A stretch of DNA of 64,000 bases from Hyalangium gracile. GTDB taxonomy: Bacteria; Myxococcota; Myxococcia; Myxococcales; Myxococcaceae. The position numbers were made by a program, and so were the translations under genes. How positions within the stretch are numbered: position 1 is the first letter of the stretch; each line of letters starts with the position of its first letter. The stretch is taken from NCBI RefSeq assembly GCF_020103725.1, contig NZ_JAHXBG010000015.1, forward strand, positions 186,001 through 250,000, read 5' to 3'. Positions 1 to 64,000 of the stretch are shown in pieces. The notes beneath the pieces were generated by a model. It made no database searches, was not told the origin of the DNA, and worked only from the letters and a program-made list of their open reading frames with translations.

Positions 1-206
1 TGGCTGCGTATCACCTGCTCGCTCGTCTCGAGCGACTCGGTGCCGAACTCCGGCAGAGGCATCGCCTCGCCCAGCCCCACCCGCCCCTCTTCGTCCACGA
101 GCTTGACGAGGAAGCCCTGCCGCTCCGTGTAGGTGGCTCGAGCCGTCTTGAGTGGACGGATGAGTTCCAGCCTCGACGGCGTCAGCCTCGTCTCGGTGAT
201 GTGCAT
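1..206 (-). CDS. menC: o-succinylbenzoate synthase, N-terminal part (cut by window edge)
   Basis: Only the first 68 residues lie in the window; the gene continues past the left edge. The translation starts MHITETRLTPSRLELIRP and shows the enolase-superfamily capping-domain start, with TYTERQGFLVKL followed by GLGEAMPLPEFGTES. O-succinylbenzoate synthase dehydrates SHCHC to o-succinylbenzoate in menaquinone synthesis. The ATG is 7 bp past the stop of menA, so it is the last visible gene of the men operon. A dipeptide epimerase or another enolase-superfamily member has the same N-terminal fold; the call rests mainly on the operon. Confidence 0.75.
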   Translation of the reverse strand, partial: MHITETRLTPSRLELIRPLKTARATYTERQGFLVKLVDEEGRVGLGEAMPLPEFGTESLETSEQVIRS

Positions 207-213
207 CCGCTAC

Positions 214-1161
214 TCACCTCAGGTAGAGACCCAAGGCGAAGAGTAGCCCGAACACGAGCTGAAGGCGCGCCGTTCCCCCGAGCGCCGCGTTCAGCGCCGC
301 CCCCTCGGCCCTCAGCACGAGTTTCAACGGACCCACCCCCAGCGGAGCACTGAGGAGTGCGAGAAACACCCACGCGCTGGCCAGCCCGAGCCCGAAGAGG
401 ATGAACGGGGTGGCGAACGAGGCGGCCAGCAGCACCAGGTACTCCACCTTCCCCGCCCGGGTGCCCAGGCGCACGATCAGGGTGCGCTTGTTGGCCTTCA
501 CGTCCGTGTGCGCGTCGCGCAGGTTGTTGACGACGAGCAGCGCCGTGCCCAGCGCGCCCACGGGGATGGCGGCCCACCACGCCGCCGGGCTCACGGTGAG
601 GGCCTGCACGTAATAGGTGCCCGTCACCGCCACGAGCCCGAAGAAGACGAAGACGAACACGTCTCCCAGCCCGTGGTAGGCCAGGGGCACCGGCCCGCCC
701 GTATAGGCATAGCCGCACAGCACCGACGTCAGGCCGATGGCCACGATGGGCCACCCTCCCACCCACACCAGGTAGATGCCCGAGAGGATGGCCAGCCCGA
801 AGCAGGCCATCGCCCCCGCCAGCACCGTGCCCGGGGAGATGAGCCCGCTCTGCGTGACGCGCACGGGCCCCAGGCGCTCGGCGGTGTCCGCGCCCTTCTT
901 GAAGTCGTAGTAGTCGTTGGTGAGGTTGGTGCCGATCTGGATCAGCAGCGCCCCCACGAGCGCCGCGATCGCCGGCAGCCACCGCCCCACCTGCTCGCCG
1001 AAGGCCAGCCCCGTGCCCACCGACACCGGCATCAGCGAGGCCGTCAGCGTCTTGGGGCGGACAGCCATCACCCATGCCTTGAGCGTGGGGCGAGGACGGC
1101 CCTCGGATCCCAGCACGGGGGCGGTCGGGCTCAGGGAGGGCGCGGCGGCGTCGGGCTTCAT
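214..1161 (-). CDS. menA: 1,4-dihydroxy-2-naphthoate polyprenyltransferase
   Basis: Integral membrane UbiA-family prenyltransferase of 315 residues that attaches the polyprenyl chain to DHNA to give demethylmenaquinone. The start at MKPDAAAPSLSP is chosen because it lies just downstream of menH (8-bp gap); the reading frame stays open upstream but there it overlaps menH. After a polar N-terminal stretch the protein shows WVMAVRPKTLTASLMPV, then the first Asp-rich motif NLTNDYYDFKKGAD (prenyl diphosphate and Mg binding) and the second, NNLRDAHTDVKANKRT, typical of MenA. Several hydrophobic helices follow. The product passes to MenG, encoded in the divergent operon. Confidence 0.95.
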   Translation of the reverse strand: MKPDAAAPSLSPTAPVLGSEGRPRPTLKAWVMAVRPKTLTASLMPVSVGTGLAFGEQVGRWLPAIAALVGALLIQIGTNLTNDYYDFKKGADTAERLGPVRVTQSGLISPGTVLAGAMACFGLAILSGIYLVWVGGWPIVAIGLTSVLCGYAYTGGPVPLAYHGLGDVFVFVFFGLVAVTGTYYVQALTVSPAAWWAAIPVGALGTALLVVNNLRDAHTDVKANKRTLIVRLGTRAGKVEYLVLLAASFATPFILFGLGLASAWVFLALLSAPLGVGPLKLVLRAEGAALNAALGGTARLQLVFGLLFALGLYLR

Positions 1162-1169
1162 GGGGTGAC

Positions 1170-2000
1170 TCACAGGTGGACTTCGAAATCGGGCGCTTCG
1201 TACCAGGGGGTCTGCAGGAAGGAGCGCACCTCGCGCGCGTAGTCCTCCGGCGCCTCCAGGTGCGGCGCGTGCCCGCAGTTCGGGAAGGTGTGCCGCCAGA
1301 CCACGGGCAGCTCGGTCGCCATCTTGCGCGCGATGTGCGTGAACTTGTCGTCCAGCCCGCCGGTGAGCAGCAGCGTGGGCAGGCGCTGGCGGTGCAGCTC
1401 CGGCCAGTAGTCTGGCTGGAAGCCGAGCCCCAGGCGCCCCAGCGCGCCCACGAGCCCGTCGGCCGTGCACTGCCTGCGGCGCTCTCTCAGGGCCGAGAGC
1501 CGCTCTGGAGGCAGCCGCTTGAGGCTGTCGAACAGGGGCTGGGACTCCCAGTGCTCCACGAAGGCCTCGACGCCCTTGGAGCGCAGCAGCGTCGCCAGCC
1601 GGCCGTCCGACTCGCGTCGCTCGGCGCGCTCCATGCGGCGGTGCAGGCCCGGCGAGCCGCTCTCCAGGATGACGCGGCCGAAGCGCACCGGCGTGTGGAG
1701 CGCGGCCGCGAGCGCGATGCGCGCCCCCATCGAGTAGCCCAGCACATCCACCGAGGGCACACCGAGCTCCTGCACCAGCTTGACGACCGCCTCCACCGTC
1801 TCGATGAAGCCCTCGCGGCCCTTGCGCTGGGGCAGCGGCGTCTCGCCATGGCCCGGCAGATCCACCGCGATCGCCTTCACCGCGCCGCCCAGCAACGGGC
1901 GCAGGTGATCGAAGGAGGAACGGTTGCCCGTGAAGCCGTGCAGGAGCACGAGAGGCCGAGAGCCCTCTCCCCAGGTGCTGTATGCCAGGGTCACGCCCAT
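1170..2000 (-). CDS. menH: SHCHC synthase MenH (alpha/beta hydrolase)
   Basis: 276 residues, alpha/beta hydrolase fold. MenH removes pyruvate from SEPHCHC to give SHCHC, the step between MenD and MenC. Visible features are the oxyanion segment LLHGFTGNRSSFD, the nucleophile elbow GYSMGAR (Ser in G-x-S-x-G), the acid region GGLDDKF and the catalytic His in NCGHAPHLE. The start overlaps the end of menD by 10 bp, which suggests translational coupling. Other alpha/beta hydrolases share these motifs; the position between menD and menA decides the call. Confidence 0.9.
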   Translation of the reverse strand: MGVTLAYSTWGEGSRPLVLLHGFTGNRSSFDHLRPLLGGAVKAIAVDLPGHGETPLPQRKGREGFIETVEAVVKLVQELGVPSVDVLGYSMGARIALAAALHTPVRFGRVILESGSPGLHRRMERAERRESDGRLATLLRSKGVEAFVEHWESQPLFDSLKRLPPERLSALRERRRQCTADGLVGALGRLGLGFQPDYWPELHRQRLPTLLLTGGLDDKFTHIARKMATELPVVWRHTFPNCGHAPHLEAPEDYAREVRSFLQTPWYEAPDFEVHL

Positions 2001-3748
2001 GGATCTTCTCCCAGCGCGGTCGCGATCCGCGCGAAGAGCTGCCGATGCTGTTCCACGTTGCGGGCCCGGTCAGTCCGAACCTCGATGAGGTGCAGCCCGC
2101 CCTCCAAGCCTACCTTGACCGAGGCGCGAAGTGCCGGCGGCGAGTCGGGACGGTGGAATTCCGCACCATAGAGTGACGCGGCGTGCGAGAGGTCCAGGCC
2201 GTGCGGGGTGCCGAAGAGGGGCTCGAAGTGCTCCGTGGCCTGGGCGATGGGCAGGAAGGAGAAGATGCCGCCCCCGTCGTTGTTCACCACCACCACGGTG
2301 AGCGAGAGCTCATGGCGGCGCGCGGTGAGCAGGCCGCCCACGTCGTGCAGGAAGGCCAGATCGCCCGTGAGCAGCACCGTCGGCCGCCCCGAGGACGCCG
2401 CCACCCCGAGCGCGCTGGACACGATGCCGTCGATGCCGTTGGCCCCGCGGTTGGCCAGGACGCGCAGCGGCATGGCGCTCCCCGGCGCGAAGGCGTCCAC
2501 GTCCCGGATGGGCATGCTGCTGGAGACGAAGAGATTCGCGCCTGAAGGGAGCGCGGCCACCACCTCGCGGGCGATGCGCGGCTCGGTCAGCTCCGGCTGC
2601 TCGGCGAACGCGGCCTCGAGGGCGTTGCGGGCCTGCCGCTCGGCGTGGAGGAAGATCTGGGCCCAGCGCCCCATGCCGCGAGACACCCCGCGCGAGAGCG
2701 CCTCGCACGCGGCCACGGCCGAGCCCTCGATGACCTGCGAGGCCCGGTGGGCCGGATCGAAGAGCGAGCCGTCGTCGCTGAAGAGGACGATGTGCGCTCC
2801 GGTGGCATCGAGCCACTGCTGCGGCCCCTTGGGCGTCAGCCCGCCACCGAAGCGCAGCACCAGGTCCGGCTTGTGCGTCTGGGCGAAGGGGACGTGCCGG
2901 AGGATCGCGTCATACATGGAGAGCGTCGCGGCGCCTCCTCCATAGCGGGCCTGCGAGGCCGCCTCGGCGATGACCGGATACCCCGTGGCATGCGAGAGCG
3001 CGGTGATGGCCTCGGCGAAGCCGTCCTCCTCGTCGCGAGGGCCACAGACGATGAGCCCCCGCTCCACGTCGGCGATGCGGCGGCGCACCTCATCGATGGC
3101 ATGCGGCGCCGGCTGGCGAGCGGACGGAGCGATGGCGGTCAGCGGCGCCCCGGCACGCCCCTCCTTCGAGAGCACGGACAGGCGCTCCTCGCCGAAGGAC
3201 TCCGGCAGCGGAGCCAGCGGCTCCCGGAAGGGGACATTCAGGTGCACGGCCCCGCGAGGCGCCCGAAGCGCCGCCCCCACGGCCCGAGCCGCGGTGGCGC
3301 GCAGGTGCAGCAGGGCCACGTCGCTCGCCTCGGGCAGGCCCACGTCCGCGAAGAGGCGGGAGAAGTCACCGAACAGGCGCCCCTGGGGAATCGTCTGCGG
3401 CGCGCCCCACCCCTGCAGCTCCAGCGGCCGGTCCGCGGTGAGGACGATGAGCGGCACGTTGGACATCGCCGCCTCGATCACCGCCGGATAGAAGTGCGCT
3501 CCGGCCGTGCCGCTGGTGGCCACCAGCACCGCCGGCGCGCGCGAGTGCTTGCCCACGCCCAGCGCGAAGAAGCCGGCGCTGCGCTCGTCGATGATGGACC
3601 AGGTCTTCAGCCCTTCCACCCGCTGGCACGCCACCGCCAGCGGCGAGGAGCGCGAGCCCGGACACACCACGGCGTGACGTACGCCGCCGCGCACCAGTTC
3701 CTCCAGCAGGGCCCGAGCCCAGAGCTGGTTAAGGTTCGCGTCGGACAT
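1991..3748 (-). CDS. menD: SEPHCHC synthase MenD
   Basis: 585-residue thiamine-diphosphate enzyme that couples 2-oxoglutarate to isochorismate, the first committed step of classical menaquinone synthesis. The N-terminus [20 protein letters not shown] and CPGSRSSPLAVAC are the MenD pyrimidine-binding domain signature. Near residues 455-490 the ThDP/Mg region reads LLTGDLAFLHDVGG followed by VVVNNDGGGIFSFLP. The length fits the family. It overlaps menF by 20 bp upstream and menH by 10 bp downstream. Confidence 0.96.
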   Translation of the reverse strand: MSDANLNQLWARALLEELVRGGVRHAVVCPGSRSSPLAVACQRVEGLKTWSIIDERSAGFFALGVGKHSRAPAVLVATSGTAGAHFYPAVIEAAMSNVPLIVLTADRPLELQGWGAPQTIPQGRLFGDFSRLFADVGLPEASDVALLHLRATAARAVGAALRAPRGAVHLNVPFREPLAPLPESFGEERLSVLSKEGRAGAPLTAIAPSARQPAPHAIDEVRRRIADVERGLIVCGPRDEEDGFAEAITALSHATGYPVIAEAASQARYGGGAATLSMYDAILRHVPFAQTHKPDLVLRFGGGLTPKGPQQWLDATGAHIVLFSDDGSLFDPAHRASQVIEGSAVAACEALSRGVSRGMGRWAQIFLHAERQARNALEAAFAEQPELTEPRIAREVVAALPSGANLFVSSSMPIRDVDAFAPGSAMPLRVLANRGANGIDGIVSSALGVAASSGRPTVLLTGDLAFLHDVGGLLTARRHELSLTVVVVNNDGGGIFSFLPIAQATEHFEPLFGTPHGLDLSHAASLYGAEFHRPDSPPALRASVKVGLEGGLHLIEVRTDRARNVEQHRQLFARIATALGEDPWA

Positions 3749-5045
3749 CTCCGCCTCCGAGAGCCCGGAGCATCGCCAAGCTCTTCATCTCCGTCTCACG
3801 CCACTCGGCCGCCGCGCTGGAGCCCTGGACGATTCCCGCGCCCACGAAGAGCCGCGCATGCGCGCCTCGCACCAGCGCCGAGCGCAGCGCCACCGCGAAG
3901 TGCGCTCCGGACGGCCCGATCCATCCCACCGGCCCCGCGTACCAGCCCCGATCCAGCGCCTCGTGCTCGTGCAGGAAGCCCAGGGAGTGGTCCCTCGGGA
4001 CACCGCCCACCGCGGGCGTGGGGTGCAGCGCCGCCACCACCTGTGCCGGGCTCACGCCCTCGTGCAGCTCCGCGCGGATGCCCGTGCGCAGGTGAACGAC
4101 ATTCTTCAGCGTCAGCAGCGCGGGCTCGGCATCCGCCGTCGTTCGCTCGGCGATGGGCCGCAGCGCCGAGAGGATGAAGCGCACCACCGAGTCGTGCTCG
4201 CGGCGATCCTTGTCGCTCCCGCCCAGCCCCTCGGCCTGCCCGGGTGCCGCGGAGCCCGCCAGCGCCTCCGTCTCCAGCACCCGCCCCTGGACGCGGCAGA
4301 GCGTCTCCGGCGTGGCGCCCAGGAAGGCCACGCCTCCCGGCGCTCTAAAGAGGAAGGTGACGCAGCGCGGGTTCTGCTCGCGCAGGCGGGCCAGCACATC
4401 CACCAGCTCGAACGGGCGAGGCCCCTCGGCCTCCACGGCCCGCGCCATCACCACCTTCTGCAGCCGCCCGGCGGAGATGGCCTCCAGCGCCCGATCCACT
4501 CGCGTCTCGAAGTCCCGGCGAGACGAGGAGAGCTTGAGCGAGACGGCCCCCCCCCGCGGATGGCGGTACTCGCTCGGGAAGTTCGCGCCCACCCGCTCCA
4601 GCCGGGAGCGCACCAGATCCTCGCCCCCCGCCTCCTCCGGAGCGAAGGCGGCCACCACCACACCCTTGTCGACACGCCAGGCCAGCAGCTCCGGCAGCGT
4701 CCAGCGGCCAAAGCCGTGCGCCTGCCAGTCCGCATCCGAAGGAGCCGTCGAGGCGAAGCGCATGCCTCCGAACCACGGCCCGGGCAGCCATTCGGGGGCC
4801 TCGCCCAGCCAGCGCAGCTCCACCTGCGAGGCGAGCGTGCCGAGCACCTCCGCCGCCTCGGCGGCGCTGTGGGCCTCCATCACCGCGGCCTCGCCCCAGC
4901 CCGCGATGGCCTCCTGCGCCAGCGGCCGCTCCCAGTACAGGGACGGCACACCCAGGAGGTTCGCTCCCGCAAGCGGATCCGCCGAGGCCAGCAACATCAT
5001 CCTGGCCACCCAGCGCTGCCCCTTAGCGGGATTGAGCGTCGTCAT
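3729..5045 (-). CDS. menF: isochorismate synthase
   Basis: About 438 residues of the chorismate-binding enzyme family (MenF/EntC/TrpE fold). It isomerises chorismate to isochorismate, which MenD uses. The C-terminal chorismate-binding half shows FLGATPETL, then [19 protein letters not shown] and a C-terminal [10 protein letters not shown], all typical of isochorismate synthases. The ATG at 5045 is preferred over one two codons upstream because GAGAG then has normal spacing; either is possible. It is the first gene of the leftward men operon and faces the aro operon across 113 bp. Confidence 0.92.
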
Positions 5046-5121
5046 CAGCATCTCTCATCGGGGGTGGTGCACCCATCACCCCAGGTTGTCTTCTACGCGA
5101 TTCCGGATATACATGCACACG

Positions 5122-5143
5122 GAGTTCAAAACCATGTGAACTC
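5122..5143. promoter_or_regulatory. perfect inverted repeat between the men and aro operons (candidate operator)
   Basis: GAGTTCA, an 8-bp spacer, then TGAACTC. The arms are exact complements. The element lies in the short gap between the divergent men and aro operons, in the only A/T-rich patch there, and ends 15 bp before the aro start codon. It could be an operator for a dimeric regulator. It does not resemble the TyrR or TrpR boxes of enterics. Function is inferred from position and symmetry only. Confidence 0.4.
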
Positions 5144-5158
5144 GACTGCGGAGGCCAT

Positions 5159-6060
<902 letters not shown>

Positions 6061-6064
<4 letters not shown>

Positions 6065-6750
6065 GCACGGAAGTCCGGCAGATGTTCTCCTCGATCGCGC
6101 CGCGCTACGACGTGACGAACGAGGTGCTGTCCCTCGGCGTCCATCGGGTGTGGCGCCGCGCCGCCGTGCGCTACAGCGGCGCCAAGGAGGGCGACCGCGT
6201 CCTCGACTGCGCCACCGGCACGGGGGATCTCGCGCTGGTGTTCAAGCGGAAGGTCGGCGTGTCCGGCACCGTCGTCGGCACGGACTTCTGCCCGGAGATG
6301 CTGCAGGCCGCGCCCGCGAAGGCCTCACAGGCGGGGCTCGCGGTGGACTTCCAGGTGGCAGATGCGATGGCGCTCCCCTTCGCCGATGCCTCCTTCGACG
6401 TGGCCTCGATCGCCTTCGGCATCCGCAACGTGGATGACCCGGTGAAGTGCCTGAAGGAGATGGGGCGGGTGGTGAAGCCGGGCGGGCGCGTGGTGGTGCT
6501 CGAGTTCGGCCAGCCCTCGGGGCTCTTCGGCGCCCTCTTCCGCTTCTACAGCAGGACGATCATGCCGGCCATCGGCGGCCTGCTCACCGGAAACCGCGCG
6601 GCCTACGAGTACCTGCCTCGCACCGCGGCGGCCTTTCCCTCGGGGGAGCGATTCCTTGCGCTCATGGATCAGGCCGGGGTGTATCGCGAACGTGTAGCCC
6701 ATCCGCTGACGTTTGGGACATCCTACGTCTATGTCGGAACTGTCCGCTGA
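6061..6750 (+). CDS. menG: demethylmenaquinone methyltransferase (MenG/UbiE)
   Basis: 229-residue SAM-dependent C-methyltransferase that makes menaquinone from demethylmenaquinone. UbiE/MenG features are [19 protein letters not shown], the SAM motif [13 protein letters not shown], then [19 protein letters not shown] and [11 protein letters not shown]. Its ATG overlaps the stop of the DAHP synthase gene, and its end overlaps the shikimate kinase start by 20 bp. A menaquinone gene is therefore embedded in the chorismate operon, while the other men genes are divergent. No ubiquinone genes are seen here, so the MenG role is favoured over UbiE. Confidence 0.93.
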
Positions 6751-7330
6751 CGCACGGCGCCACCTCCTCGAACAGCTCATCGACAGTCTGGATCCGCGCC
6801 TCCAGCCGCAGCTGAGGGAGGCGCTCGCCGCGCCGACTCCCGGTGCCCTGCCGGCTCCAGGGCAGACGGTGGTGATCGCCGGCCACCGCGCCGCCGGCAA
6901 GACACGGGTGCTGCCCCTGGTCGGGCGGCTGCTCGGCCGGACCGGGCTGGACCTGGACCGGGAGCTGGAGTCGGCCACCGGCCGCTCGCTGCGCACCTGG
7001 GTCGCCGAGGATCCCCAGGCATTCCGAGCCGCCGAGCGCCAGGCGCTCCTGGCCGTCCCTCCGGGGAGCCTGGTGGCCGTGGGAGGCGGGTTCCTCTCGC
7101 ACCACCCGGAGGCGCTGGCGGGAATGTTCACCCTGGTCGTCCCGGTCTCCTTCGAGACCTACCGGGAGCGCCTGCTGGCGGATACGTCCCGGCCCCGGCT
7201 CCGGCCCGGCGTTACCTTGGAGGAGGAGATCGCCCACGTGTTCCACGAGCGCGAAGCCCTGCACTCCCGCGTCCCGACCGTGCCCCTGGTGGACTTCCTC
7301 CGGGCCCTCTGGCGAGAGGTGACGCCATGA
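6731..7330 (+). CDS. aroK: shikimate kinase with N-terminal extension
   Basis: 199 residues. It phosphorylates shikimate with ATP. The P-loop is GHRAAGKT near residue 52, the shikimate-binding region reads DLDRELE, the FRxxE motif is present as QAFRAAERQAL, and VGGGF is the glycine-rich motif. The first 40 or so residues ([16 protein letters not shown]...) precede the kinase domain and are absent from minimal enzymes of about 170 residues. The ATG at 6731 is within the menG end; a TTG six codons upstream is an alternative. The stop overlaps the ATG of the next gene. Confidence 0.88.
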   Translation: MSELSADARRHLLEQLIDSLDPRLQPQLREALAAPTPGALPAPGQTVVIAGHRAAGKTRVLPLVGRLLGRTGLDLDRELESATGRSLRTWVAEDPQAFRAAERQALLAVPPGSLVAVGGGFLSHHPEALAGMFTLVVPVSFETYRERLLADTSRPRLRPGVTLEEEIAHVFHEREALHSRVPTVPLVDFLRALWREVTP

Positions 7331-8574
7331 ATTCCGCCCGACGCGTCGTCACGCTGCCTCCCACGCTCCAGGGCGCGGAGGCCGTGCGCTTCGCCGAAGA
7401 GGTGCGCCGCCGGGGAGCGAACATCCTGGAGGTGCGGACGGATCTGCACGCGCCCGAGGCCGTGGACGTCGCCGCGCTGGCCCGCGTGCTGCCGCTGCTC
7501 GTGTCCGAGCGAGGCCGTCCCCTCCCCTCCGTCTGGGTGGAGACCTCCACCTATGTGGACCGGGACGTGACGGTCTCCGTGGACGCGCCGGCCACGAAGC
7601 TGGTGGCCTCGCACCACGCCGAGCGCCCGCTCTCCACCGAGGAGGCCCTGAAGCTCTGGGCGCAGGACCTGCCCGCCACGGCCTGGGTGAAGCACGTCGA
7701 GCCGCTCGGGGAGCCCTCGCAAGCAGAGCGGCTCTTCGAGACCCAGGCGCGCCTCATCGAGCGCTTCGGCGCGGGGCGCGTGACGGTGCTCGGCATGGGC
7801 CCTACGGCGCTCCCCTTCCGGGCCGTGCTGGCTCGCAAGAACGCCCTGGACTACGTGGCGGCAGGAGGAAGCTGGAGCGCGGCCCCCGGCCAGCGGCTCC
7901 TGGATGATGCGTTCCGCGAGGCGCGTGCCCCCGGAGGAGCCACGGGCCTGCGCCGGGGCATCCTCGGGACGTCGATCCCCCACTCGCGCTCACCGCGCAT
8001 CCACCGTCAGCCCTTCGACCGCATCGATCTGCCCGAGGACTCGCCCCTCGAGGCGCTCGTCGAGGCGCTGCGCCCCCACTACGCGGGCTTCGCCGTCACC
8101 AGCCCCTTCAAGAAGCGCCTGGCCGAGCACACGAAGTCGCCGCTGGAGGCCATCAACACGCTGGTCCGCCGAGGCAACCGCTGGGAGTCCTTCAACACCG
8201 ACGTCGAGGGCGCGCGCGCCGTCCTCAAGCGGCTCGGGACGCCCCGTGAGGCCTTCGTGCTGGGGGATGGTGGCTCGACCGCCGCGCTCCGTGCTGTCTC
8301 GGACGAGCTGGGCTGCAAGCTGCGCGTCCTCAAGCGGGCGGAGATCGACAAGCCGCTCTCGGGAGTCGGCGTGTGGACCTGGCCGGACCGGATCCCCCCG
8401 CCCGAGGGGCTGCGCTTCGATGGGGCCCGCGTGGCCATCATTGCCTACGGCGCCCCAGGGCGACACATCGCCAAGGAGATCTCGCGCCGAGGGGGCACTC
8501 CGGTCATGCTGGGCGCGGCGTGGTTCATCGCGCAGGCCCGTCGACAGCGCGAACTCTGGGAGACAGCGACATGA
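7327..8574 (+). CDS. bifunctional 3-dehydroquinate dehydratase / shikimate dehydrogenase
   Basis: 415-residue fusion. Residues 1-200 are a type I dehydroquinase: NILEVRTDLH, KLVASHHAE and WVKHVEPL carry the expected Glu/Arg, His and Schiff-base Lys. Residues 205-415 are a shikimate dehydrogenase: GTSIPHSRSPRIH, GFAVTSPFKKRL with the catalytic Lys, ESFNTDVEGA with the Asp, then the nucleotide-binding loop. Two consecutive steps of the pathway are joined, as in plant DHQ-SDH. The usual GxNVTxPxK reads GFAVTSPFK (Asn to Ala) and the dinucleotide loop reads VLGDGGST instead of GAGGAA, so this SDH half is divergent. Its ATG overlaps aroK; its stop overlaps aroC. Confidence 0.88.
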   Translation: MNSARRVVTLPPTLQGAEAVRFAEEVRRRGANILEVRTDLHAPEAVDVAALARVLPLLVSERGRPLPSVWVETSTYVDRDVTVSVDAPATKLVASHHAERPLSTEEALKLWAQDLPATAWVKHVEPLGEPSQAERLFETQARLIERFGAGRVTVLGMGPTALPFRAVLARKNALDYVAAGGSWSAAPGQRLLDDAFREARAPGGATGLRRGILGTSIPHSRSPRIHRQPFDRIDLPEDSPLEALVEALRPHYAGFAVTSPFKKRLAEHTKSPLEAINTLVRRGNRWESFNTDVEGARAVLKRLGTPREAFVLGDGGSTAALRAVSDELGCKLRVLKRAEIDKPLSGVGVWTWPDRIPPPEGLRFDGARVAIIAYGAPGRHIAKEISRRGGTPVMLGAAWFIAQARRQRELWETAT

Positions 8575-9590
8575 ACACTCTGGGAGTCCTCTTCCGTCTC
8601 ACCACCTTCGGCGAGAGCCACGGGCCCGCGCTGGGCTCGATCATCGATGGTTGCCCCGCCGGAGTCCCGCTGACGCGCGAGCAGATCCAGGCCGCGCTGG
8701 ACCGCCGCCGTCCGGGCCAGTCCGCCATCACCACCGCCCGCGCCGAGCCGGACCAGGTGGAGATCCTCTCGGGCGTCTTCGAGAACAAGACGCTGGGCAC
8801 GCCCATCGCGGCCATCGTCCGCAACACGAACCAGCGCTCGGGCGACTACGACAAGCTGAAGACGGAGGACCGGCCCGGCCACGCGGACGCGGTGTGGCGC
8901 GAGCGCTACAAGCACCGCGACCACCGCGGCGGCGGGCGCACGAGCGGCCGTGAAACCCTCTGCCGCGTCATCGGAGGAGCCATCGCCGAGGCGTACCTGG
9001 CGCGGGATCTGCCCCGGGTCCGCACGGTGGGCTGGGTCTCCCAGGTGGGAAACCTCGTGGCGGCGGTGCCCGAGTCCGGCCTCACGCGAGCCCAGGTGGA
9101 CGAGCACGCCACGCGCTGCCCGGACCCGGTGGTGCGTGAGGAGATGTCCCGGCGCATCCTCGCGGCGAAGGAGGCCGGCGACAGCCTGGGAGGCTCCATC
9201 GACATCCGCGTCGAGGGCCTGCCGGTCGGCCTCGGAGAGCCCATCTTCGGCAAGCTCAAGGCGCTCATCGCCCAGGCACTGGGCAGCGTGGGCGCGGTGA
9301 CGGGCGTCGTCTGGGGCCCGCCGGACCTGCTCGCCCGGATCGAGCAGCCCGGGACCGTCTTCCACTCCAAGAAGGAGACGTACGGAGGCATCCAGGGCGG
9401 CCTGGCCAACGGCGAGCCCATGCAGGTGCGCGCATTCTTCAAGCCTCCCGCCACGCTCGCGGACCACGCGAAGGGCGGGCGTCATGATCCGTGCATCATG
9501 CCCCGCGCCGTCCCCGTGCTCGAGGCGATGGTGTCCCTGGTGATCGCCGATCTCGTCCTGCAGATGAACGCCTTCCCCCACACAGCATGA
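8571..9590 (+). CDS. aroC: chorismate synthase
   Basis: 339 residues. It converts EPSP to chorismate with reduced FMN. The start MNTLGVLFRLTTFGESHG is fixed by the ATGA overlap with the preceding gene and by the FGESHG signature at the N-terminus. Other family motifs are DRRRPGQSAITT, RPGHADAVW, GGGRTSGRETLCRV and GGIQGGLANGEPM. Length is slightly below the usual 350-390. The stop overlaps the ATG of aroB. Confidence 0.96.
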   Translation: MNTLGVLFRLTTFGESHGPALGSIIDGCPAGVPLTREQIQAALDRRRPGQSAITTARAEPDQVEILSGVFENKTLGTPIAAIVRNTNQRSGDYDKLKTEDRPGHADAVWRERYKHRDHRGGGRTSGRETLCRVIGGAIAEAYLARDLPRVRTVGWVSQVGNLVAAVPESGLTRAQVDEHATRCPDPVVREEMSRRILAAKEAGDSLGGSIDIRVEGLPVGLGEPIFGKLKALIAQALGSVGAVTGVVWGPPDLLARIEQPGTVFHSKKETYGGIQGGLANGEPMQVRAFFKPPATLADHAKGGRHDPCIMPRAVPVLEAMVSLVIADLVLQMNAFPHTA

Positions 9591-10657
9591 GCTTCCTTCC
9601 ACCCGGCGCGTACAAGCCCGCAACCGATCACTGGGGCTCCTTCCCGAAGCTGTCGCAGCGGCTGCCCGAGGGCAGCGTCGCCGTCGTGGACAAGACGGTG
9701 GCCCGACACCACCCCGGCCTCATCCCGGCGCTCGAGGCGCGCAACCCTCGCGCCATCGTCCAGATCACCGGAGGCGAGCGGGCCAAGAACTTCGCCTCCC
9801 TGGAGAAGGTGCTCTCCGGAGGGCTCACCCTGCCCCGCTCCGGGACGCTGCTGGCCGTGGGCGGTGGCACCATCGGCGACGTCGTCACCGTGGCCGCGCA
9901 CCTGCTCAAGCGCGGGGTGCGGCTGGTGCAGGTGCCCACCACCCTGCTGGCGGCGGTGGACAGCAGCCTGGGCGGCAAGGGCGCGGTGGACCTCATCCTG
10001 CGCGGGCGCGTGGTGAAGAACCCCGCGGGCGTCTTCCACTACGCGGACGAGTCGTGGATCTGCCCGGAGCTGTTCACCTCGCTCTCCGAGGCCCAGCACC
10101 GCGAGGGCGCCATCGAGGCCTGGAAGATGGTGGTCTGCCTCGACGGTCCCCTCTTCCGCCGCTACATGCGCAAGCCGCCCGCGCTGGACAAGCTCGTGAA
10201 GGACGCGCGGCGCCTCAAGGAGAGCGTCTGCGCGCAGGACCCCTATGAGCAGACCGGCCTGCGCCGCGTGCTCAACTTCGGCCACAGCTTCGGCCACGTG
10301 CTGGAGAGCCTGTCCCGCTTCAAGCTGTCCCACGGGGACGCGGTGGGCCTGGGCATGCTCTGCGCGCTGGATGTCGGCCGGGCCATGGGCGTGACGCCCG
10401 AGAAGGTGGCCACCCAGGTCGAGGAGGCCCTGCGCCAGGGCCCCGGCGTGCTCGGTCGAGACCGGATCGCCGCCCTGCTCCGCCGCGCGCCCGTCCAGGA
10501 CGTGGTGGAGCTGCTCGCCGCCGACAAGAAGGCCGGCAGGTCGGGCGAGCTGCGCATGGTGCTCCTCACCGCCATCGGCGCCTTCGAGATCCTGGACGTC
10601 GCCGAGGCCACCTGGCGCAACCTCTGGCCCGCCTGGAAGCAGGGAACCCGCCCATGA
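9587..10657 (+). CDS. aroB: 3-dehydroquinate synthase
   Basis: 356 residues. This NAD- and metal-dependent enzyme closes the DAHP ring to 3-dehydroquinate. The NAD-binding segment reads LLAVGGGTIGDVVTVAAHLL, then VPTTLLAAVDSSLGGKGAVD. Metal ligands are expected in HREGAIEAWK, NFGHSFGHVLE and HGDAVGLGM. The ATG overlaps the aroC stop and the TGA overlaps the aroA ATG, so translation is likely coupled along the operon. Confidence 0.95.
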   Translation: MSFLPPGAYKPATDHWGSFPKLSQRLPEGSVAVVDKTVARHHPGLIPALEARNPRAIVQITGGERAKNFASLEKVLSGGLTLPRSGTLLAVGGGTIGDVVTVAAHLLKRGVRLVQVPTTLLAAVDSSLGGKGAVDLILRGRVVKNPAGVFHYADESWICPELFTSLSEAQHREGAIEAWKMVVCLDGPLFRRYMRKPPALDKLVKDARRLKESVCAQDPYEQTGLRRVLNFGHSFGHVLESLSRFKLSHGDAVGLGMLCALDVGRAMGVTPEKVATQVEEALRQGPGVLGRDRIAALLRRAPVQDVVELLAADKKAGRSGELRMVLLTAIGAFEILDVAEATWRNLWPAWKQGTRP

Positions 10658-11916
10658 GTCAGCTCCACGTCGACCCCTCCCACCTGAAGGCCGCGAGCCT
10701 CATCCCTCCCGTCTCCAAGTCGGACGCCCAGCGCGCCATGGTGCTGGCGCACCTCACGGGCCACTGGCCCCTGGCCGCGCTCCAGTCCGAGGCGGAGACA
10801 GACCTGCCCGCGGACGTCCGCGTCCTCAAGCGAGGCGTGGAGGCCCTGCGCCAGCCCGCCGGCCCCCTGCGGGACGTGGACTGCGCGGACGGAGGCGCCC
10901 CGTTCCGCATCCTCGTCACCCAGTCGGCGGTGACGCCGGGCGTCCACGTGCGCCTCACCGGTACCCCGCGCCTGGGCGAGCGCCCCCACGGCCCGCTCTT
11001 CAAGTCCCTCCGCGAGGCCCTGGGCCCCTCGGGGCTCTCGCTCACCGAGGGCTCCCCCTGGCCCGTGGAGATCCGCGCCCCCACCAAGACAGGTGAGCCC
11101 GTCTTCCGAGTGCCCGGAGACCAGAGCAGCCAGTACGCCTCCAGCCTCCTCCTGGGCTGCGCGGCCCTCTTCCTGCGCGAGCACCGCCCCTGGAGCGTGG
11201 AGATTCAAGGCACGCTGACGAGCGCCGGCTACCTGGAGCTCACCGTCTCGTGGCTGCGGCGCTTCGGCTTCACCGTGGAGGAGAGCGGCTCGCGCTTCAC
11301 GGTGACGGCCCACCAGGCCTCCAAGAGCGCCCCGCCCATGCCGGGAGACTGGTCCTCGCTGGGCTACCTGCTCCTCATCGCCTGGCGTACCGGCGGCAGC
11401 GTGGAGCGGGCCGACCCCTCCAGCGCCCACCCGGACCAGGCCATCCTGCGCCTGGTGCAGCCCGCGGGCCTCACTCCCGTCCCGGGGCCGGACCTGTCCA
11501 TGCGCATGGAGGGGCAGGCGCGCGACGGGCTGGTGGCCTCCGGCAAGGAGTGCCCGGACCTGCTCCCCACCCTGGCCGCGCTCGCCTGCGTGCTGCCGCG
11601 CCCGTCCACCCTGACGGACGTGGGCATCCTCCGCCTCAAGGAGAGTGACCGGCTGGAGGGCATCCGCACCCTGGTGTCCGCCTACGGGGGAACCACCACC
11701 CTGGAGGGTGAGACGCTGACCATCACGCCTCCCAAGGCCCCTCCGGCCCACTTCGCCATGGACAGCCGAGGCGACCACCGGCTCGCCATGGTGTCCGCCA
11801 CCCTCTCCATCCTCTCGGGAGCCCGCCTGACGCTCACCGGACCCGAGTGCGTGGAGAAGAGCTTTCCCGGTTTCTGGAGGCAGGTGGAACGGGTGGGTGT
11901 ACGCCTATCTGAATGA
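10654..11916 (+). CDS. aroA: 3-phosphoshikimate 1-carboxyvinyltransferase (EPSP synthase), divergent
   Basis: 420 residues. It transfers enolpyruvyl from PEP to shikimate 3-phosphate. Conserved parts are IPPVSKSDAQRAM (Lys, Ser, Arg of the substrate site), LTGTPRLGERP, GDQSSQYASSLLL, PDLLPTLAALA, RLKESDRLEGI, DSRGDHRLAM and KSFPGFW. The PEP/glyphosate loop, LGNAGTAMRPL in E. coli, reads CADGGAPFRIL here (residues 77-87): the Gly and Arg are kept, while the positions of E. coli Thr97 and Pro101 are Ala82 and Ile86 by eye alignment. It is the last gene of the aro operon, 83 bp before citrate synthase. Confidence 0.92.
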   Translation: MSQLHVDPSHLKAASLIPPVSKSDAQRAMVLAHLTGHWPLAALQSEAETDLPADVRVLKRGVEALRQPAGPLRDVDCADGGAPFRILVTQSAVTPGVHVRLTGTPRLGERPHGPLFKSLREALGPSGLSLTEGSPWPVEIRAPTKTGEPVFRVPGDQSSQYASSLLLGCAALFLREHRPWSVEIQGTLTSAGYLELTVSWLRRFGFTVEESGSRFTVTAHQASKSAPPMPGDWSSLGYLLLIAWRTGGSVERADPSSAHPDQAILRLVQPAGLTPVPGPDLSMRMEGQARDGLVASGKECPDLLPTLAALACVLPRPSTLTDVGILRLKESDRLEGIRTLVSAYGGTTTLEGETLTITPPKAPPAHFAMDSRGDHRLAMVSATLSILSGARLTLTGPECVEKSFPGFWRQVERVGVRLSE

Positions 11917-11999
11917 TCCTTCAAGTCGCAGTGTCGGGAGCAGGCAAGGGGTGATCTTTTTTGTTGAAAGCACTTGGGTCCCCGTGAAATCTCCCGCCC

Positions 12000-13304
12000 A
12001 TGCCCAAGGACACGCTGACGATCACGGACAACCGGACCGGGAAGACGTACGAAGTCCCGATCGAGAATGGCTGTATTCGCACTCACGCGCTCAGGCAGAT
12101 CAAGGTCAGTGAGGAAGACTTCGGTCTGATGGGTTACGACCCGGCGTTCCTGAACACCGCCAACTGTCGCAGCGCCATCACGTACATCGACGGCGACAAG
12201 GGCATCCTGGAGTACCGCGGCTACCCCATCGAGCAGCTCGCGGAGAAGTCATCCTTCCTCGAGGTGGCCTACCTGCTGCTCAACGGCGAGCTGCCCACCC
12301 CGAAGGAGCTCGAGCAGTTCATCCACCTCGTGACGCACCACACGTACGTGCACGAGAACATCAAGACCTTCATGGACGGGTTCCGCTACGACGCGCACCC
12401 CATGTCCATGCTGGCCTCCACGGTGGCGGCGCTCTCCGGCTTCTACCCGGACGCCAAGAACACCAAGGACGAGCAGAGCCGCCGCATCCAGATCACCCGG
12501 CTCATCGCCAAGATGCCCACCATTGCCGCCTTCTCGTTCCGGCACAGCATGGGCCTGCCCTACATCTACCCGGACAATGATCTGTCCTACGTCGCCAACT
12601 TCCTGGCGATGATCCGCCGCATCGGCACGGCCACCTACAAGGTGCACCCGACGCTGGAGCGCGCGCTCGACCTGCTCTTCATCCTCCACGCCGACCACGA
12701 GCAGAACTGCTCCACCACCTCGGTGCGCACGGTGGGCTCCTCCGAGGTGGATCCGTACTCGGCGGTGAGCGCGGGCATCGGCGCGCTCTACGGCCCGCTG
12801 CACGGCGGCGCCAACGAGGCCGTGCTCCGCATGCTGCGCGAGATCGGCCACGTCTCGAAGATCCCCGACTTCATCAAGGCGGTGAAGAGCGGCGAGGGCG
12901 AGAAGAAGCTGATGGGCTTCGGCCACCGCGTCTACAAGTCGTACGACCCGCGCGCCAAGGTCATCAAGCGCGTGGCGGACGAGGTGTTCGACGTGACGGG
13001 CAAGAACCCGCTGCTGGACATCGCCGTGGAGCTCGAGCGCATCGCCCTGCAGGACGAGTACTTCGTCAAGCGCAAGCTCTACCCGAACGTGGACTTCTAC
13101 TCGGGCCTCATCTACGAGGCGATGGGCTTCCCGGTGGAGATGTTCCCCGTCCTCTTCGCCATCCCGCGCACGGTCGGCTGGTGCGCCCAGTGGGAGGAGA
13201 TGGTGAAGGATCCGGAGCAGAAGATCGCCCGGCCGCGCCAGGTCTACACGGGCTCCAAGCGCCGCGACTACGTCTCCATGGACAAGCGCACCGCCACCAA
13301 GTAG
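12000..13304 (+). CDS. gltA: citrate synthase
   Basis: 434 residues of the type II (hexameric, gram-negative) form. It condenses oxaloacetate and acetyl-CoA. Active-site regions are FSFRHSMGLPY, the substrate His region GALYGPLHGGANEAVLRML, GFGHRVYKSYDPR, and the C-terminal YPNVDFYSGLIYEAMG with the catalytic Asp. The N-terminus MPKDTLTITDNRTGKTYE is the usual beta-rich domain. It is separated from aroA by 83 bp holding a T-rich run and a TTGAAA at 11963, so it may have its own promoter. A strong terminator follows. Confidence 0.97.
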   Translation: MPKDTLTITDNRTGKTYEVPIENGCIRTHALRQIKVSEEDFGLMGYDPAFLNTANCRSAITYIDGDKGILEYRGYPIEQLAEKSSFLEVAYLLLNGELPTPKELEQFIHLVTHHTYVHENIKTFMDGFRYDAHPMSMLASTVAALSGFYPDAKNTKDEQSRRIQITRLIAKMPTIAAFSFRHSMGLPYIYPDNDLSYVANFLAMIRRIGTATYKVHPTLERALDLLFILHADHEQNCSTTSVRTVGSSEVDPYSAVSAGIGALYGPLHGGANEAVLRMLREIGHVSKIPDFIKAVKSGEGEKKLMGFGHRVYKSYDPRAKVIKRVADEVFDVTGKNPLLDIAVELERIALQDEYFVKRKLYPNVDFYSGLIYEAMGFPVEMFPVLFAIPRTVGWCAQWEEMVKDPEQKIARPRQVYTGSKRRDYVSMDKRTATK

Positions 13305-13339
13305 TGCCGGCGCGCCAGGCCACGGCCTGAGGCACGAGA

Positions 13340-13372
13340 GGGGCGAGGGACTTCGGTCCCCCGCCCCTTTTG
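13340..13372 (+). terminator. rho-independent terminator after citrate synthase
   Basis: GGGGCGAGGGA pairs with TCCCCCGCCCC around a short CTTCGG-type loop and is followed by TTTTGCTTT. It lies 35 bp after the citrate synthase stop and just before the end of the convergent ligase gene, which it may also serve. Confidence 0.85.
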
Positions 13373-13384
13373 CTTTCAGGGCCC

Positions 13385-15199
13385 TCAGCCCGCCTGGGCC
13401 TCGGAGGAAGCGCTCTCCGCGTACAGGGACTCGATGTCGGCGGCGTACTTCTTCTCCACGATGCCGCGGCGGACCTTCAGGCTGGGCGTCATCTCCCCCG
13501 CGTCGATGGAGAAGTCCTTCGGGAGGATCTTGAAGCGCTTGATCGTCTCGAAGCGGGCCAGCTTCGGGTTGACGTCCCGCTCGATGGCCTGCTCCAGGTA
13601 CTGGTGCAGCCGCGGCTCGTTGGCCAGCGCGGCCGGCTCCGTGGGCCAGCCCTTCTCCCGGGCCAGCGCCTGCGCGGCCTCCGCGTCCAGCGTCAGCAGC
13701 GCCACCAGGTAGTTGCGCCGATCACCAATCACCACGGCCTGGCTCACCGGCGGCACGGCCTTGAGCAGCGTCTCGATGTTGCCGGGCGCCGACTTCTTCC
13801 CGCCGGAGGTGACGATGATCTCCTTCTTGCGGCCGGTGATGTGGGCATAGCCCTCGCCGTCCAGCATGCCCACGTCCCCGGTGTGCAGCCACCCATCCTC
13901 CAGCAGCTCCGCGGTGGCGTTGGCGTCCTTGTAGTAGCCGTGGCACACGTTGCCGCCGCGCACGAGGATCTCCCCATCCTCGGCGATGCGGACCTCCACG
14001 CCCACCATGGGCCGCCCCACGCTGCCCAGCTTGGTGGCCTCCACGGTGTTGATCGTCGCGGGGCCCGTCAGCTCGGACATGCCCCACACCTCGCGGATGA
14101 CGATGTCGATGGAGGCGAAGAAGTCCAGCACGTCCCGCCCGATGGGCGCCGCGCCCACGGAGAAGTACTCCACCTTGTCGAAGCCGATGCGCTGGTGCAG
14201 CGGCGCGAACACCAGGCGCTGGGCCAGCCGGTACTGCGCCTCCAGCGCCAGGGGCACCTTCTCGTGGCGCAGCGCCAGCGTGTGGTAGCGCGTGGCCACG
14301 CCGCGCGCCCACGCCAGCACCTTCTGGCGCACCGCCGGCTGCTCCTGCATCCCCTTCTCCGCCTTCGCCTTGAACTTCTCCCACACGCGGGGCACGCCGA
14401 AGAAGAAGGTGGGCCGCGCCTCCTTCAGGTTCTCCGGCACCGCCTCGAAGGAGTCCGCGAAGAACACCTGCGCTCCCAGCAGCAGCGGGCCGTGGAGCGA
14501 CAGCACCTGCTCGGCGATGTGCGATAGCGGCAGATACGAGAGCATCCGCCGCTCCTCGCCGAAGTGCACCGCCTGGACGAGCTTCTCCGCCGTCCACACC
14601 AGGTTGTGGTGGGTGAGCATCACCCCCTTGGGGTTTCCCGTCGTCCCCGAGGTGTAGATGAGGGTGGCCAGCCCCTCACTCTTCAGCGCGTTGACGCGCT
14701 CCCAGTAGGGCCCCTCGTCCGCGCCGGTGCCCAGCTCCAGCACCTCCGAGTAGCGCAGCACGCCCTCCGGCAGCTTCTCGGGCGGATCCATGACGATGAT
14801 GTGGCGCAGCCGGGGCAGCCGCTCCCGGAGCGCCATCATCCCGGAGAGGTACTTCTCGTTCTGCACCAGGACGAACTCCGCCTCGGAGTGCTGGAGGATG
14901 TACTCGATCTGCTCCGCGCTGCTGGTGGTGTAGATGCCCATGGGCACCCCGCCGAGCGCCATCGCGGCCAGATCCGCCACCAGCCACTCCTCGCGATTGA
15001 AGCTCTGGATGGCCAGCACCCCCTGGGGCTTGAAGCCCAGCGAGTGCAGCCCCAGCGCGAACCGGGTGACGCGCTGGGCGTACTCCCGCCAGGAGGTGGG
15101 CACATACGTCCTGCCTCGCCGTCTCCAGAGCGCCGGGCGATGTTCGTGCCGCGTGGCCTGCTCGTGGAGCACATGCACCATCGTCTTGGGCTGTTCCAT
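13385..15199 (-). CDS. long-chain fatty acyl-CoA ligase (AMP-forming)
   Basis: 604 residues of the ANL (acyl-CoA ligase) superfamily, closest in layout to FACS/FadD15-type ligases. It activates a fatty acid as acyl-AMP and then acyl-CoA. The AMP-binding motif is LIYTSGTTGNPKGVML near residue 185; later motifs are WGMSELTGPATIN, GWLHTGDVG and the C-terminal LKVRRGIVEKKY region. The start MEQPKTMVHVLHEQA fits the family and leaves 111 bp to the divergent zinc-ribbon gene. Chain-length specificity cannot be told from the sequence. Confidence 0.9.
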   Translation of the reverse strand: MEQPKTMVHVLHEQATRHEHRPALWRRRGRTYVPTSWREYAQRVTRFALGLHSLGFKPQGVLAIQSFNREEWLVADLAAMALGGVPMGIYTTSSAEQIEYILQHSEAEFVLVQNEKYLSGMMALRERLPRLRHIIVMDPPEKLPEGVLRYSEVLELGTGADEGPYWERVNALKSEGLATLIYTSGTTGNPKGVMLTHHNLVWTAEKLVQAVHFGEERRMLSYLPLSHIAEQVLSLHGPLLLGAQVFFADSFEAVPENLKEARPTFFFGVPRVWEKFKAKAEKGMQEQPAVRQKVLAWARGVATRYHTLALRHEKVPLALEAQYRLAQRLVFAPLHQRIGFDKVEYFSVGAAPIGRDVLDFFASIDIVIREVWGMSELTGPATINTVEATKLGSVGRPMVGVEVRIAEDGEILVRGGNVCHGYYKDANATAELLEDGWLHTGDVGMLDGEGYAHITGRKKEIIVTSGGKKSAPGNIETLLKAVPPVSQAVVIGDRRNYLVALLTLDAEAAQALAREKGWPTEPAALANEPRLHQYLEQAIERDVNPKLARFETIKRFKILPKDFSIDAGEMTPSLKVRRGIVEKKYAADIESLYAESASSEAQAG

Positions 15200-15310
15200 G
15201 GAGGCGGCAGGCTACAGAAACCGGGAGGCGGGGACCATGTCATCCGGACCACCTGGAGCGTCTCGGACGTTGACAGGCGACTGGGGGGCTATGTATTCCG
15301 CGCAACGACC

Positions 15311-15670
15311 ATGAGCATCGACTTCACCTGTCAGAAGTGCGAGGCGAGCTTCGAGCTGGACGCGCAGGATCTCATCGAGGGGACGGAGAAGCTGGTCTGC
15401 CCTCACTGCGACGCGAAGGCCCCCGCCAACCTCTCCGAGGACTTCGTCGCGGCGCTCACGGAGATGCGCGCTCAGATCGCCGTCATGAGCAAGAAGTTCT
15501 CCGTCAGCATGACGCTCGAATCCGAGGATCTCGAGGACGAGCTCGAGGACGAGGAGGAGGACGACGAGGAGGAGGAGTCCGAGGAGGATGATGACGAGCT
15601 CGACTTCGACGAGGACGAGGACGTCGAGGACGACGAGGACTACGACGAGGACGAGGACGACGAGCGCTAG
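15311..15670 (+). CDS. small zinc-ribbon protein with a highly acidic tail
   Basis: 119 residues in two parts. Residues 1-60 hold one zinc ribbon, FTCQKCEASFELD then LVCPHCDAKA, of the MJ0042/Zn-ribbon type. From about residue 70 the chain is almost only Glu and Asp (runs such as EEEDDEEEESEEDDDELD) to the C-terminal Arg. Codons there alternate GAG and GAC, which makes the DNA look repetitive. Its function is unknown; a protein-interaction or basic-partner-binding role is a guess. It starts divergently from the acyl-CoA ligase. Confidence 0.8.
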   Translation: MSIDFTCQKCEASFELDAQDLIEGTEKLVCPHCDAKAPANLSEDFVAALTEMRAQIAVMSKKFSVSMTLESEDLEDELEDEEEDDEEEESEEDDDELDFDEDEDVEDDEDYDEDEDDER

Positions 15671-15733
15671 AGCGCCGTGCCTGCCTGCCTGCCCTCCGTC
15701 CCAGTTGGCTGACTGACAGGCCGTAGAGCGACC

Positions 15734-15750
15734 GGGCACGTTTCGTGCCC
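15734..15750. repeat. perfect hairpin between two genes
   Basis: GGGCACG, TTT, CGTGCCC: a 7-bp perfect stem with a 3-nt loop, 64 bp after the acidic zinc-ribbon gene and 34 bp before the next start. There is no T-run after it. It may be a weak terminator or an mRNA end. Confidence 0.4.
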
Positions 15751-15784
15751 TCGCCGTCGGGGACGCGGTGCGTACGTTTGGAGT

Positions 15785-16489
15785 GTGAAAACACCCAACC
15801 GCGCCAGTCTGTTTCTCGCTCCCATCTCCGCCGTGGTGCTGGCGCTGGTGGGCCTGTTATTCCTTCCCGCATTCTCCGCCCAACCGGCGCATGCCGCACC
15901 GCCGCCCCTGACTGGCGCGGAGCCCTGCATCACCGAGGAGGGCGGCGATCCCGCCGCGTGCAAGGAGCTCGTCGAGCTCGTGGTTCGTGACGTGGTGCCC
16001 CTGGAGGAGGCCCAGACGCACGCCGTGGTGCTCTCCACGGAGGACGGCCAGATCGTCCTGCCCGTCTTCGTGGACGAGGCGGCGGCCGTGGCCATCGCCT
16101 TCCGCCTGGCTCACATGGAGCCCCCGCAGCCGCTCGCCCAGGATCTGCTGGACGACGTGGTCGTCAAGCTGGGCGCGCACGTGACGGAGGTCCGCATCGA
16201 CGACCTGCGAGGCGACATCTACACCGGCCGCGTGTTCCTCCAGCAGGGCAAGAAGCGCCTGGAGCTGGATGCGCGCCCGGCGGACTCCATCGCCATGGCG
16301 CTGGACGGTAAGGCCCGCATCCGCGTCACGCGCAAGGTGCTCTCGCAGGCCGGCATCAACCGCGACGACATCGACTCGCTGCACGGGGACCAGGGCCCTG
16401 GCGTCGGCGGCAGCGGCCCGGTCGAGCCCGAGCTCGAGCCTGTGCCCATGGGGCATCCCCCCATCAAGAGCAAGGAGATCAGCCTCTAA
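15785..16489 (+). CDS. exported bifunctional nuclease (BFN/DUF151) domain protein
   Basis: 234 residues from a GTG start. Residues 1-38 form a signal peptide: basic start VKTPNRAS, hydrophobic core around residues 10-30, and an AHA-type end. Residues 60-185 match the BFN/DUF151 domain: AVVLSTEDGQIVLPVFVDE, AAAVAIAFRL, then ELDARPADSIAMAL. Plant and archaeal BFN proteins have been linked to DNase and RNase activity; most bacterial ones are cytoplasmic. Here export to the periplasm or outer surface is predicted. The C-terminal 40 residues are Pro/Gly-rich. A terminator follows. Confidence 0.8.
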   Translation: MKTPNRASLFLAPISAVVLALVGLLFLPAFSAQPAHAAPPPLTGAEPCITEEGGDPAACKELVELVVRDVVPLEEAQTHAVVLSTEDGQIVLPVFVDEAAAVAIAFRLAHMEPPQPLAQDLLDDVVVKLGAHVTEVRIDDLRGDIYTGRVFLQQGKKRLELDARPADSIAMALDGKARIRVTRKVLSQAGINRDDIDSLHGDQGPGVGGSGPVEPELEPVPMGHPPIKSKEISL

Positions 16490-16522
16490 ACAGCCCGCTT
16501 CACCCGAGCGGCGCGACACACG

Positions 16523-16564
16523 AAAGCCCGGCCCCCCCTCCCAGGGAAGCCGGGCTTTCTTTTT
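16523..16564 (+). terminator. rho-independent terminator
   Basis: AAAGCCCGGC pairs exactly with GCCGGGCTTT across a 16-nt C-rich loop and is followed by CTTTTT. It ends the transcript of the BFN-domain gene. Confidence 0.9.
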
Positions 16565-16691
16565 CCTTCAAAGACGTGACACGTGTAGCCACGCGCAGAC
16601 CGCATTCCCGTGGCGCCCGCGTGAGGCGAACATTCGCCTCCCGCGATCCTGGCTGTCAAGGGACCCTCCCCCCGCCTAGGATGCGGCGCCC

Positions 16692-18095
16692 ATGCACAAG
16701 GCGAAAATCATCTGCACGCTGGGCCCCTCGTCGGATACGCCGGAAGTCATCGAAGGGCTCATCCGGGTGGGCATGAACGTGGCCCGTCTCAACTTCTCGC
16801 ACGGGACGCACGAGGAGCATCGGCGCCGGGTGAACACGATCCGCAAGGTCTCCCGCAAGCTCGGGCTCCCCGTGGCCATCCTCCAGGACGTGCAGGGGCC
16901 GAAGATCCGCCTGGGCAGGTTCGAGGGCGGGCAGCTCATCGTGAAGACCGGGCAGACCGTCACCGTCACCACGCGCGCCGTGCTGGGCCAGGGGACGATC
17001 ATCCCGACGCCGATCCGCTCGCTGCCGAAGGATGTGGAGCGGGGGGACGCCATCCTGCTGGACGACGGGCGCGTGCGCCTGCGGGTGCTGCGGGTGGCGG
17101 GCCGGGACGTCACCGCGAAGGTGGAGGTGGGCGGGCTGCTGAAGGACCACAAGGGCCTCAACCTGCCCGGGGCCGCCATCTCGGTGCCCACCATCACGGA
17201 GAAGGACGCGGTGGACCTGGCGTTCGGCCAGGAGGTCGGCGTGGACTACGTGGCCCTGTCCTTCGTGCGCACGGCGGACGACATCAAGCAGGCCCGCGAG
17301 CACGTGGCGAAGCTGAACACGCCGCTCATCGCGAAGATCGAGAAGCCGCAGGCGGTGGCGAACCTGGAGGCCATCGCGGCGGTGGCGGACGGGGTGATGA
17401 TCGCCCGGGGCGATCTGGGCGTGGAGATGCCCCTGGAGCAGCTGCCAGGCATCCAGAAGAAGGCGGTGGCCGAGGTCAACCGCATGGGTGGCCTGGTCAT
17501 CGTGGCCACCGAGATGCTGGAGAGCATGGTGGGCAACCCCCGCCCCACGCGCGCCGAGGTGTCCGACGTGGCCAACGCCATCCTGGACGGCGCGGACGCG
17601 GTCATGCTCTCGGGAGAGACGGCCGCGGGCCGCTACCCGATCGACTCGGCGGCCACCATGGCGCGCATCGTGGAGGAGACCGAGCGCGGCGTGGGCGCGC
17701 GCCTGCGTCCCCCGCGGATCCCCGAGCGCCGGGATGACCTGTCCACGGGCGTGGCGGCGGCGGCGGTGGCGGCGGCCGAGCAGCTCGGCATCGACACGAT
17801 CGTCACCTACACCGAGCGCGGCCACACCGCGCGGCTGGTGGCGGAGTTCCGCCCCCGGGCCCAGATCATCGGCCTGACGCCCAACCCGGAGACGGTGAAC
17901 CGGATGGCGCTCTACTGGGGTGTGAAGGGGATACAGGTGGGGCGGCTGCAGAGCACCGACGCGATGCTCAAGCAGGTGCGCCGGCTGTGCCGTGAAGACG
18001 GGCTGTGCAAGGTGGGTCAGCCCGTGGTGATCGTCGCGGGCGTGCCGCTCAACGAGCCCGGGCGGACGAACATGATGACCATCCACCGCATCTGA
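16692..18095 (+). CDS. pyk: pyruvate kinase
   Basis: 467 residues. It makes pyruvate and ATP from PEP. The start MHKAKIICTLGPSSD is the family N-terminus; NVARLNFSHGTHEEH, ILQDVQGPKIRLG, LSFVRTADDI, IAKIEKPQAV and MIARGDLGVEMPLEQ cover the active site and metal ligands. VMLSGETAAGRYP is also conserved. The C-terminal domain is complete. It is monocistronic and converges with the next gene, with 3 bp between the stops. Confidence 0.96.
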   Translation: MHKAKIICTLGPSSDTPEVIEGLIRVGMNVARLNFSHGTHEEHRRRVNTIRKVSRKLGLPVAILQDVQGPKIRLGRFEGGQLIVKTGQTVTVTTRAVLGQGTIIPTPIRSLPKDVERGDAILLDDGRVRLRVLRVAGRDVTAKVEVGGLLKDHKGLNLPGAAISVPTITEKDAVDLAFGQEVGVDYVALSFVRTADDIKQAREHVAKLNTPLIAKIEKPQAVANLEAIAAVADGVMIARGDLGVEMPLEQLPGIQKKAVAEVNRMGGLVIVATEMLESMVGNPRPTRAEVSDVANAILDGADAVMLSGETAAGRYPIDSAATMARIVEETERGVGARLRPPRIPERRDDLSTGVAAAAVAAAEQLGIDTIVTYTERGHTARLVAEFRPRAQIIGLTPNPETVNRMALYWGVKGIQVGRLQSTDAMLKQVRRLCREDGLCKVGQPVVIVAGVPLNEPGRTNMMTIHRI

Positions 18096-18098
18096 GCG

Positions 18099-18767
18099 TC
18101 ACAGCGTCTTGTTCTGGAAGTCGTAGAGCTTCTCGACGGAGATCTGCCGGTAGCGCTCGACCTTGAGCGCTCGCATGGCGCAGTCCCAGACCAGCTCCTT
18201 GGCGGGCCGATCCGGCTCCTTCTTCTTGCGGCGCTTCACCTCGGCCTTGATGGCCTTCACCGCCACCTTCGGGTGGTAGCAGAAGGCCGCCGAGAACAGC
18301 AGGTGCCCGCCGAAGGGGATCAGCCGGGCCTCGATGACGTCGCCTGCCTCCAGGCCGGCGATGTTGCGCCGCTCAGTGACGTCGAAGTCCTTGCCGGAGA
18401 ACAGCTCGCGCAGGCGGATGACGCCCTTGCCCAGCTTGCGGACCTCGAACAGCCCGTGGACCGTCTCGGTGAAGCTGCGGAAGGCGTTGGCCTCCTCGGG
18501 CGGCGCGGCCTGCAGCCGCTGCTCGTACAGCTCCACGGCGGGCGTCTTCCCCGTCAGCGGCGAGACGCGATCGTAGAGGTAGTAGTCCAGGAAGGACGCC
18601 ATCCGGAGCTCGAAGATCTTGTCGTCCTCGAACACCTCGCCCGTGAGGCGGAAGTACTCCGCCTTCGCCTCGAGGAGGTCCGGCTTGCGGGACTCCTGGC
18701 TCCCGAAGGCGGTGAGCTGGTCCAGATAGGGCTGATACGAGAGCGGCGAGGCTGAAGGAGCGTCCAT
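18099..18767 (-). CDS. uncharacterised conserved-looking protein
   Basis: 222 residues, soluble, no signal peptide, no recognised catalytic motif. The N-terminal half is helical and rich in aromatic and acidic residues (FLDYYLYDR). The middle, with VIRLRELFSGKDFDV followed by LEAGDVIEARLIPFGG, looks like a small beta-barrel similar in style to segments near SEC-C motifs, but no SEC-C motif is present. A basic helix, EVKRRKKKEPDR, follows. It is the last gene of the lepA-lepB-pyr-carA run, 14 bp after carA. I do not recognise its function. Confidence 0.75.
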   Translation of the reverse strand: MDAPSASPLSYQPYLDQLTAFGSQESRKPDLLEAKAEYFRLTGEVFEDDKIFELRMASFLDYYLYDRVSPLTGKTPAVELYEQRLQAAPPEEANAFRSFTETVHGLFEVRKLGKGVIRLRELFSGKDFDVTERRNIAGLEAGDVIEARLIPFGGHLLFSAAFCYHPKVAVKAIKAEVKRRKKKEPDRPAKELVWDCAMRALKVERYRQISVEKLYDFQNKTL

Positions 18768-18781
18768 GGGGCGCGGAGATC

Positions 18782-19897
18782 CTACTCTGCCATCAGTCGG
18801 GCGAAACGCTTGAACAGATAGCGCGCGTCGTGCGGACCGGGCGAGGACTCAGGGTGGTACTGGACGCTGAAGGCCCGGGCGTCGGGGATGGACAAACCCT
18901 CGACGGTGCCATCGTTCAGGTTGATGTGGGTGACCACGGCGCCGCCCTTGAGGCTGGCGTCATCCACGGCGAAGCCGTGGTTCTGCGCGGTGATCTCCAC
19001 CTTCCCGGTTGTCAGATCCTTCACGGGTTGGTTGGCGCCACGGTGGCCGAACTTCATCTTGTAGGTGCGCCCACCCAGCGCGAGCGCGAGGATCTGGTGG
19101 CCCAGGCAGATGCCGAACACCGGCACCTTGCCCAGCAGCTTGGCCACCGTCTTGTCCGCGCCCTTCACCGCGGCGGGATCTCCGGGGCCGTTGGCCAGGA
19201 AGACGCCGTGCGGCTTGCGCGCGAGCACCTCCTCGGCCGGGGTGTGGGCGGGCACCACCGTCACCCGCATGCCCTCGTCCACCAGGAACTGGAGCATGGA
19301 GCGCTTGAGGCCGTAGTCGTAGGCCACCACGTCGAAGCGCAGCTCCGGCGCGGCGCGCGGCGGGCCGCCGAACACGTCCGGAGACGGCGTGGTGAAGGTG
19401 TACGGCTCCTTGGTGGAGACGCCGGTGGCCAGGTCCAGGCCCTCCATGCCGGGCGCGTTCTTCGCGCGCTCCACGAGCGCCGCCGGGGAGTGGTTCTCCG
19501 ACGAGATGACGCCCATCTGCGCGCCGTGCGTGCGCAGGTGCCGCACCAGCCGCCGGGTGTCCAGGCCCTGGATGCCCGCCACGCCGTGGCGCTTCAGGTA
19601 CTCATCCAGCGGCGCCTTGGAGCGCCAGTTGGAGGGCTGCTCCGTGTTGGAGCGCACCACCATGCCCACCGCGTGCGGGCGGAAGGACTCCTCGTCCTCG
19701 GGCGTGGTCCCCACGTTCCCCATCTCGGGGTAGGCCATGGTGACGATCTGCCCCACGTAGGAGGGATCCGTGAGGATCTCCTGGTAGCCGAACATGGAGG
19801 TGTTGAAGACCACCTCGCCAACCATCTCTCCGGTGGCGCCAAAAGAGCGCCCCTCGAAGATGGTGCCATCCGCCAATGCGAGCACCGCCCGCTTCAT
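18782..19897 (-). CDS. carA: carbamoyl-phosphate synthase small subunit
   Basis: 371 residues. It is the glutaminase subunit that supplies ammonia to CarB for carbamoyl phosphate, used by PyrB and arginine synthesis. The start [16 protein letters not shown], then [16 protein letters not shown], is the CarA N-terminal domain; the class I amidotransferase triad is [15 protein letters not shown] (Cys) and [12 protein letters not shown] (His, Glu). The ATG overlaps the stop of pyrC by one base. carB is not in the window. Confidence 0.96.
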
Positions 19898-21198
19898 CAC
19901 CGGGCCTCCTGGATCTGACCGTTCGAGAACACGAGCCGCCCGCCCACCCACGTCTGCGTGACGCAGCCCTTGAGCAGACGGCCATTGAAGGGGGTATTCC
20001 GGCTCTTGGAGAAGAACCGCTCCGCGTCCACCGCCCACTCCGCCGCCGGGTCGACGAGCGTGACGTCCGCTGGGGCCCCGACCGCCAGGTGGCCGCCCGG
20101 CAGGCCGAACGCCCTCGCCGGCCCGTGCGTCAGCAGCTCCACGGCCTTGCTGGGGCTGAGCACGCCGTCGTGCACCAGGGCCAGCGTCAGGCCGAGCGCC
20201 GTCTCCAGGCCGACCACGCCGTTGATGCCCTTCTCGAACTCCACCTGCTTGTCGAGCACCCCGTGCGGGGCGTGGTCGGTGGCGATGGCGTCGATCGTGC
20301 CGTCGGCCAGGGCCTCGCGCAGCGCCTCCACGTCGCGGCGCAGGCGCAGCGGCGGGTTCATCTTGGCGTGGGTGTCGTACTGGCCCACCGCCGTGTCATC
20401 GAGCGTGAAGTGGTGCGGGGTGGCCTCGGCGGTGACGTTGAGGCCGCGCCGCTTCGCCTCGCGGACCATGCGCACGCTGCCCTCGCAGGAGATGTGGGCG
20501 ATGTGCAGGCGCCCGCCCGTCTCCTCCAGCAGCACCAGATCCCGCGCCACCATGGCCACCTCGGCCGAGGGCGGGATGGGCAGCAGCCCGAGCCGCGTGG
20601 CGGTGGGCCCCTCCGTCATCGCGCCCTTGCCGGAGAGCGTGAGGTCCTCCTCGTGGACCATGACGGGGATGTCGAAGAGCGTGGCGTACTGGAGCGAGCG
20701 CCGCATCAGCGAGGCGTTCATCACCGGGCGGCCGTCGTCGGTGATGCAGACGCAGCCGGCGGAGACCAGCTCGCCCATCTCCGCCAGCTCCTCGCCCTTG
20801 AGGCCCTTGGTGATGGCCCCCGCGGGGTAGACGTGGCAGAGCCGGGCCGCCCGGGCGCGCGAGAGCACCAGCTCCGTCACCAGCGCGCTGTCGTTGACGA
20901 GCTTGGTGTTGGGCATGGCCACCACGGCGGTGAAGCCGCCCGCCACGGCCGCGCGGCACCCGGTGAGGATGGTCTCCTTGCCCTCCTCGCCCGGCTCGCG
21001 CAGGTGCACGTGCAGATCGATGAAGCCTGGCAGCACCCACCTGCCCTGGGCGTCCACCACCTCGGCGCCGGACACCTGGAGCGGCGCCTCGGACACCTCC
21101 GCCACCTTCCCGTCCCGGACGAGGACGTCCCGCACACCGTCGATGCCATGGCGCGGATCGATGACCCGACCGCGACGGAAGAGCACCAGGCCGCTCAC
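19897..21198 (-). CDS. pyrC: dihydroorotase
   Basis: 433 residues from a GTG start. It is a class I (type PyrC/AllB-like) amidohydrolase that closes carbamoyl aspartate to dihydroorotate. The metal motif is [12 protein letters not shown]; later ligands are in [17 protein letters not shown] and [10 protein letters not shown]. The GTG is preferred because it overlaps the pyrB TGA in the usual GTGA arrangement and the protein begins at the family position. It forms an operon with pyrB and carA. Confidence 0.94.
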
Positions 21199-22085
21199 GA
21201 GCACACCTCCAGGATGGCCCGGCGCACGGCGACCCCGTTGGCCACCTGCTCCAGGATGACGCTGCGCGCCCCGTCCGCCACCGCCGGAGCCAGCTCCACG
21301 CCGCGGTTGATGGGCCCGGGGTGCATGACGAGCGCGTCGGGCTTCATCTTCTCGGCGCGCGCGGCGGTGAGGCCGAAGAGGCGGGCGAACTCGCGCGTGG
21401 AGGGGAAGAAGGACTCCGTCTGGCGCTCGAGCTGGAGCCGCAGGCACATCACCGCGTCCGCGTGGGGCAGCGCCGCGTCCAGCTTCGTCGTCACCTCCGC
21501 GCCCAGCTCCTTCAGGCCCACGGGCAGCAGCGTGGGCGGGCCGCACACCACCACCCGGGCCCCGAGCGCCCTCAGGCACAGGATGTTCGAGCGCGCCACG
21601 CGGCTGTGGAGGATGTCTCCGACGATGAGCACCGTGCGCCCGTCCAGCGGCCCCCAGTGCCGCCGCAGCGTGAAGGCGTCCAGCAGGGCCTGCGAGGGGT
21701 GCTCGTGGGTGCCATCCCCGGCGTTGATGACGGCGCAGCGCACGTGCCGCGCCACCAGGTGGGGCGCGCCCGAGGAGCGGTGACGGATGACGAGCGCCAC
21801 CGGGCCCGTGGCCTCGATGTTGCGCACCGTGTCCAGCAGCGTCTCCCCCTTGGACACCGAGGAGCCCTGCGCCGTCCAGTTGAGCACCTGGGCGCCCAGC
21901 GTCTTGGCGGCCATCTCGAAGGAGGTGCGGGTGCGGGTGGAGTCCTCGAAGAAGAGGTTGGCCACCACCTTCCCCTGGAGCACCGGGGTGCTGGCCGAGC
22001 CCCCTGGAAGGTGGGCCTCGGCCCGATCGAGCAACGTCTCGATCTCCTCTCGCCGCCAGCCGTCGATTCCGAGCAGGTGTCGCAT
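21195..22085 (-). CDS. pyrB: aspartate carbamoyltransferase catalytic subunit
   Basis: 296 residues. It joins carbamoyl phosphate to aspartate. Family motifs are FEDSTRTRTSFEMAAK (carbamoyl-phosphate site), EHPSQALLDAFT, and HPGPINRGVEL. The ATG giving MRHLLGIDGW is chosen from the family start; the frame is open slightly further upstream. No pyrI regulatory subunit gene is adjacent. It sits 57 bp after lepB on the same strand. Confidence 0.95.
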   Translation of the reverse strand: MRHLLGIDGWRREEIETLLDRAEAHLPGGSASTPVLQGKVVANLFFEDSTRTRTSFEMAAKTLGAQVLNWTAQGSSVSKGETLLDTVRNIEATGPVALVIRHRSSGAPHLVARHVRCAVINAGDGTHEHPSQALLDAFTLRRHWGPLDGRTVLIVGDILHSRVARSNILCLRALGARVVVCGPPTLLPVGLKELGAEVTTKLDAALPHADAVMCLRLQLERQTESFFPSTREFARLFGLTAARAEKMKPDALVMHPGPINRGVELAPAVADGARSVILEQVANGVAVRRAILEVCS

Positions 22086-22142
22086 AGAGCCGGGTCGCGC
22101 CCTAGCAGCGCCACCCTGGAGCGTCAAGCGTCAGGGGGGCCA

Positions 22143-23378
22143 TCACCGCACGGGCTCGAAGAACCGGTCCAGCCGCAGGCCGGTTCCGTCGAAGAAGCCA
22201 CTGAACAGGCCGCCATATCCCAGGGACAGCCACACCACCATCGCCTTGCCCTTGATGTGGCCAATCGGCACATAGGCCGCGGGGTGCCCCTGGCCGATGA
22301 AGCCGACGCGGCTGTCGGAGCTGTTGTCCCGGTTGTCGCCCATGACGAAGACGTGGCCCTCGGGGACGAAGAAGGGGCCCTCGGAGCGCGGGCCGCGCGG
22401 GTACGGAGACTGGAGCACCGCGTGGTTCACGCTGTCCAGGTTCTCCCGGTAGTACATCACCTGATCGTCGGTCCACTCCCCGTTTTCCATGTTGCGGACG
22501 ATGAAGTCCTTGGCGACGAGCGTGCGGTCCTGCAGCTCCCCGTTGACGTAGACCTTCTCGTTGACGACGTCGACGCGGTCCCCGGCGATGCCGACGATGC
22601 GCTTGATGAAGTCCTTGTCCGTCTCCACGGGGTTGTTGAAGACGATCACGTCCCCGCGAGCCGGCGCCCGGACGATCTGGAACGGCACCACGTTCATGAA
22701 CGGGATGCGCACCCCGTAGATGAACTTGTTGACGAAGACCTGGTCGCCGATCTCCAGCGTAGGGAGCATGGAGCCAGAGGGGATGCGGTACGGCTCGATG
22801 AAGATGGTGCGGATGAGCAGCGCGATGGCCAGCGCCTTGGTGAAGCCGGAGACCGTCTCCCAGCCGGACTGCTTGCGCCAGGCGCCCAGGAGCTCCTCGT
22901 GGAGCTTGTCGAGCGCCCTCACCTCCTTGTCCAGCCGGGCCACGTCCGCGGCCAGCGAGGCATCCTCCACGCGCAGGGCCTGCTCGGCGATGCGCTCGGC
23001 GGCGTTGGCCGGGAGCTTGTCGGGCACGCGCTTGAAGATGCGCTCGGCCTCGTGGAACAGCTCGCGCGCCTCGTGGCGGAGCTTGCGCAGCGCCTGCTCG
23101 CGCTTGGAGACCAGCCGCCACACCAGCAGCGCCACCCAGGCGAAGAACATGGCCGCGCCGAAGAACTGCATGGCGGGCTTGGCCCAGGAGGCGGAGGCCG
23201 GCAGGTTCTCGATGACGAACAGGTACGGGATGAAGACGATGCCGACGAGCGTCAGTGGCGCCCAGAGGCTGGTGAGGAGCTGCCGCCAGACCAGCAGCCG
23301 CCGGGCCCGGAGCTGCTCCGGGGTGCGGCGGGCATCGATCGCCTCTCCCAGCTTCAACGGCGTGGTCGCGGCGGTCAT
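22143..23378 (-). CDS. lepB: signal peptidase I with long N-terminal membrane/coiled-coil region
   Basis: 411 residues, longer than most LepB proteins. It cleaves signal peptides at the periplasmic face. The catalytic Ser is in IPSGSMLPTL (Ser203) and the general-base Lys in DKDFIKRIVG (about 259); GDNRDNSSDSR is the C-terminal box. Before the catalytic domain come two hydrophobic segments (about 38-57 and 70-90), a helical charged stretch (95-165) and a third hydrophobic anchor (178-194). The ATG directly follows the lepA stop, as in many bacterial lepA-lepB operons. Confidence 0.95.
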   Translation of the reverse strand: MTAATTPLKLGEAIDARRTPEQLRARRLLVWRQLLTSLWAPLTLVGIVFIPYLFVIENLPASASWAKPAMQFFGAAMFFAWVALLVWRLVSKREQALRKLRHEARELFHEAERIFKRVPDKLPANAAERIAEQALRVEDASLAADVARLDKEVRALDKLHEELLGAWRKQSGWETVSGFTKALAIALLIRTIFIEPYRIPSGSMLPTLEIGDQVFVNKFIYGVRIPFMNVVPFQIVRAPARGDVIVFNNPVETDKDFIKRIVGIAGDRVDVVNEKVYVNGELQDRTLVAKDFIVRNMENGEWTDDQVMYYRENLDSVNHAVLQSPYPRGPRSEGPFFVPEGHVFVMGDNRDNSSDSRVGFIGQGHPAAYVPIGHIKGKAMVVWLSLGYGGLFSGFFDGTGLRLDRFFEPVR

Positions 23379-25190
<1,812 letters not shown>

Positions 25191-25269
25191 GGATTCAGGG
25201 CTCTTCGCAGGACGTCAAAGCGCGCGTGAGTAACACCGAACCCGTTGAAAATCCATGCATCCGCGCGTC

Positions 25270-25293
25270 CGCTGACCAGCCTCCCGGTCAGCG
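25270..25293 (-). terminator. perfect hairpin downstream of the epimerase gene
   Basis: CGCTGACC and GGTCAGCG form a perfect 8-bp stem around an 8-nt loop. It lies 52 bp after the stop of the sugar-nucleotide epimerase gene and 80 bp before the lepA start. No T-run follows, so intrinsic termination is uncertain; it may stabilise the 3' end. Confidence 0.4.
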
Positions 25294-25344
25294 GCGTGCC
25301 TGTCCTGTCGGGCACTTAGCCCGATACCCCGTCCGGCCGGCGCC

Positions 25345-26289
25345 CTAGCCGTGGGCGCGGGCGGGCTCGCGGGCCTTGGCGCGGAAGAACTCCACCGTCT
25401 TGCGCAGCCCGTCGGCCACGCCCACGCTCGGCTGCCAGCCGAGCACCTTCTGCGCCAGCGCCGGGTTGATGCAGGAGCGGCGCTGCTCGCCCGGCTTGCC
25501 CGGAGCGTGGGTGACCGGGAGGGTGGAGCCAGCGGCCTCGGCCAGCAGGGCGTAGAGGCGGTTGATGTCCGTCTCGATGCCGGTGCCGATGTTGACGGCG
25601 CCCACGTAGTCCTTCTCGAAGGCCAGCAGGTTGGCCCGAGCCACGTCCGGCCCGAAGACGAAGTCGCGCGTCTGCCCGCCGTCTCCGTAGATGGTGCACT
25701 CGCGGCCAGCCACCAGGCGTTGGGCGAAGATGGCCACCACGCCGGCCTCGCCGTGCGGGTTCTGCCGGGGGCCGTAGACGTTGGCGTAGCGCAGGGCCAC
25801 GTAGTCCAGGCCGTACTGGGCCTTGTAGTAGCCCAGGTAGAGCTCACCCGAGGCCTTGGAGACGCCGTACGGGGACACCGGCCGCGTCGGGTGGGACTCG
25901 GGCGCGGGGAAGACGTCCTGCTCGCCGTAGATGGCGCCACCGGTGGAGCTGAAGATGACCTTCTTCACCCCGGCGACGCGCGCGGCCTCCAGCAGGTTGA
26001 GCATGCCCAGGATGTTGGCCTCCGCGTCGAAGCGCGGGTCCTCCACGCTGCGCCGCACATCCATCTGCGCGGCCAGGTGGCACATCACCTGCGGACGCTC
26101 GGAGCGGATGAGCTCCGCGGCCTCGGGGCTGCGGATGTCCAGCACCGCCAGCCGCACGCGGGGATCCAGGTTCTCCCGTCGACCACTCGACAGGTTGTCG
26201 AGCGCAATCACCTCGTGCCCCGCGCGCAGGAACTCATCGCACACGTGGGATCCGATGAAGCCTGCCCCTCCCGTCACCAGCACTTTCAC
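25345..26289 (-). CDS. NAD-dependent sugar-nucleotide epimerase (GalE-like)
   Basis: 314 residues, extended short-chain dehydrogenase. The GTG start gives MKVLVTGGAGFIGSHVCDEF, so the Rossmann motif is at the very N-terminus. CHLAAQMDVRRSVEDP, FSSTGGAIYG, the YxxxK pair in SPYGVSKASGELYL and RYANVYGPRQNP follow, as in UDP-glucose/GlcNAc 4-epimerases. The exact sugar cannot be told. It lies 67 bp after the UXS-like gene on the same strand, so both may feed exopolysaccharide or O-antigen synthesis. Confidence 0.88.
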   Translation of the reverse strand: MKVLVTGGAGFIGSHVCDEFLRAGHEVIALDNLSSGRRENLDPRVRLAVLDIRSPEAAELIRSERPQVMCHLAAQMDVRRSVEDPRFDAEANILGMLNLLEAARVAGVKKVIFSSTGGAIYGEQDVFPAPESHPTRPVSPYGVSKASGELYLGYYKAQYGLDYVALRYANVYGPRQNPHGEAGVVAIFAQRLVAGRECTIYGDGGQTRDFVFGPDVARANLLAFEKDYVGAVNIGTGIETDINRLYALLAEAAGSTLPVTHAPGKPGEQRRSCINPALAQKVLGWQPSVGVADGLRKTVEFFRAKAREPARAHG

Positions 26290-26356
26290 GCTGACGCTCC
26301 CGCCACCGCCCGTGGCTCGCGAAAAATTCAGAAGTGCCGGCAACTTAAGAAGCGGT

Positions 26357-27310
<954 letters not shown>

Positions 27311-27317
27311 GCGCACC

Positions 27318-27503
27318 TCACTCAGTGAGCTCGTCGAACGTGGCCTGGCCGGGCAGCTGCGCCTTGTACTTGTCGAGCACCAGATCGATCCCCTGCCGGA
27401 TGTACTCGGCCACGGGCACCTTGGTCTTCTGGTTCAGCGCCTTGAGGCGCTCGTTCTGCTCAGGGGTGATGTAGATGGTGGTGCTGATCTTCTTTCGGGC
27501 CAT
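27318..27503 (-). CDS. ribbon-helix-helix (CopG/MetJ-like) DNA-binding protein
   Basis: 61 residues. [19 protein letters not shown] is a typical ribbon strand and first helix, followed by [20 protein letters not shown] as the second helix. Such proteins bind DNA as dimers. It lies 7 bp upstream of the UXS-like gene and is first in that transcript, and it faces a lipoprotein gene. It could control these neighbours, or itself, but no toxin partner is present, so an antitoxin role is not supported. Confidence 0.85.
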
Positions 27504-27516
27504 GGCGATATGTGAA

Positions 27517-27544
27517 ACTATATGGAATGACGTGGCCCGTGAAG
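27517..27544 (-). promoter_or_regulatory. weak sigma70-like promoter before the RHH gene
   Basis: On the minus strand CTTCAC, 16 bp, TATAGT, ending 13 bp before the ATG of the RHH gene. The -10 is good and the -35 poor. This is the most A/T-rich spot of the divergent gap. Confidence 0.3.
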
Positions 27545-27596
27545 GAACTGGCCGCGCCCGTCATGGGCGCGTCGCTCGATCTCTCCGGGAGCAGGC

Positions 27597-28223
27597 ATGT
27601 CTTCAATGAAATCATGTGCTTACGCGGGGCTCTTCGCACTCGCGGTGCTGGTGGGTTGTTCGGGCGACAAGGCGGGAAAACGGCCCGTCCCCCTGCCTGA
27701 GCCCATCGGCAACCAGCCCTCCGAGCGCGAGCCGATCCGGCCCCAGCGCGCCAAGAACGAGAAGGTGCAGGAGCTGGATCTCAACCGGGACTACAAGCCG
27801 GACGTGTGGACGTACACGGTGGAGGGCAAGGGCCCGGACGGGCAGCCGCGCGATCTCAAGGTGCGCAAGGAGATCGACTTCAACGGGGACGGCCGCATCG
27901 ACATCACCCAGTACTTCGACGAGCGCGAGGAGAAGGCGCGCGAGGTGATGGATCAGGACTTCGACGGGAAGGTCGACTCGATCCTGCTCTTCGAGAAGGG
28001 AGTGAACGTGCGCACCGAGCGGGACGTGGACGGCAACGGGCGCACGGACGTGTGGCTGTACTACGAGAAGGGAAAGCTGGCGCGCAAGGAGCGCGACACC
28101 AACGGCGACGGCAAGGTGGACAACTGGGAGTACTGGGAGAACGGCCAGGTGGACCGGATTGGCGACGATCTGGACAGCGACGGCAACGTCGACCGGTGGA
28201 CCAAGAACCCGAACTCCCAGTAG
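27597..28223 (+). CDS. lipoprotein with six Asp-rich calcium-loop-like motifs
   Basis: 208 residues. The signal peptide ends in the lipobox LVGC (Cys21), so outer- or inner-membrane anchoring is predicted. After a Pro/Arg-rich linker come six motifs of the kind DxNxDGxxD: near residues 61, 94, 121, 143, 167 and 191 (for example DFNGDGRID, DVDGNGRTD, DTNGDGKVD, DLDSDGNVD). They resemble the calcium loops of dockerins, thrombospondin type 3 and EF-hand repeats. Spacers carry aromatic residues (VWLYYEKGK, NWEYWENG). Calcium binding is likely; a partner is unknown. Confidence 0.85.
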   Translation: MSSMKSCAYAGLFALAVLVGCSGDKAGKRPVPLPEPIGNQPSEREPIRPQRAKNEKVQELDLNRDYKPDVWTYTVEGKGPDGQPRDLKVRKEIDFNGDGRIDITQYFDEREEKAREVMDQDFDGKVDSILLFEKGVNVRTERDVDGNGRTDVWLYYEKGKLARKERDTNGDGKVDNWEYWENGQVDRIGDDLDSDGNVDRWTKNPNSQ

Positions 28224-28232
28224 GCCCGGGGG

Positions 28233-28595
28233 CTACGCCTTGCTGGTGCCGGCGCGGCCGTAGGAGTCCTCGAGCCGCACCACGTCATCGAGCTCGGGGG
28301 TGCTGACCTCGAGGATGTCGCAGTCGGTGAGGGCCACCATGCGGTGCTTGGTGAGCGGCTTGATGTGGTAGCTCTCGCCGGGGTTCATCACCTTCTCGAT
28401 GAGCCCCTGGCCCTCGTCGACGACGAAGAGCAGCTTGCCGCTCTGGACGTGGATCGTCTCGTCCTTCTTGTTGTGGTACTGCAGGCTGAGCTTGTGCCCC
28501 TGCTTCACGTGCAGGAGCTTGCCCACGTAGCGCTCGGTGTGAGCCCAGATGAGTTCATGGCCCCAGGGCTTCTCCACCCGCCTCGTCGCCGTCAT
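28233..28595 (-). CDS. cupin protein (mannose-6-phosphate isomerase type II-like)
   Basis: 120 residues, a single beta-barrel. Its start RVEKPWGHELIWAHTERY and LQYHNKKDETIHVQSGKL with the metal His/Glu set, then PGESYHIKPLTKHRM, resemble the C-terminal cupin of bifunctional mannose-6-phosphate isomerase/GDP-mannose pyrophosphorylase, but it stands alone. A sugar-phosphate isomerase or a sugar-binding role is possible; the substrate is not known. It is 27 bp downstream of the SPOR gene on the same strand. Confidence 0.75.
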   Translation of the reverse strand: MTATRRVEKPWGHELIWAHTERYVGKLLHVKQGHKLSLQYHNKKDETIHVQSGKLLFVVDEGQGLIEKVMNPGESYHIKPLTKHRMVALTDCDILEVSTPELDDVVRLEDSYGRAGTSKA

Positions 28596-28622
28596 GTCGC
28601 TTCCCGTTCTTCCTGCCCCGCT

Positions 28623-29555
28623 CTAGTTCGTACCGGCCACGAACGCGTTGAGCTGGGTCTCGCGCTTGAAATCCGTCAGATACCGCGTGGCCGCGTCCTT
28701 GGTGGGGAAGCTCCCCATGCGGACGCGATACCAGGTGCCCTTGTTGGGAACCTCGGCGGCGACGATATACGGGGCATAGCCCCGGTCGCGCAACCGGGCG
28801 GCGAAGCGATCGGCCTCCTCCCGGGTCTGGAAGGCGGAGAGCTGGAGCGTGAAGGCGCCGCCGGGAGCGGCCTCGGTGGGGCGCTGGGTGGCGCGAGCGA
28901 TGGCCTCCTTCAGGCCACCACCGGCCGGAGTGGCCGTGCGGGTGGGGACCGTCTCCTCGGCGACCGGGCCCGGAGCGGGCTTCGGCGTGGCCACGGCCGC
29001 GGGCGCGGACGGGGGCGTGGCCTTCTCGGAGGGAGCGGCAGCGGCAGGCTGGGAGCGCTTCGCACCGGCCAGCGCGGCCAGCTCCTCGTCGGCGGGGCTG
29101 AGGCCCGTGGCCGGGTTCTCGGCGGCAGGCTCCGCGGGCTTCTCGGCGGGAGCGGCCGGGGCGGGCTTCGCAGCCGGGGTGGCGGCGGCGGTGGTCGTGG
29201 GCTTGGGCGCCGGGGTGGCGGCGGCGGTGGCGGCCGGGGCGGGCTTCGGGGCCGCGGGCTTCGCGGGCTTCGGCTCGGCCGCGGAGGGCTCGGCGGCCTT
29301 GCGGGTCAGCTCGTCCTGGAAGGTGAGCGGCGGCTCCTTCTGGACCTCCTGGAGCGCCTGGGCATTGGCATCGAGCGCCGAGAGCAGATCCGGCGCCTCG
29401 GAGGCCTGGGCGTTGCCGGCGAGCTTCTTGCCCACGACGACGCCGAGCACGAAGACGGCACCCATCACGACAATCCCCGCGATCAGCAAGCTGACGATCT
29501 GCCGGTTGTCGAGGGAGACGTCGAACTTCTCCTTCATCCGATGAGCATCCCGCAT
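28623..29555 (-). CDS. SPOR-domain membrane protein
   Basis: 310 residues. Residues 20-43 form one transmembrane helix (IVSLLIAGIVVMGAVFVLGV), after a short cytoplasmic tail. Residues 85-215 are a low-complexity Ala/Pro/Lys linker with repeated ATPAPKP-like units. Residues 235-308 are a SPOR domain: FTLQLSAFQTREEADRFAARL, GYAPYIVAAEV, WYRVRMGSFPTKDAATRYL. SPOR domains bind denuded glycan strands at the division septum, so a divisome or cell-wall role is likely. The start at 29555 has AGGAA upstream. Confidence 0.9.
   Translation of the reverse strand: MRDAHRMKEKFDVSLDNRQIVSLLIAGIVVMGAVFVLGVVVGKKLAGNAQASEAPDLLSALDANAQALQEVQKEPPLTFQDELTRKAAEPSAAEPKPAKPAAPKPAPAATAAATPAPKPTTTAAATPAAKPAPAAPAEKPAEPAAENPATGLSPADEELAALAGAKRSQPAAAAPSEKATPPSAPAAVATPKPAPGPVAEETVPTRTATPAGGGLKEAIARATQRPTEAAPGGAFTLQLSAFQTREEADRFAARLRDRGYAPYIVAAEVPNKGTWYRVRMGSFPTKDAATRYLTDFKRETQLNAFVAGTN
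29173..29230. repeat. 22-bp direct repeat inside the SPOR linker
   Basis: The 22-bp unit beginning GCCGGGGTGG occurs at 29173-29194 and 29209-29230. Both copies encode the Ala/Pro linker of the SPOR protein, so the repeat probably reflects linker growth or slippage. Confidence 0.7.
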
Positions 29556-29656
29556 GGTCGTGGCGTTCCTCGTGCGCTGGCGATGCGGCCGGACTCATTC
29601 CGTGTTGCGGCCTGTAGCGCCAACGCTCCGGAAGGTACGCCCCCCCTCCGGGTCGG

Positions 29657-30055
29657 TCAAATTCGCGGAGCCACCCCACCTCCGGCGCCTGGGTGCGAGG
29701 CGAGCGCCGACGTTCCCAGCAGGGAGGAGGAAGGCAGCCGGAGCGGGACGTGAGGGCCGGGCTCCGCCAGCGGCCGCGCGCGGTTGATGCGCTCACGCAG
29801 CTCCTTGCCCGCGGCGAACGACACGGCGACCCGGCGTGGGAGCGCCACGGGAGCGCCCGTCTTGGGGTTGCGACCGATGCGGGCGGGGCGGGACTTCACC
29901 ACGAAGCAGCCGAACCCGCGCAGCTCGATGCGCTCTCCGGCCTTCAGCGCCTGGGTGAGCTGCTCGAGGATGGCGTTGACGGTGGCCTCGATCTGCCGGG
30001 GATGGAGGTGGGGTGCCTTCTCCGCGATGCGTGCGATCAGCTGGCTCTTGGTCAT
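29657..30055 (-). CDS. IHF-beta/HU-like DNA-binding protein with C-terminal extension
   Basis: 132 residues. Residues 1-92 are a complete DNABII fold: MTKSQLIARIAEKAPHL, the arm region IELRGFGCFVVKSRPARIGR, NPKTGAPVALP, then AVSFAAGKELRERIN. RNPKTG with Pro is the DNA-intercalating tip. The residues after 92 are a 40-residue tail rich in Pro, Leu, Ser and Gly, which normal IHF subunits lack. It should bend DNA as a dimer. Confidence 0.9.
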   Translation of the reverse strand: MTKSQLIARIAEKAPHLHPRQIEATVNAILEQLTQALKAGERIELRGFGCFVVKSRPARIGRNPKTGAPVALPRRVAVSFAAGKELRERINRARPLAEPGPHVPLRLPSSSLLGTSALASHPGAGGGVAPRI

Positions 30056-30110
30056 GTCCGCCCACTCTACAGTCGAGGGGTGACACGAACCGGAAGCCGC
30101 CTGGAGCGGA

Positions 30111-30875
30111 TCAGCGGAAGCGCAGATCCACGGGGCCTTCGAGCTCCAGCTCGTTGCCCGCGCCGGTGTGGATCGTCACCTCGGCGCCCTTGGGGAGGAT
30201 CAGCCGCACCGTGCGCCCCATGGGGATCTCGCGGTCCTCGAGCAGCACCGCCGTGGCGAGATCATCGGTCTCGGCGACGGCGAAGCCATCGGTCACCTCG
30301 ACGACGAGTCCCCCCTCCCCCAGGTGTCCGGCGTGGATGTACGGCACCTTGGGACGGAAGGGAGGCGCGGGCAGCGGCTTGGAAGGCCCATCGGGTCGAG
30401 GGCCTCCGGTGAGCTTGTCCATTCCGTTGGGTGTGAAGAAGGCCTTGAAGTAGTCGGCCGTGGTGAGCTCGGTGTCCGCCGTGGGCGGGGTGAACGCGAC
30501 GTTGGTGTAGCGCGCCGCCACGAGCCGCTGCGCGGGGGGGACTTCCTGGATGACGCCCTCCGTCCACCGCCGGGTGGGGATGTTGGAGCCGAGCAGCTTC
30601 GCCTCGTCCACATCCCCCACGTCGAACTCGTCCCCGCTGTCGAGGAAGCGCATACCACCGCCGAAGTACTCCAGGAGCGCGGGGCCGGTGGCGATGATGT
30701 GCTCATCGGCGCGCAGGTGGGAGCCCACGGCGATGGGCAGCTTGTCCTTCTCCGTCACGCGCAGCACCGGAGCGCCGGCGGCGTGCAGTCCCGCGAGGGG
30801 CTTGTCCGAGGGCTTCTTGCAGCCCCCGGCGAGGGCGAGCACCGCGATCACGAGAATGCCTGGGCGACGCGCCAT
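30111..30875 (-). CDS. lipoprotein of unknown function
   Basis: 254 residues. The signal peptide ends in the lipobox LAGGC (MARRPGILVIAVLALAGGC). The ATG at 30875 is chosen for AGGAGAGG with good spacing. The mature part is beta-rich with FecR-like features: VGSHLRADEHIIATGPALLE, and near the end VRLILPKGAEVTIHTGAG. FecR-type domains sense or bind in the periplasm, but the match is only in style. It lies 20 bp downstream of mnmA on the same strand. Confidence 0.75.
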   Translation of the reverse strand: MARRPGILVIAVLALAGGCKKPSDKPLAGLHAAGAPVLRVTEKDKLPIAVGSHLRADEHIIATGPALLEYFGGGMRFLDSGDEFDVGDVDEAKLLGSNIPTRRWTEGVIQEVPPAQRLVAARYTNVAFTPPTADTELTTADYFKAFFTPNGMDKLTGGPRPDGPSKPLPAPPFRPKVPYIHAGHLGEGGLVVEVTDGFAVAETDDLATAVLLEDREIPMGRTVRLILPKGAEVTIHTGAGNELELEGPVDLRFR

Positions 30876-30894
30876 GCTCACCTCTCCTGCCCGG

Positions 30895-31941
30895 TCAGAC
30901 GATCCAGCCTCCGCCGAGCACGCGGTCCCGATCGTAGACCACGGCGGCCTGTCCTGGCGTCACCGCTCGCGCCGGCTCGTCGAGCTTCACGGAGACCAGC
31001 CCGTGGGGGGAGATCTCCACGCGCCCGGGAGCGCCCGCGTGGCGGTGGCGGATGCGAACCTCGACGGGCTGGTCCGCCGGCGGCGGTGCATCCACCCAGT
31101 GCGGCTGAAGCAGCCCGAACGAGTCTCGCCCCACGGCGGTGGCGGAGCCGACGACGACGCGGTTCGTCTCGGGCTCGATGCGCTGGACGTAGCGGACCTC
31201 TCCGCCTCCGAGGTTCAGCCCGCGCCGCTGGCCGACGGTGAAGCGGTGGATACCGCCGTGGGTGCCGAGCACCTGGCCCTCGGTGTCGACGATCTCACCT
31301 GCGGGCTGGGGCCCGGCCACCTTCTCCACGAAGCCCGCGTAGTCGCCATCCGGCACGAAGCAGATCTCCATGCTCTCCGGCTTCTGGCTGGTGGGCAGGT
31401 GGTGGCGCTCGGCCACGGCGCGGACCTCGGCCTTGGTCATGTCTCCGACGGGGAAGAGGATGTCGCGCAGCTCGCTCTGGCCGAGCGTGAAGAGGAAGTA
31501 GCTCTGGTCCTTGGCGAGATCCCGCGCGCGGCGCAGGACGTAGCGATCGTCCTGCTGCTCGACGCGGGCGTAGTGGCCGGTGGCGAGCCGGGCGCCCAGC
31601 GCGCGGGCCCGCTTGAGCAGGAAGTTGAACTTCACGTCCCGGTTGCAGGCCACGCAGGGGATGGGCGTGCGGCCGCCGAGGTAGGACTGGACGAAGGGGC
31701 TGATGACGCGGTCCTTGAAGATCTCCTCGGCGTTGGCCACGTAGAAGGGAATGCCGAGCGTCTGGGCGACGGCCCGCGCGTCATCGATGTCATCGGGGCT
31801 GCAGCAGCTGCCACACTGGGCCTTGCCCTCGTAGGACCAGACCCGCAGGGTGATGCCGATCACCTCGTGACCCTGCTCCTTGAGGAGCGCGGCGGCAGCC
31901 GAGGAGTCCACCCCACCGCTCATGGCAACGACGACTCGCAT
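30895..31941 (-). CDS. mnmA: tRNA-specific 2-thiouridylase MnmA
   Basis: 348 residues. It adds sulfur at U34 of tRNAs for Lys, Glu and Gln. The PP-loop is [13 protein letters not shown] at the N-terminus; the catalytic cysteines lie in [13 protein letters not shown] and [11 protein letters not shown]. The ATG giving [10 protein letters not shown] is preferred, with AGGAAGG upstream. The extra CGSCCSPDD near residue 45 holds more cysteines, often seen in this family. Confidence 0.95.
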
Positions 31942-32040
31942 GACATCCTTCCTACACACCCACAGGCTGGGACGAGGGTTTAGCGCCCCTGTGCTCCACC
32001 GGGAAGTGGGGAACTCTGGGTCCTCATTCCCCGGACGGGT

Positions 32041-33309
32041 TCAGCGCCCCTTCCCTGCCTGCCAGGTTCGCAGCAGTTCCTTCAGCTTCTCGGGCTGGTT
32101 GAGAGCAGGCTCATCGAGCACGGTCTCGACGAGGTACCGGGTGGCCTCGCCCACGATGGGAGAGGGCCCGACGCCGAGGGTGGCCATGATGTCCCCGCCC
32201 GTGAGCGCCAGTTCCTTCGCGCTGAGCGGGGGCTTCGCGGCGGCCAGGGCGCGCAGCCGGTCCTGGAGCTTCAGGAAGTCCGGGAGGCGATCGGGTGCGC
32301 GGACCTGGATGCGGGCATGGGCGACCGCGAGCAAGGGCTCGAGCTGCCCGAGCCCTACCCGGGCGAGCAGGCGTCGGAGCGCCGGATCCGCGTCCGCGAA
32401 GCGCTTCTCGAGGGCCGCGTGCTCGACGAGGAGCCCCATCAGGTCGGCGACCTTGTTGGGGAACTTGAGCCGCATGCCGATGTCCCGGGCCTGGGGGCCG
32501 GTGACGAGATCGGCAAGCAGGGAGGCCAGCCGGATCTCGACCTCGGCCGGAGCCCCATGGGCGGCGGCGCGGGCCAGACGCGCGGCCTCGGCATCGGCTC
32601 GGGCCAGCTCGGGGAGGAAGACCTCCAGGAGCCCGGTCTCCGCCAGGAGCACGATGCCGGACTCGGCGCGCGGAGAGAGGAGCAGCTTGACGAGCTCCTC
32701 GCGGACGCGCTCGAGGGCGACCTTGCGGAACACGGGGAGCGTCGGCGGGATGGCGGCCCGGGTGGCGGACTCGAGCGTGAAGCCGAGCACGGCGGCGAAG
32801 CGCACGGCGCGCAAGGGGCGCAGGCCGTCCTCGGAGAAGCGCTCGTGGGCGTCCCGGACGCAGCGGATGACACGGGCCTGGAGGTCTGCCTGGCCACCGA
32901 ACGGGTCCACGATCTCCTTGCTGATGGGATCGTAGGCCATCGCGTTGATGGTGAAGTCCCGGCGCGAGAGGTCCTCGGTAATGTCGCTCTCGAACTTGAC
33001 GGAGCTGGGGCGGCGGCCGTCGTGGTAGTCGCCCTCGCTGCGGAAGGTGGTGACCTCCACGTGGGTGCCGCCGATGACGACGGTGACGGTGCCGTGCTGG
33101 ATGCCGGTGGGGATGACCTTCTTGAACGCGCCCTGGACCTCATGGGGGTGGGCGCTGGTGGTCACGTCGAAGTCCTTGGGAGGAACGCCTCGGACCATGT
33201 CGCGGACGCAGCCGCCGACGAGGAATACGGCGAACCCCAGCTCGCGGAGGCGGCGGAGGACATCGAGGACCGGGCGCGGGATGTCCGCGTTGTGGAGGTT
33301 CGCGAGCAT
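32041..33309 (-). CDS. CCA tRNA nucleotidyltransferase / poly(A) polymerase family
   Basis: 422 residues of class II polymerase beta-like nucleotidyltransferases. LVGGCVRDMVRGVPPKDFDV holds the GG and DxD motifs; RRDFTINAMAYDP is the second conserved motif and the helical C-terminal body follows. It either adds CCA to tRNA 3' ends or polyadenylates RNA; the family is hard to split by eye. The neighbouring tRNA-Arg gene lacks an encoded CCA, so a CCA-adding enzyme is needed in this cell. Confidence 0.9.
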   Translation of the reverse strand: MLANLHNADIPRPVLDVLRRLRELGFAVFLVGGCVRDMVRGVPPKDFDVTTSAHPHEVQGAFKKVIPTGIQHGTVTVVIGGTHVEVTTFRSEGDYHDGRRPSSVKFESDITEDLSRRDFTINAMAYDPISKEIVDPFGGQADLQARVIRCVRDAHERFSEDGLRPLRAVRFAAVLGFTLESATRAAIPPTLPVFRKVALERVREELVKLLLSPRAESGIVLLAETGLLEVFLPELARADAEAARLARAAAHGAPAEVEIRLASLLADLVTGPQARDIGMRLKFPNKVADLMGLLVEHAALEKRFADADPALRRLLARVGLGQLEPLLAVAHARIQVRAPDRLPDFLKLQDRLRALAAAKPPLSAKELALTGGDIMATLGVGPSPIVGEATRYLVETVLDEPALNQPEKLKELLRTWQAGKGR

Positions 33310-33333
33310 CGGCGCACTTCGGAGAAAAAGGAG

Positions 33334-33407
33334 TGGCCCCGGCTGGAATCGAACCAGCGGCCTGCGGTTTAGGAAACCGCCGCTCTATCCAACTGAGCTA
33401 CGGGACC
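33334..33407 (-). tRNA. tRNA-Arg, anticodon CCT
   Basis: 74-nt cloverleaf on the minus strand. The acceptor stem GGTCCCG pairs with CGGGGCC (one G-T), the D arm is GCTCAGTTGGATAGAGC, the anticodon arm GCGGT-TTCCTAA-ACCGC gives CCT, and the T arm is GCTGG-TTCGATT-CCAGC. CCA is not encoded. Confidence 0.96.
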
Positions 33408-33420
33408 GGACGACGAGCGG

Positions 33421-33448
33421 TTTATAGCAGGTCGACTGCTGCGCGCAA
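33421..33448 (-). promoter_or_regulatory. sigma70-like promoter of tRNA-Arg
   Basis: On the minus strand TTGCGC, 16 bp, TATAAA, ending 13 bp before the mature tRNA 5' end. Position and -10 quality fit a stable-RNA promoter. Confidence 0.65.
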
Positions 33449-33593
33449 CGAAAGCCGGGCCCTCCCACAGGAGACGTTCAGGCCTCATCAGGTCGCCTAC
33501 CCGACGAAGCTGGAGGCACAGGAGCCCCGGAGCGCCATCCTCCCTGGATCGACGTTTTCGTATGCTGACCCCTCCCCTTCCGGAAGGCGTCTC

Positions 33594-34952
33594 GTGACAG
33601 CACGGCTGACCATCGCCGCTCTTCTGCTGGCCCTGTCCACCACCTGCACCACCTCCACCGCGCGCGAGATACGCCTCGACACGGGGCAAGGCCCGCTCCG
33701 CCTCCACCTCCCCCGTGCGGATGAAGTCATGCCGGTGGAACTGGAGCAGGAGGAGTTCATCAAGGCCATCACGAAGGAGCTCCGGCAGAGGCGCCCCCCG
33801 GCCGATCCCGAGAAGGCCGCGAGGGAGCTGTTCGGAGTCCCCCCACGCAGTGGCTGGTACCGATACACCCAGAGCGACGGGGTCGTTCCGCTGGATGCGC
33901 CGCCCCCGGCTGCGGAGTGGGCCGAGGTGGCTGCGCGAGTGACGCAGGAGTATTTGCAGTTCTGCGAGGCACTGGGGAAGCCCGGGGATTGCCGCAAGGC
34001 GCTGATGAACAACCCGGTCCTTACCGGGGATGGCCGCTACGCCCTGGCCATGTCCTTCGCCATCGAAGAAATCGTTCCGGAGATGATGCAGTCCTTCAAG
34101 GACATGGCCGACCCGGAGGCACTCAAGGCCTCGCTCTACTGGACGATGGCCATCTATGCCGCGATGTGGCTGGCGCCCGAGCCGGTGTTCTCCAAGGGAC
34201 TGGCGACGGTCCTTACGGCCACCTTCGTCTGCTACATCGGGGTGGACACCTTCTGGACACTCATCCAGGGCTTCAGGCGGATGGTCGAGGAGTTGGATCA
34301 CTCCACCTCGTTCGCGGCGATCCGCGCGTCCGGCAGGAAGTACGGCCAGGTGATGGGGAAGAATGCGGCGAGGGCATTTGCCCTGCTGCTGGCGGCCGCC
34401 ATCGGCCAGACGGCCGCCAGCTTCTCAGCCAAGGTGCCCACGCTGCCCGGCTCGGCTCAAGCGTCAGCCGCAGGCGCGGCGCGGGTGGGAGTCCGACTGA
34501 CCGAGGTGGCGCAGGTGGAAGCCGTGACTGTCACTGCCGACACGATCACCATCGCCCTGGCCCCCAACGCGGTCGCCGCGACGGCTCAGAGCTTGAGCGG
34601 TGCAGCTTCCAGCCCGGTAGACATGGAGGGGCATGATCACCACATCGCCACGGATAAGTGGACCGAGGCCACCCACAGCGGTGGTCCGTGGACGCCGAAG
34701 TTCCAGAGAATCTTTGATCGGGCAGGCATGTCGCTGAACGACCCGGCAAACAAGGTCCGCGTCAAGGGCCACCAAGGACCGCACCCACAGGAGTACCACG
34801 AGCGGATCTACAAGCGACTGGATGAAGTGACCAAGGGCTGTAGCAGCATCGAACAGTGCCGGAAGGTGCTGACGGCGGAACTCGAACGGTTGGCAAAACA
34901 GATCTCGACGGAGGGCACCTCTCTCAACAAGCTGGTGACCCGGAGGCAGTGA
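33594..34952 (+). CDS. SitA-like polymorphic toxin with C-terminal AHH nuclease domain
   Basis: 452 residues from a GTG with GGAAGG upstream. N-terminus: VTARLTIAALLLALSTTC, a lipoprotein-like signal with Cys18, but the -1 Thr is unusual for a lipobox. Then comes the conserved start seen in myxobacterial SitA-type lipoproteins, REIRLDTGQGPLRLHLPR. Residues 175-225 and 255-275 are hydrophobic (MAIYAAMWLAPEPVFSKGLA). The C-terminus is an AHH-type HNH/Endo VII nuclease: HHIATDKW at 349, SLNDPANKVRV, GHQGPHPQEYHERIY. SitA toxins pass between kin cells by outer-membrane exchange. The next gene is the likely immunity protein. Confidence 0.82.
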   Translation: MTARLTIAALLLALSTTCTTSTAREIRLDTGQGPLRLHLPRADEVMPVELEQEEFIKAITKELRQRRPPADPEKAARELFGVPPRSGWYRYTQSDGVVPLDAPPPAAEWAEVAARVTQEYLQFCEALGKPGDCRKALMNNPVLTGDGRYALAMSFAIEEIVPEMMQSFKDMADPEALKASLYWTMAIYAAMWLAPEPVFSKGLATVLTATFVCYIGVDTFWTLIQGFRRMVEELDHSTSFAAIRASGRKYGQVMGKNAARAFALLLAAAIGQTAASFSAKVPTLPGSAQASAAGAARVGVRLTEVAQVEAVTVTADTITIALAPNAVAATAQSLSGAASSPVDMEGHDHHIATDKWTEATHSGGPWTPKFQRIFDRAGMSLNDPANKVRVKGHQGPHPQEYHERIYKRLDEVTKGCSSIEQCRKVLTAELERLAKQISTEGTSLNKLVTRRQ

Positions 34953-34972
34953 CGGAGAGGACCATCATCCCG

Positions 34973-36214
34973 ATGAAGTATTTCGAGCTGTCCCAAGAGG
35001 TTGAGGGCTCTGAGGGATGGGATCTTGGCAGCCCTACGGATCCACAGGGCCGGGAGGTAGAAAACCCATGGATGTTCAGAGAGGGCATGCCGGTCCCGGA
35101 CCCGGGACGATGGATGATTCCCATCGGCCGTCCGGGCAGGGCTCTCGACTTCACCCTCGCAGGCTTCAGCATCCCGGTCGTTCACGTCAGGGTGGCTTCC
35201 GTCTTTACCGAGCTGGCCCCACGTGACGTTCAGGTTCTTCCGGTGGACATCCAAGGTCAGCCAGACCAGTTCTGCATCCTCGTTGTCACACGGCTTGTCC
35301 GGTGTATCGATGACAAGGCCTCGGAGGAGGTGGAGTACTGGACGCCAGAAGATGGAAGACCCGAGAAAGTCGGGCAGTACCGAGACGTGTATGGCATGCG
35401 CATCGACCCCTCGAAGGTAGGTGACGCCAAGATCTTCCGGACCTGGGGCTGGACGGTGGCGCTCATCGTCTCCGAGGACATCAAGCAGGCGCTGGAGCGC
35501 GCGGGCGTCACGGGCGTGAAGTTCAAGGAGGTCACCGGCCCGAGTTCCATCAGTCCGGCGGAGCGTGAACGAAACCAGCGTCTCATCGAGCTGCGGAAGC
35601 AGACGGACGCCGCCCGCGAAGCCTTCTGGCGCACCCTGGGAAGACTGGACGAGGAAGCCATCATCCCTATCGTCGTGGGTGGCTCATGGCCCGCCCGACG
35701 CCAGGTCTGGCGCATCATCCATCGTCCAGGTGGGCGCACCCTGCTGGTGACGGACGGACTCTCGGACTTCTTCGTGGACCGCCCCGAGCCGTCCGTGGGC
35801 TTCGGCCTGGAGTTGGCCCTGGAGACAAATGAGCCCCTCCAGGAGGCCGAGAAGAGCTGGCCCCTGCTGCTCCTGGAGCGGGTGGCGGATGAAGTGGCGG
35901 AGCACGAGCACGTTCGCGAGAAGATGAAGACGGGCTTGATGTCCATGGAGGTCTCCGGCAAGGGCATGCCCCAGTCACTCGTCACCCAGAATGGCAGGGT
36001 GGGTGTGCTGCTGGGCATGGAGCCAAGCGCGCTCCCCCGGGACTTCACCATGCCTTCCGGGGAGGTGCGGCTCGTTACCGTCAAGGCGCTGCTGCCGACA
36101 GAGCTGGCCTACCTCCTGGAGCACGGCAAGAACGGTCGGGACGAGCTGCTTCGGCGATTCGACGCGGCGGGCCACGGACACCTGTCCCTCGTAGGGCGAA
36201 GCCCGGTGGTGTAA
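34973..36214 (+). CDS. two-domain immunity protein: Imm11-like plus SUFU-like
   Basis: 413 residues, 20 bp after the toxin stop. The ATG follows a GGAGAGG. Residues 1-190 resemble Imm11 (the MXAN_0049/DUF1629 immunity family): MKYFELSQEVEGSEGWDLG, PWMFREGMPV, RTWGWTVALIVSEDIKQALE, GVTGVKFKEV. Residues 200-413 resemble the bacterial SUFU domain: RTLLVTDGLSDFF, GFGLELALETNEPL, GRVGVLLGM, GEVRLVTVKALLPTELAYL. Both domains are known as immunity families of polymorphic toxins. No catalytic residues or membrane segments are seen. The Imm11 and SUFU calls are from memory of family patterns. Confidence 0.78.
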   Translation: MKYFELSQEVEGSEGWDLGSPTDPQGREVENPWMFREGMPVPDPGRWMIPIGRPGRALDFTLAGFSIPVVHVRVASVFTELAPRDVQVLPVDIQGQPDQFCILVVTRLVRCIDDKASEEVEYWTPEDGRPEKVGQYRDVYGMRIDPSKVGDAKIFRTWGWTVALIVSEDIKQALERAGVTGVKFKEVTGPSSISPAERERNQRLIELRKQTDAAREAFWRTLGRLDEEAIIPIVVGGSWPARRQVWRIIHRPGGRTLLVTDGLSDFFVDRPEPSVGFGLELALETNEPLQEAEKSWPLLLLERVADEVAEHEHVREKMKTGLMSMEVSGKGMPQSLVTQNGRVGVLLGMEPSALPRDFTMPSGEVRLVTVKALLPTELAYLLEHGKNGRDELLRRFDAAGHGHLSLVGRSPVV

Positions 36215-36294
36215 TCCGGCGACGCCTGTCCGACAGAAGCCGAGGCTGCTGAGCCGGCCAAACCGGTATCCTCCCTTGCCCGGCCCCGCTCCCC

Positions 36295-37245
36295 ATGAAC
36301 CTGCTGCTCGCGATCATCGCCCTGCTCGTCCTCCTCGTGTCGGCTACCGCGGCCACACGTCAGATACAGCGGCTCCGGCTCCGCAAGGCCTGGCAGAAGC
36401 TGGCGCCCCGGCTGGAGCTGTCGCTCACCGACGCCAGGCGCTTGTCCGGGCGCTTCAAGGGCATGCCCCTCGAAGTCATCCTCACGGGCAGCTCCTCCCA
36501 GATGCGGATGGCCGTCCAGGCCGAGCTGCCTCCCGGCCTCCACCTCTCGCGCCAGAAACCCGGTGCCCGCCGGCTCCGCGGCGTGCGTGACATCCAGATC
36601 GGTGACAAGCCCCTGGACGATGCCGCCCTCATCCAGTCGGAGAACCCCGCGGCCACCATCCGTCTGCTGCGCGAGCCCGCTGTCCGGGATGCCCTCCTGG
36701 AGTTCCTCACCGAGCACCCCAATGCCGTCGTCACCGGCAATGAGGTCGTCGTCCCGCTGGAGAAGAAACCCGACGAAGAGCTCGGCCGGCGCGTCCTCCG
36801 CTCCCAGCAGCGCCTCGCCGCCGCGATCGAAGCCTCCGCCAACCACCTCCGACAGCAGGCCCTCGAAGCGCGCGAGCAGACACTCCTCGAGGCCGCCCCC
36901 TCGGACCGGCAGCTCCCGGAGCGCCCGCAGATCAAGTCTCCCCCTTCCCCCTCCCTTCGCTCCCTCCGTGAGATCTTCCGCATCCGCCGGTGGATCCATG
37001 GGCTCACCTCCTACCCAGCCCTCTTCGGAGGCCTGCTGCTGATCGCCGCAACCGGCGGTCGCAAAGGTCCCATGGCCGTCGTTGGCTTCATCCTGGCCAT
37101 CACGGGCCTGGTGGCCCAGTCCCTCGGGGGCTATTTCATCCTCCGCTGTCCCGCCTGTGGCGGCGCCCTGATGAAGAACACCGGCGGCAAGGCCGCCGAC
37201 TTCGAGACCAAGGTCTGCCCCCACTGCCAGATGCGGCTCTCGTGA
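36295..37245 (+). CDS. membrane protein with C-terminal zinc ribbon
   Basis: 316 residues. Residues 2-20 form an N-terminal hydrophobic helix; residues 243-280 hold two more (LFGGLLLIAATGG and AVVGFILAITGLVAQ). The chain between is soluble with a helical part at 160-200. The last 40 residues hold a zinc ribbon, CPACGG and CPHCQ, next to the last membrane helix. I do not recognise the family. It starts 80 bp after the immunity gene and might travel with it, but codon use does not differ from its neighbours. Confidence 0.75.
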   Translation: MNLLLAIIALLVLLVSATAATRQIQRLRLRKAWQKLAPRLELSLTDARRLSGRFKGMPLEVILTGSSSQMRMAVQAELPPGLHLSRQKPGARRLRGVRDIQIGDKPLDDAALIQSENPAATIRLLREPAVRDALLEFLTEHPNAVVTGNEVVVPLEKKPDEELGRRVLRSQQRLAAAIEASANHLRQQALEAREQTLLEAAPSDRQLPERPQIKSPPSPSLRSLREIFRIRRWIHGLTSYPALFGGLLLIAATGGRKGPMAVVGFILAITGLVAQSLGGYFILRCPACGGALMKNTGGKAADFETKVCPHCQMRLS

Positions 37246-37338
37246 GCACGCAGTCCTTGCGCTGCCCTGCCCCACCGCGCAGCCCTTGCGTCGCTCGGGC
37301 CCCTCCCACTCGCGGTGGGCCCGGTATGCGACTTGCTC

Positions 37339-38772
37339 ATGTACCGGGGCATGCCCACCCAGGCCCCCTTCCTGGCAGTGCTCACGCTGCTGTCGCTCTC
37401 AGGCCTGGCCCATGCCGAGCCCCCCAGGCTCGCGGCGGATGCGCCCGTCGCCTCGCCCGACTCCTCCACCCACGCGGGTGAAGTCACCGCCACGAACCCG
37501 ACGGAGCCGTCTCCCGTGCGGCGAACCTGGAACGCCGTGGGACAGGTGACGGGCATCAACGTGGCCGTGTGGACGCTGGACCGGTACATCCTGGGTCGCG
37601 AGTGGGCTCGCATCAGCCCCGACTCCTGGGAGCGCAACCTCCAGGAAGGCTTCGTCTGGGACCAGGACGACTTCGGCACCAACCAGTTCGCCCACCCCTA
37701 CCACGGCAGCCTCTACTACAACGCCGCGCGCTACCACGGCTTCGGCTATCTCGGCGCCAGCCTCCTCACCATCCTCGGCAGCCTCGAGTGGGAGCTGTTC
37801 GCCGAGACGGAGTACCCGTCCGCCAATGATCTCGCCAACACCAGCCTCGGCGGCATCGCCCTGGGCGAGGTCATGCACCGACTCTCCCTCCAGGTGCTCG
37901 ACAACCGCGCCCGGGGCACGCAGCGGATCGGTCGCGAGCTGCTCGGCGCGTTCCTGAGTCCCGCTCGCGGCTTCAACCGGCTCGTGGCCGGAGAGTCCTG
38001 GCGCATCAGCTCCACGACGTCCGAGCGCCGCGCTCCCCCCATCCGAGTCTCCACCCGGACGGGCTACCTGAAGCTCTCGGATGGCGACCCGATGACGCAC
38101 GGCTCGGATCAGCTCTTCGTGCAGGTCTCCTTCCTGTCCGGAGACCCCGTCTACGACGTCATCCGCGAGCCGTTCGATGCCTTCCAGGCCGCCGTGCAGT
38201 TCAACACCAACAAGGAATATCAGCTCATCAGCCACGCCGAGGTGCAGGCCACGCTCGCCACCACCCCGCTGGCGAGCACCGAGCACTCCCGGCTCGTGCT
38301 GGGGCTCATGCAGTACTTCTATTACACGAACATCCAGGCCTACTCGATTGGCGCCCAGTCCTTCAGCGCCAGCCTCCTCTACGGGCGTGAGTTCTCACCC
38401 GGTTCGGGGCTGCGCATGGGCCTCCATCTGCGTGGCGTGGTGCTCGGGAGCCTCTCCAGCGAGCACTCCCGATCCGTCGGCCGCGACTATGACTACGGCC
38501 CCGGCGTGGATCTCGCGCTCGAAGCCACGTATCAGCGCGGGCAGTGGGCGCTCGCCAGTGCCCAGCTGGACATGGCCTGGATGCACACCGTCAATGGTTC
38601 GATCAGCAACCACCTGGTCAGCGCCGGCCGGTTCCAGGTGGATGTCCCCGTCTACCGAGCCCTGGGCATGGGCCTGGGCGTCGTCGTCTTCCGCCGCGAC
38701 AGCTTCTACGAGGAGTTCGACGACACCACCCAGTACGCCTCGCAGTTCCGGGCGTTCATTTCGATGCACTGA
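37339..38772 (+). CDS. DUF3943 outer-membrane protein
   Basis: About 477 residues. The signal peptide ends near GLAHAEPP. The DUF3943 core is clear: WERNLQEGFVWDQDDFGTNQ, then HPYHGSLYYNAARYHGFGY and a Glu/Asn-rich active-looking stretch WELFAETEYPSANDLANT. The rest is a run of alternating strands, as in outer-membrane barrels, ending in an aromatic-rich strand (ASQFRAFISMH). Function is not known. The start is uncertain: ATG 37339, ATG 37351 or a GTG at 37315. Its end overlaps the convergent gene by 17 bp. Confidence 0.75.
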   Translation: MYRGMPTQAPFLAVLTLLSLSGLAHAEPPRLAADAPVASPDSSTHAGEVTATNPTEPSPVRRTWNAVGQVTGINVAVWTLDRYILGREWARISPDSWERNLQEGFVWDQDDFGTNQFAHPYHGSLYYNAARYHGFGYLGASLLTILGSLEWELFAETEYPSANDLANTSLGGIALGEVMHRLSLQVLDNRARGTQRIGRELLGAFLSPARGFNRLVAGESWRISSTTSERRAPPIRVSTRTGYLKLSDGDPMTHGSDQLFVQVSFLSGDPVYDVIREPFDAFQAAVQFNTNKEYQLISHAEVQATLATTPLASTEHSRLVLGLMQYFYYTNIQAYSIGAQSFSASLLYGREFSPGSGLRMGLHLRGVVLGSLSSEHSRSVGRDYDYGPGVDLALEATYQRGQWALASAQLDMAWMHTVNGSISNHLVSAGRFQVDVPVYRALGMGLGVVVFRRDSFYEEFDDTTQYASQFRAFISMH

Positions 38773-39616
38773 CCCCGGGGCCACCGTCCGGAGCCTGCTC
38801 CAGCCGCACGTCCGCGATCACCGGGTAGTGGTCGGAGGCCTCCACCCGCGGCACCCGACTCGCCAGCGGCGTGAAGGCATCCGAGGCCAGCACGTAGTCG
38901 ATGCGCACCGACGGCAGGAACGGCAACGGCAGCTGGAACGTGCCGGAGGGCCCCGAGCCACTCGCGTCGAAGACATCCACCATCCGTCGCCGCAGCAACC
39001 TCACCGTCAGCGAGTCCGGCCCGTCGTTGAAGTCCCCCATCAGGATCCTGGGCCGCGAGTCCCTCTCGAGCAACCCGGCAATGAGCACACCCTGGCGCAG
39101 GCGGATGCGGCTCCGGAACGGGGAGTGGATGAGGTGCGTCAGGTAGACGCTGACCTCGCGCCCCTCCACCCGAAGGACCGCGTGCACCACCGTCCGAGGC
39201 TCCCCACCCTCGTTCACCGGTAGCGCGTACTGCGCCAACGACTCCACCGGAAAGCGCGACAGCAGGGCGATGCCATAGGCGCCGCCGTACATGTCTCGCG
39301 TCCGGAAGTGCCCGTGGTACGACAACCCCACGCGCTCGGCGAGCACCGCCGCCTGATCCAGTCTTCCCGCGCGGCGGCTGCGGCAGTCCACCTCCTGCAG
39401 CGCGACGATGTCGGGCCGAGCCGAGCGGATCACCTCCACCACATCATCCAGCCCCCTCGTGGCGGACTTGATGTTGTAGGTCATCAAGCGCAGGTGCCCG
39501 GACTCGCGGGCCTCCTCCGGCGCACGTGCTCCCGCGGCGTGCCCCGGCTGAGCTGTCGTCGCGCAGGCGAGCGTCGTCGCGAGTAGCGCAAGCGGGATGA
39601 GCGAGGCGAGTCTCAT
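38756..39616 (-). CDS. endonuclease/exonuclease/phosphatase-family lipoprotein
   Basis: 286 residues. The signal is MRLASLIPLALLATTLAC with Cys18 in a usable lipobox (TLAC). The EEP fold is shown by RLMTYNIKS, IVALQEVDCRS, the central GIALLSRFP, LMGDFNDGPDS and the catalytic ASDHYPVIADV. Members cleave phosphodiesters or phosphoesters of nucleic acids, sphingomyelin or inositol lipids; the substrate here is open. The ATG is chosen for GAGAGGTG upstream. Confidence 0.85.
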   Translation of the reverse strand: MRLASLIPLALLATTLACATTAQPGHAAGARAPEEARESGHLRLMTYNIKSATRGLDDVVEVIRSARPDIVALQEVDCRSRRAGRLDQAAVLAERVGLSYHGHFRTRDMYGGAYGIALLSRFPVESLAQYALPVNEGGEPRTVVHAVLRVEGREVSVYLTHLIHSPFRSRIRLRQGVLIAGLLERDSRPRILMGDFNDGPDSLTVRLLRRRMVDVFDASGSGPSGTFQLPLPFLPSVRIDYVLASDAFTPLASRVPRVEASDHYPVIADVRLEQAPDGGPGVSASK

Positions 39617-39739
39617 GAGGCACCTCTCCGATCGGCCTCGAGGCTCTCGCAAGGTAACGCAGCCGCGCAAGCAGGCGAGCGTACCCTTTTGTCGGATTCG
39701 CACCGGCTCCGAGCCCGGCGCGAGCGCCCAGCCGCGTCC

Positions 39740-40939
39740 TCAGCTCCGGGGACGCTCGGTGTACGCGACGCCGTCCTTCACGCTGTCCCCCGGGTGGACG
39801 ATCACCCGCTCTCCCGGCGCGAGCCCCTCCATCACCTGCGCCTTGAAGCCGTTGCGCTGGCCCACCTGGATCGGACGCAGCCGCACCCGCCCCTCCTGCG
39901 CCAGGAACACCGCCCACCCCGCGCCCTGGCGGAACAGGGCGCTCTCTGGCACCTGCACCACGTCCGCGCCGTCCCACAGCGTGACGCGCGCCTCCACGCG
40001 GTATCCGTCTCCCAGTGCCTTGCGCCGCTCCACGGGCTCCTCGAGCGTCATGAGCACGTTCACCCGCTGCTCCTCCACGCCCAGCGCGGACGTCCGGGTG
40101 AAGGCCGCAGGCTCCACCCGCCGCACCCGCCCCTCTAGCGGATAGTCTCCACCCCAGTTCTCGATCCGCGCACGCGCGCCGGGACGGATGCGCACCGCGT
40201 CCTGCGAGAGCACATCCACCACCACCTCCAGGACCTCCGGATCGCCGATCTCCATCAGCGGCACTCCCGGAGCCACGGCGCCCTCGCTCTCCTGCATCAC
40301 GCGCAACACCCAGCCCCGCACGGGCGCCCGGATCTCCAGACGCTCGTGCTCCGCAGGCCGCCGCTCCATCCGCCCTCGGGCCGCGCGCGCCATCTCGAGC
40401 TGCTGCTCGGCGATGCGCACGGCGGACTGCGCCGAGGCCAGCTCCTGCGCGCGGCTGCGCTCCTCGAAGCGGGCCGTCTCCAGGCTCTGCGCGCTGGCGC
40501 TCCCGCCCGCCGCGAGCTTCTCCTGCCGGGCCACCTCGGAGCGGGCGAACTCCAGCGCCGTCTGCGCGCGCTTCACCCCCGCCTCCGCCTGATCCCGGCC
40601 CGCCAGCGCCGCTCGCACCTGCGCGTCCGCCTGGGCCCTCGAGCGCGCATCCAGCAGCGGCGGATCCAACGAGCCGAGCTGGGCGAGCACCTGCCCCTCC
40701 GTCACGGCGTCCCCCGGCTTCAGCGAGATGCGATCCAGGTACCCGCCCACCGGCGCGGAGATGATGTAGCGATCCTTCACCCGAGTCTTGCCGGGCTCCG
40801 TCACCGTCACCTCGAAGGGGCCTCGGGTCACCTCCTCGACATCCACCGCCACGGGCCGGGGCCGGTACGCCGAGGCGATGGCTCCCACCAGGGCGAGGGC
40901 CAGCAGGGCGAGCAGCGCTCTCTTCAGCCATTTCTTCAT
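39740..40939 (-). CDS. HlyD/RND-type periplasmic adaptor of an ABC exporter
   Basis: 399 residues. One N-terminal membrane helix (residues 7-24), then the split biotinyl-lipoyl-like domain (SAPVGGYLDRISLKPGDAV and IRAPVRGWVLRVM), a long helical hairpin (about 95-190) and the beta-barrel part. Such adaptors link an inner-membrane transporter to the outer membrane. It lies 5 bp after the FtsX-type permease and completes a MacAB-like set. The substrate is unknown. Confidence 0.92.
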   Translation of the reverse strand: MKKWLKRALLALLALALVGAIASAYRPRPVAVDVEEVTRGPFEVTVTEPGKTRVKDRYIISAPVGGYLDRISLKPGDAVTEGQVLAQLGSLDPPLLDARSRAQADAQVRAALAGRDQAEAGVKRAQTALEFARSEVARQEKLAAGGSASAQSLETARFEERSRAQELASAQSAVRIAEQQLEMARAARGRMERRPAEHERLEIRAPVRGWVLRVMQESEGAVAPGVPLMEIGDPEVLEVVVDVLSQDAVRIRPGARARIENWGGDYPLEGRVRRVEPAAFTRTSALGVEEQRVNVLMTLEEPVERRKALGDGYRVEARVTLWDGADVVQVPESALFRQGAGWAVFLAQEGRVRLRPIQVGQRNGFKAQVMEGLAPGERVIVHPGDSVKDGVAYTERPRS

Positions 40940-40944
40940 GGTCT

Positions 40945-43307
40945 CTATTCCCGTGTCTTGAGCACGCCGATGAGGTCCAGGTGATCCAGCCGCCGGCGGA
41001 CGAGTAGCGCGCTCACCACGCCAGCCACCAGCACGACGATGACCGCGAAGGCGTAGGTGCGTGGATCGATGATCGCGGGCAGGCGGAACAGCTCGGTGTC
41101 CACCGCGGCGCCGGCGACCCAGATGGCGAACAGCCTGCCGAGCACCAGCCCCATGGGCAGCGCCAGCAACAGGCTCGTGGCGATCTCACTCAGCAGGATG
41201 ACGGAGATCTCCCGGCGGGTGAACCCCAGCACCCGCAGGCTGGCGAGATCCCTCGAGCGCACCGCCAGCGCGATCCGCGCGTTGTTGTAGACGATGCCCA
41301 CCGCGATGGCCGCCGCGAAGGCCGCGAGCACCACGGTGAAGACGACCATCACCTCCGCGATCTGCTTCTCGAACTGCATCTTGAAGAGATCCGAGCGCCC
41401 CACCCCCGCCACCAGCGGCAGCTCCTTGAGGCGCGCGTAGATCTCGTCCATCCGCGCCGGATCCACCGTGAGCGTGGCGCCCGTGATGACGCCATCATCC
41501 CCGAGCAGCCGCTCCAGCGACTCGAGCTCCATGTACGCCGAGAGCCCGATCAGATCGTCCACCAGGAAGGCCACCCGCGCCTCGCGAACGGGCCGGCTCC
41601 CGTCCTGCACCTCGAGGCGGACGGTGTCTCCCAGGCCGACGCCCAGGCGCCGTGCCAGCTCGCGGCCGACCATCAACCCCCCGGCCTTCAGCGCGACAGG
41701 CCGCAGCTTCGCGTCCAGCACCTGCCGGTGTACCCCGTCCGAGGGCAGGCCCTGAATGGCCGTCTCGTAGCTCCGAGGCCCCGCCACCAGCCGCACCGGC
41801 ACCATGCGCAGCGGCTCGGTGTGCAGCACGCCGGGGATCTGCTCCACCTCGCGCCGGGCGCGATCCGGCACGGACCTGGAGAAGGCCAGCGAGATCGCCT
41901 CGCGCTGGGCCAGCCCGTACTGCACGCCGATGACGTAGCGGACCGAGTCGATGGAGAAGCTGCCCACGATGAGGATGGCCACCGCCAGCCCGATCCCCAG
42001 CGACGAGAACAGCAACCGCCACGGGCGCCGCTCGAGATCCCTCAGCACCATGCGCCCGGCCTGCGAGAACAGCCGATGGAAGCCGCTGCGCTCCAGGAGC
42101 GTGGGCCGGTAGGTGGGAGGCGACGCGGGGCGCATGGCCTCCGCCGGAGGCAGCCGAGCCACCTGGCGCACCGAGGCGAGCGCTCCCACCACCGCCGAGG
42201 CGAAGCTGAAGAGGACGGAGACCACCACCATGCTCAGATCCAGCCGGAACGTCAGCAGGGGGAAGCGGAAGGCCTCCGAGTACAGGCTCATCAGCCCCTG
42301 CCCCGCCGCCACTCCCATCCCCGTGCCCACCACCGCGCCCAGTCCCACCACCACCATCACCAGCTTCAGGTAGTGCAGCCCCACGGACAGATCCGAGTAG
42401 CCCAGCGCCTTGAGCGCGGCGATCTGCTCGCGCTGGGTGCCGATCAGCCGGGAGAGCACCACGTTGACGAGGAACGCCGCCACCGCCAGGAAGATGAGCG
42501 GCACCACGGTGGCCTGCGCGTAGAGCTGCTGGATCTCCTGCGAGACGTACCGATCCGAGATCTGCTTGTTCCGGGGGAACGCCCCCAGCCCTCCATAGGG
42601 CTTCAGCAGCCGATCCAGCTCGTCCACCACGCTCTCGGCGCTGGCGCCCGGGATCAGCCGGACGAGCACGTCATTGAAGGCCCCCTCCATCCGGAACGCG
42701 GCCGCCAGCGCGTCGCGCTCCATCCAGAAGACGCCGAAGCGCAGGTTGTCGTCCCAGATGCCCCCGGGAGGCACCGCGTAGACGTACTCGGGAGACAGCA
42801 CCACGCCCACCATGCGCAGCGCCACCCGCCGGCCGTTGACCAGCGCCACGATGCGATCGCCGAGCTCCAGCTGGTGCCCCTTGGCGAAGGCCTCGTTGAC
42901 GAGCACCTCGTCGGTCCGCCCGGGCTCCACCATCCTCCCGGCGCGCAGGTGGAGCTGGTTGAGCAGCGGCTGACTGCGGCTCGGGATGGAGACGATCTGT
43001 CCCGCCACCGGCTCGGCCAGGGCGGGCATGTCCAGCAGCACGCCCTCCACCACCCGCCCCTCCACCTGCGCCACCCCGGGCAGCGTGGCCAGGCGCTCGA
43101 GCAGCGCGTTGGGCGCGCGCTCCAGCCGGACGAACACGTCCGCGAACCGGGCGCGATCGTAGTACGCCTGCTGCGAGTCGGAGAGCGAGCGGTAGACGCT
43201 GAAGGTGGACACGTACGCCGTGATGCCCGCCGCCACCACGAGCGCGATCGTCACCACCTGCCCCTTCAGGAGCGACAAGTCCCTCAGGAGCTTCCTGTCG
43301 ATCGGCC

Positions 43308-43314
<7 letters not shown>
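40945..43314 (-). CDS. ABC transporter permease with two FtsX domains
   Basis: 789 residues. The start [20 protein letters not shown] is chosen for the 7-bp overlap with the ATPase gene. There is one N-terminal membrane helix (about 18-38), a large periplasmic domain, then two FtsX-like membrane blocks: [20 protein letters not shown] at 340 with its partners, and [20 protein letters not shown] near 685 with the typical [10 protein letters not shown] and [17 protein letters not shown] motifs. This is the larger two-block form rather than MacB. It works with the ATPase and the adaptor. Confidence 0.9.
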
Positions 43315-44045
<731 letters not shown>

Positions 44046-44226
44046 AGGGCCTGGGCCCTCCTCTGCCAGTGCGACTGCAAGGAGGGTGCCCATTGCGGCC
44101 AACCGATGCAGCAGAGCGCCGGGCGCAAGGACTGCGGAGAACCCGGGACACGCGCAGGGATTGCGGGAGGCGAGGAGCCGCTCAGGCCTCGCCCTGCTCC
44201 GCTCCTCGCGCGGTCCGCGGCAGCGC

Positions 44227-45708
44227 CTACTTCGCGGCTTCCTTCGCCTCCGACGACGCGCTCTTCGGCTCCGCAGCGGGCTGCTCGGCGCTGGCGCGGG
44301 CCAGGCGCAGCAGCGCGGGCGGCGAGGCGCTCAGCGCTCCGACATACAGCCGGCCGTGGAAGCCTTCCGGGCTGGCCGAGGAGAAGAGCTGCACCCCCTG
44401 GGCACCGCCAGCCAGCTGGCGAGCCTCCTGCGTGGGGCTGATGGCGAAGAGATCACAGGTGACCTTCTCCCAGACGTTGTAGCGGCAGGTGAACTGGGTG
44501 CCTCGCTCGAAGCCCACGGCGAGCGCCCGGACCGACGGAAGCTCGCGCGCCAGCCGCACGCCGAGCGGCGCATACGCCTCGTCCCACTCGACGCCCGCCG
44601 TGCGCACGTGGACGCCTCCCGCCAGGGCCAGCAGCCAGCTCTGGGGGTGCGCCTTGCGGTACTCCAGCAGGTGCCGCGCCATCTCCGCCTCGCGCGCGTC
44701 GCCGCTGGCCTCCTCCGAGTCGAACGCCACCAGCTCCACGGCGCGCCCCGAGGCACGCAGCCGCCGCACCTGCTCGAGCAGCCAGAGCACGGAGCGGCTG
44801 CTCCGCCCATCCTGGTACACCCGGCGCCAGAAGCTGCTGCGGACCAGGAACCGGCCCACATCCCGGGAGTTGCCCTCGCTCGCCAGGTACTCGTTCAGCA
44901 GCGCCTGCTCCGAGGCGGGCAGCGACAGCCCCAGCGCCACCGGAAACCCCTTCGACGCCGCGTCACACAGCAGCCTCGCGGCCACCACCGGCAGCTCGCG
45001 CGTGCCCAGCGGGTCCGCCAGCAACACCGTCTGCGCCGGCATCAGCAGCGGCTCCGCGCCGGGCAGCGGCGCTCCGCACTCCGAGGAGGGCACTGGCTCT
45101 CCCGGCGTTTCCCCCCACCCGTCCACCACCACGGAGCGGATGGGCACCGCGGCGTTGCCACCCACCAGCTCCAGCGCGGGCACCATCTCCAGCCGGGCGA
45201 GCAGCTGGCGCTCCAGCTCCAGATCCCGCTTGCCCCGAGCCATGCGGAAGGTCTCGAGATCCGCCGCCCCAGCTCCCAGGTCGCGATCGAAGGCGCGCTT
45301 CTGCGCGGCCTTGCACTCCTCCTCCTCCCGCGCCCCGATCATCTTGGGCGGGGACTCGATCACGTTCTCCTGCTGGTTGTAGCGCAGCCGGAAGATCCGG
45401 ACGACAGACTGGCGAGGCCCCAGGCTCTCGCCCTTCACGTAGTAGCGCTCCCAGGCCCGGAAGTCCGCCGGGTTCGTCCCTGGCTCCACGGTCGAGGTGA
45501 GCAGCACCCGCCCCTCCTCGCGCTCGAAGACGTCGTACTTCCTCGCCTCCAGGAGCTGCCGGGTGACCAGCATCGCCTCGTCCAAGGGCACGAGGTAGAC
45601 GTTCTCCTTCTCCGGCACCTCATCCGGCTCCACCAGGGCTGACTTCGAGCCTCCAGGGGCGCTTGCACAGCCCAGCCATAGAAGTCCCAGGACGAGGTAC
45701 GGCCGCAT
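44227..45708 (-). CDS. ChaN/TIKI-like lipoprotein (tentative)
   Basis: 493 residues. Signal [20 protein letters not shown] with lipobox LGC (Cys14). The first 150 residues are of unknown fold. Residues 225-420 look like a ChaN/TIKI/EreA-type domain: [39 protein letters not shown], then [20 protein letters not shown]. Proteins of this superfamily include haem-binding ChaN and metalloproteases. The usual Glu after ALGLS is Ser here, so activity is doubtful. ATG has GGGAGAAA upstream. It is 181 bp before the exporter genes on the same strand. Confidence 0.6.
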
Positions 45709-45834
45709 CGCATTTCTCCCGCCAGAAAGTGGCGCTCCGGAGGGCTCGCGCGCCCCCGGGCCTTGGATACGGCCCGAACGCACGAGAGCCGCTCTCATAT
45801 CGGCGTCCGGGCGCAAGGCCGAAAATCCCCGGAA

Positions 45835-46037
45835 AAAGATTTCTGGGACGGCCGCAAGCTCCTGGACGGAGTGGCCTCGGGCGTCAACTTCCAGGAGCTC
45901 AGCAACGAGAAGGACCCGGTGCAGGAGACCACACGGAGACGCACTCCAACGCCGGCTACGCCACGCCTACACCCGACCAGATCAACAGCATGGCGGATGC
46001 CGTCACCTACCTGCGCAAGGAAGGCGTTCCCGTCTGA
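45835..46037 (+). pseudogene. frameshifted C-terminal remnant of an unknown gene
   Basis: The gap between 45709 and 46092 holds no intact gene. From about 45835 one frame reads DFWDGRKLLDGVASGVNFQE and LSNEKDPVQE with strong G/C third positions, then coding-like sequence shifts frame near 45925-45935 to ETHSNAGYATPTPDQINSMA and DAVTYLRKEGVPV, ending at a TGA. No start or upstream part is seen. The parent family is not recognised. The rest of the gap, 46038-46092, is probably the leader of the kinase gene. Confidence 0.5.
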
Positions 46038-46092
46038 GCCGCCGGATCTGTCTCGGGATCAACATGTCAGATTCGCATTCCGTGGATAACCA

Positions 46093-48849
46093 GTGAAGAC
46101 TGCGCGCGGCCGGGCTGTGAAGCCCGGAGCACTTCCCGGGAAGAAGCGGATGCGCGACGAGGAGCTGCTGGAGGCCCTGGAGATCCGTTCCGGCTCGCCC
46201 GGAGCGGGAGAGGTCTACCCCGCCGTCAGTGCGCCGCCCGTTCAAACCCAGCCCACCGCGCCGCTGCGCCGGCCCTCCGTGGACGAGGCAGAGAAGGTGG
46301 CGGTCGCGGAATGGCAGCCACCGCCCTGCCGCGAAGTGCCGGCGCCCGGCCGCACCGTGGCCGGGCGCTACACGGTGCTGGAGCGGCTCGGTGAGGGCGG
46401 CATGAGCGTGGTGCTGGCCGCCTATGACGCGCGGCTGGACCGACGCGTGGCCCTCAAGCTGCTGCGCATGGAGGCCAACCCGGACGACGTCCATCCGGAG
46501 CTGCGCATGGTGCGAGAGGCGCAGGCCATGGCCCGCCTCAACCACCCGCACGTGGTGGCAGTCTACGACTCGGGGCAGCTGGAGGACGGCTCGTTCTTCA
46601 TCGCCATGGAGTACGTGGAGGGCCAGACGCTGCGCCAGTGGTGCAAGGAGAAGCCTCGCTCCTGGCGCGAGGTGCTGGAGATCTTCCAGCTCGCCGGCAG
46701 CGGACTGGCCGCCGCGCACGCCGCGGGCCTCGTGCACCGCGACTTCAAGCCGGACAATGTGCTGGTGGGCCGGGACGGGCGCGTGCGCGTGACGGACTTC
46801 GGCGTGGCGAGACCGGTGTCCCGCCCCGACACGCCTCCCCTCCCCGTGCCCCCACCCCTGCCGCCCGGCGCCTGGGACACCGCGCTCACCCTGCCGGGCT
46901 ACGTGGTGGGCACTCCCCGCTACCTGGCTCCCGAGCTGTTCGCCGGCGCCCCGGCGGACACGCGCAGCGATCTGTTCTCCTTCTGCGTGGCCCTCTACGA
47001 GGCCCTCTGTGGCCAGCCGGCCTTCTCGGGGCCTCCGGACAGCACCCCCGTCACCCCGCCTCCAGCCCACCTGCCCGCCTGGCTGATGCGGGCCGTGCTC
47101 CAGGGGCTGTCCGCCGATCCCACGCAGCGCCCTGCCTCCATGCCCGCGCTGCTGAAGGCGCTGGCGGAGCATCCCGCCATCCGCCGCGATGCCCGGCTCC
47201 GGATGGCCGCCGTGGGGGTGGCGATGGTGGCGATGGTGGCGCTGGCGGCCTGGGGCTGGCTGGGCCAGCAGGAGCAGGCGCCGGACTGCTCTCACATGGA
47301 GCGCAGGCTGGCCGGCATCTGGGATGCCGGAGTCCAGCAGCGGGTGCGGCAGGCCCTGGAGGGTACCGGGCTGCCCTACGCGCCCGCCACCGCCGAGCGC
47401 GTGTCCTCGGCGCTGGACGACTACGCCCGCACCTGGGCGCGCATGCGTGGCGAGGCGTGCGGGGCGGCTCGGGAGCAGGCGGGGACGCCTCGGAGCCTCG
47501 CGGTGCTGCAGGAGTACTGCCTCGAGCGGCGGCGCAGCCAGCTCCGCGCGCTCACCGAGCTGCTGGGGCGAGACTCGGACCCGGAGCTGCTGCCTCGCGC
47601 GGTGGAAGCCGCCCAGGGGCTGCCTCCGCTGGAGTACTGCGCGGATGCCCAGTCGCTGACGGCCGCCGTGCCTCCGCCGGAGGATCCCGAGCTCCGGGCC
47701 AGGGTCGAGGCCCTCCAGGAGGACGTGGACCGGCTGGAGGCGCTGTACGAGGCGGGCAAGTACTCGGAGGGCATGGGGTTTGGCGCCCGGCTGCTGCCGC
47801 AGGTGGCCCAGGTGGACTTCCCCGCCCTGCATGCGCGGGCGCTGTACCAGCTGGCCCAGAACCTGGAAGGCGCCGGAGAGTTCAAGCAGGCCGAGGCTCG
47901 CGTGCGCGAGGCCATCCCCCTGGCCGCCCAGGGCCGGGACGATGCGCTGCAGTCGCGCGCCTGGGGCCTGCTCACCCTGGTGCTGGGGGCCCGCCAGGGC
48001 CGCTTCGCGGAGGCGCAGGGCCTGGAGCTCATCACCGCCTCGGCCGCGGCTCGCACCGAGGATCCCCTGGCCCGCGCCGAGGCGCTCAACGCCCTGGGCA
48101 CGCTGATGAACGGCGTGGATCGCTACGACGAGGCCCAGCGGCTCTTCGAGGAGGCCCTGGCGCTCTGGCAGCAGGTGCGCGGGCCGCGACATCCCTACGT
48201 CGCGGGCTTCCGCAGCAACCTGGGCGTCGTCCTGCTCATGCGAGGAGAGTACGAGGCGGCTCGGGTACACATCGAGGGCGCGCAGAGCCTCTGGGAGGAA
48301 GTGCTGGGACCGGAGCACCCCTACCTGGTCCACTCGCTCCTCAGCCTGGGCCAGGTGCACGCGCGCCTGGGCCACCCCCAGGAGGCGCTGGCGAAGCTCG
48401 ATCGCGCGCTGGCCCTCGTCGACGAGGTGCTGGGCCCGGAGCACCCCTACCGCACCGGGCCCCTCACCGTGCAGGGCCAGGTGCTCACCGAGCTGGGGCG
48501 CTACGCGGAGGCGGAGCAGCGCCATCAGCAGGCGCTGGCGCTGTTCGAGAAGGTGCTGGGCCCCGAGCACCCGAGCATCTCCGAGCCCCTGCTCGGCCTG
48601 GGCCAGCTGCGGCGGCTCCAGGGCCAGCCCGCCGAGGCGCTGCCCCTGCTGGAGCGAGCCCTGGGCACCGCCCAGGGCTCCACCCGCGCCGAGGTGCAGT
48701 TCGAGCTGGCCCAGGCGCTCTGGAGCGCCCGTGCCGGGGACCCGCGCGCCCGGCAGCTGGCCTCGCAGGCGCACGAGCACTGGCAGCGCCTGGGGCACCC
48801 CGAGAAGGCCCGGACCGAGCAGTGGCTGGCCGCGCACCCGGGGCCTTGA
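46093..48849 (+). CDS. Ser/Thr protein kinase with membrane anchor and TPR domain
   Basis: 918 residues from a GTG. After 90 variable residues, the kinase domain runs from GRYTVLERLGEGGMSVVLAA to about 360: Lys122 in VALKLL, the catalytic loop HRDFKPDN (Asp217), DFG at 235 and GTPRYLAPE. One transmembrane helix follows (371-390), then an outside or periplasmic part with many TPRs from about 565 to 905 (EGAGEFKQAEARVREA, then repeats ending in LGPEHPY). It resembles myxobacterial Pkn-type receptors; ligand and targets are unknown. Confidence 0.92.
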   Translation: MKTARGRAVKPGALPGKKRMRDEELLEALEIRSGSPGAGEVYPAVSAPPVQTQPTAPLRRPSVDEAEKVAVAEWQPPPCREVPAPGRTVAGRYTVLERLGEGGMSVVLAAYDARLDRRVALKLLRMEANPDDVHPELRMVREAQAMARLNHPHVVAVYDSGQLEDGSFFIAMEYVEGQTLRQWCKEKPRSWREVLEIFQLAGSGLAAAHAAGLVHRDFKPDNVLVGRDGRVRVTDFGVARPVSRPDTPPLPVPPPLPPGAWDTALTLPGYVVGTPRYLAPELFAGAPADTRSDLFSFCVALYEALCGQPAFSGPPDSTPVTPPPAHLPAWLMRAVLQGLSADPTQRPASMPALLKALAEHPAIRRDARLRMAAVGVAMVAMVALAAWGWLGQQEQAPDCSHMERRLAGIWDAGVQQRVRQALEGTGLPYAPATAERVSSALDDYARTWARMRGEACGAAREQAGTPRSLAVLQEYCLERRRSQLRALTELLGRDSDPELLPRAVEAAQGLPPLEYCADAQSLTAAVPPPEDPELRARVEALQEDVDRLEALYEAGKYSEGMGFGARLLPQVAQVDFPALHARALYQLAQNLEGAGEFKQAEARVREAIPLAAQGRDDALQSRAWGLLTLVLGARQGRFAEAQGLELITASAAARTEDPLARAEALNALGTLMNGVDRYDEAQRLFEEALALWQQVRGPRHPYVAGFRSNLGVVLLMRGEYEAARVHIEGAQSLWEEVLGPEHPYLVHSLLSLGQVHARLGHPQEALAKLDRALALVDEVLGPEHPYRTGPLTVQGQVLTELGRYAEAEQRHQQALALFEKVLGPEHPSISEPLLGLGQLRRLQGQPAEALPLLERALGTAQGSTRAEVQFELAQALWSARAGDPRARQLASQAHEHWQRLGHPEKARTEQWLAAHPGP

Positions 48850-48867
48850 GCCCCAGCCAGGCCTCCG

Positions 48868-49656
48868 TCACGTCAGCGCGAGCAGCTCCGCGGGCTCTTC
48901 TTGCCCCAGGGGCACGATGCGCTGGCTGCGCACCTTGAGCGCCTGTCCCCGAGGCCGACGCACCGCCAGCGCCACCATGTGCCGGGCCGAGGGCCGCAGC
49001 TGGGCGAACTGCCACGCCTCGGGCTCGTCCCTCAGGCGCGGATCGAAGGAGATCCGCGGCAACTGTCCCGGCTGCAGCTCGAACGCGAACTGCTCCAGCG
49101 GCAGCGCCAGCCCCATGCCGCGCGCCTTGATGTACGCCTCCTTCAAGGTCCAGTACTCGAAGAAGCGCTCCTGCTGGTGGCTGGCGGGCAGCGCCCGGAG
49201 CGCCGTCACCTCCGAGCGCGCGAAGTAGGAGTCCGCCAGCCCGACCACCTCTCCCGGGCGCAGCGAGTCCTCCACATCCACGCCCACGTCCGCGTCGAGC
49301 GTCACCGCGATCACCGCCATCCCGTCCGAGTGGGAGAGGTTGAAGCGCAGCCTCGAGCCGGTCTCCCCCAGCACCTCCGGCCGGCCGTACGCGTTGGTGC
49401 GGAAGGACCACGCCTCGGGAGCCACGGGCGCGTACCGGGACAGCGTGAGCCTCACCAGCGCATGCGAGACGAGGTACTGCCGCTGGTGCCGCTCGAAGTG
49501 GAACCGCCGCTGCTTCTCACGCTCCTGCGCGCTCAGCACCCGCCCGTATGCCTCGAGCAGTCGCGGCTCGGAGATCTGCTCGGGCTCCGTGAGCCAGACA
49601 TGGACCTCGTCCGAGGCCAGGGACATCAACGCCGGTAGGGAGGAGTTCGCCAGCAT
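48868..49656 (-). CDS. 4'-phosphopantetheinyl transferase (Sfp type)
   Basis: About 262 residues. It moves phosphopantetheine from CoA to carrier domains of polyketide or peptide synthases. Motifs are RPEVLGETGSRLRFNLSHS, the metal site VGVDVEDSLR and the second site FEYWTLKEAYIKARGMGL. The N-terminal ELDVHVW-like SDEVHVWLT is the Sfp start. The exact start is uncertain: ATG 49656 or an ATG nearer the domain. Length fits broad-specificity Sfp enzymes. It is converging on the kinase-TPR gene. Confidence 0.9.
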   Translation of the reverse strand: MLANSSLPALMSLASDEVHVWLTEPEQISEPRLLEAYGRVLSAQEREKQRRFHFERHQRQYLVSHALVRLTLSRYAPVAPEAWSFRTNAYGRPEVLGETGSRLRFNLSHSDGMAVIAVTLDADVGVDVEDSLRPGEVVGLADSYFARSEVTALRALPASHQQERFFEYWTLKEAYIKARGMGLALPLEQFAFELQPGQLPRISFDPRLRDEPEAWQFAQLRPSARHMVALAVRRPRGQALKVRSQRIVPLGQEEPAELLALT

Positions 49657-49788
49657 CCACGGCCCAGCGAAGCAGGCCCCCACCTCGTTGTCACGCCCCT
49701 CGCCGGGAGCGCCGAGCCATCGGTTTTCTCGAAGCTTTGACCCCGTATTTCCTATTTGCCGAATAGTGAAGTGGTTCCTATTTCAATG

Positions 49789-49831
49789 GGATGCGGCTCC
49801 GCCTGGGGAGGTGCCAGGCAGGCAGGCATCC
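49789..49831 (+). promoter_or_regulatory. structured leader upstream of the TerC-family gene
   Basis: GGATGC at 49789-49794 pairs with GCATCC at 49826-49831; inside it GCCTGG (49801-49806) pairs with CCAGGC (49814-49819) around the loop GGAGGTG. The two stems are split by a 6+6-nt internal loop. TerC/Alx genes in many bacteria carry the manganese yybP-ykoY riboswitch, but the conserved GGGGAGUAG and GAGACC boxes are not clearly present here, so this is only a candidate leader RNA. Confidence 0.4.
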
Positions 49832-49869
49832 AGTCGGCGGTCGAAACCCTCTGAGGAGATGCAGCGACC

Positions 49870-50853
49870 ATGGAATTACACAGTATTGGCAGCCCCCTGC
49901 TATGGGCGGGCTTCATCGGCTTCGTGCTCGCCATGCTCGCCCTGGACCTGGGGGTGTTCCACCGCAGCGCCCACGCGGTGCGCTTCAAGGAAGCGCTCGT
50001 CTGGAGCGCCATCTGGGTGAGCCTGGCGCTGCTGTTCAACCTGGGGATCTGGTGGAAGTTCGGCGCCGAGCCGGGCGTGCAGTTCCTTACCGGCTACCTC
50101 ATCGAGAAGTCGCTCTCGATCGACAACATCTTCGTCTTCGTCATCGTCTTCTCGGCGCTGAGGATCCCCGCCATCTACCAGCACCGGGTACTCTTCTGGG
50201 GCATCCTCAGCGCGCTGGTGCTGCGCGCGATCATGATCTTCGCCGGCGTGGCGATGCTGCAGCGCTTCCACTGGCTCATCTACGTCTTCGGCGCCTTCCT
50301 CATCTTCACGGGCGTGAAGCTGTTCCTCAACCGCAACAAGGAGGATCACCCGGAGAACGGCTGGGCCATGAAGTGGGCCCGCCGCGTCATCCCCTCCACC
50401 AGTGAGTTCGACGGGCACCACTTCTTCACCAAGGAGAACGGCCGGCGGCTGGCCACCCCGCTCTTCATGGCGCTGATGCTGGTGGAGATCACCGATGTCA
50501 TCTTCGCGCTGGACTCGATCCCGGCCATCTTCGCCGTCACCCAGGATCCATTCCTCGTCTTCACCTCCAACATCTTCGCCATCCTGGGCCTGCGCTCGCT
50601 CTTCTTCCTGGTGGCGGGCATGGTGGAGAAGTTCAGCTACCTGAAGGTCGGCCTGTCCGCGGTGCTCGTGTTCGTGGGCGCGAAGATGGCGCTGGTGGAC
50701 TTCGTGAAGGTGCCGGCCGCCGTCTCGCTGGGCGTCATCGCCACCCTCATCGGCGGCTCCGTGCTGGCCTCGTTCCTCAAGGCGCGCTCCCTGGAGGCCG
50801 CCAACAAGGACCGGCAGCCGGCGCCCGGCCCCACCGTCTCGAACACGCCCTAG
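49870..50853 (+). CDS. TerC/Alx-family integral membrane protein
   Basis: 327 residues with about nine hydrophobic helices. TerC family marks are LALDLGVFHR-like AMLALDLGVFH, EKSLSIDNIFVFVIVFSAL, ITDVIFALDSIPAIFAVTQ and FAILGLRSLFFLVAGM; acidic residues in the membrane (SIDN, FALDSIP) are expected metal ligands. Alx/MeeF-like members export manganese and act with secretion-linked proteins; TerC proper is linked to tellurite resistance, but no other ter genes are here. The SD GAGGAG lies about 11 bp upstream. Its stop overlaps the convergent gene by 4 bp. Confidence 0.93.
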   Translation: MELHSIGSPLLWAGFIGFVLAMLALDLGVFHRSAHAVRFKEALVWSAIWVSLALLFNLGIWWKFGAEPGVQFLTGYLIEKSLSIDNIFVFVIVFSALRIPAIYQHRVLFWGILSALVLRAIMIFAGVAMLQRFHWLIYVFGAFLIFTGVKLFLNRNKEDHPENGWAMKWARRVIPSTSEFDGHHFFTKENGRRLATPLFMALMLVEITDVIFALDSIPAIFAVTQDPFLVFTSNIFAILGLRSLFFLVAGMVEKFSYLKVGLSAVLVFVGAKMALVDFVKVPAAVSLGVIATLIGGSVLASFLKARSLEAANKDRQPAPGPTVSNTP

Positions 50854-51179
50854 CGGGTGGTCTCCAGGAACTGGAGCCAGGACTCGACCAGCTGCTCGAA
50901 CTCATCCAGCGTCAGCTCGCGCGCGCGGCCCGGGACGGCAAGCTCGCTCTCGATGACCGCGCGCCCCCGGCTCAGCTTCACGCTCCAGGTGTCGCCATCC
51001 GCCAGCCACGAGGAGTGGCTGCCCCGGCGCAGCGCGCGGATGATGTCCAGCAGCCGACGGCAGAGGCGCGGATTGTTGCGGACCTCCTCGGACAGGTAGT
51101 TGGCGAGGATGTCGTCGGGCGGCTCCCCGAAGGCCAGCACCTGCCCGTCCTGGTCCCATGTGAACCGCAACTTGTGCAT
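50850..51179 (-). CDS. YacL-like (UPF0231) small protein
   Basis: 109 residues, soluble. MHKLRFTWDQDGQVLAFGE, then ANYLSEEVRNNPRLCRRLLD and the C-terminal LTLDEFEQLVESWLQFLE resemble the pattern of E. coli YacL, whose function is unknown. The similarity is modest and judged by eye. The second of two adjacent ATGs is taken because AGGAG is then 6 bp upstream. It converges on the TerC-family gene. Confidence 0.6.
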   Translation of the reverse strand: MHKLRFTWDQDGQVLAFGEPPDDILANYLSEEVRNNPRLCRRLLDIIRALRRGSHSSWLADGDTWSVKLSRGRAVIESELAVPGRARELTLDEFEQLVESWLQFLETTR

Positions 51180-51322
51180 CATCGACTCCTGGCCCAGCAG
51201 GCCCAGTGTCGCATGGAGATAACCCGGCCGCGGAACTCTTGCGTGGGGCCCGCGGCCAGGTGTGAGGACCAGCGAATAAGCCCACCCCGGCAACTGACCG
51301 CTTCCAGGCACCCGGAACCCGG

Positions 51323-51372
51323 AAAAAGCGAAAGGTCGTGAGCCCTGGGGAACTCATCCCGGACTCACGACC
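51323..51372 (-). terminator. rho-independent terminator of tRNA-Val
   Basis: On the minus strand GGTCGTGAG pairs with CTCACGACC around a 21-nt region that can itself pair (CCGGGATGA/TCCCCAGGG partly), followed by TTTCGCTTTTT. It begins about 10 bp after the tRNA 3' end. Confidence 0.8.
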
Positions 51373-51381
51373 TCTCGAGAG

Positions 51382-51453
51382 TGGGCGCAGCAGGGTTTGA
51401 ACCTGCGACCCCTGCCGTGTGAAGGCAGTGCTCTACCGCTGAGCTATACGCCC
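51382..51453 (-). tRNA. tRNA-Val, anticodon CAC
   Basis: 72-nt cloverleaf on the minus strand. Acceptor GGGCGTA pairs with TGCGCCC, D arm GCTCAGCGGTAGAGC, anticodon arm CTGCC-TTCACAC-GGCAG, T arm GCAGG-TTCAAAC-CCTGC. CCA is not encoded. Confidence 0.96.
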
Positions 51454-51475
51454 GTGGCGCCTTGCGACGCGGGGG

Positions 51476-51504
51476 TAAATGCCATCCGCCCCCTGACGTG
51501 TCAA
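51476..51504 (-). promoter_or_regulatory. promoter of tRNA-Val
   Basis: On the minus strand a consensus -35 TTGACA, 17 bp, then CATTTA, ending 22 bp before the mature tRNA. The -35 is perfect and the -10 weak. Confidence 0.5.
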
Positions 51505-51558
51505 CGCTATTCAACCGCGCCTCCCGCCTTTCCATTCCGGCGGGCCCCCCAGGGAGGA

Positions 51559-51837
51559 CTACTCCTCCTTGAGGGCGTCCAGCTTCTCGTCCAGCTCGCG
51601 CATGCGGCGCTTGAGGCTGGAGAGCTTCTTGCCTACGGCCTTGAAGTCGCTCTTGGGGGCGAAGTTGAGGGCGCGCATCAGCTCCTCGTGCCCCTTGTCG
51701 AGCGCCTGCTTGCCCCGCTGCACCTTCCCGATGGCGTTGGCGATCTGCATGGCGCGCTTCTCGTCCGCCATGAGCTTCTCCATCGCCTTGGCCGAGACGC
51801 CCAGGGCCTTCTTCTTCAGCTCGTCTCCAATGCCCAT
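51559..51837 (-). CDS. small helical coiled-coil protein
   Basis: 92 residues, almost fully helical and highly charged: MGIGDELKKKALGVSAKAME and, at the C-terminus, LSSLKRRMRELDEKLDALKEE with heptad spacing. No cysteine, signal or membrane segment. It is third in a unit after the Hsp70-like and SCP2-like genes, 22 bp from the latter. Function unknown. Confidence 0.7.
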   Translation of the reverse strand: MGIGDELKKKALGVSAKAMEKLMADEKRAMQIANAIGKVQRGKQALDKGHEELMRALNFAPKSDFKAVGKKLSSLKRRMRELDEKLDALKEE

Positions 51838-51859
51838 CCGAGGATGCCTCCGCGGCTCT

Positions 51860-52285
51860 TCATCGTTCGTCGATGAACTCCGTCTTCAGCTGGGCGAAGA
51901 CGCGATCCGCGATGCCTTTGTACCGCATCCGCTCGATGAGCGGCTGCAGATCGCCCTTCACGGCGATGCGGCGCTTGAGCACCGCCTCCACCGGATCCAG
52001 GGTGCCCCTGAGCAGCTCCTTCCACACCGAGTACGGGGCGCGGGCCACATAGGCGGGCTCGAACTCGTCCAGATCGTCCGGATCGTCCAGCACCCGCAGC
52101 TTCTCGAGGCGGCCGTTCTTGGGGACGATGTGGATCACGAAGGTCTTGGCCAGCTTGCCGGGCTCGGCATCCACGATGGCGCCGAAGTCACCCGTCCAGC
52201 CCTGCCCCGCCGCCACGGACTCGTGATCGGCGTTGGTGATCCGCACCGCCTCCTCGCACCACTCCTTGGATGGGAACTTGGGCAT
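51860..52285 (-). CDS. SCP2-type sterol/lipid-binding domain protein
   Basis: 141 residues. The fold is suggested by GWTGDFGAIVDAEPG, the strand IHIVPKNGRLEKLRVL, YSVWKELLRGTLDPVEAVLK and IAVKGDLQPLIERM, which match the SCP2 pattern of a lipid-binding pocket. A signal peptide is absent, so it is cytoplasmic. It is 11 bp after the Hsp70-like gene, which suggests shared expression. The ligand is not known. Confidence 0.75.
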   Translation of the reverse strand: MPKFPSKEWCEEAVRITNADHESVAAGQGWTGDFGAIVDAEPGKLAKTFVIHIVPKNGRLEKLRVLDDPDDLDEFEPAYVARAPYSVWKELLRGTLDPVEAVLKRRIAVKGDLQPLIERMRYKGIADRVFAQLKTEFIDER

Positions 52286-52296
52286 CGCGTCTCCCG

Positions 52297-53916
52297 CTAC
52301 CTCCGGCGGAACACCCGGGTGATGCTGGACAGGAGGCCGCCGCCGTCCTCGCCCTGTCGGGGCTCACGCTCGGTGGGGGGCGGCTCCTTGGGGAGCGCCT
52401 CCTCGATGGCCTTCTTGAGCGCCTCGGGCGTGTCCCGGGTGGCCAGATCCACCTTCTTCATGGTGGAGCCCTCCTCCACCATCACCTGCAGCAGGCACTC
52501 CTCCGTCAGCTTGAAGTCGATCTTCCGGCCAGCGAACGAGGCGGGCAGGCGCACCGTGCCCAGGTACTCGTTGTCGACGATGAGGTCGCTGTCGCCCTGG
52601 TAGATGTCCAGCTCGATGTGCGGCGAGCTCGCGTCCTTGGGGGCGGGCAGCCGGAAGCTCTTCACCAGGGGGATGAGCGAGTTCTTGTCGATGATGCGCT
52701 TGACGCGGTTGTTGGGCAGCCCGTAGCCGATGGGCATGGACAGCGCGTCCAGCAGCGTCACCGAGTCGATGCTGCCCAGCGAGTCACCCAGCAGCGCGGC
52801 GCCCAGGGCCACGCACTCGTCCGGGTGGACGCCCTTGCGCGGCGCCTTGCCGAAGTGCTCCTGGATCTTCTGCTGCACCAGCGGCATGCGGCTCTGGCCG
52901 CCGACGAGGATGATCTCGTCGATGTCCGAGCGCTTGATGCCCTTCTCCTCCAGCACCCGGTCGCAGATCTCGAAGGTGCGGTTGACCAGGTCGCCGGTGA
53001 GCGCGTTGAGCACGTCGCGGGTGAGCGGCATCCGCAGGTCCACCGGCTTGCCCTTGCGCTCCTCGATGAAGGGCAGATCGATGAGGACGTTGAGGCGCAG
53101 GGTGAGATCGATCTTCGCGGCCTCGGCGGCGTTCTTGAGCCGCTGCATGGCGATGGGGCTCTGCGACAGATCGATCTTGTGCTCCTCGTGGAACTTCTCC
53201 AGCAGGTAGTCCATCACCCGGTTGTCGAAGTCCACGCCGCCCAGGAAGGTGTCACCGCCGGTGGCGAGCACCTCGAAGACGTTGCCGGTGAGGTGGAGCA
53301 CGGACACGTCGAAGGTGCCGCCGCCCAGGTCATAGACGAGGATCTTCTGATCCAGGCCGCGGTTGAAGCCGTAGGCCAGCGCGGCGGCGGTGGGCTCGTT
53401 GACGATGCGCTTGACGTCGAAGCCGGCCAGGCGCCCGGCCTCCTTCACCGCGTTGCGCTGGTTGTCGTTGTAGTAGGCCGGCACGGAGATGACGGCGTCC
53501 TGGATGGGCCCGCCGAGGAACTGCTCGGCGATGGTCTTCACCTGCCCGAGGATGAGGCTGGCCACGTGCGGCAGCGAGTACGTCTTGCCACCCAGCATCA
53601 CCGCGGCGTCCCCGTCGGGGCCCTCGGTGATGTCGTAGTTGAAGTAGCTCTTGAGCTCCTCGACGACCTTGGAGTGGTACTTGCGCCCGATGAGCCGCTT
53701 GGTGCCGTAGAGCGTGTTCTTCGGGTTGGTGATCATCTGGTCCTTGGCGACGCCGCCGACCAGGAGGTCTCCCTTGCCCGAGAGGGCCACCACGGAGGGG
53801 AGGATCAGGCTGCCGCGATCGGTGGGGACGACCTTCGGGATGCGGTTGCGCACCGACGCGACCAGCGTGTTGGTCGTGCCCAGGTCAATCCCGACGATGC
53901 GAGCTTTGTCCGCCAT
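52297..53916 (-). CDS. Hsp70 (DnaK) paralogue lacking the C-terminal lid
   Basis: 539 residues. The ATPase domain is complete: [61 protein letters not shown] and [14 protein letters not shown]. The beta substrate-binding domain follows to about 490. The helical lid is missing; instead a short Pro/Glu linker leads to the basic end [12 protein letters not shown]. The standard DnaK has about 610-640 residues. No dnaJ or grpE is nearby. It is first of a three-gene unit. Confidence 0.92.
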
Positions 53917-54006
53917 GAGAATCGAGAGGCGCTGGCCACAGGAGCCGCGGCACCCTTCACCTCTGTATCACGTCGGAGTCCTGCACGCCCGTTTCTGGCC
54001 AACCGC

Positions 54007-56124
54007 CTAGTACTCGACATCGGGCTCGGGGTCCGGCGGGACAGCCGGCCCTGGCTCGGGCCGTCCCTCCAGCGCCTTGGTGCTCTCCAGGCGGGGGAGC
54101 ACCTGGGTCTCCATCGCCTCCAGGATGAGTCGGTCATACGGAGCGTCCTCGGCCACCGGCAGCTCCTCGATGAAGCGGGACTGGCGGAGGATGATCCGGG
54201 CCCCATCCTGGGGGTTGGTGGTGAGCGGATAGGTGAGCGCCAGCTCGTCCTTGGCCCGGGTGACGGCCACGTAGAAGAGGCGCCGCTCCTCCTCCTCCTC
54301 CTCGGGGTTGCGGATGGCCGTGATGAGGGGGAAGCGCCCCTCGGACAGCCAGATGACGAAGACGGCCTTCCACTCCAGCCCCTTGGCCTGGTGGACGGTG
54401 GAGAGCGTCAGGAACTCGTCCGGCTCCTCCCCGGACATGGCGTCCTCGGCGGAGAACTCGGAGACCAGCGCGATCTCCGACAGGAACCGAGGCAGATCCT
54501 CGAAGCGGCCGGCGTACTCGGCCAGCTGGCGGATGTCCTCCTCGCGGCGCTCCTCGGCGACGAACTCGGCCTTGAGGTACTCGCTGTAGCCGCCCGTCAG
54601 CACGTCCTCGATGAGCTGGCCGGGCGTGCGGGCCGCGTCTGGCCGTGTGAGCCGGCCCATCATGGCGGTGAAGCGGTTGAACCCCGCCGAGCCCTTCCGG
54701 GGCACGTGCCGGCGGACGTCCGGGTGGCCCAGCCGCTCCTGGACGGGCTGCTCCGGGGGCAGCGCCTGGAGCGCGGTCCAGAGCGACTCGGCGGTGGCCT
54801 GCCCCACCCCGGACACCAGCTTGATCACCCGCTTGAAGGCCAGCTCGTCCCCCGGGTTGTGGGCGAAGCGCAGGTGGGCCAGCACATCCTTGATGTGGGC
54901 CTGCTCGAAGAAGCGCACCCCGGAGCGGACCCGGAAGGGGATGCCCCGCTTCGTCAGCTCGAGCTGCAGCTCCATGGAGTGGCTGTGCGCCCGGTAGAGC
55001 ACCGCCATCTCCTCCAGGGGTGTCCCCTCCTCGCGCAGTTCCAGCACGCGCTGGGCGACGAACGCCGCCTGCTCGTCCACGTCCTTGGTGGGCACCAGCA
55101 CCGGCCTGGCGCCGCTGGGACGCTCCGCGGAGAGCTGCTTGGGGAACTGGCGCAGGTTGAGCGCGATGGAGGCGTTGGCCAGCTGGAGGATCTCCGGCGT
55201 GGAGCGGTAGTTGCGCGTCAGCGGGTACACGCCGCAGCCTGGGTAGCGCTTGGGGAAGTCGATGATGTTGGTGAAGTCCGCGCCCCGAAAGCTGTAGATG
55301 GACTGGCAGTCGTCGCCCACCACCGTCAGGTTCTTGCGCTCCCCCACCAGCAGATCCACCAGGTCTCCCTGGAGCCGGTTGGTGTCCTGGTACTCGTCCA
55401 CGAGCACGCACCGGAACCGGTCGACGAGCTGCGTGCGCACCGGGGCGTGCTCGGCCAGCAGCCGCTTGAGGTGCAGCAGCAGATCGTCGAAGTCCATCAG
55501 GTTCATCTGCTGCTTGCGCTGCTGGAAGCGCAGCGCCACGGCCAGCACCTCCGCCGCCAGCGGCAGGAACTGGGGCCGGTCCTGCACCAGCACCTCGGCC
55601 AGCGAGCGCTGCAGGTTGATGGCCGTGGAGACCAGATCCAGCACCACCTCCGCCCGGGGGAAGCGCCGCTCCTTGGAGATCTTCCGCTCGGCGATGCACG
55701 AGGACATCAGGTCCCGCGCGTCCTCGCGATCCAGCACCGTGAAGGACTGGGAGAAGCCCAGGTTGTGCGCGAACTGGCGCAGCAGCGCGTGCGCCGCGTG
55801 GTGGAAGGTGCCGCCGAGGATCTTCCGCACGTCCACGAAGCCGCCGGCCAGCTCCTCCACCCGCCGCGTCATCTCTCGCGCGGCCTTGTTGGTGAAGGTG
55901 AGCAGCAGGATGCCCTCCGGAGGCACCCCGCGCTCCAGCAGCCGCGCCACCCGGAACGTCAGCGTGCGCGTCTTGCCCGAGCCCGCTCCGGCGATGACGA
56001 GCGCCGGCCCGTCTCCCGCCTCCACGGCGCGCAGCTGCTCCTCGTTGAGGAGCGCCGCGTAGTCGATCCGCAGGGCGGGCTTCGCCGGAGCAGCGACCTT
56101 CAGCGTGTAGGTGCGCGTGGCCAT
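54007..56124 (-). CDS. UvrD/PcrA-type superfamily 1 helicase
   Basis: 705 residues. Motifs in order: Walker A VIAGAGSGKTRTL, LTFTNKAAREMTRRV, Walker B CVLVDEYQDTNRLQGDL, VVGDDCQSIYSFRGA, LTRNYRST, LSTVHQAKGLEWKAVFVIWL and VAVTRAKDELAL. It unwinds DNA 3' to 5' in repair or replication restart. The start MATRTYTLKVAAPAKPALRI is chosen because the frame upstream holds no helicase sequence. The C-terminal tail is short, without a clear UvrD Tudor-like end. Confidence 0.93.
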   Translation of the reverse strand: MATRTYTLKVAAPAKPALRIDYAALLNEEQLRAVEAGDGPALVIAGAGSGKTRTLTFRVARLLERGVPPEGILLLTFTNKAAREMTRRVEELAGGFVDVRKILGGTFHHAAHALLRQFAHNLGFSQSFTVLDREDARDLMSSCIAERKISKERRFPRAEVVLDLVSTAINLQRSLAEVLVQDRPQFLPLAAEVLAVALRFQQRKQQMNLMDFDDLLLHLKRLLAEHAPVRTQLVDRFRCVLVDEYQDTNRLQGDLVDLLVGERKNLTVVGDDCQSIYSFRGADFTNIIDFPKRYPGCGVYPLTRNYRSTPEILQLANASIALNLRQFPKQLSAERPSGARPVLVPTKDVDEQAAFVAQRVLELREEGTPLEEMAVLYRAHSHSMELQLELTKRGIPFRVRSGVRFFEQAHIKDVLAHLRFAHNPGDELAFKRVIKLVSGVGQATAESLWTALQALPPEQPVQERLGHPDVRRHVPRKGSAGFNRFTAMMGRLTRPDAARTPGQLIEDVLTGGYSEYLKAEFVAEERREEDIRQLAEYAGRFEDLPRFLSEIALVSEFSAEDAMSGEEPDEFLTLSTVHQAKGLEWKAVFVIWLSEGRFPLITAIRNPEEEEEERRLFYVAVTRAKDELALTYPLTTNPQDGARIILRQSRFIEELPVAEDAPYDRLILEAMETQVLPRLESTKALEGRPEPGPAVPPDPEPDVEY

Positions 56125-56174
56125 GAGCCTCCGGACTCTAACCCCCGCCCCGCGAGCAGGCAGGGAAAATCCGT

Positions 56175-57866
56175 TCAGTCCCCGCGTGCCGAGAGGGCGG
56201 CGAGCCGAGCGGCCGCCAGGGCACGGACCTCGGGCGACGGATCCCGATCCCTCGCCACCTCCAGCAGCACCGGAGCGAGCCTGGGCAGCTTCGTGCCCAC
56301 CGCTCCCAGCGCCTCCGTGCGCTCCTTCACCGCGCTGGTCAGGCGCTCGCGCACCTGCTGATCCCGGCACAGCCGCACGCCCGGGTTCTGCTGGCGCAGC
56401 AGCAGCTCCGCGTCCGCCAGCCGCGCCTCCGAGAGCTTCACCGCGTCCTGGGCCGCCCGCTCGAAGCTGTTGAGGTCCTCCGGAAACTCCGTCGCCTGCT
56501 TGCGCGCCAGCGCGATGGCCTCCGCCGCGAAGCGCGCGTTCTCCGCCGCCGCGCAGAGCTGACGCGCCGACGCCAGCGGCACCCCGCCCTCGGGGGACAC
56601 CACCTCTTCCTTCGCCACGCCGTGCGCCCACAGCGCGAGCTGCCGCGCCGCCACCGCCGAGGAGAAGAGCTGCCGGCGCTCCTGGCGGATCTTCACCCAG
56701 CGGCGGAGCACCACCGGATCCGGGTTGTTCGCGTCGAAGGCCCGCTGGTACTCGGTGGCCGCCAGCTCGAGCTGCCCCGTCAGATCCAGCAGCGCCGCGA
56801 TGGTGAGGTACACCTCCGCGCTGCTCGCACGCTCGCGCAGGCCCTCCAGCCGCGCCGCCACCTCGTACTCGGCCACGTCGCGCGGCAGGGCGCGCAGCAC
56901 CGTCTGCAGGCTCTCCAGCGCGTACTGGCGGATCAGCGGGTTGCGCGCCGTGCGGAAGGCGTTGAGCAGCGGCTCCAGCGCGCGCACCGAGACGTGCTGC
57001 CCCAGCTCCTCCGCCGCCTGCCAGCGATCCAGCGGATCCAGCGCGCCCAGCGACTGCTGCAGATCCGAGAGCTCCCTCAGGTAGAAGTTCACGTACGAGG
57101 CCTGCGCCAGCGGCTCCCGCGAGGCCAGCGCCTCACGCACCGCCCTGGCCCGAGACAGCCGCTTCGGAAAGTCCTCGAGCTGGGGCCCCAGCGGGTGCCC
57201 CTTCACCTTCGCCTCGGCCTCCTCCAGCAGCCCGGAGACGAGCAGGCCCTCCACCTCCAGATCCAACAGCCGCGCCTTGGCCTTCTCGCGGTGTTGGCCG
57301 GCCGGGAAGTCCCGCAGGTACGCGAAGAGCTTCGTCGCGCCCGAGACCCTTGCCTGCGCGAAGGCCTGATCATCCAGCCGCGCCTCCACCTCCTGCCGCC
57401 GGGGATCGTCCCCCACCTCGCGCAGGAACGCCGAGAGCCGCTTCGGATCCGCCGAGGTGCTCAGCTCCTTCTGCTCGGCCTCGGTCATCAGCCGCCGGGC
57501 CTCCTCGCGCTGCGAGCCATCCGGGTGGTCCGCCAGGAACTGCCGCCAGACGGCCACCGTGCCCGCCTCCTTCGCGGCGTTGAAGCGCAGCCCCTCCAGC
57601 AGCGAGCTCGCCGCGCGGGCCTGCGGCGCCTCCGGATAGGCCTCCAGGAAGCGCTTGTAGGCCAGCACCGTGTGGAGCTTCTGCGCCCGCGCGAACTCCA
57701 GCTCCTCGATGCGCGCCTCGGCCGGCTCGGCCATGTCGTCCTTCGGGTACTCGCGAAGGAACTCGCGGTAGGCCTCCACCGTGTCCGCGTCCTTGGCGCG
57801 CTGGTACGCCTGGGACGCACAACCCGTGAGAGACAGCAGCACCGCGAGCGCAAGAAGCCTGGGCAT
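56175..57866 (-). CDS. repeat-containing lipoprotein of unknown function
   Basis: 563 residues. Signal MPRLLALAVLLSLTGCASQA with lipobox LTGC (Cys16). Residues 20-220 hold TPR/Sel1-like helix pairs in the BamD/YfiO style: ADTVEAYREFLREYPKD and VLAYKRFLEAYPEAPQA. Residues 280-360 resemble HEAT-type repeats (VRALEPLLNAFRTARNPLI), and the end again has helical repeats (EVRALAAARLAAL). It is a scaffold-like lipoprotein; its partners are unknown. It is 50 bp after the helicase end's upstream gene boundary and divergent from the NlpC/P60 gene. Confidence 0.75.
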   Translation of the reverse strand: MPRLLALAVLLSLTGCASQAYQRAKDADTVEAYREFLREYPKDDMAEPAEARIEELEFARAQKLHTVLAYKRFLEAYPEAPQARAASSLLEGLRFNAAKEAGTVAVWRQFLADHPDGSQREEARRLMTEAEQKELSTSADPKRLSAFLREVGDDPRRQEVEARLDDQAFAQARVSGATKLFAYLRDFPAGQHREKAKARLLDLEVEGLLVSGLLEEAEAKVKGHPLGPQLEDFPKRLSRARAVREALASREPLAQASYVNFYLRELSDLQQSLGALDPLDRWQAAEELGQHVSVRALEPLLNAFRTARNPLIRQYALESLQTVLRALPRDVAEYEVAARLEGLRERASSAEVYLTIAALLDLTGQLELAATEYQRAFDANNPDPVVLRRWVKIRQERRQLFSSAVAARQLALWAHGVAKEEVVSPEGGVPLASARQLCAAAENARFAAEAIALARKQATEFPEDLNSFERAAQDAVKLSEARLADAELLLRQQNPGVRLCRDQQVRERLTSAVKERTEALGAVGTKLPRLAPVLLEVARDRDPSPEVRALAAARLAALSARGD

Positions 57867-57996
57867 CACCCCACCATTATCCCACCTGTCCAGAAACGGA
57901 AAACCCAAGCATCGACGCCCGGTTGCCTGGGTGTGTTTTTTGACGACACGGCCTCGTGGAAGGACCATGTAGCACGTGGACTTACAGGGAGGTCTC

Positions 57997-58875
57997 ATGA
58001 GGCTCTTCGCGCTGCTGGCCGGGATGGTGTGGATGACGGGGTGCGCCACGGGTGCCACCGGAGCGCCCCTGGGTGGCCAGCTGGCCTTCGAGAACCTGCG
58101 GTACCGGCCCGCCACTCCCGCCGCCATGCCGCGAGGCATTCCCGACGAGCCCGAGGAGGCTCCGCCCGCCGTCGCCGAGGCCCCGCCGCCGGCCGAGCCC
58201 CGCCCCGCCGTGGCGAAGCGGCCGACGCCCCCTCCGAGCAAGAAGGCCCCGGCCTCCCGCGAGGCGCGCACCGAGCCGAAGAAGCGCGCCCAGCCCGTGT
58301 CCCGCCCCGTCGCCAATCGGGATGGCCGCGAGCTGGTGGTGGCCACCGCCCGCGCGCTGGTGGGCCAGCCCCAGGTGAGGGTGGGAGGCCGCGCGTACCC
58401 CAGCGACTGCACCGGGCTGGTGGAGGCGGTCTACTCGCAGGCCGGCGTCCCGCTGAAGGGCACGTCCAAGCCGGGAGACAACGGCGTCACCGCCATCTAT
58501 CGGTACGCGCTGAACCACGGCCGCGTCTACAACGGCGGCCGTCCCCTGCCCGGCGATCTCGTCTTCTTCCGGGAGACGTACGATCAGAACCGCGACGGCC
58601 GGCGCAACGACGGGCTCACGCACGTGGGGCTGGTGGATCAGGTGGACGCGGACGGCACCGTCACCGTCATCCACCGCGTGAAGCGCGGCGTGGTGCGCTA
58701 CCGGATGAACCTCTCCAAGCCCGGCGTCGGCAAGGATCCAAGCACCGGCAAGGTGCTCAACGACACGCTGCGCGCCCCGGGCCAGGGCCGGTCCTTCGCC
58801 CTCACCGGACAGCTCTTCGTGGCCTACGCCAGCGTGCTGCCCTCCTCCAAGCCGGTGGTGGTGGCCCAGCGGTAG
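57997..58875 (+). CDS. NlpC/P60-family lipoprotein
   Basis: 292 residues. MRLFALLAGMVWMTGC gives a lipobox MTGC (Cys16). A Pro/Ala/Lys linker follows (about 45-115). The cysteine-peptidase-like domain has YPSDCTGLVEAVYSQAG with the catalytic Cys, and the catalytic His in DGLTHVGLVDQV; GDLVFFRETYDQNRDGRRND lies between. NlpC/P60 enzymes cut the stem peptides of peptidoglycan. The ATG with AGGGAGG 4 bp upstream is chosen. It faces the response regulator gene at its 3' end. Confidence 0.87.
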   Translation: MRLFALLAGMVWMTGCATGATGAPLGGQLAFENLRYRPATPAAMPRGIPDEPEEAPPAVAEAPPPAEPRPAVAKRPTPPPSKKAPASREARTEPKKRAQPVSRPVANRDGRELVVATARALVGQPQVRVGGRAYPSDCTGLVEAVYSQAGVPLKGTSKPGDNGVTAIYRYALNHGRVYNGGRPLPGDLVFFRETYDQNRDGRRNDGLTHVGLVDQVDADGTVTVIHRVKRGVVRYRMNLSKPGVGKDPSTGKVLNDTLRAPGQGRSFALTGQLFVAYASVLPSSKPVVVAQR

Positions 58876-58896
58876 CGGGCCTCACCCCGTCGTCGG

Positions 58897-59391
58897 CTAG
58901 GAGGCCACGCGCTCCGGCTCGTCGGTCAGCGCGACGGCCACCTGGTACACCTCGTTCTTCTTGAAGGGCTTCTTGAGCTCCGTCAGCCCGTGGGCTTGGC
59001 CGAACTCCCGGCGCATCTCCTCCAGGGAGTAGTCCGAGAAGGCCGAGCACAGGACGACGGGCAGCGAGGGCGCCACCTTGCGCAGGTGCCGCAGCGTCTC
59101 GAAGCCGTTCCAGCCCGGCGGCATGCGGTAGTCCAGGAACACCAGCGAGTAGGGCCGCCCCTCGGCCAGCGCCTGGCGCACCTTGGCGACGCCCTCCCGG
59201 CCCTGGAAGACCGAGTCCAGCTCGAAGCCTGGGTGCGTGGACTTCGTGGAGGGAGGCGCCACGCCGAACAGCGCCTCCTCCAGCCGCGCGAGATCCTCCC
59301 ACTCCTGCGCCGGGCCGGGAGTGAGGATCCGGACGAAGTCCTTGTGGATGTCCTCGGAGTCGTCGATCACCAGGATCCGGCGCTTACGCAT
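58897..59391 (-). CDS. single-domain response regulator with an insertion
   Basis: 164 residues. The receiver core is RRILVIDDSEDIHKDF (Asp10/Asp11), the phospho-acceptor Asp87 in LVFLDYRMPPG, Ser116 and Lys141. Between the first helix and second strand (about 24-60) there is an extra stretch, AQEWEDLARLEEALFGVAPP, which ordinary CheY-like domains lack. No output domain follows. Its ATG overlaps the stop of the histidine kinase by 8 bp, so the two are a pair. Confidence 0.88.
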   Translation of the reverse strand: MRKRRILVIDDSEDIHKDFVRILTPGPAQEWEDLARLEEALFGVAPPSTKSTHPGFELDSVFQGREGVAKVRQALAEGRPYSLVFLDYRMPPGWNGFETLRHLRKVAPSLPVVLCSAFSDYSLEEMRREFGQAHGLTELKKPFKKNEVYQVAVALTDEPERVAS

Positions 59392-61654
59392 GGGATGGCT
59401 CGCTCTGTGCCTGGGGCTTCACAGGGAGCTCCAGCGCGAACGAGGCGCCCTTCCCCACTCCGTCGCTGTGCACGCTCAACGCGCCCCCCAGCTCCTGGGC
59501 CGCCAGCGCGCTGGAGTGCAGCCCGAAGCCATGCCCTCCCTGGCGAGTGGTGAAGCCGCGCTGGAAGATGCGGTGGAGCACCTCCGGTGCGATGCCCACG
59601 CCATTGTCCCTCACCTCGATACGGACGCGGTCATCCGAGCCGGGGCTCACGCTCACGGTCAGGCGTCGTTCGTGATCGGGAATGGAATCCAGCGCGTGCT
59701 TGGCGTTGCTGATCAGGTTGACCAGGATCATCAGCACCTTGTGCTTCTCGGTCAGCACGTCTGGCACTCCCCCCATGTTCAGCTCCACTTTAACAGAGTG
59801 GCGACTGAGCGCAGCCTGATTGATGCGCACGGCATCCTCGACCAGCTCCCCGAGCTTCACAGGCTCGATCATCTGCATGGGGAGCTTCGCGTAGTCCTGC
59901 TGCAGCTTGACGATGGCGCCGATGTGCTCGGTGTGTCGGCTGACATCGCCGAGCAGGGTCTGGAGCTCCTGGCGCTGGGCCTGCAAGTGCTGGCCTGTCT
60001 TGCGCAGGAAGGGCAGCGCGTTGCGCCCGCGCGGGTCCTGGGTGACGAAGGCCGACAGCTCGGCCCGGTGCTCCTCCATCAGGTCCACCGTCCGCTCCAC
60101 GTTCTCGATCTTCATCGCGGCCAGCCGCTCCTGGGCCACCATCGTGGAGGTCAGCACGCTGTTGAGCACGTTGCCCACGTTGTGCAGCACGTTGGTGGCG
60201 ATCTCCGCCCGTCCCACCTGCCGGGCCGTCTCCACGAGCTGCCGGTGGACGTCCGTGAGCTCCTGGGTGCGCTGCACCACCCGCTGCTCCAGCCCCTCGT
60301 TGGCCTGCCGCAGGGCCTCCTCGCGCCGCTGGACCTCCTGGGCCATCAGGCGGAAGGCGCTGGCCAGCCGCCCCAGCTCGTCGTCCCGCGAGGACTCCAG
60401 GGAGACCTTGAAGTCGCCGGCCGCCACCTGATCCGTGGCCTGGGTGAAGGCCACCAGCGGACGGGAGATCTGCTGCCGCAGCACCCAGGACATGATGGCG
60501 AGCTCCACCAGCAGCGACACCAGGCCGAACATCAGGACATAGCGCGCCACCCCGAAGGCATCCGAGGAGACCACGTGCTCGGGCTGCACCGTGACGAAGT
60601 TCCAGTGGGGCCCGCGCAGCCGCGCCGCGGCCAGGTACTCGCCATGGTCCTTCAGCTCCACGCCGATCTGGTCGGGCGGCCGGGCCTTCACCGCCTCGAA
60701 GATGGCGCGCAGGTGGGCGCGCTGCTGCTCGGAGCCCCCCTGCTCGAAGACCTCCTCCGGCTTCCGGGTGTCGCTCAGGATGTTGTAGGGCTCCACGCCG
60801 CCCTTCACCCGCAGGTGCGGGTGGGCGATGAGCAGGCCATCGTCGCGGAACAGGAGGTTGTAGGCCTGCGGCAGGTGGATGTTGAGGGTCCGGACCATCA
60901 GCTCGTCCAGGAGCACGTCATGGGAGATCGTCCCGATGTGGCGGCCGCCCACGTCCACGGGCGTGACGACCGTCACCATCCAGGTCCGGGTGGGCACGTC
61001 CTCGAAGATGCCCGTCCAGGCCGGCTTCCGCTGGGGATTGTTCTCGGGCAGGCCCAGCGTGAAGTACTCCTGGTTCAGGATCGAGAAGGTGGGCTCGAGC
61101 TCGAGGAAGTAGTTGGGCGCCGCCGGGAAGTACCCCACCAGGGTCCCCTCCGGCAGCATCACGCCGGTGCTGACGAAGCGGACATGGTAGGCCGGGCCGT
61201 ACTGGCTCACCATGTCGTAGGCGGCCAGGGTCCGGCGGCGGAAGTCGGCATCGTCCTTCACGCCCCGGGGTATGTAGACGCCCGGCTGCTTCGTTCCGTC
61301 GAAGCCCTCGCGCCGGTTGCGGATCGTCCCATCCGGCTGGCGCGTGAAGAGGCTGTCGAAGCGCGGGTTGGGGTCCTGCTCGAGCCAGGCCTGGAACCGC
61401 TCCTCCAGGGCCTTCGCCATGCGCGCATGGTTGTCCTGCGCGAGGACGAAGATGACCTCCTCGCGCTGGCTGTGGTCCGTGACGGCCCGCTCCAGCTGCG
61501 AGAGGGCCTCGGTGCGGAACGAACGGAAGATGTGGAAGTAGCTGACGAGGGTGGTGAGGGCGATGATCACCCCGACGCGCACGCCCATCTTGATGAGCGT
61601 GGAGCGAGCCAGGGAGGAACGAGCACGAGGAGCGGTGACAGGCGAGGTGGACAT
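59384..61654 (-). CDS. membrane sensor histidine kinase (Cache-HAMP)
   Basis: 756 residues. TM1 is about 24-43, an extracellular Cache-like domain spans 50-365 with LNQEYFTLGLPE and LIAHPHLRVKGG, and TM2 is 371-392. HAMP follows (393-445), then a coiled coil and the kinase: the phosphorylatable His is probably His491 in ATNVLHNVGNVLNS, which differs from the common HisKA box. ATP sites are LVNLISNAKHALD, DNGVGI and GFGLHSSALAA. Partner is the single-domain regulator downstream. The signal is unknown. Confidence 0.9.
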   Translation of the reverse strand: MSTSPVTAPRARSSLARSTLIKMGVRVGVIIALTTLVSYFHIFRSFRTEALSQLERAVTDHSQREEVIFVLAQDNHARMAKALEERFQAWLEQDPNPRFDSLFTRQPDGTIRNRREGFDGTKQPGVYIPRGVKDDADFRRRTLAAYDMVSQYGPAYHVRFVSTGVMLPEGTLVGYFPAAPNYFLELEPTFSILNQEYFTLGLPENNPQRKPAWTGIFEDVPTRTWMVTVVTPVDVGGRHIGTISHDVLLDELMVRTLNIHLPQAYNLLFRDDGLLIAHPHLRVKGGVEPYNILSDTRKPEEVFEQGGSEQQRAHLRAIFEAVKARPPDQIGVELKDHGEYLAAARLRGPHWNFVTVQPEHVVSSDAFGVARYVLMFGLVSLLVELAIMSWVLRQQISRPLVAFTQATDQVAAGDFKVSLESSRDDELGRLASAFRLMAQEVQRREEALRQANEGLEQRVVQRTQELTDVHRQLVETARQVGRAEIATNVLHNVGNVLNSVLTSTMVAQERLAAMKIENVERTVDLMEEHRAELSAFVTQDPRGRNALPFLRKTGQHLQAQRQELQTLLGDVSRHTEHIGAIVKLQQDYAKLPMQMIEPVKLGELVEDAVRINQAALSRHSVKVELNMGGVPDVLTEKHKVLMILVNLISNAKHALDSIPDHERRLTVSVSPGSDDRVRIEVRDNGVGIAPEVLHRIFQRGFTTRQGGHGFGLHSSALAAQELGGALSVHSDGVGKGASFALELPVKPQAQSEPSHA

Positions 61655-61664
61655 CGCGATCCAA

Positions 61665-64000
<2,336 letters not shown>

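Follow-up and report, generated by a model that had tools for sequence, protein, structure and literature searches.

What does a perfect inverted repeat do between two operons that both turn on chorismate? In the window, by which we mean the whole 64,000-nucleotide stretch of Hyalangium gracile DNA analysed here, a 107-bp gap runs from the menF start (5051, minus strand) to the GTG start of aroF (5159, plus strand), and inside it we read directly GAGTTCA (5122-5128), AAACCATG and TGAACTC (5137-5143). The initial annotation had suggested that this repeat lies over both promoters and lets one regulator balance chorismate production against its use for menaquinone, the respiratory quinone known as vitamin K2. 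The flanking genes and the elements of the gap are collected in Table 1. Since menG is the second gene of the aro operon, that operon itself carries a menaquinone gene. The gene of dehydratase-dehydrogenase type is taken here to be aroDE, and the further genes of the same operon are, presumably, aroC, aroB and aroA, as their translations indicate.

Table 1. Positions in the window of the men and aro genes and of the predicted elements of the gap between them.
Feature	Position	Strand	Basis
menA (start codon uncertain)	214..1320	-	TIGR00751
menH	1170..2000	-	TIGR03695
menD	1991..3748	-	TIGR00173
menF, isochorismate synthase	3729..5051	-	TIGR00543, above cut-off
aroF-side -35, likely (TTGTCT)	5086..5091	+	conserved in relatives; missed by consensus scan
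men-side -10, candidate (TAGAAG)	5090..5095	-	predicted; kept in G002 and G006
aroF-side -10, likely (TATACA)	5108..5113	+	conserved in relatives; 16 bp after the -35
men-side -35 position (GTGCAT, poor match)	5113..5118	-	weakly predicted; adjoins the operator
operator (predicted), perfect inverted repeat, core TTCA-N8-TGAA	5122..5143	.	sequence and conservation
aroF ribosome-binding site, likely (GGAGG)	5150..5154	+	sequence reading
aroF, DAHP synthase	5159..6064	+	TIGR01361
menG/ubiE, demethylmenaquinone methyltransferase	6061..6750	+	TIGR01934
shikimate kinase-like (aroK)	6713..7330	+	NCBIfam match below cut-off
shikimate dehydrogenase-like, dehydratase-dehydrogenase type	7327..8574	+	NCBIfam match below cut-off
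further aro genes, same operon	8373..11916	+	translations

As a bare shape the repeat is commonplace, and its presence in the gap is by itself weak evidence: the window holds 113 perfect repeats with arms of at least 7 and spacers of 3-12, and about 0.19 are expected per gap of this size. Arms with four or more A/T are found in only 6 of the 113. The sequence itself is rarer. GAGTTCA-N8-TGAACTC has no other match in the window at up to two mismatches (0.08 expected from shuffles) and no other exact match in the whole genome, and the repeat as first described is confirmed; at up to three mismatches the genome contains 125 places for the pattern and 78 for the reversed control. The abundance of perfect 7-bp repeats would accommodate a repeat arisen by chance, a reading refuted by the comparative data, namely the conservation of the gap and the recurrent link to synthase-regulator operons described below, and left with a negligible probability. 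The repeat is significant because relatives conserve it.

The search of 59 genomes yielded 30 distinct aroF-bearing loci, with our own genome counted once. TTCA-N8-TGAA occurs upstream of aroF in 21 of these loci, and in 19 of the 22 from the same family; the genomes are related, and thus these counts of loci and genomes overstate independence. Among relatives the arms of the repeat were conserved and the middle of the spacer drifted, the pattern that the initial annotation had proposed to look for; L010, L024 and L025 were left out of alignment A1. Because the rows were picked by TTCA-N8-TGAA the invariance of the arms is partly circular, and we relied on spacing controls instead: no other spacing from 0 to 20 appears at the aroF loci except 17 (13 loci), 18 (2) and 19 (1). 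At a spacing of 17 the pattern picks up a third half-site, which is degenerate in the window. The conserved block also includes the -35/-10 pair directed toward aroF (TTGTCT, 16 bp, TATACA in the window).

Loss of the arms in relatives that keep the gene order was not found in general, and the exceptions are the three family loci without the repeat upstream of aroF, L007 (G002), L009 (G006) and L032 (G011). In G002 and G006 the menF-aroF pair is located about 5-7 kb from menD and the repeat remained at menD; the aro -10 decayed there, and TTCTAC, the candidate men -10 on the other strand, was kept. The repeat is placed between menD and aroK in G001, G003, G004 and G005, and between menF and menG in G017, G034 and G025. 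Judged from these gene orders, the repeat tracks the meeting point of the men and menG/aro genes and not aroF itself. Two separate observations concern further copies: G020 has a second repeat followed by an apparent copy of the aroF start upstream of menH (L125 3252-3330), which seems to be a duplicated stretch left by a rearrangement, and G027 has one repeat at mraZ.

A second site was found by the stricter pattern GTTCAA-N6-TTGAAC, whose 41 exact matches across the 59 genomes compare with 3 of the reversed pattern; it is present in 22 of 35 family genomes. Some are single matches at other places, including the one match of our own genome (C10:171514, L111). The recurrent second copy precedes a polyprenyl synthetase gene, with PF00348 in the three proteins scanned. 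Scanning our own genome with a sequence model at E <= 1 returned three matches representing two sites, the synthase one being hit on both strands; it lies in the synthase promoter at G000:C15:8685-8708, at an E value of only 0.02. The genome-wide scan for more copies that had been proposed gives one exact copy and a second, weaker one at the synthase, and with this model no wider regulon emerged in our own genome. Directly behind the synthase gene, on the same contig and outside the window, a regulator gene is encoded (G000:C15:7066-7659).

A contig scan with an alignment of this regulator recovered 148 relatives, and the best 80 were taken further. The synthase is directly upstream of the regulator in 78 of these best 80 of 148, the two others being L268 and L272. 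Three loci (L219, L230 and L264) begin inside the synthase, leaving 75 of the best 80 assessable, and in 69 of the 75 the exact repeat is found between -200 and +60 relative to the start of the synthase; the same stretches contain, after filtering, 5 repeats elsewhere in 414,717 bp. Six synthase promoters are without the exact repeat (L203, L249, L252, L261, L263 and L274), and a near-match was seen by eye in L249, L252, L261 and L263. A separate alignment, A4, left out L224, L243 and L250 from the loci initially chosen for it. Distant regulators are found in the f2 and f7 genomes (L177, L186, L187), with variants of the repeat before the synthase. The 37-40% homologues of the five f5 genomes read (L184, L185, L189, L190, L194) are not beside a synthase, and no repeat was detected in the stretches fetched. 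Additionally, a record titled Comamonas sp. KCTC 72670 (BNCN01000013.1, L205) contains a Myxococcus-like synthase-regulator operon with the repeat and a regulator of 78% identity, and is probably mislabelled.

The regulator has 198 residues, and its closest named match, at 91%, is from Hyalangium versicolor. It contains PF12802 MarR_2 (43.9 bits, cut-off 27), and its best match in the PDB is 1ku9 (MJ223), residues 10-147 of which align with residues 30-168 of the regulator at E = 1.7e-11. The predicted structure of the H. versicolor protein, with a mean pLDDT of 77.7, resembles 4nb5, 1ku9 and 5jbr at Z of about 15, followed by other winged-helix proteins; this list is dominated by the winged-helix domain, and a family missing from it carries no weight. 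With its winged-helix domain and its kinship to MJ223, the regulator is a member of the MarR superfamily, in the GbsR/MJ223-like branch. The best NCBIfam match, CudC (NF047500), covers the winged-helix part only, and identity with CudC was rejected at 36.8 bits against an equivalog cut-off of 218.

Across the order, 88 of 145 genomes have an operator-model match at E <= 0.02, and the regulator (E <= 1e-10) is present in 86 of these 88; the two without it, G092 and G115, come in about 1,100 and 820 contigs. Conversely, the operator model has no match at E <= 0.02 in nine genomes whose regulator reaches about 50% identity or more. The repeat is visible on reading in six of them (G002, G006, G138, G139, G042 and G051), and in the other three (G009, G015 and G030) the contigs are cut inside the synthase gene. 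G016, a family member with a 98% complete assembly, is devoid of MenD, regulator and repeat together, and its best synthase homologue is at 36%; its quinone pathway may therefore differ. Strict joint loss is disfavoured by four genomes: G015 and G030 (90% and 87% complete) have the regulator and no MenD match, G088 (1,260 contigs) has a MenD fragment and neither regulator nor repeat, and G011 kept its men and aro genes although TTCA-N8-TGAA is absent and its closest regulator homologue reaches just 36%. In this last genome another inverted repeat, CTTGCAGATATTTTGCAAC, is located before aroF (L032), possibly a changed operator.

Eight genomes were searched for GTTCA-N8-TGAAC. In Myxococcus xanthus AM003 (G149) the exact pattern occurs just twice, at the synthase and in the men/aro gap. 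Lujinxingia vulgaris (G147) and the MAGs G148, G151 and G152 have a site before men genes with no aroF beside it: before menB-menF-menD in L294, L298 and L299, with menB confirmed by NCBIfam, and before menF-menD in L295. The Polyangiaceae MAG G150 has five sites; two were fetched, and of these one lies at the synthase and the other beside none of the genes considered here. In two genomes labelled Planctomycetota the pattern is below control (8 vs 25 and 5 vs 11), so only sites beside these genes count there. Uabimicrobium amorphum has the repeat 161 bp before the synthase, and OFTM357 (Planctomycetota) has a regulator-synthase-aroF-menG cluster in which the regulator is preceded by a one-mismatch repeat, set between TTGACA and TAAACT, and the synthase by another. 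The synthase-regulator site, together with the men sites without aroF in four genomes, points to a regulon of menaquinone biosynthesis, comprising ring, side chain, methylation and chorismate feed. Other repeats were seen in Lujinxingia-like genomes: three copies of GTTCA-N8-TGAAC within about 300 bp between two genes of L. vulgaris (L292 2897-3198, G147:C101:24396-24697), where none of the men, aro or synthase genes was seen, and further repeats before other genes in L291, L293 and L297. A wider regulon in these genomes is possible.

The evidence from neighbourhood and co-occurrence is indirect, and it could be argued that a different regulator uses the repeat as its operator, the GbsR-like gene being no more than a neighbour of the synthase. 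We consider this unlikely: protein and repeat occur together in 86 of 88 genomes, the gene is directly behind the synthase in 78 of the best 80 of 148 relatives, and in OFTM357 the regulator gene is itself preceded by a one-mismatch repeat.

The position of the repeat relative to the promoters bears on how the GbsR-like regulator could act. All promoters were read by eye, and a consensus promoter scan called none. The likely aro-side pair would start the RNA near 5119-5121, so that the operator would cover the first transcribed aro bases. Relative to the candidate men start the operator would span about -39 to -60, and from there it could repress men, activate it or leave it unaffected. Of the earlier statement that the repeat overlaps both promoters, the part about the core of the aro-side promoter stands, and on the men side the repeat is instead just upstream of the likely promoter. 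This asymmetry, and a men -35 position as poor as those of activated promoters may be, would also suit an operator that acts on aro only, or one that acts oppositely, repressing aro and activating men. Against the former, G002 and G006 kept the repeat at menD once menF-aroF had been separated from it, which argues for a role of the operator for men; as for the latter, activation and repression look alike in sequence. Taken together, aro-only or opposed control is a tentative reading with a good deal less than an even chance. Separately, a terminator-like call at 5061-5082, a 9-pair GC-rich hairpin followed by a T-rich stretch, was taken as incidental; its T-run overlaps the aro -35.

An element in the expected 5' leader of aroF could also work as RNA, a hairpin that attenuates transcription or switches the ribosome site, for which the third half-site would be the alternative partner. 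Indeed, the third half-site abuts the ribosome-binding site in some relatives, and the predicted fold of L011 does form the hairpin. The predicted fold of the window leader, however, leaves the hairpin unused, three leaders fold no better than shuffles (z -0.6, -0.4 and -1.3), and 4900-5400 has no Rfam match up to E = 1. The synthase sites also speak against it. Of the 21 aro sites, 17 have the spacer motif A-A/G-A-C, always on one and the same side; the 69 synthase sites have it flipped (36), unflipped (20), in both orientations (1) or not at all (12). A -10-like CTATA directly follows the repeat in 48 of the 69 synthase sites, where the repeat would thus stay untranscribed, and at none of the aro loci; TATA stands 10-16 bp ahead of the repeat at 16 of the 21 aro sites, as against 2 of the 69 synthase sites. 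Both kinds often have the third half-site, a 9-bp step away (47 of 69 synthase and 13 of 21 aro sites). These features favour one protein that would read the same DNA at varying distance from the promoter over a hairpin in the message, which we regard as very improbable. A leader peptide, considered for the ATG at the -10 element and its short frame in several relatives, was rejected: the frame shifts in the window, and the ATG is missing in L012, L013 and L014 and would precede the RNA start.

We conclude that the repeat is, with high probability on this comparative evidence, the operator of the GbsR/MarR-type regulator, which would repress the synthase-regulator and aroF-menG-aro promoters and act on men too. 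A dimer of the winged-helix protein would bind the repeat. Bound over the first transcribed bases, it would block the aroF-menG-aro promoter; bound beside the -10, it would block the synthase-regulator promoter and so limit its own synthesis. Operators so placed suggest that both promoters would be repressed sterically or by a roadblock, as reported for OpcR and GbsR of Bacillus subtilis (PMC7396694). On the men side, with the operator just upstream, it would most likely adjust the promoter. A signal molecule would then release the regulator, our best guess being an isoprenoid diphosphate, by analogy with CrtR, or a menaquinone precursor.

The nearest functional model is CrtR of Corynebacterium glutamicum, which the accessible portions of two papers describe as a MarR-type repressor encoded beside crtE that represses that operon and itself (PMC5401885; PMC7432914), with an operator at the promoter and geranylgeranyl diphosphate (GGPP) shown as effector (PMC5401885). 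By analogy with the GGPP release in that partial account, a polyprenyl diphosphate would be a natural candidate signal here. The likeness is one of gene linkage and predicted function: as far as these portions go, both genes are linked to a prenyl diphosphate synthase (here in 78 of the best 80 of 148), whereas crtR is divergent from crtE and not in tandem, and belongs to a carotenoid pathway, a TTAA-containing operator and Actinobacteria. GbsR and OpcR of Bacillus subtilis, in the portion available of another paper, were modelled on MJ223 and have inverted-repeat operators, downstream of the RNA start for GbsR (a roadblock) and over the -35 for OpcR (PMC7396694). They share with the myxobacterial regulator the GbsR type of MarR protein and an inverted-repeat operator, here a predicted one; as described in that portion, they differ in controlling choline/glycine betaine genes through A/T-rich operators of other sequence and spacing, the GbsR half-sites being 4 bp apart, unlike the N8 repeat. 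Among solved structures MJ223 (1ku9, Methanocaldococcus jannaschii) is nearest in sequence and one of the top three in fold; it is archaeal, with no function or operator assigned to it. A full-text literature search, with most subscription journals outside its coverage, turned up neither a description of this regulator or operator nor, in these bacteria, any regulator devoted to menaquinone synthesis.

Of the original idea that one regulator balances chorismate production against menaquinone use, the single regulator fits what the genomes suggest, with two operons and a regulator gene that travels with the repeat; the opposed balance finds no such support, and the common theme appears to be menaquinone supply. 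On a broader reading, to which we give about even odds, Myxococcota and some Planctomycetota would share a regulator dedicated to menaquinone supply, a one-component protein that senses an intermediate of the pathway, either a polyprenyl diphosphate or a naphthoquinone precursor, and sets side chain, men, menG, chorismate feed and its own gene together through one kind of operator. With a named regulator, operator and target genes, the question becomes directly testable in Myxococcus xanthus, and this would offer a handle on how shikimate-pathway flux and isoprenoid chain synthesis are coupled to quinone demand.

Follow-up and report, generated by a model that had tools for sequence, protein, structure and literature searches.

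Toxins of the SitA5 type are lipoproteins that are transferred from cell to cell by outer membrane exchange, while the cognate SitI stays behind (PMC8546572), and in Myxococcus xanthus the SitAI5 family comprises eight ahh-imm11 loci (PMC12077181). In this species Imm11 alone has been proven to act against AHH nucleases (PMC12077131, PMC12077181). The prototype is MXAN_0049 (PDB 6a4c), a solo Imm11 protein that lacks a SUFU domain; its immunity function has been proven experimentally (PMC12077181), and its toxin, the AHH nuclease MXAN_0050, is delivered by a T6SS. A fusion of the two immunity families is an already known architecture: in Zhang et al. 2012 the entry for Imm11 reads ‘fused to SuFu on occasions’, and SuFu is recorded together with Tox-AHH for delta-proteobacteria (PMC3482391, Table 3). 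That one nuclease can be met by two immunity modules has been demonstrated for Tde5/Tdi5a/Tdi5b (PMC13392607). Tde5 is a beta-beta-alpha-metal DNase that is blocked simultaneously by two structurally unrelated modules, which resembles the present case, AHH being a nuclease of the HNH/EndoVII type; Tdi5a and Tdi5b, however, are two separate Pseudomonas genes, and the paper makes no mention of Imm11 or SUFU (PMC13392607).

The locus described here lies in a window of 64,000 nucleotides of the Hyalangium gracile genome (contig NZ_JAHXBG010000015.1), which is the whole stretch that was analysed. It resembles the Myxococcus SitAI5 loci (PMC5562445, PMC8546572, PMC12077181) in having a SitA5 escort with an AHH domain and Imm11 directly downstream, but differs from them in that the immunity protein has an added SUFU domain. 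Term searches in Sit papers returned no mention of SUFU, and a literature search on Imm11, with most subscription journals outside its reach, returned no later study of the Imm11-SuFu fusion. New here are the link to SitA5, a census of the fusions, the exact join of the two domains and the pattern of a variable core. Such loci matter for the problem of how a toxin can evolve when an immunity protein that lags behind would mean death for its owner. The features of the locus are the following.

30895-31959, minus strand: tRNA_Me_trans (MnmA-like) enzyme, a housekeeping gene beside the toxin locus
32041-33309, minus strand: nucleotidyltransferase of the poly(A) polymerase/CCA-adding type, also a housekeeping gene beside the toxin locus
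33333-33407, minus strand: tRNA-Arg (anticodon CCT), immediately preceding the toxin gene (ARAGORN)
33594-34952, plus strand: sitA5-AHH, a SitA5-type toxin gene with a GTG start (open frame, start-codon reading, NCBIfam/Pfam)
33621-34418, plus strand: SitA5 escort domain, forming the conserved backbone; its C-terminal part has GC3 0.91 (NF050093, residues 97-362 in the frame that begins at 33333)
34605-34904, plus strand: AHH nuclease domain (HNH/EndoVII superfamily), basic, GC3 0.77 (PF14412, residues 425-524 of the same frame)
34973-36214, plus strand: Imm11-SUFU fusion immunity gene, sitI5-like, 413 aa (ORF, Pfam, AlphaFold2 model)
34973-35533, plus strand: Imm11 domain, residues 1-187, ending in GVKFKEV at the exact stop point of solo Imm11; acidic, pI 4.8 (Pfam, fold, pI)
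35534-35635, plus strand: linker and long connecting helix, TGPSSISPAERERNQRLIELRKQTDAAREAFWRT, with helix 195-221 in the model (AlphaFold2 model, join comparison)
35588-36211, plus strand: SUFU domain, residues ~206-413, GC3 0.85; conservation 75-95% at most loci of the genus (Pfam, fold)

The immunity frame runs from an ATG at 34973 to a stop codon at 36212-36214. The initial annotation had taken it for an Imm11-like N-terminal part joined to a SUFU-like C-terminal part, and the profile searches confirm this. In the whole protein, Pfam matches Imm11 (PF07791) at residues 62-187 with 40.4 bits (cut-off 22.1, E 2.5e-10) and SUFU (PF05076) at residues 256-405 with 33.2 bits (cut-off 25, E 6.1e-8), and each half scores slightly higher in isolation than within the full-length protein. 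Neither Pfam nor NCBIfam has a family model that spans the 413 residues, and no NCBIfam model matches the protein at all. Of the two outcomes that would have spoken against the annotation, a profile over the whole length or a half failing to match its family, neither was found. The two separate folds that the annotation proposed to look for also appear in an AlphaFold2 model (61 homologues, mean pLDDT 91.9, pTM 0.74), where helix 195-221 joins two domains. Residues 1-192 share the fold of MXAN_0049 in a fold search with the model (Z 14.3, 176 aligned residues, 25% identity), and residues ~206-413 that of human SUFU (1m1l, the N-terminal domain, and 4bl8; Z 15.1) and of the Neisseria SUFU homologue 3k5j (Z 14.4), where the fold stands alone or in another context. 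The identity of the SUFU half to these structures is 13-18%, and a sequence search with this half alone against solved structures found nothing, although the fold search did match. The invariant residues G262, S264, E280 and E284 fit the GxS motif and the two acidic positions among the conserved SuFu residues of Zhang et al. (GxS, E, E, DxxR; PMC3482391), while a DxxR motif was not located. With two different immunity domains in one polypeptide the protein belongs to the polyimmunity proteins, which are defined by at least two such domains. The usual absence of a toxin from their operons is a typical rather than a defining trait, and in the window a toxin lies directly upstream.

The longest open frame of this toxin begins at 33333, inside the minus-strand tRNA-Arg, and GTG 33594 is the likelier true start; GGAAGG is found a few bases upstream of it, and the N-terminus, TARLTIAALLLALSTTC, resembles a lipoprotein signal when read by eye. 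On the frame 33333-34949 the SitA5_escort model NF050093 scores 307 bits (cut-off 160, E 1.1e-91), and the AHH domain PF14412 is matched with E 8.3e-23. Only 20 bases separate the toxin stop from the ATG of the immunity gene, which places Imm11 directly downstream of the AHH gene. Both the two-domain architecture and the role given to the protein from the start, immunity to the toxin next to it, are supported. No second toxin was recognised among the open reading frames around the locus. A scan for Sigma-70-type promoters, which fits myxobacteria poorly, found none. The toxin-immunity pair adjoins the tRNA-Arg (CCT) and may occupy a site of integration at this tRNA. At 38756-39703 the minus strand of the window encodes an Exo_endo_phos family protein whose N-terminus resembles a signal.

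Both domains are known as stand-alone immunity families, as the annotation also stated: SuFu was described as such by Zhang et al. 2012, and Imm11 occurs solo behind AHH in the genome of the window. Of the 15 AHH domains in this genome, at least 13 are followed by an Imm11 gene, and among these SUFU is fused only at the window locus. Most AHH toxins of the genome thus have Imm11 only, which means that immunity to AHH resides in Imm11, and that SUFU is an optional extra rather than a guard against some visible second toxin. The join itself agrees with this: solo Imm11 proteins end in KFxEV, and the fusions continue with TGPS at the very same point, so that Imm11 needs no SUFU to be complete. 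On the Imm11 tree the fused and solo forms are interleaved, with seven changes of which at least three are forced by strong branches, and the escort and AHH trees, which rest on few columns, each force at least two; there has thus been more than one gain or loss of SUFU. This domain is also dispensable, because Imm11 alone suffices for sister AHH toxins whose escorts are closely related. At another locus of the same genome (L019, 3165-5002, plus strand) one AHH toxin is followed by two Imm11 genes.

A search with the SUFU half, a query that reaches close relatives and would overlook SUFU fusions at a greater distance, detected it in 45 of the 96 genomes of Myxococcaceae and nowhere outside this family among 195 genomes of the phylum. 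In phage records there was no homologue, and plasmids gave partial single-domain matches only. We read 110 distinct loci, and in 100 of them, all Myxococcaceae, the Imm11-SUFU frame is intact; with about 100 intact copies the fusion is no frame accident. The great majority (82/100) stand directly behind an intact AHH toxin. By our own classification the other 18 comprise loci where AHH is cropped or misread (2), broken or frame-shifted (3) or present as a C-terminal remnant (3), and ten where no AHH was found (L039, L043, L066, L080, L090, L126, L129-L131 and L169), among which L129-L131 have the same kind of upstream gene and come from one genus. All 11 fused-locus toxins that were scored, from the window and ten other loci, have a SitA5 escort. 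This list of architectures and neighbours, which the annotation had called for, does not bear out its suggestion of protection against a second toxin type, as the window has no such toxin and none of the 100 intact fusions lies behind a toxin other than AHH. Stand-alone relatives of the SUFU clade, 43-48% identical, occur at L162 (2980-3639) and L163 (2941-3657), both on the plus strand, with no recognised toxin or Imm11 adjacent.

Divergence is unevenly distributed over these loci. In several pairs of paralogues the DNA identity is ~90-99% in the escort, falls to 47-55% at the end of AHH and the start of Imm11, and is 91-97% in SUFU; the hypervariable part of the toxin is its C-terminal 60 aa. 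We formed 33 disjoint pairs of loci with the nearest escorts; dS, uncorrected for composition, had a median of 0.20 in the escort, 1.27 in the AHH C-terminus, 0.91 and 0.69 in the N- and C-terminal halves of Imm11, and 0.24-0.38 in SUFU, and SUFU was below the Imm11 N-half in 29 of the 33 (sign test, p 1.1e-5). When pairs were instead chosen for a similar Imm11 N-half, the AHH C-terminus was similar too (0.13, in 19 non-independent pairs). Disjoint pairs nearest by AHH C-terminus or by Imm11 N-half gave no sharp contrast between cassette and flank, so that the cassette may not move freely; this counts against the explanation that we prefer. GC3 has the same profile, with 0.90 in the escort, 0.74-0.75 in AHH and the Imm11 N-half and 0.87 in SUFU, the last being higher than the Imm11 N-half in 75 of 76 loci; in the window the two halves of Imm11 have 0.70 and 0.82, and the GC content dips at 34500-35500. 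Constraint on codon usage may be part of both the dS and the GC3 contrasts, and codon bias could explain some of the former, but not the contrast in protein identity. The median pI is 9.1 for AHH, 4.9 for Imm11 and 6.0 for SUFU.

These comparisons suggest a specificity cassette made up of Imm11 and the C-terminus of AHH, with SUFU as part of the conserved ends. Since the two members of the cassette vary jointly between a conserved escort and a conserved SUFU, it is probably not SUFU that sets specificity. Many of its residues are nevertheless invariant across ~60 divergent sequences and its median pN/pS is 0.20-0.29, so SUFU is under protein-level selection and hence functional. Two other tests were set aside. 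Whole-domain distance correlations of the Mantel type are unsuited for finding the partner of AHH, because both halves correlate with it through shared ancestry, and in partial correlations (Imm11 0.27, SUFU 0.39) Imm11 is not singled out; a dS comparison on pairs chosen by SUFU similarity was biased, and was redone with pairs chosen by escort, AHH and Imm11 and with disjoint pairs. One locus, L164 (295-3801, minus strand), has a SitA5 escort with a different C-terminus (LTEHAQESLRRHGF...) and then a presumed immunity protein of 175 aa, both without a Pfam match. Downstream of this new cassette are a 48-aa remnant of an AHH C-terminus and a 208-aa SUFU half without Imm11.

The explanation that we prefer, and to which we would give an even chance, is that the protein confers immunity to a SitA5-AHH kin-discrimination toxin, with Imm11 blocking AHH and SUFU providing a second hold on this toxin that depends less on the allele. 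The escort domain would carry the AHH nuclease inward after outer membrane exchange between myxobacterial cells, where the acidic Imm11 half would bind and block the basic nuclease and determine which toxin allele is neutralised; homology and the co-variation with the AHH C-terminus point to this role, which is proven for the solo relative MXAN_0049. SUFU would be a conserved second module that SitA5-AHH loci may or may not have, by which a changed Imm11-AHH cassette could still be partly held. Its DNA, as the conserved 3' flank of the variable cassette, might also serve as a homology arm when AHH-Imm11 is exchanged, to judge from the divergence pattern. We lean towards the second grip because SUFU almost exclusively accompanies AHH toxins and because Tde5/Tdi5a/Tdi5b is a precedent, and the dual binding mode raised by the initial annotation is thereby a possible, and the preferred, reading. 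A bolder version, which we find doubtful, is an immunity protein with a variable part, Imm11, that is exchanged together with the AHH C-terminus, and a constant part, SUFU, that would hold AHH toxins of the SitA5 family whatever their allele and give residual or cross protection while new pairs evolve. SUFU might on the other hand do something else, given the stand-alone proteins without a toxin (L162, L163) and the ten fusions that lack one. In one rival reading Imm11 would be directed against the local AHH toxin and SUFU against a different toxin delivered by non-kin. The Imm11-SuFu polyimmunity proteins of Zhang et al. 2012 combine the same two families and are regarded as polyvalent, each capable of countering two or more toxins, and the range of toxins met by SuFu is wide (PMC3482391). 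The ten toxin-less fusions and a SUFU that is conserved regardless of the AHH-Imm11 allele would agree with this, but polyimmunity operons are usually free of toxins, whereas the fusion here nearly always has one AHH toxin in front of it, and in 110 loci no SUFU of this clade lies beside a non-AHH toxin, save the displaced remnant in L164. We consider such polyvalence unlikely.

It is likewise improbable, in our view, that SUFU has no contact with the toxin and is a passenger, a conserved 3' module at a preferred exchange boundary and perhaps a stabiliser of the protein. The variable core is indeed flanked by SUFU and the escort, both of low divergence, the trees show fused and solo forms interleaved, and L164 has received a new toxin-immunity cassette behind its escort, with the AHH remnant and the SUFU half left downstream. 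A mere DNA flank would however not need a conserved fold, and the invariant residues and the low pN/pS speak for selection on the protein. Very unlikely, finally, is a division of labour in which SUFU grips the constant SitA5 escort and Imm11 the variable nuclease. The divergence of SUFU follows that of the escort more closely (Spearman dS 0.56) than that of the AHH C-terminus (0.35-0.37), but shared ancestry of the backbone yields the same correlation, closely related escorts occur with solo Imm11, and no SitA5 toxin with another C-terminus was found to have an immunity protein with SUFU, the one in L164 being a remnant. If SUFU is a broad second hold while Imm11 varies, closely related escorts with and without SUFU form natural test pairs within one genus; if it is only a flank, the loci are still a clear example of an AHH-Imm11 cassette between two conserved ends.

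At L103 (G026:C421) and its neighbour L091, three Imm11-SUFU loci stand in tandem on one contig with a spacing of ~2.5 kb, and the tandem fusions at L103 are almost identical in escort and SUFU and differ in their middle parts. The genome of the window also encodes a more typical SUFU protein of 239 aa (L017, 3467-4186, plus strand; 78 bits), and similar distant matches are found in several sister genomes.
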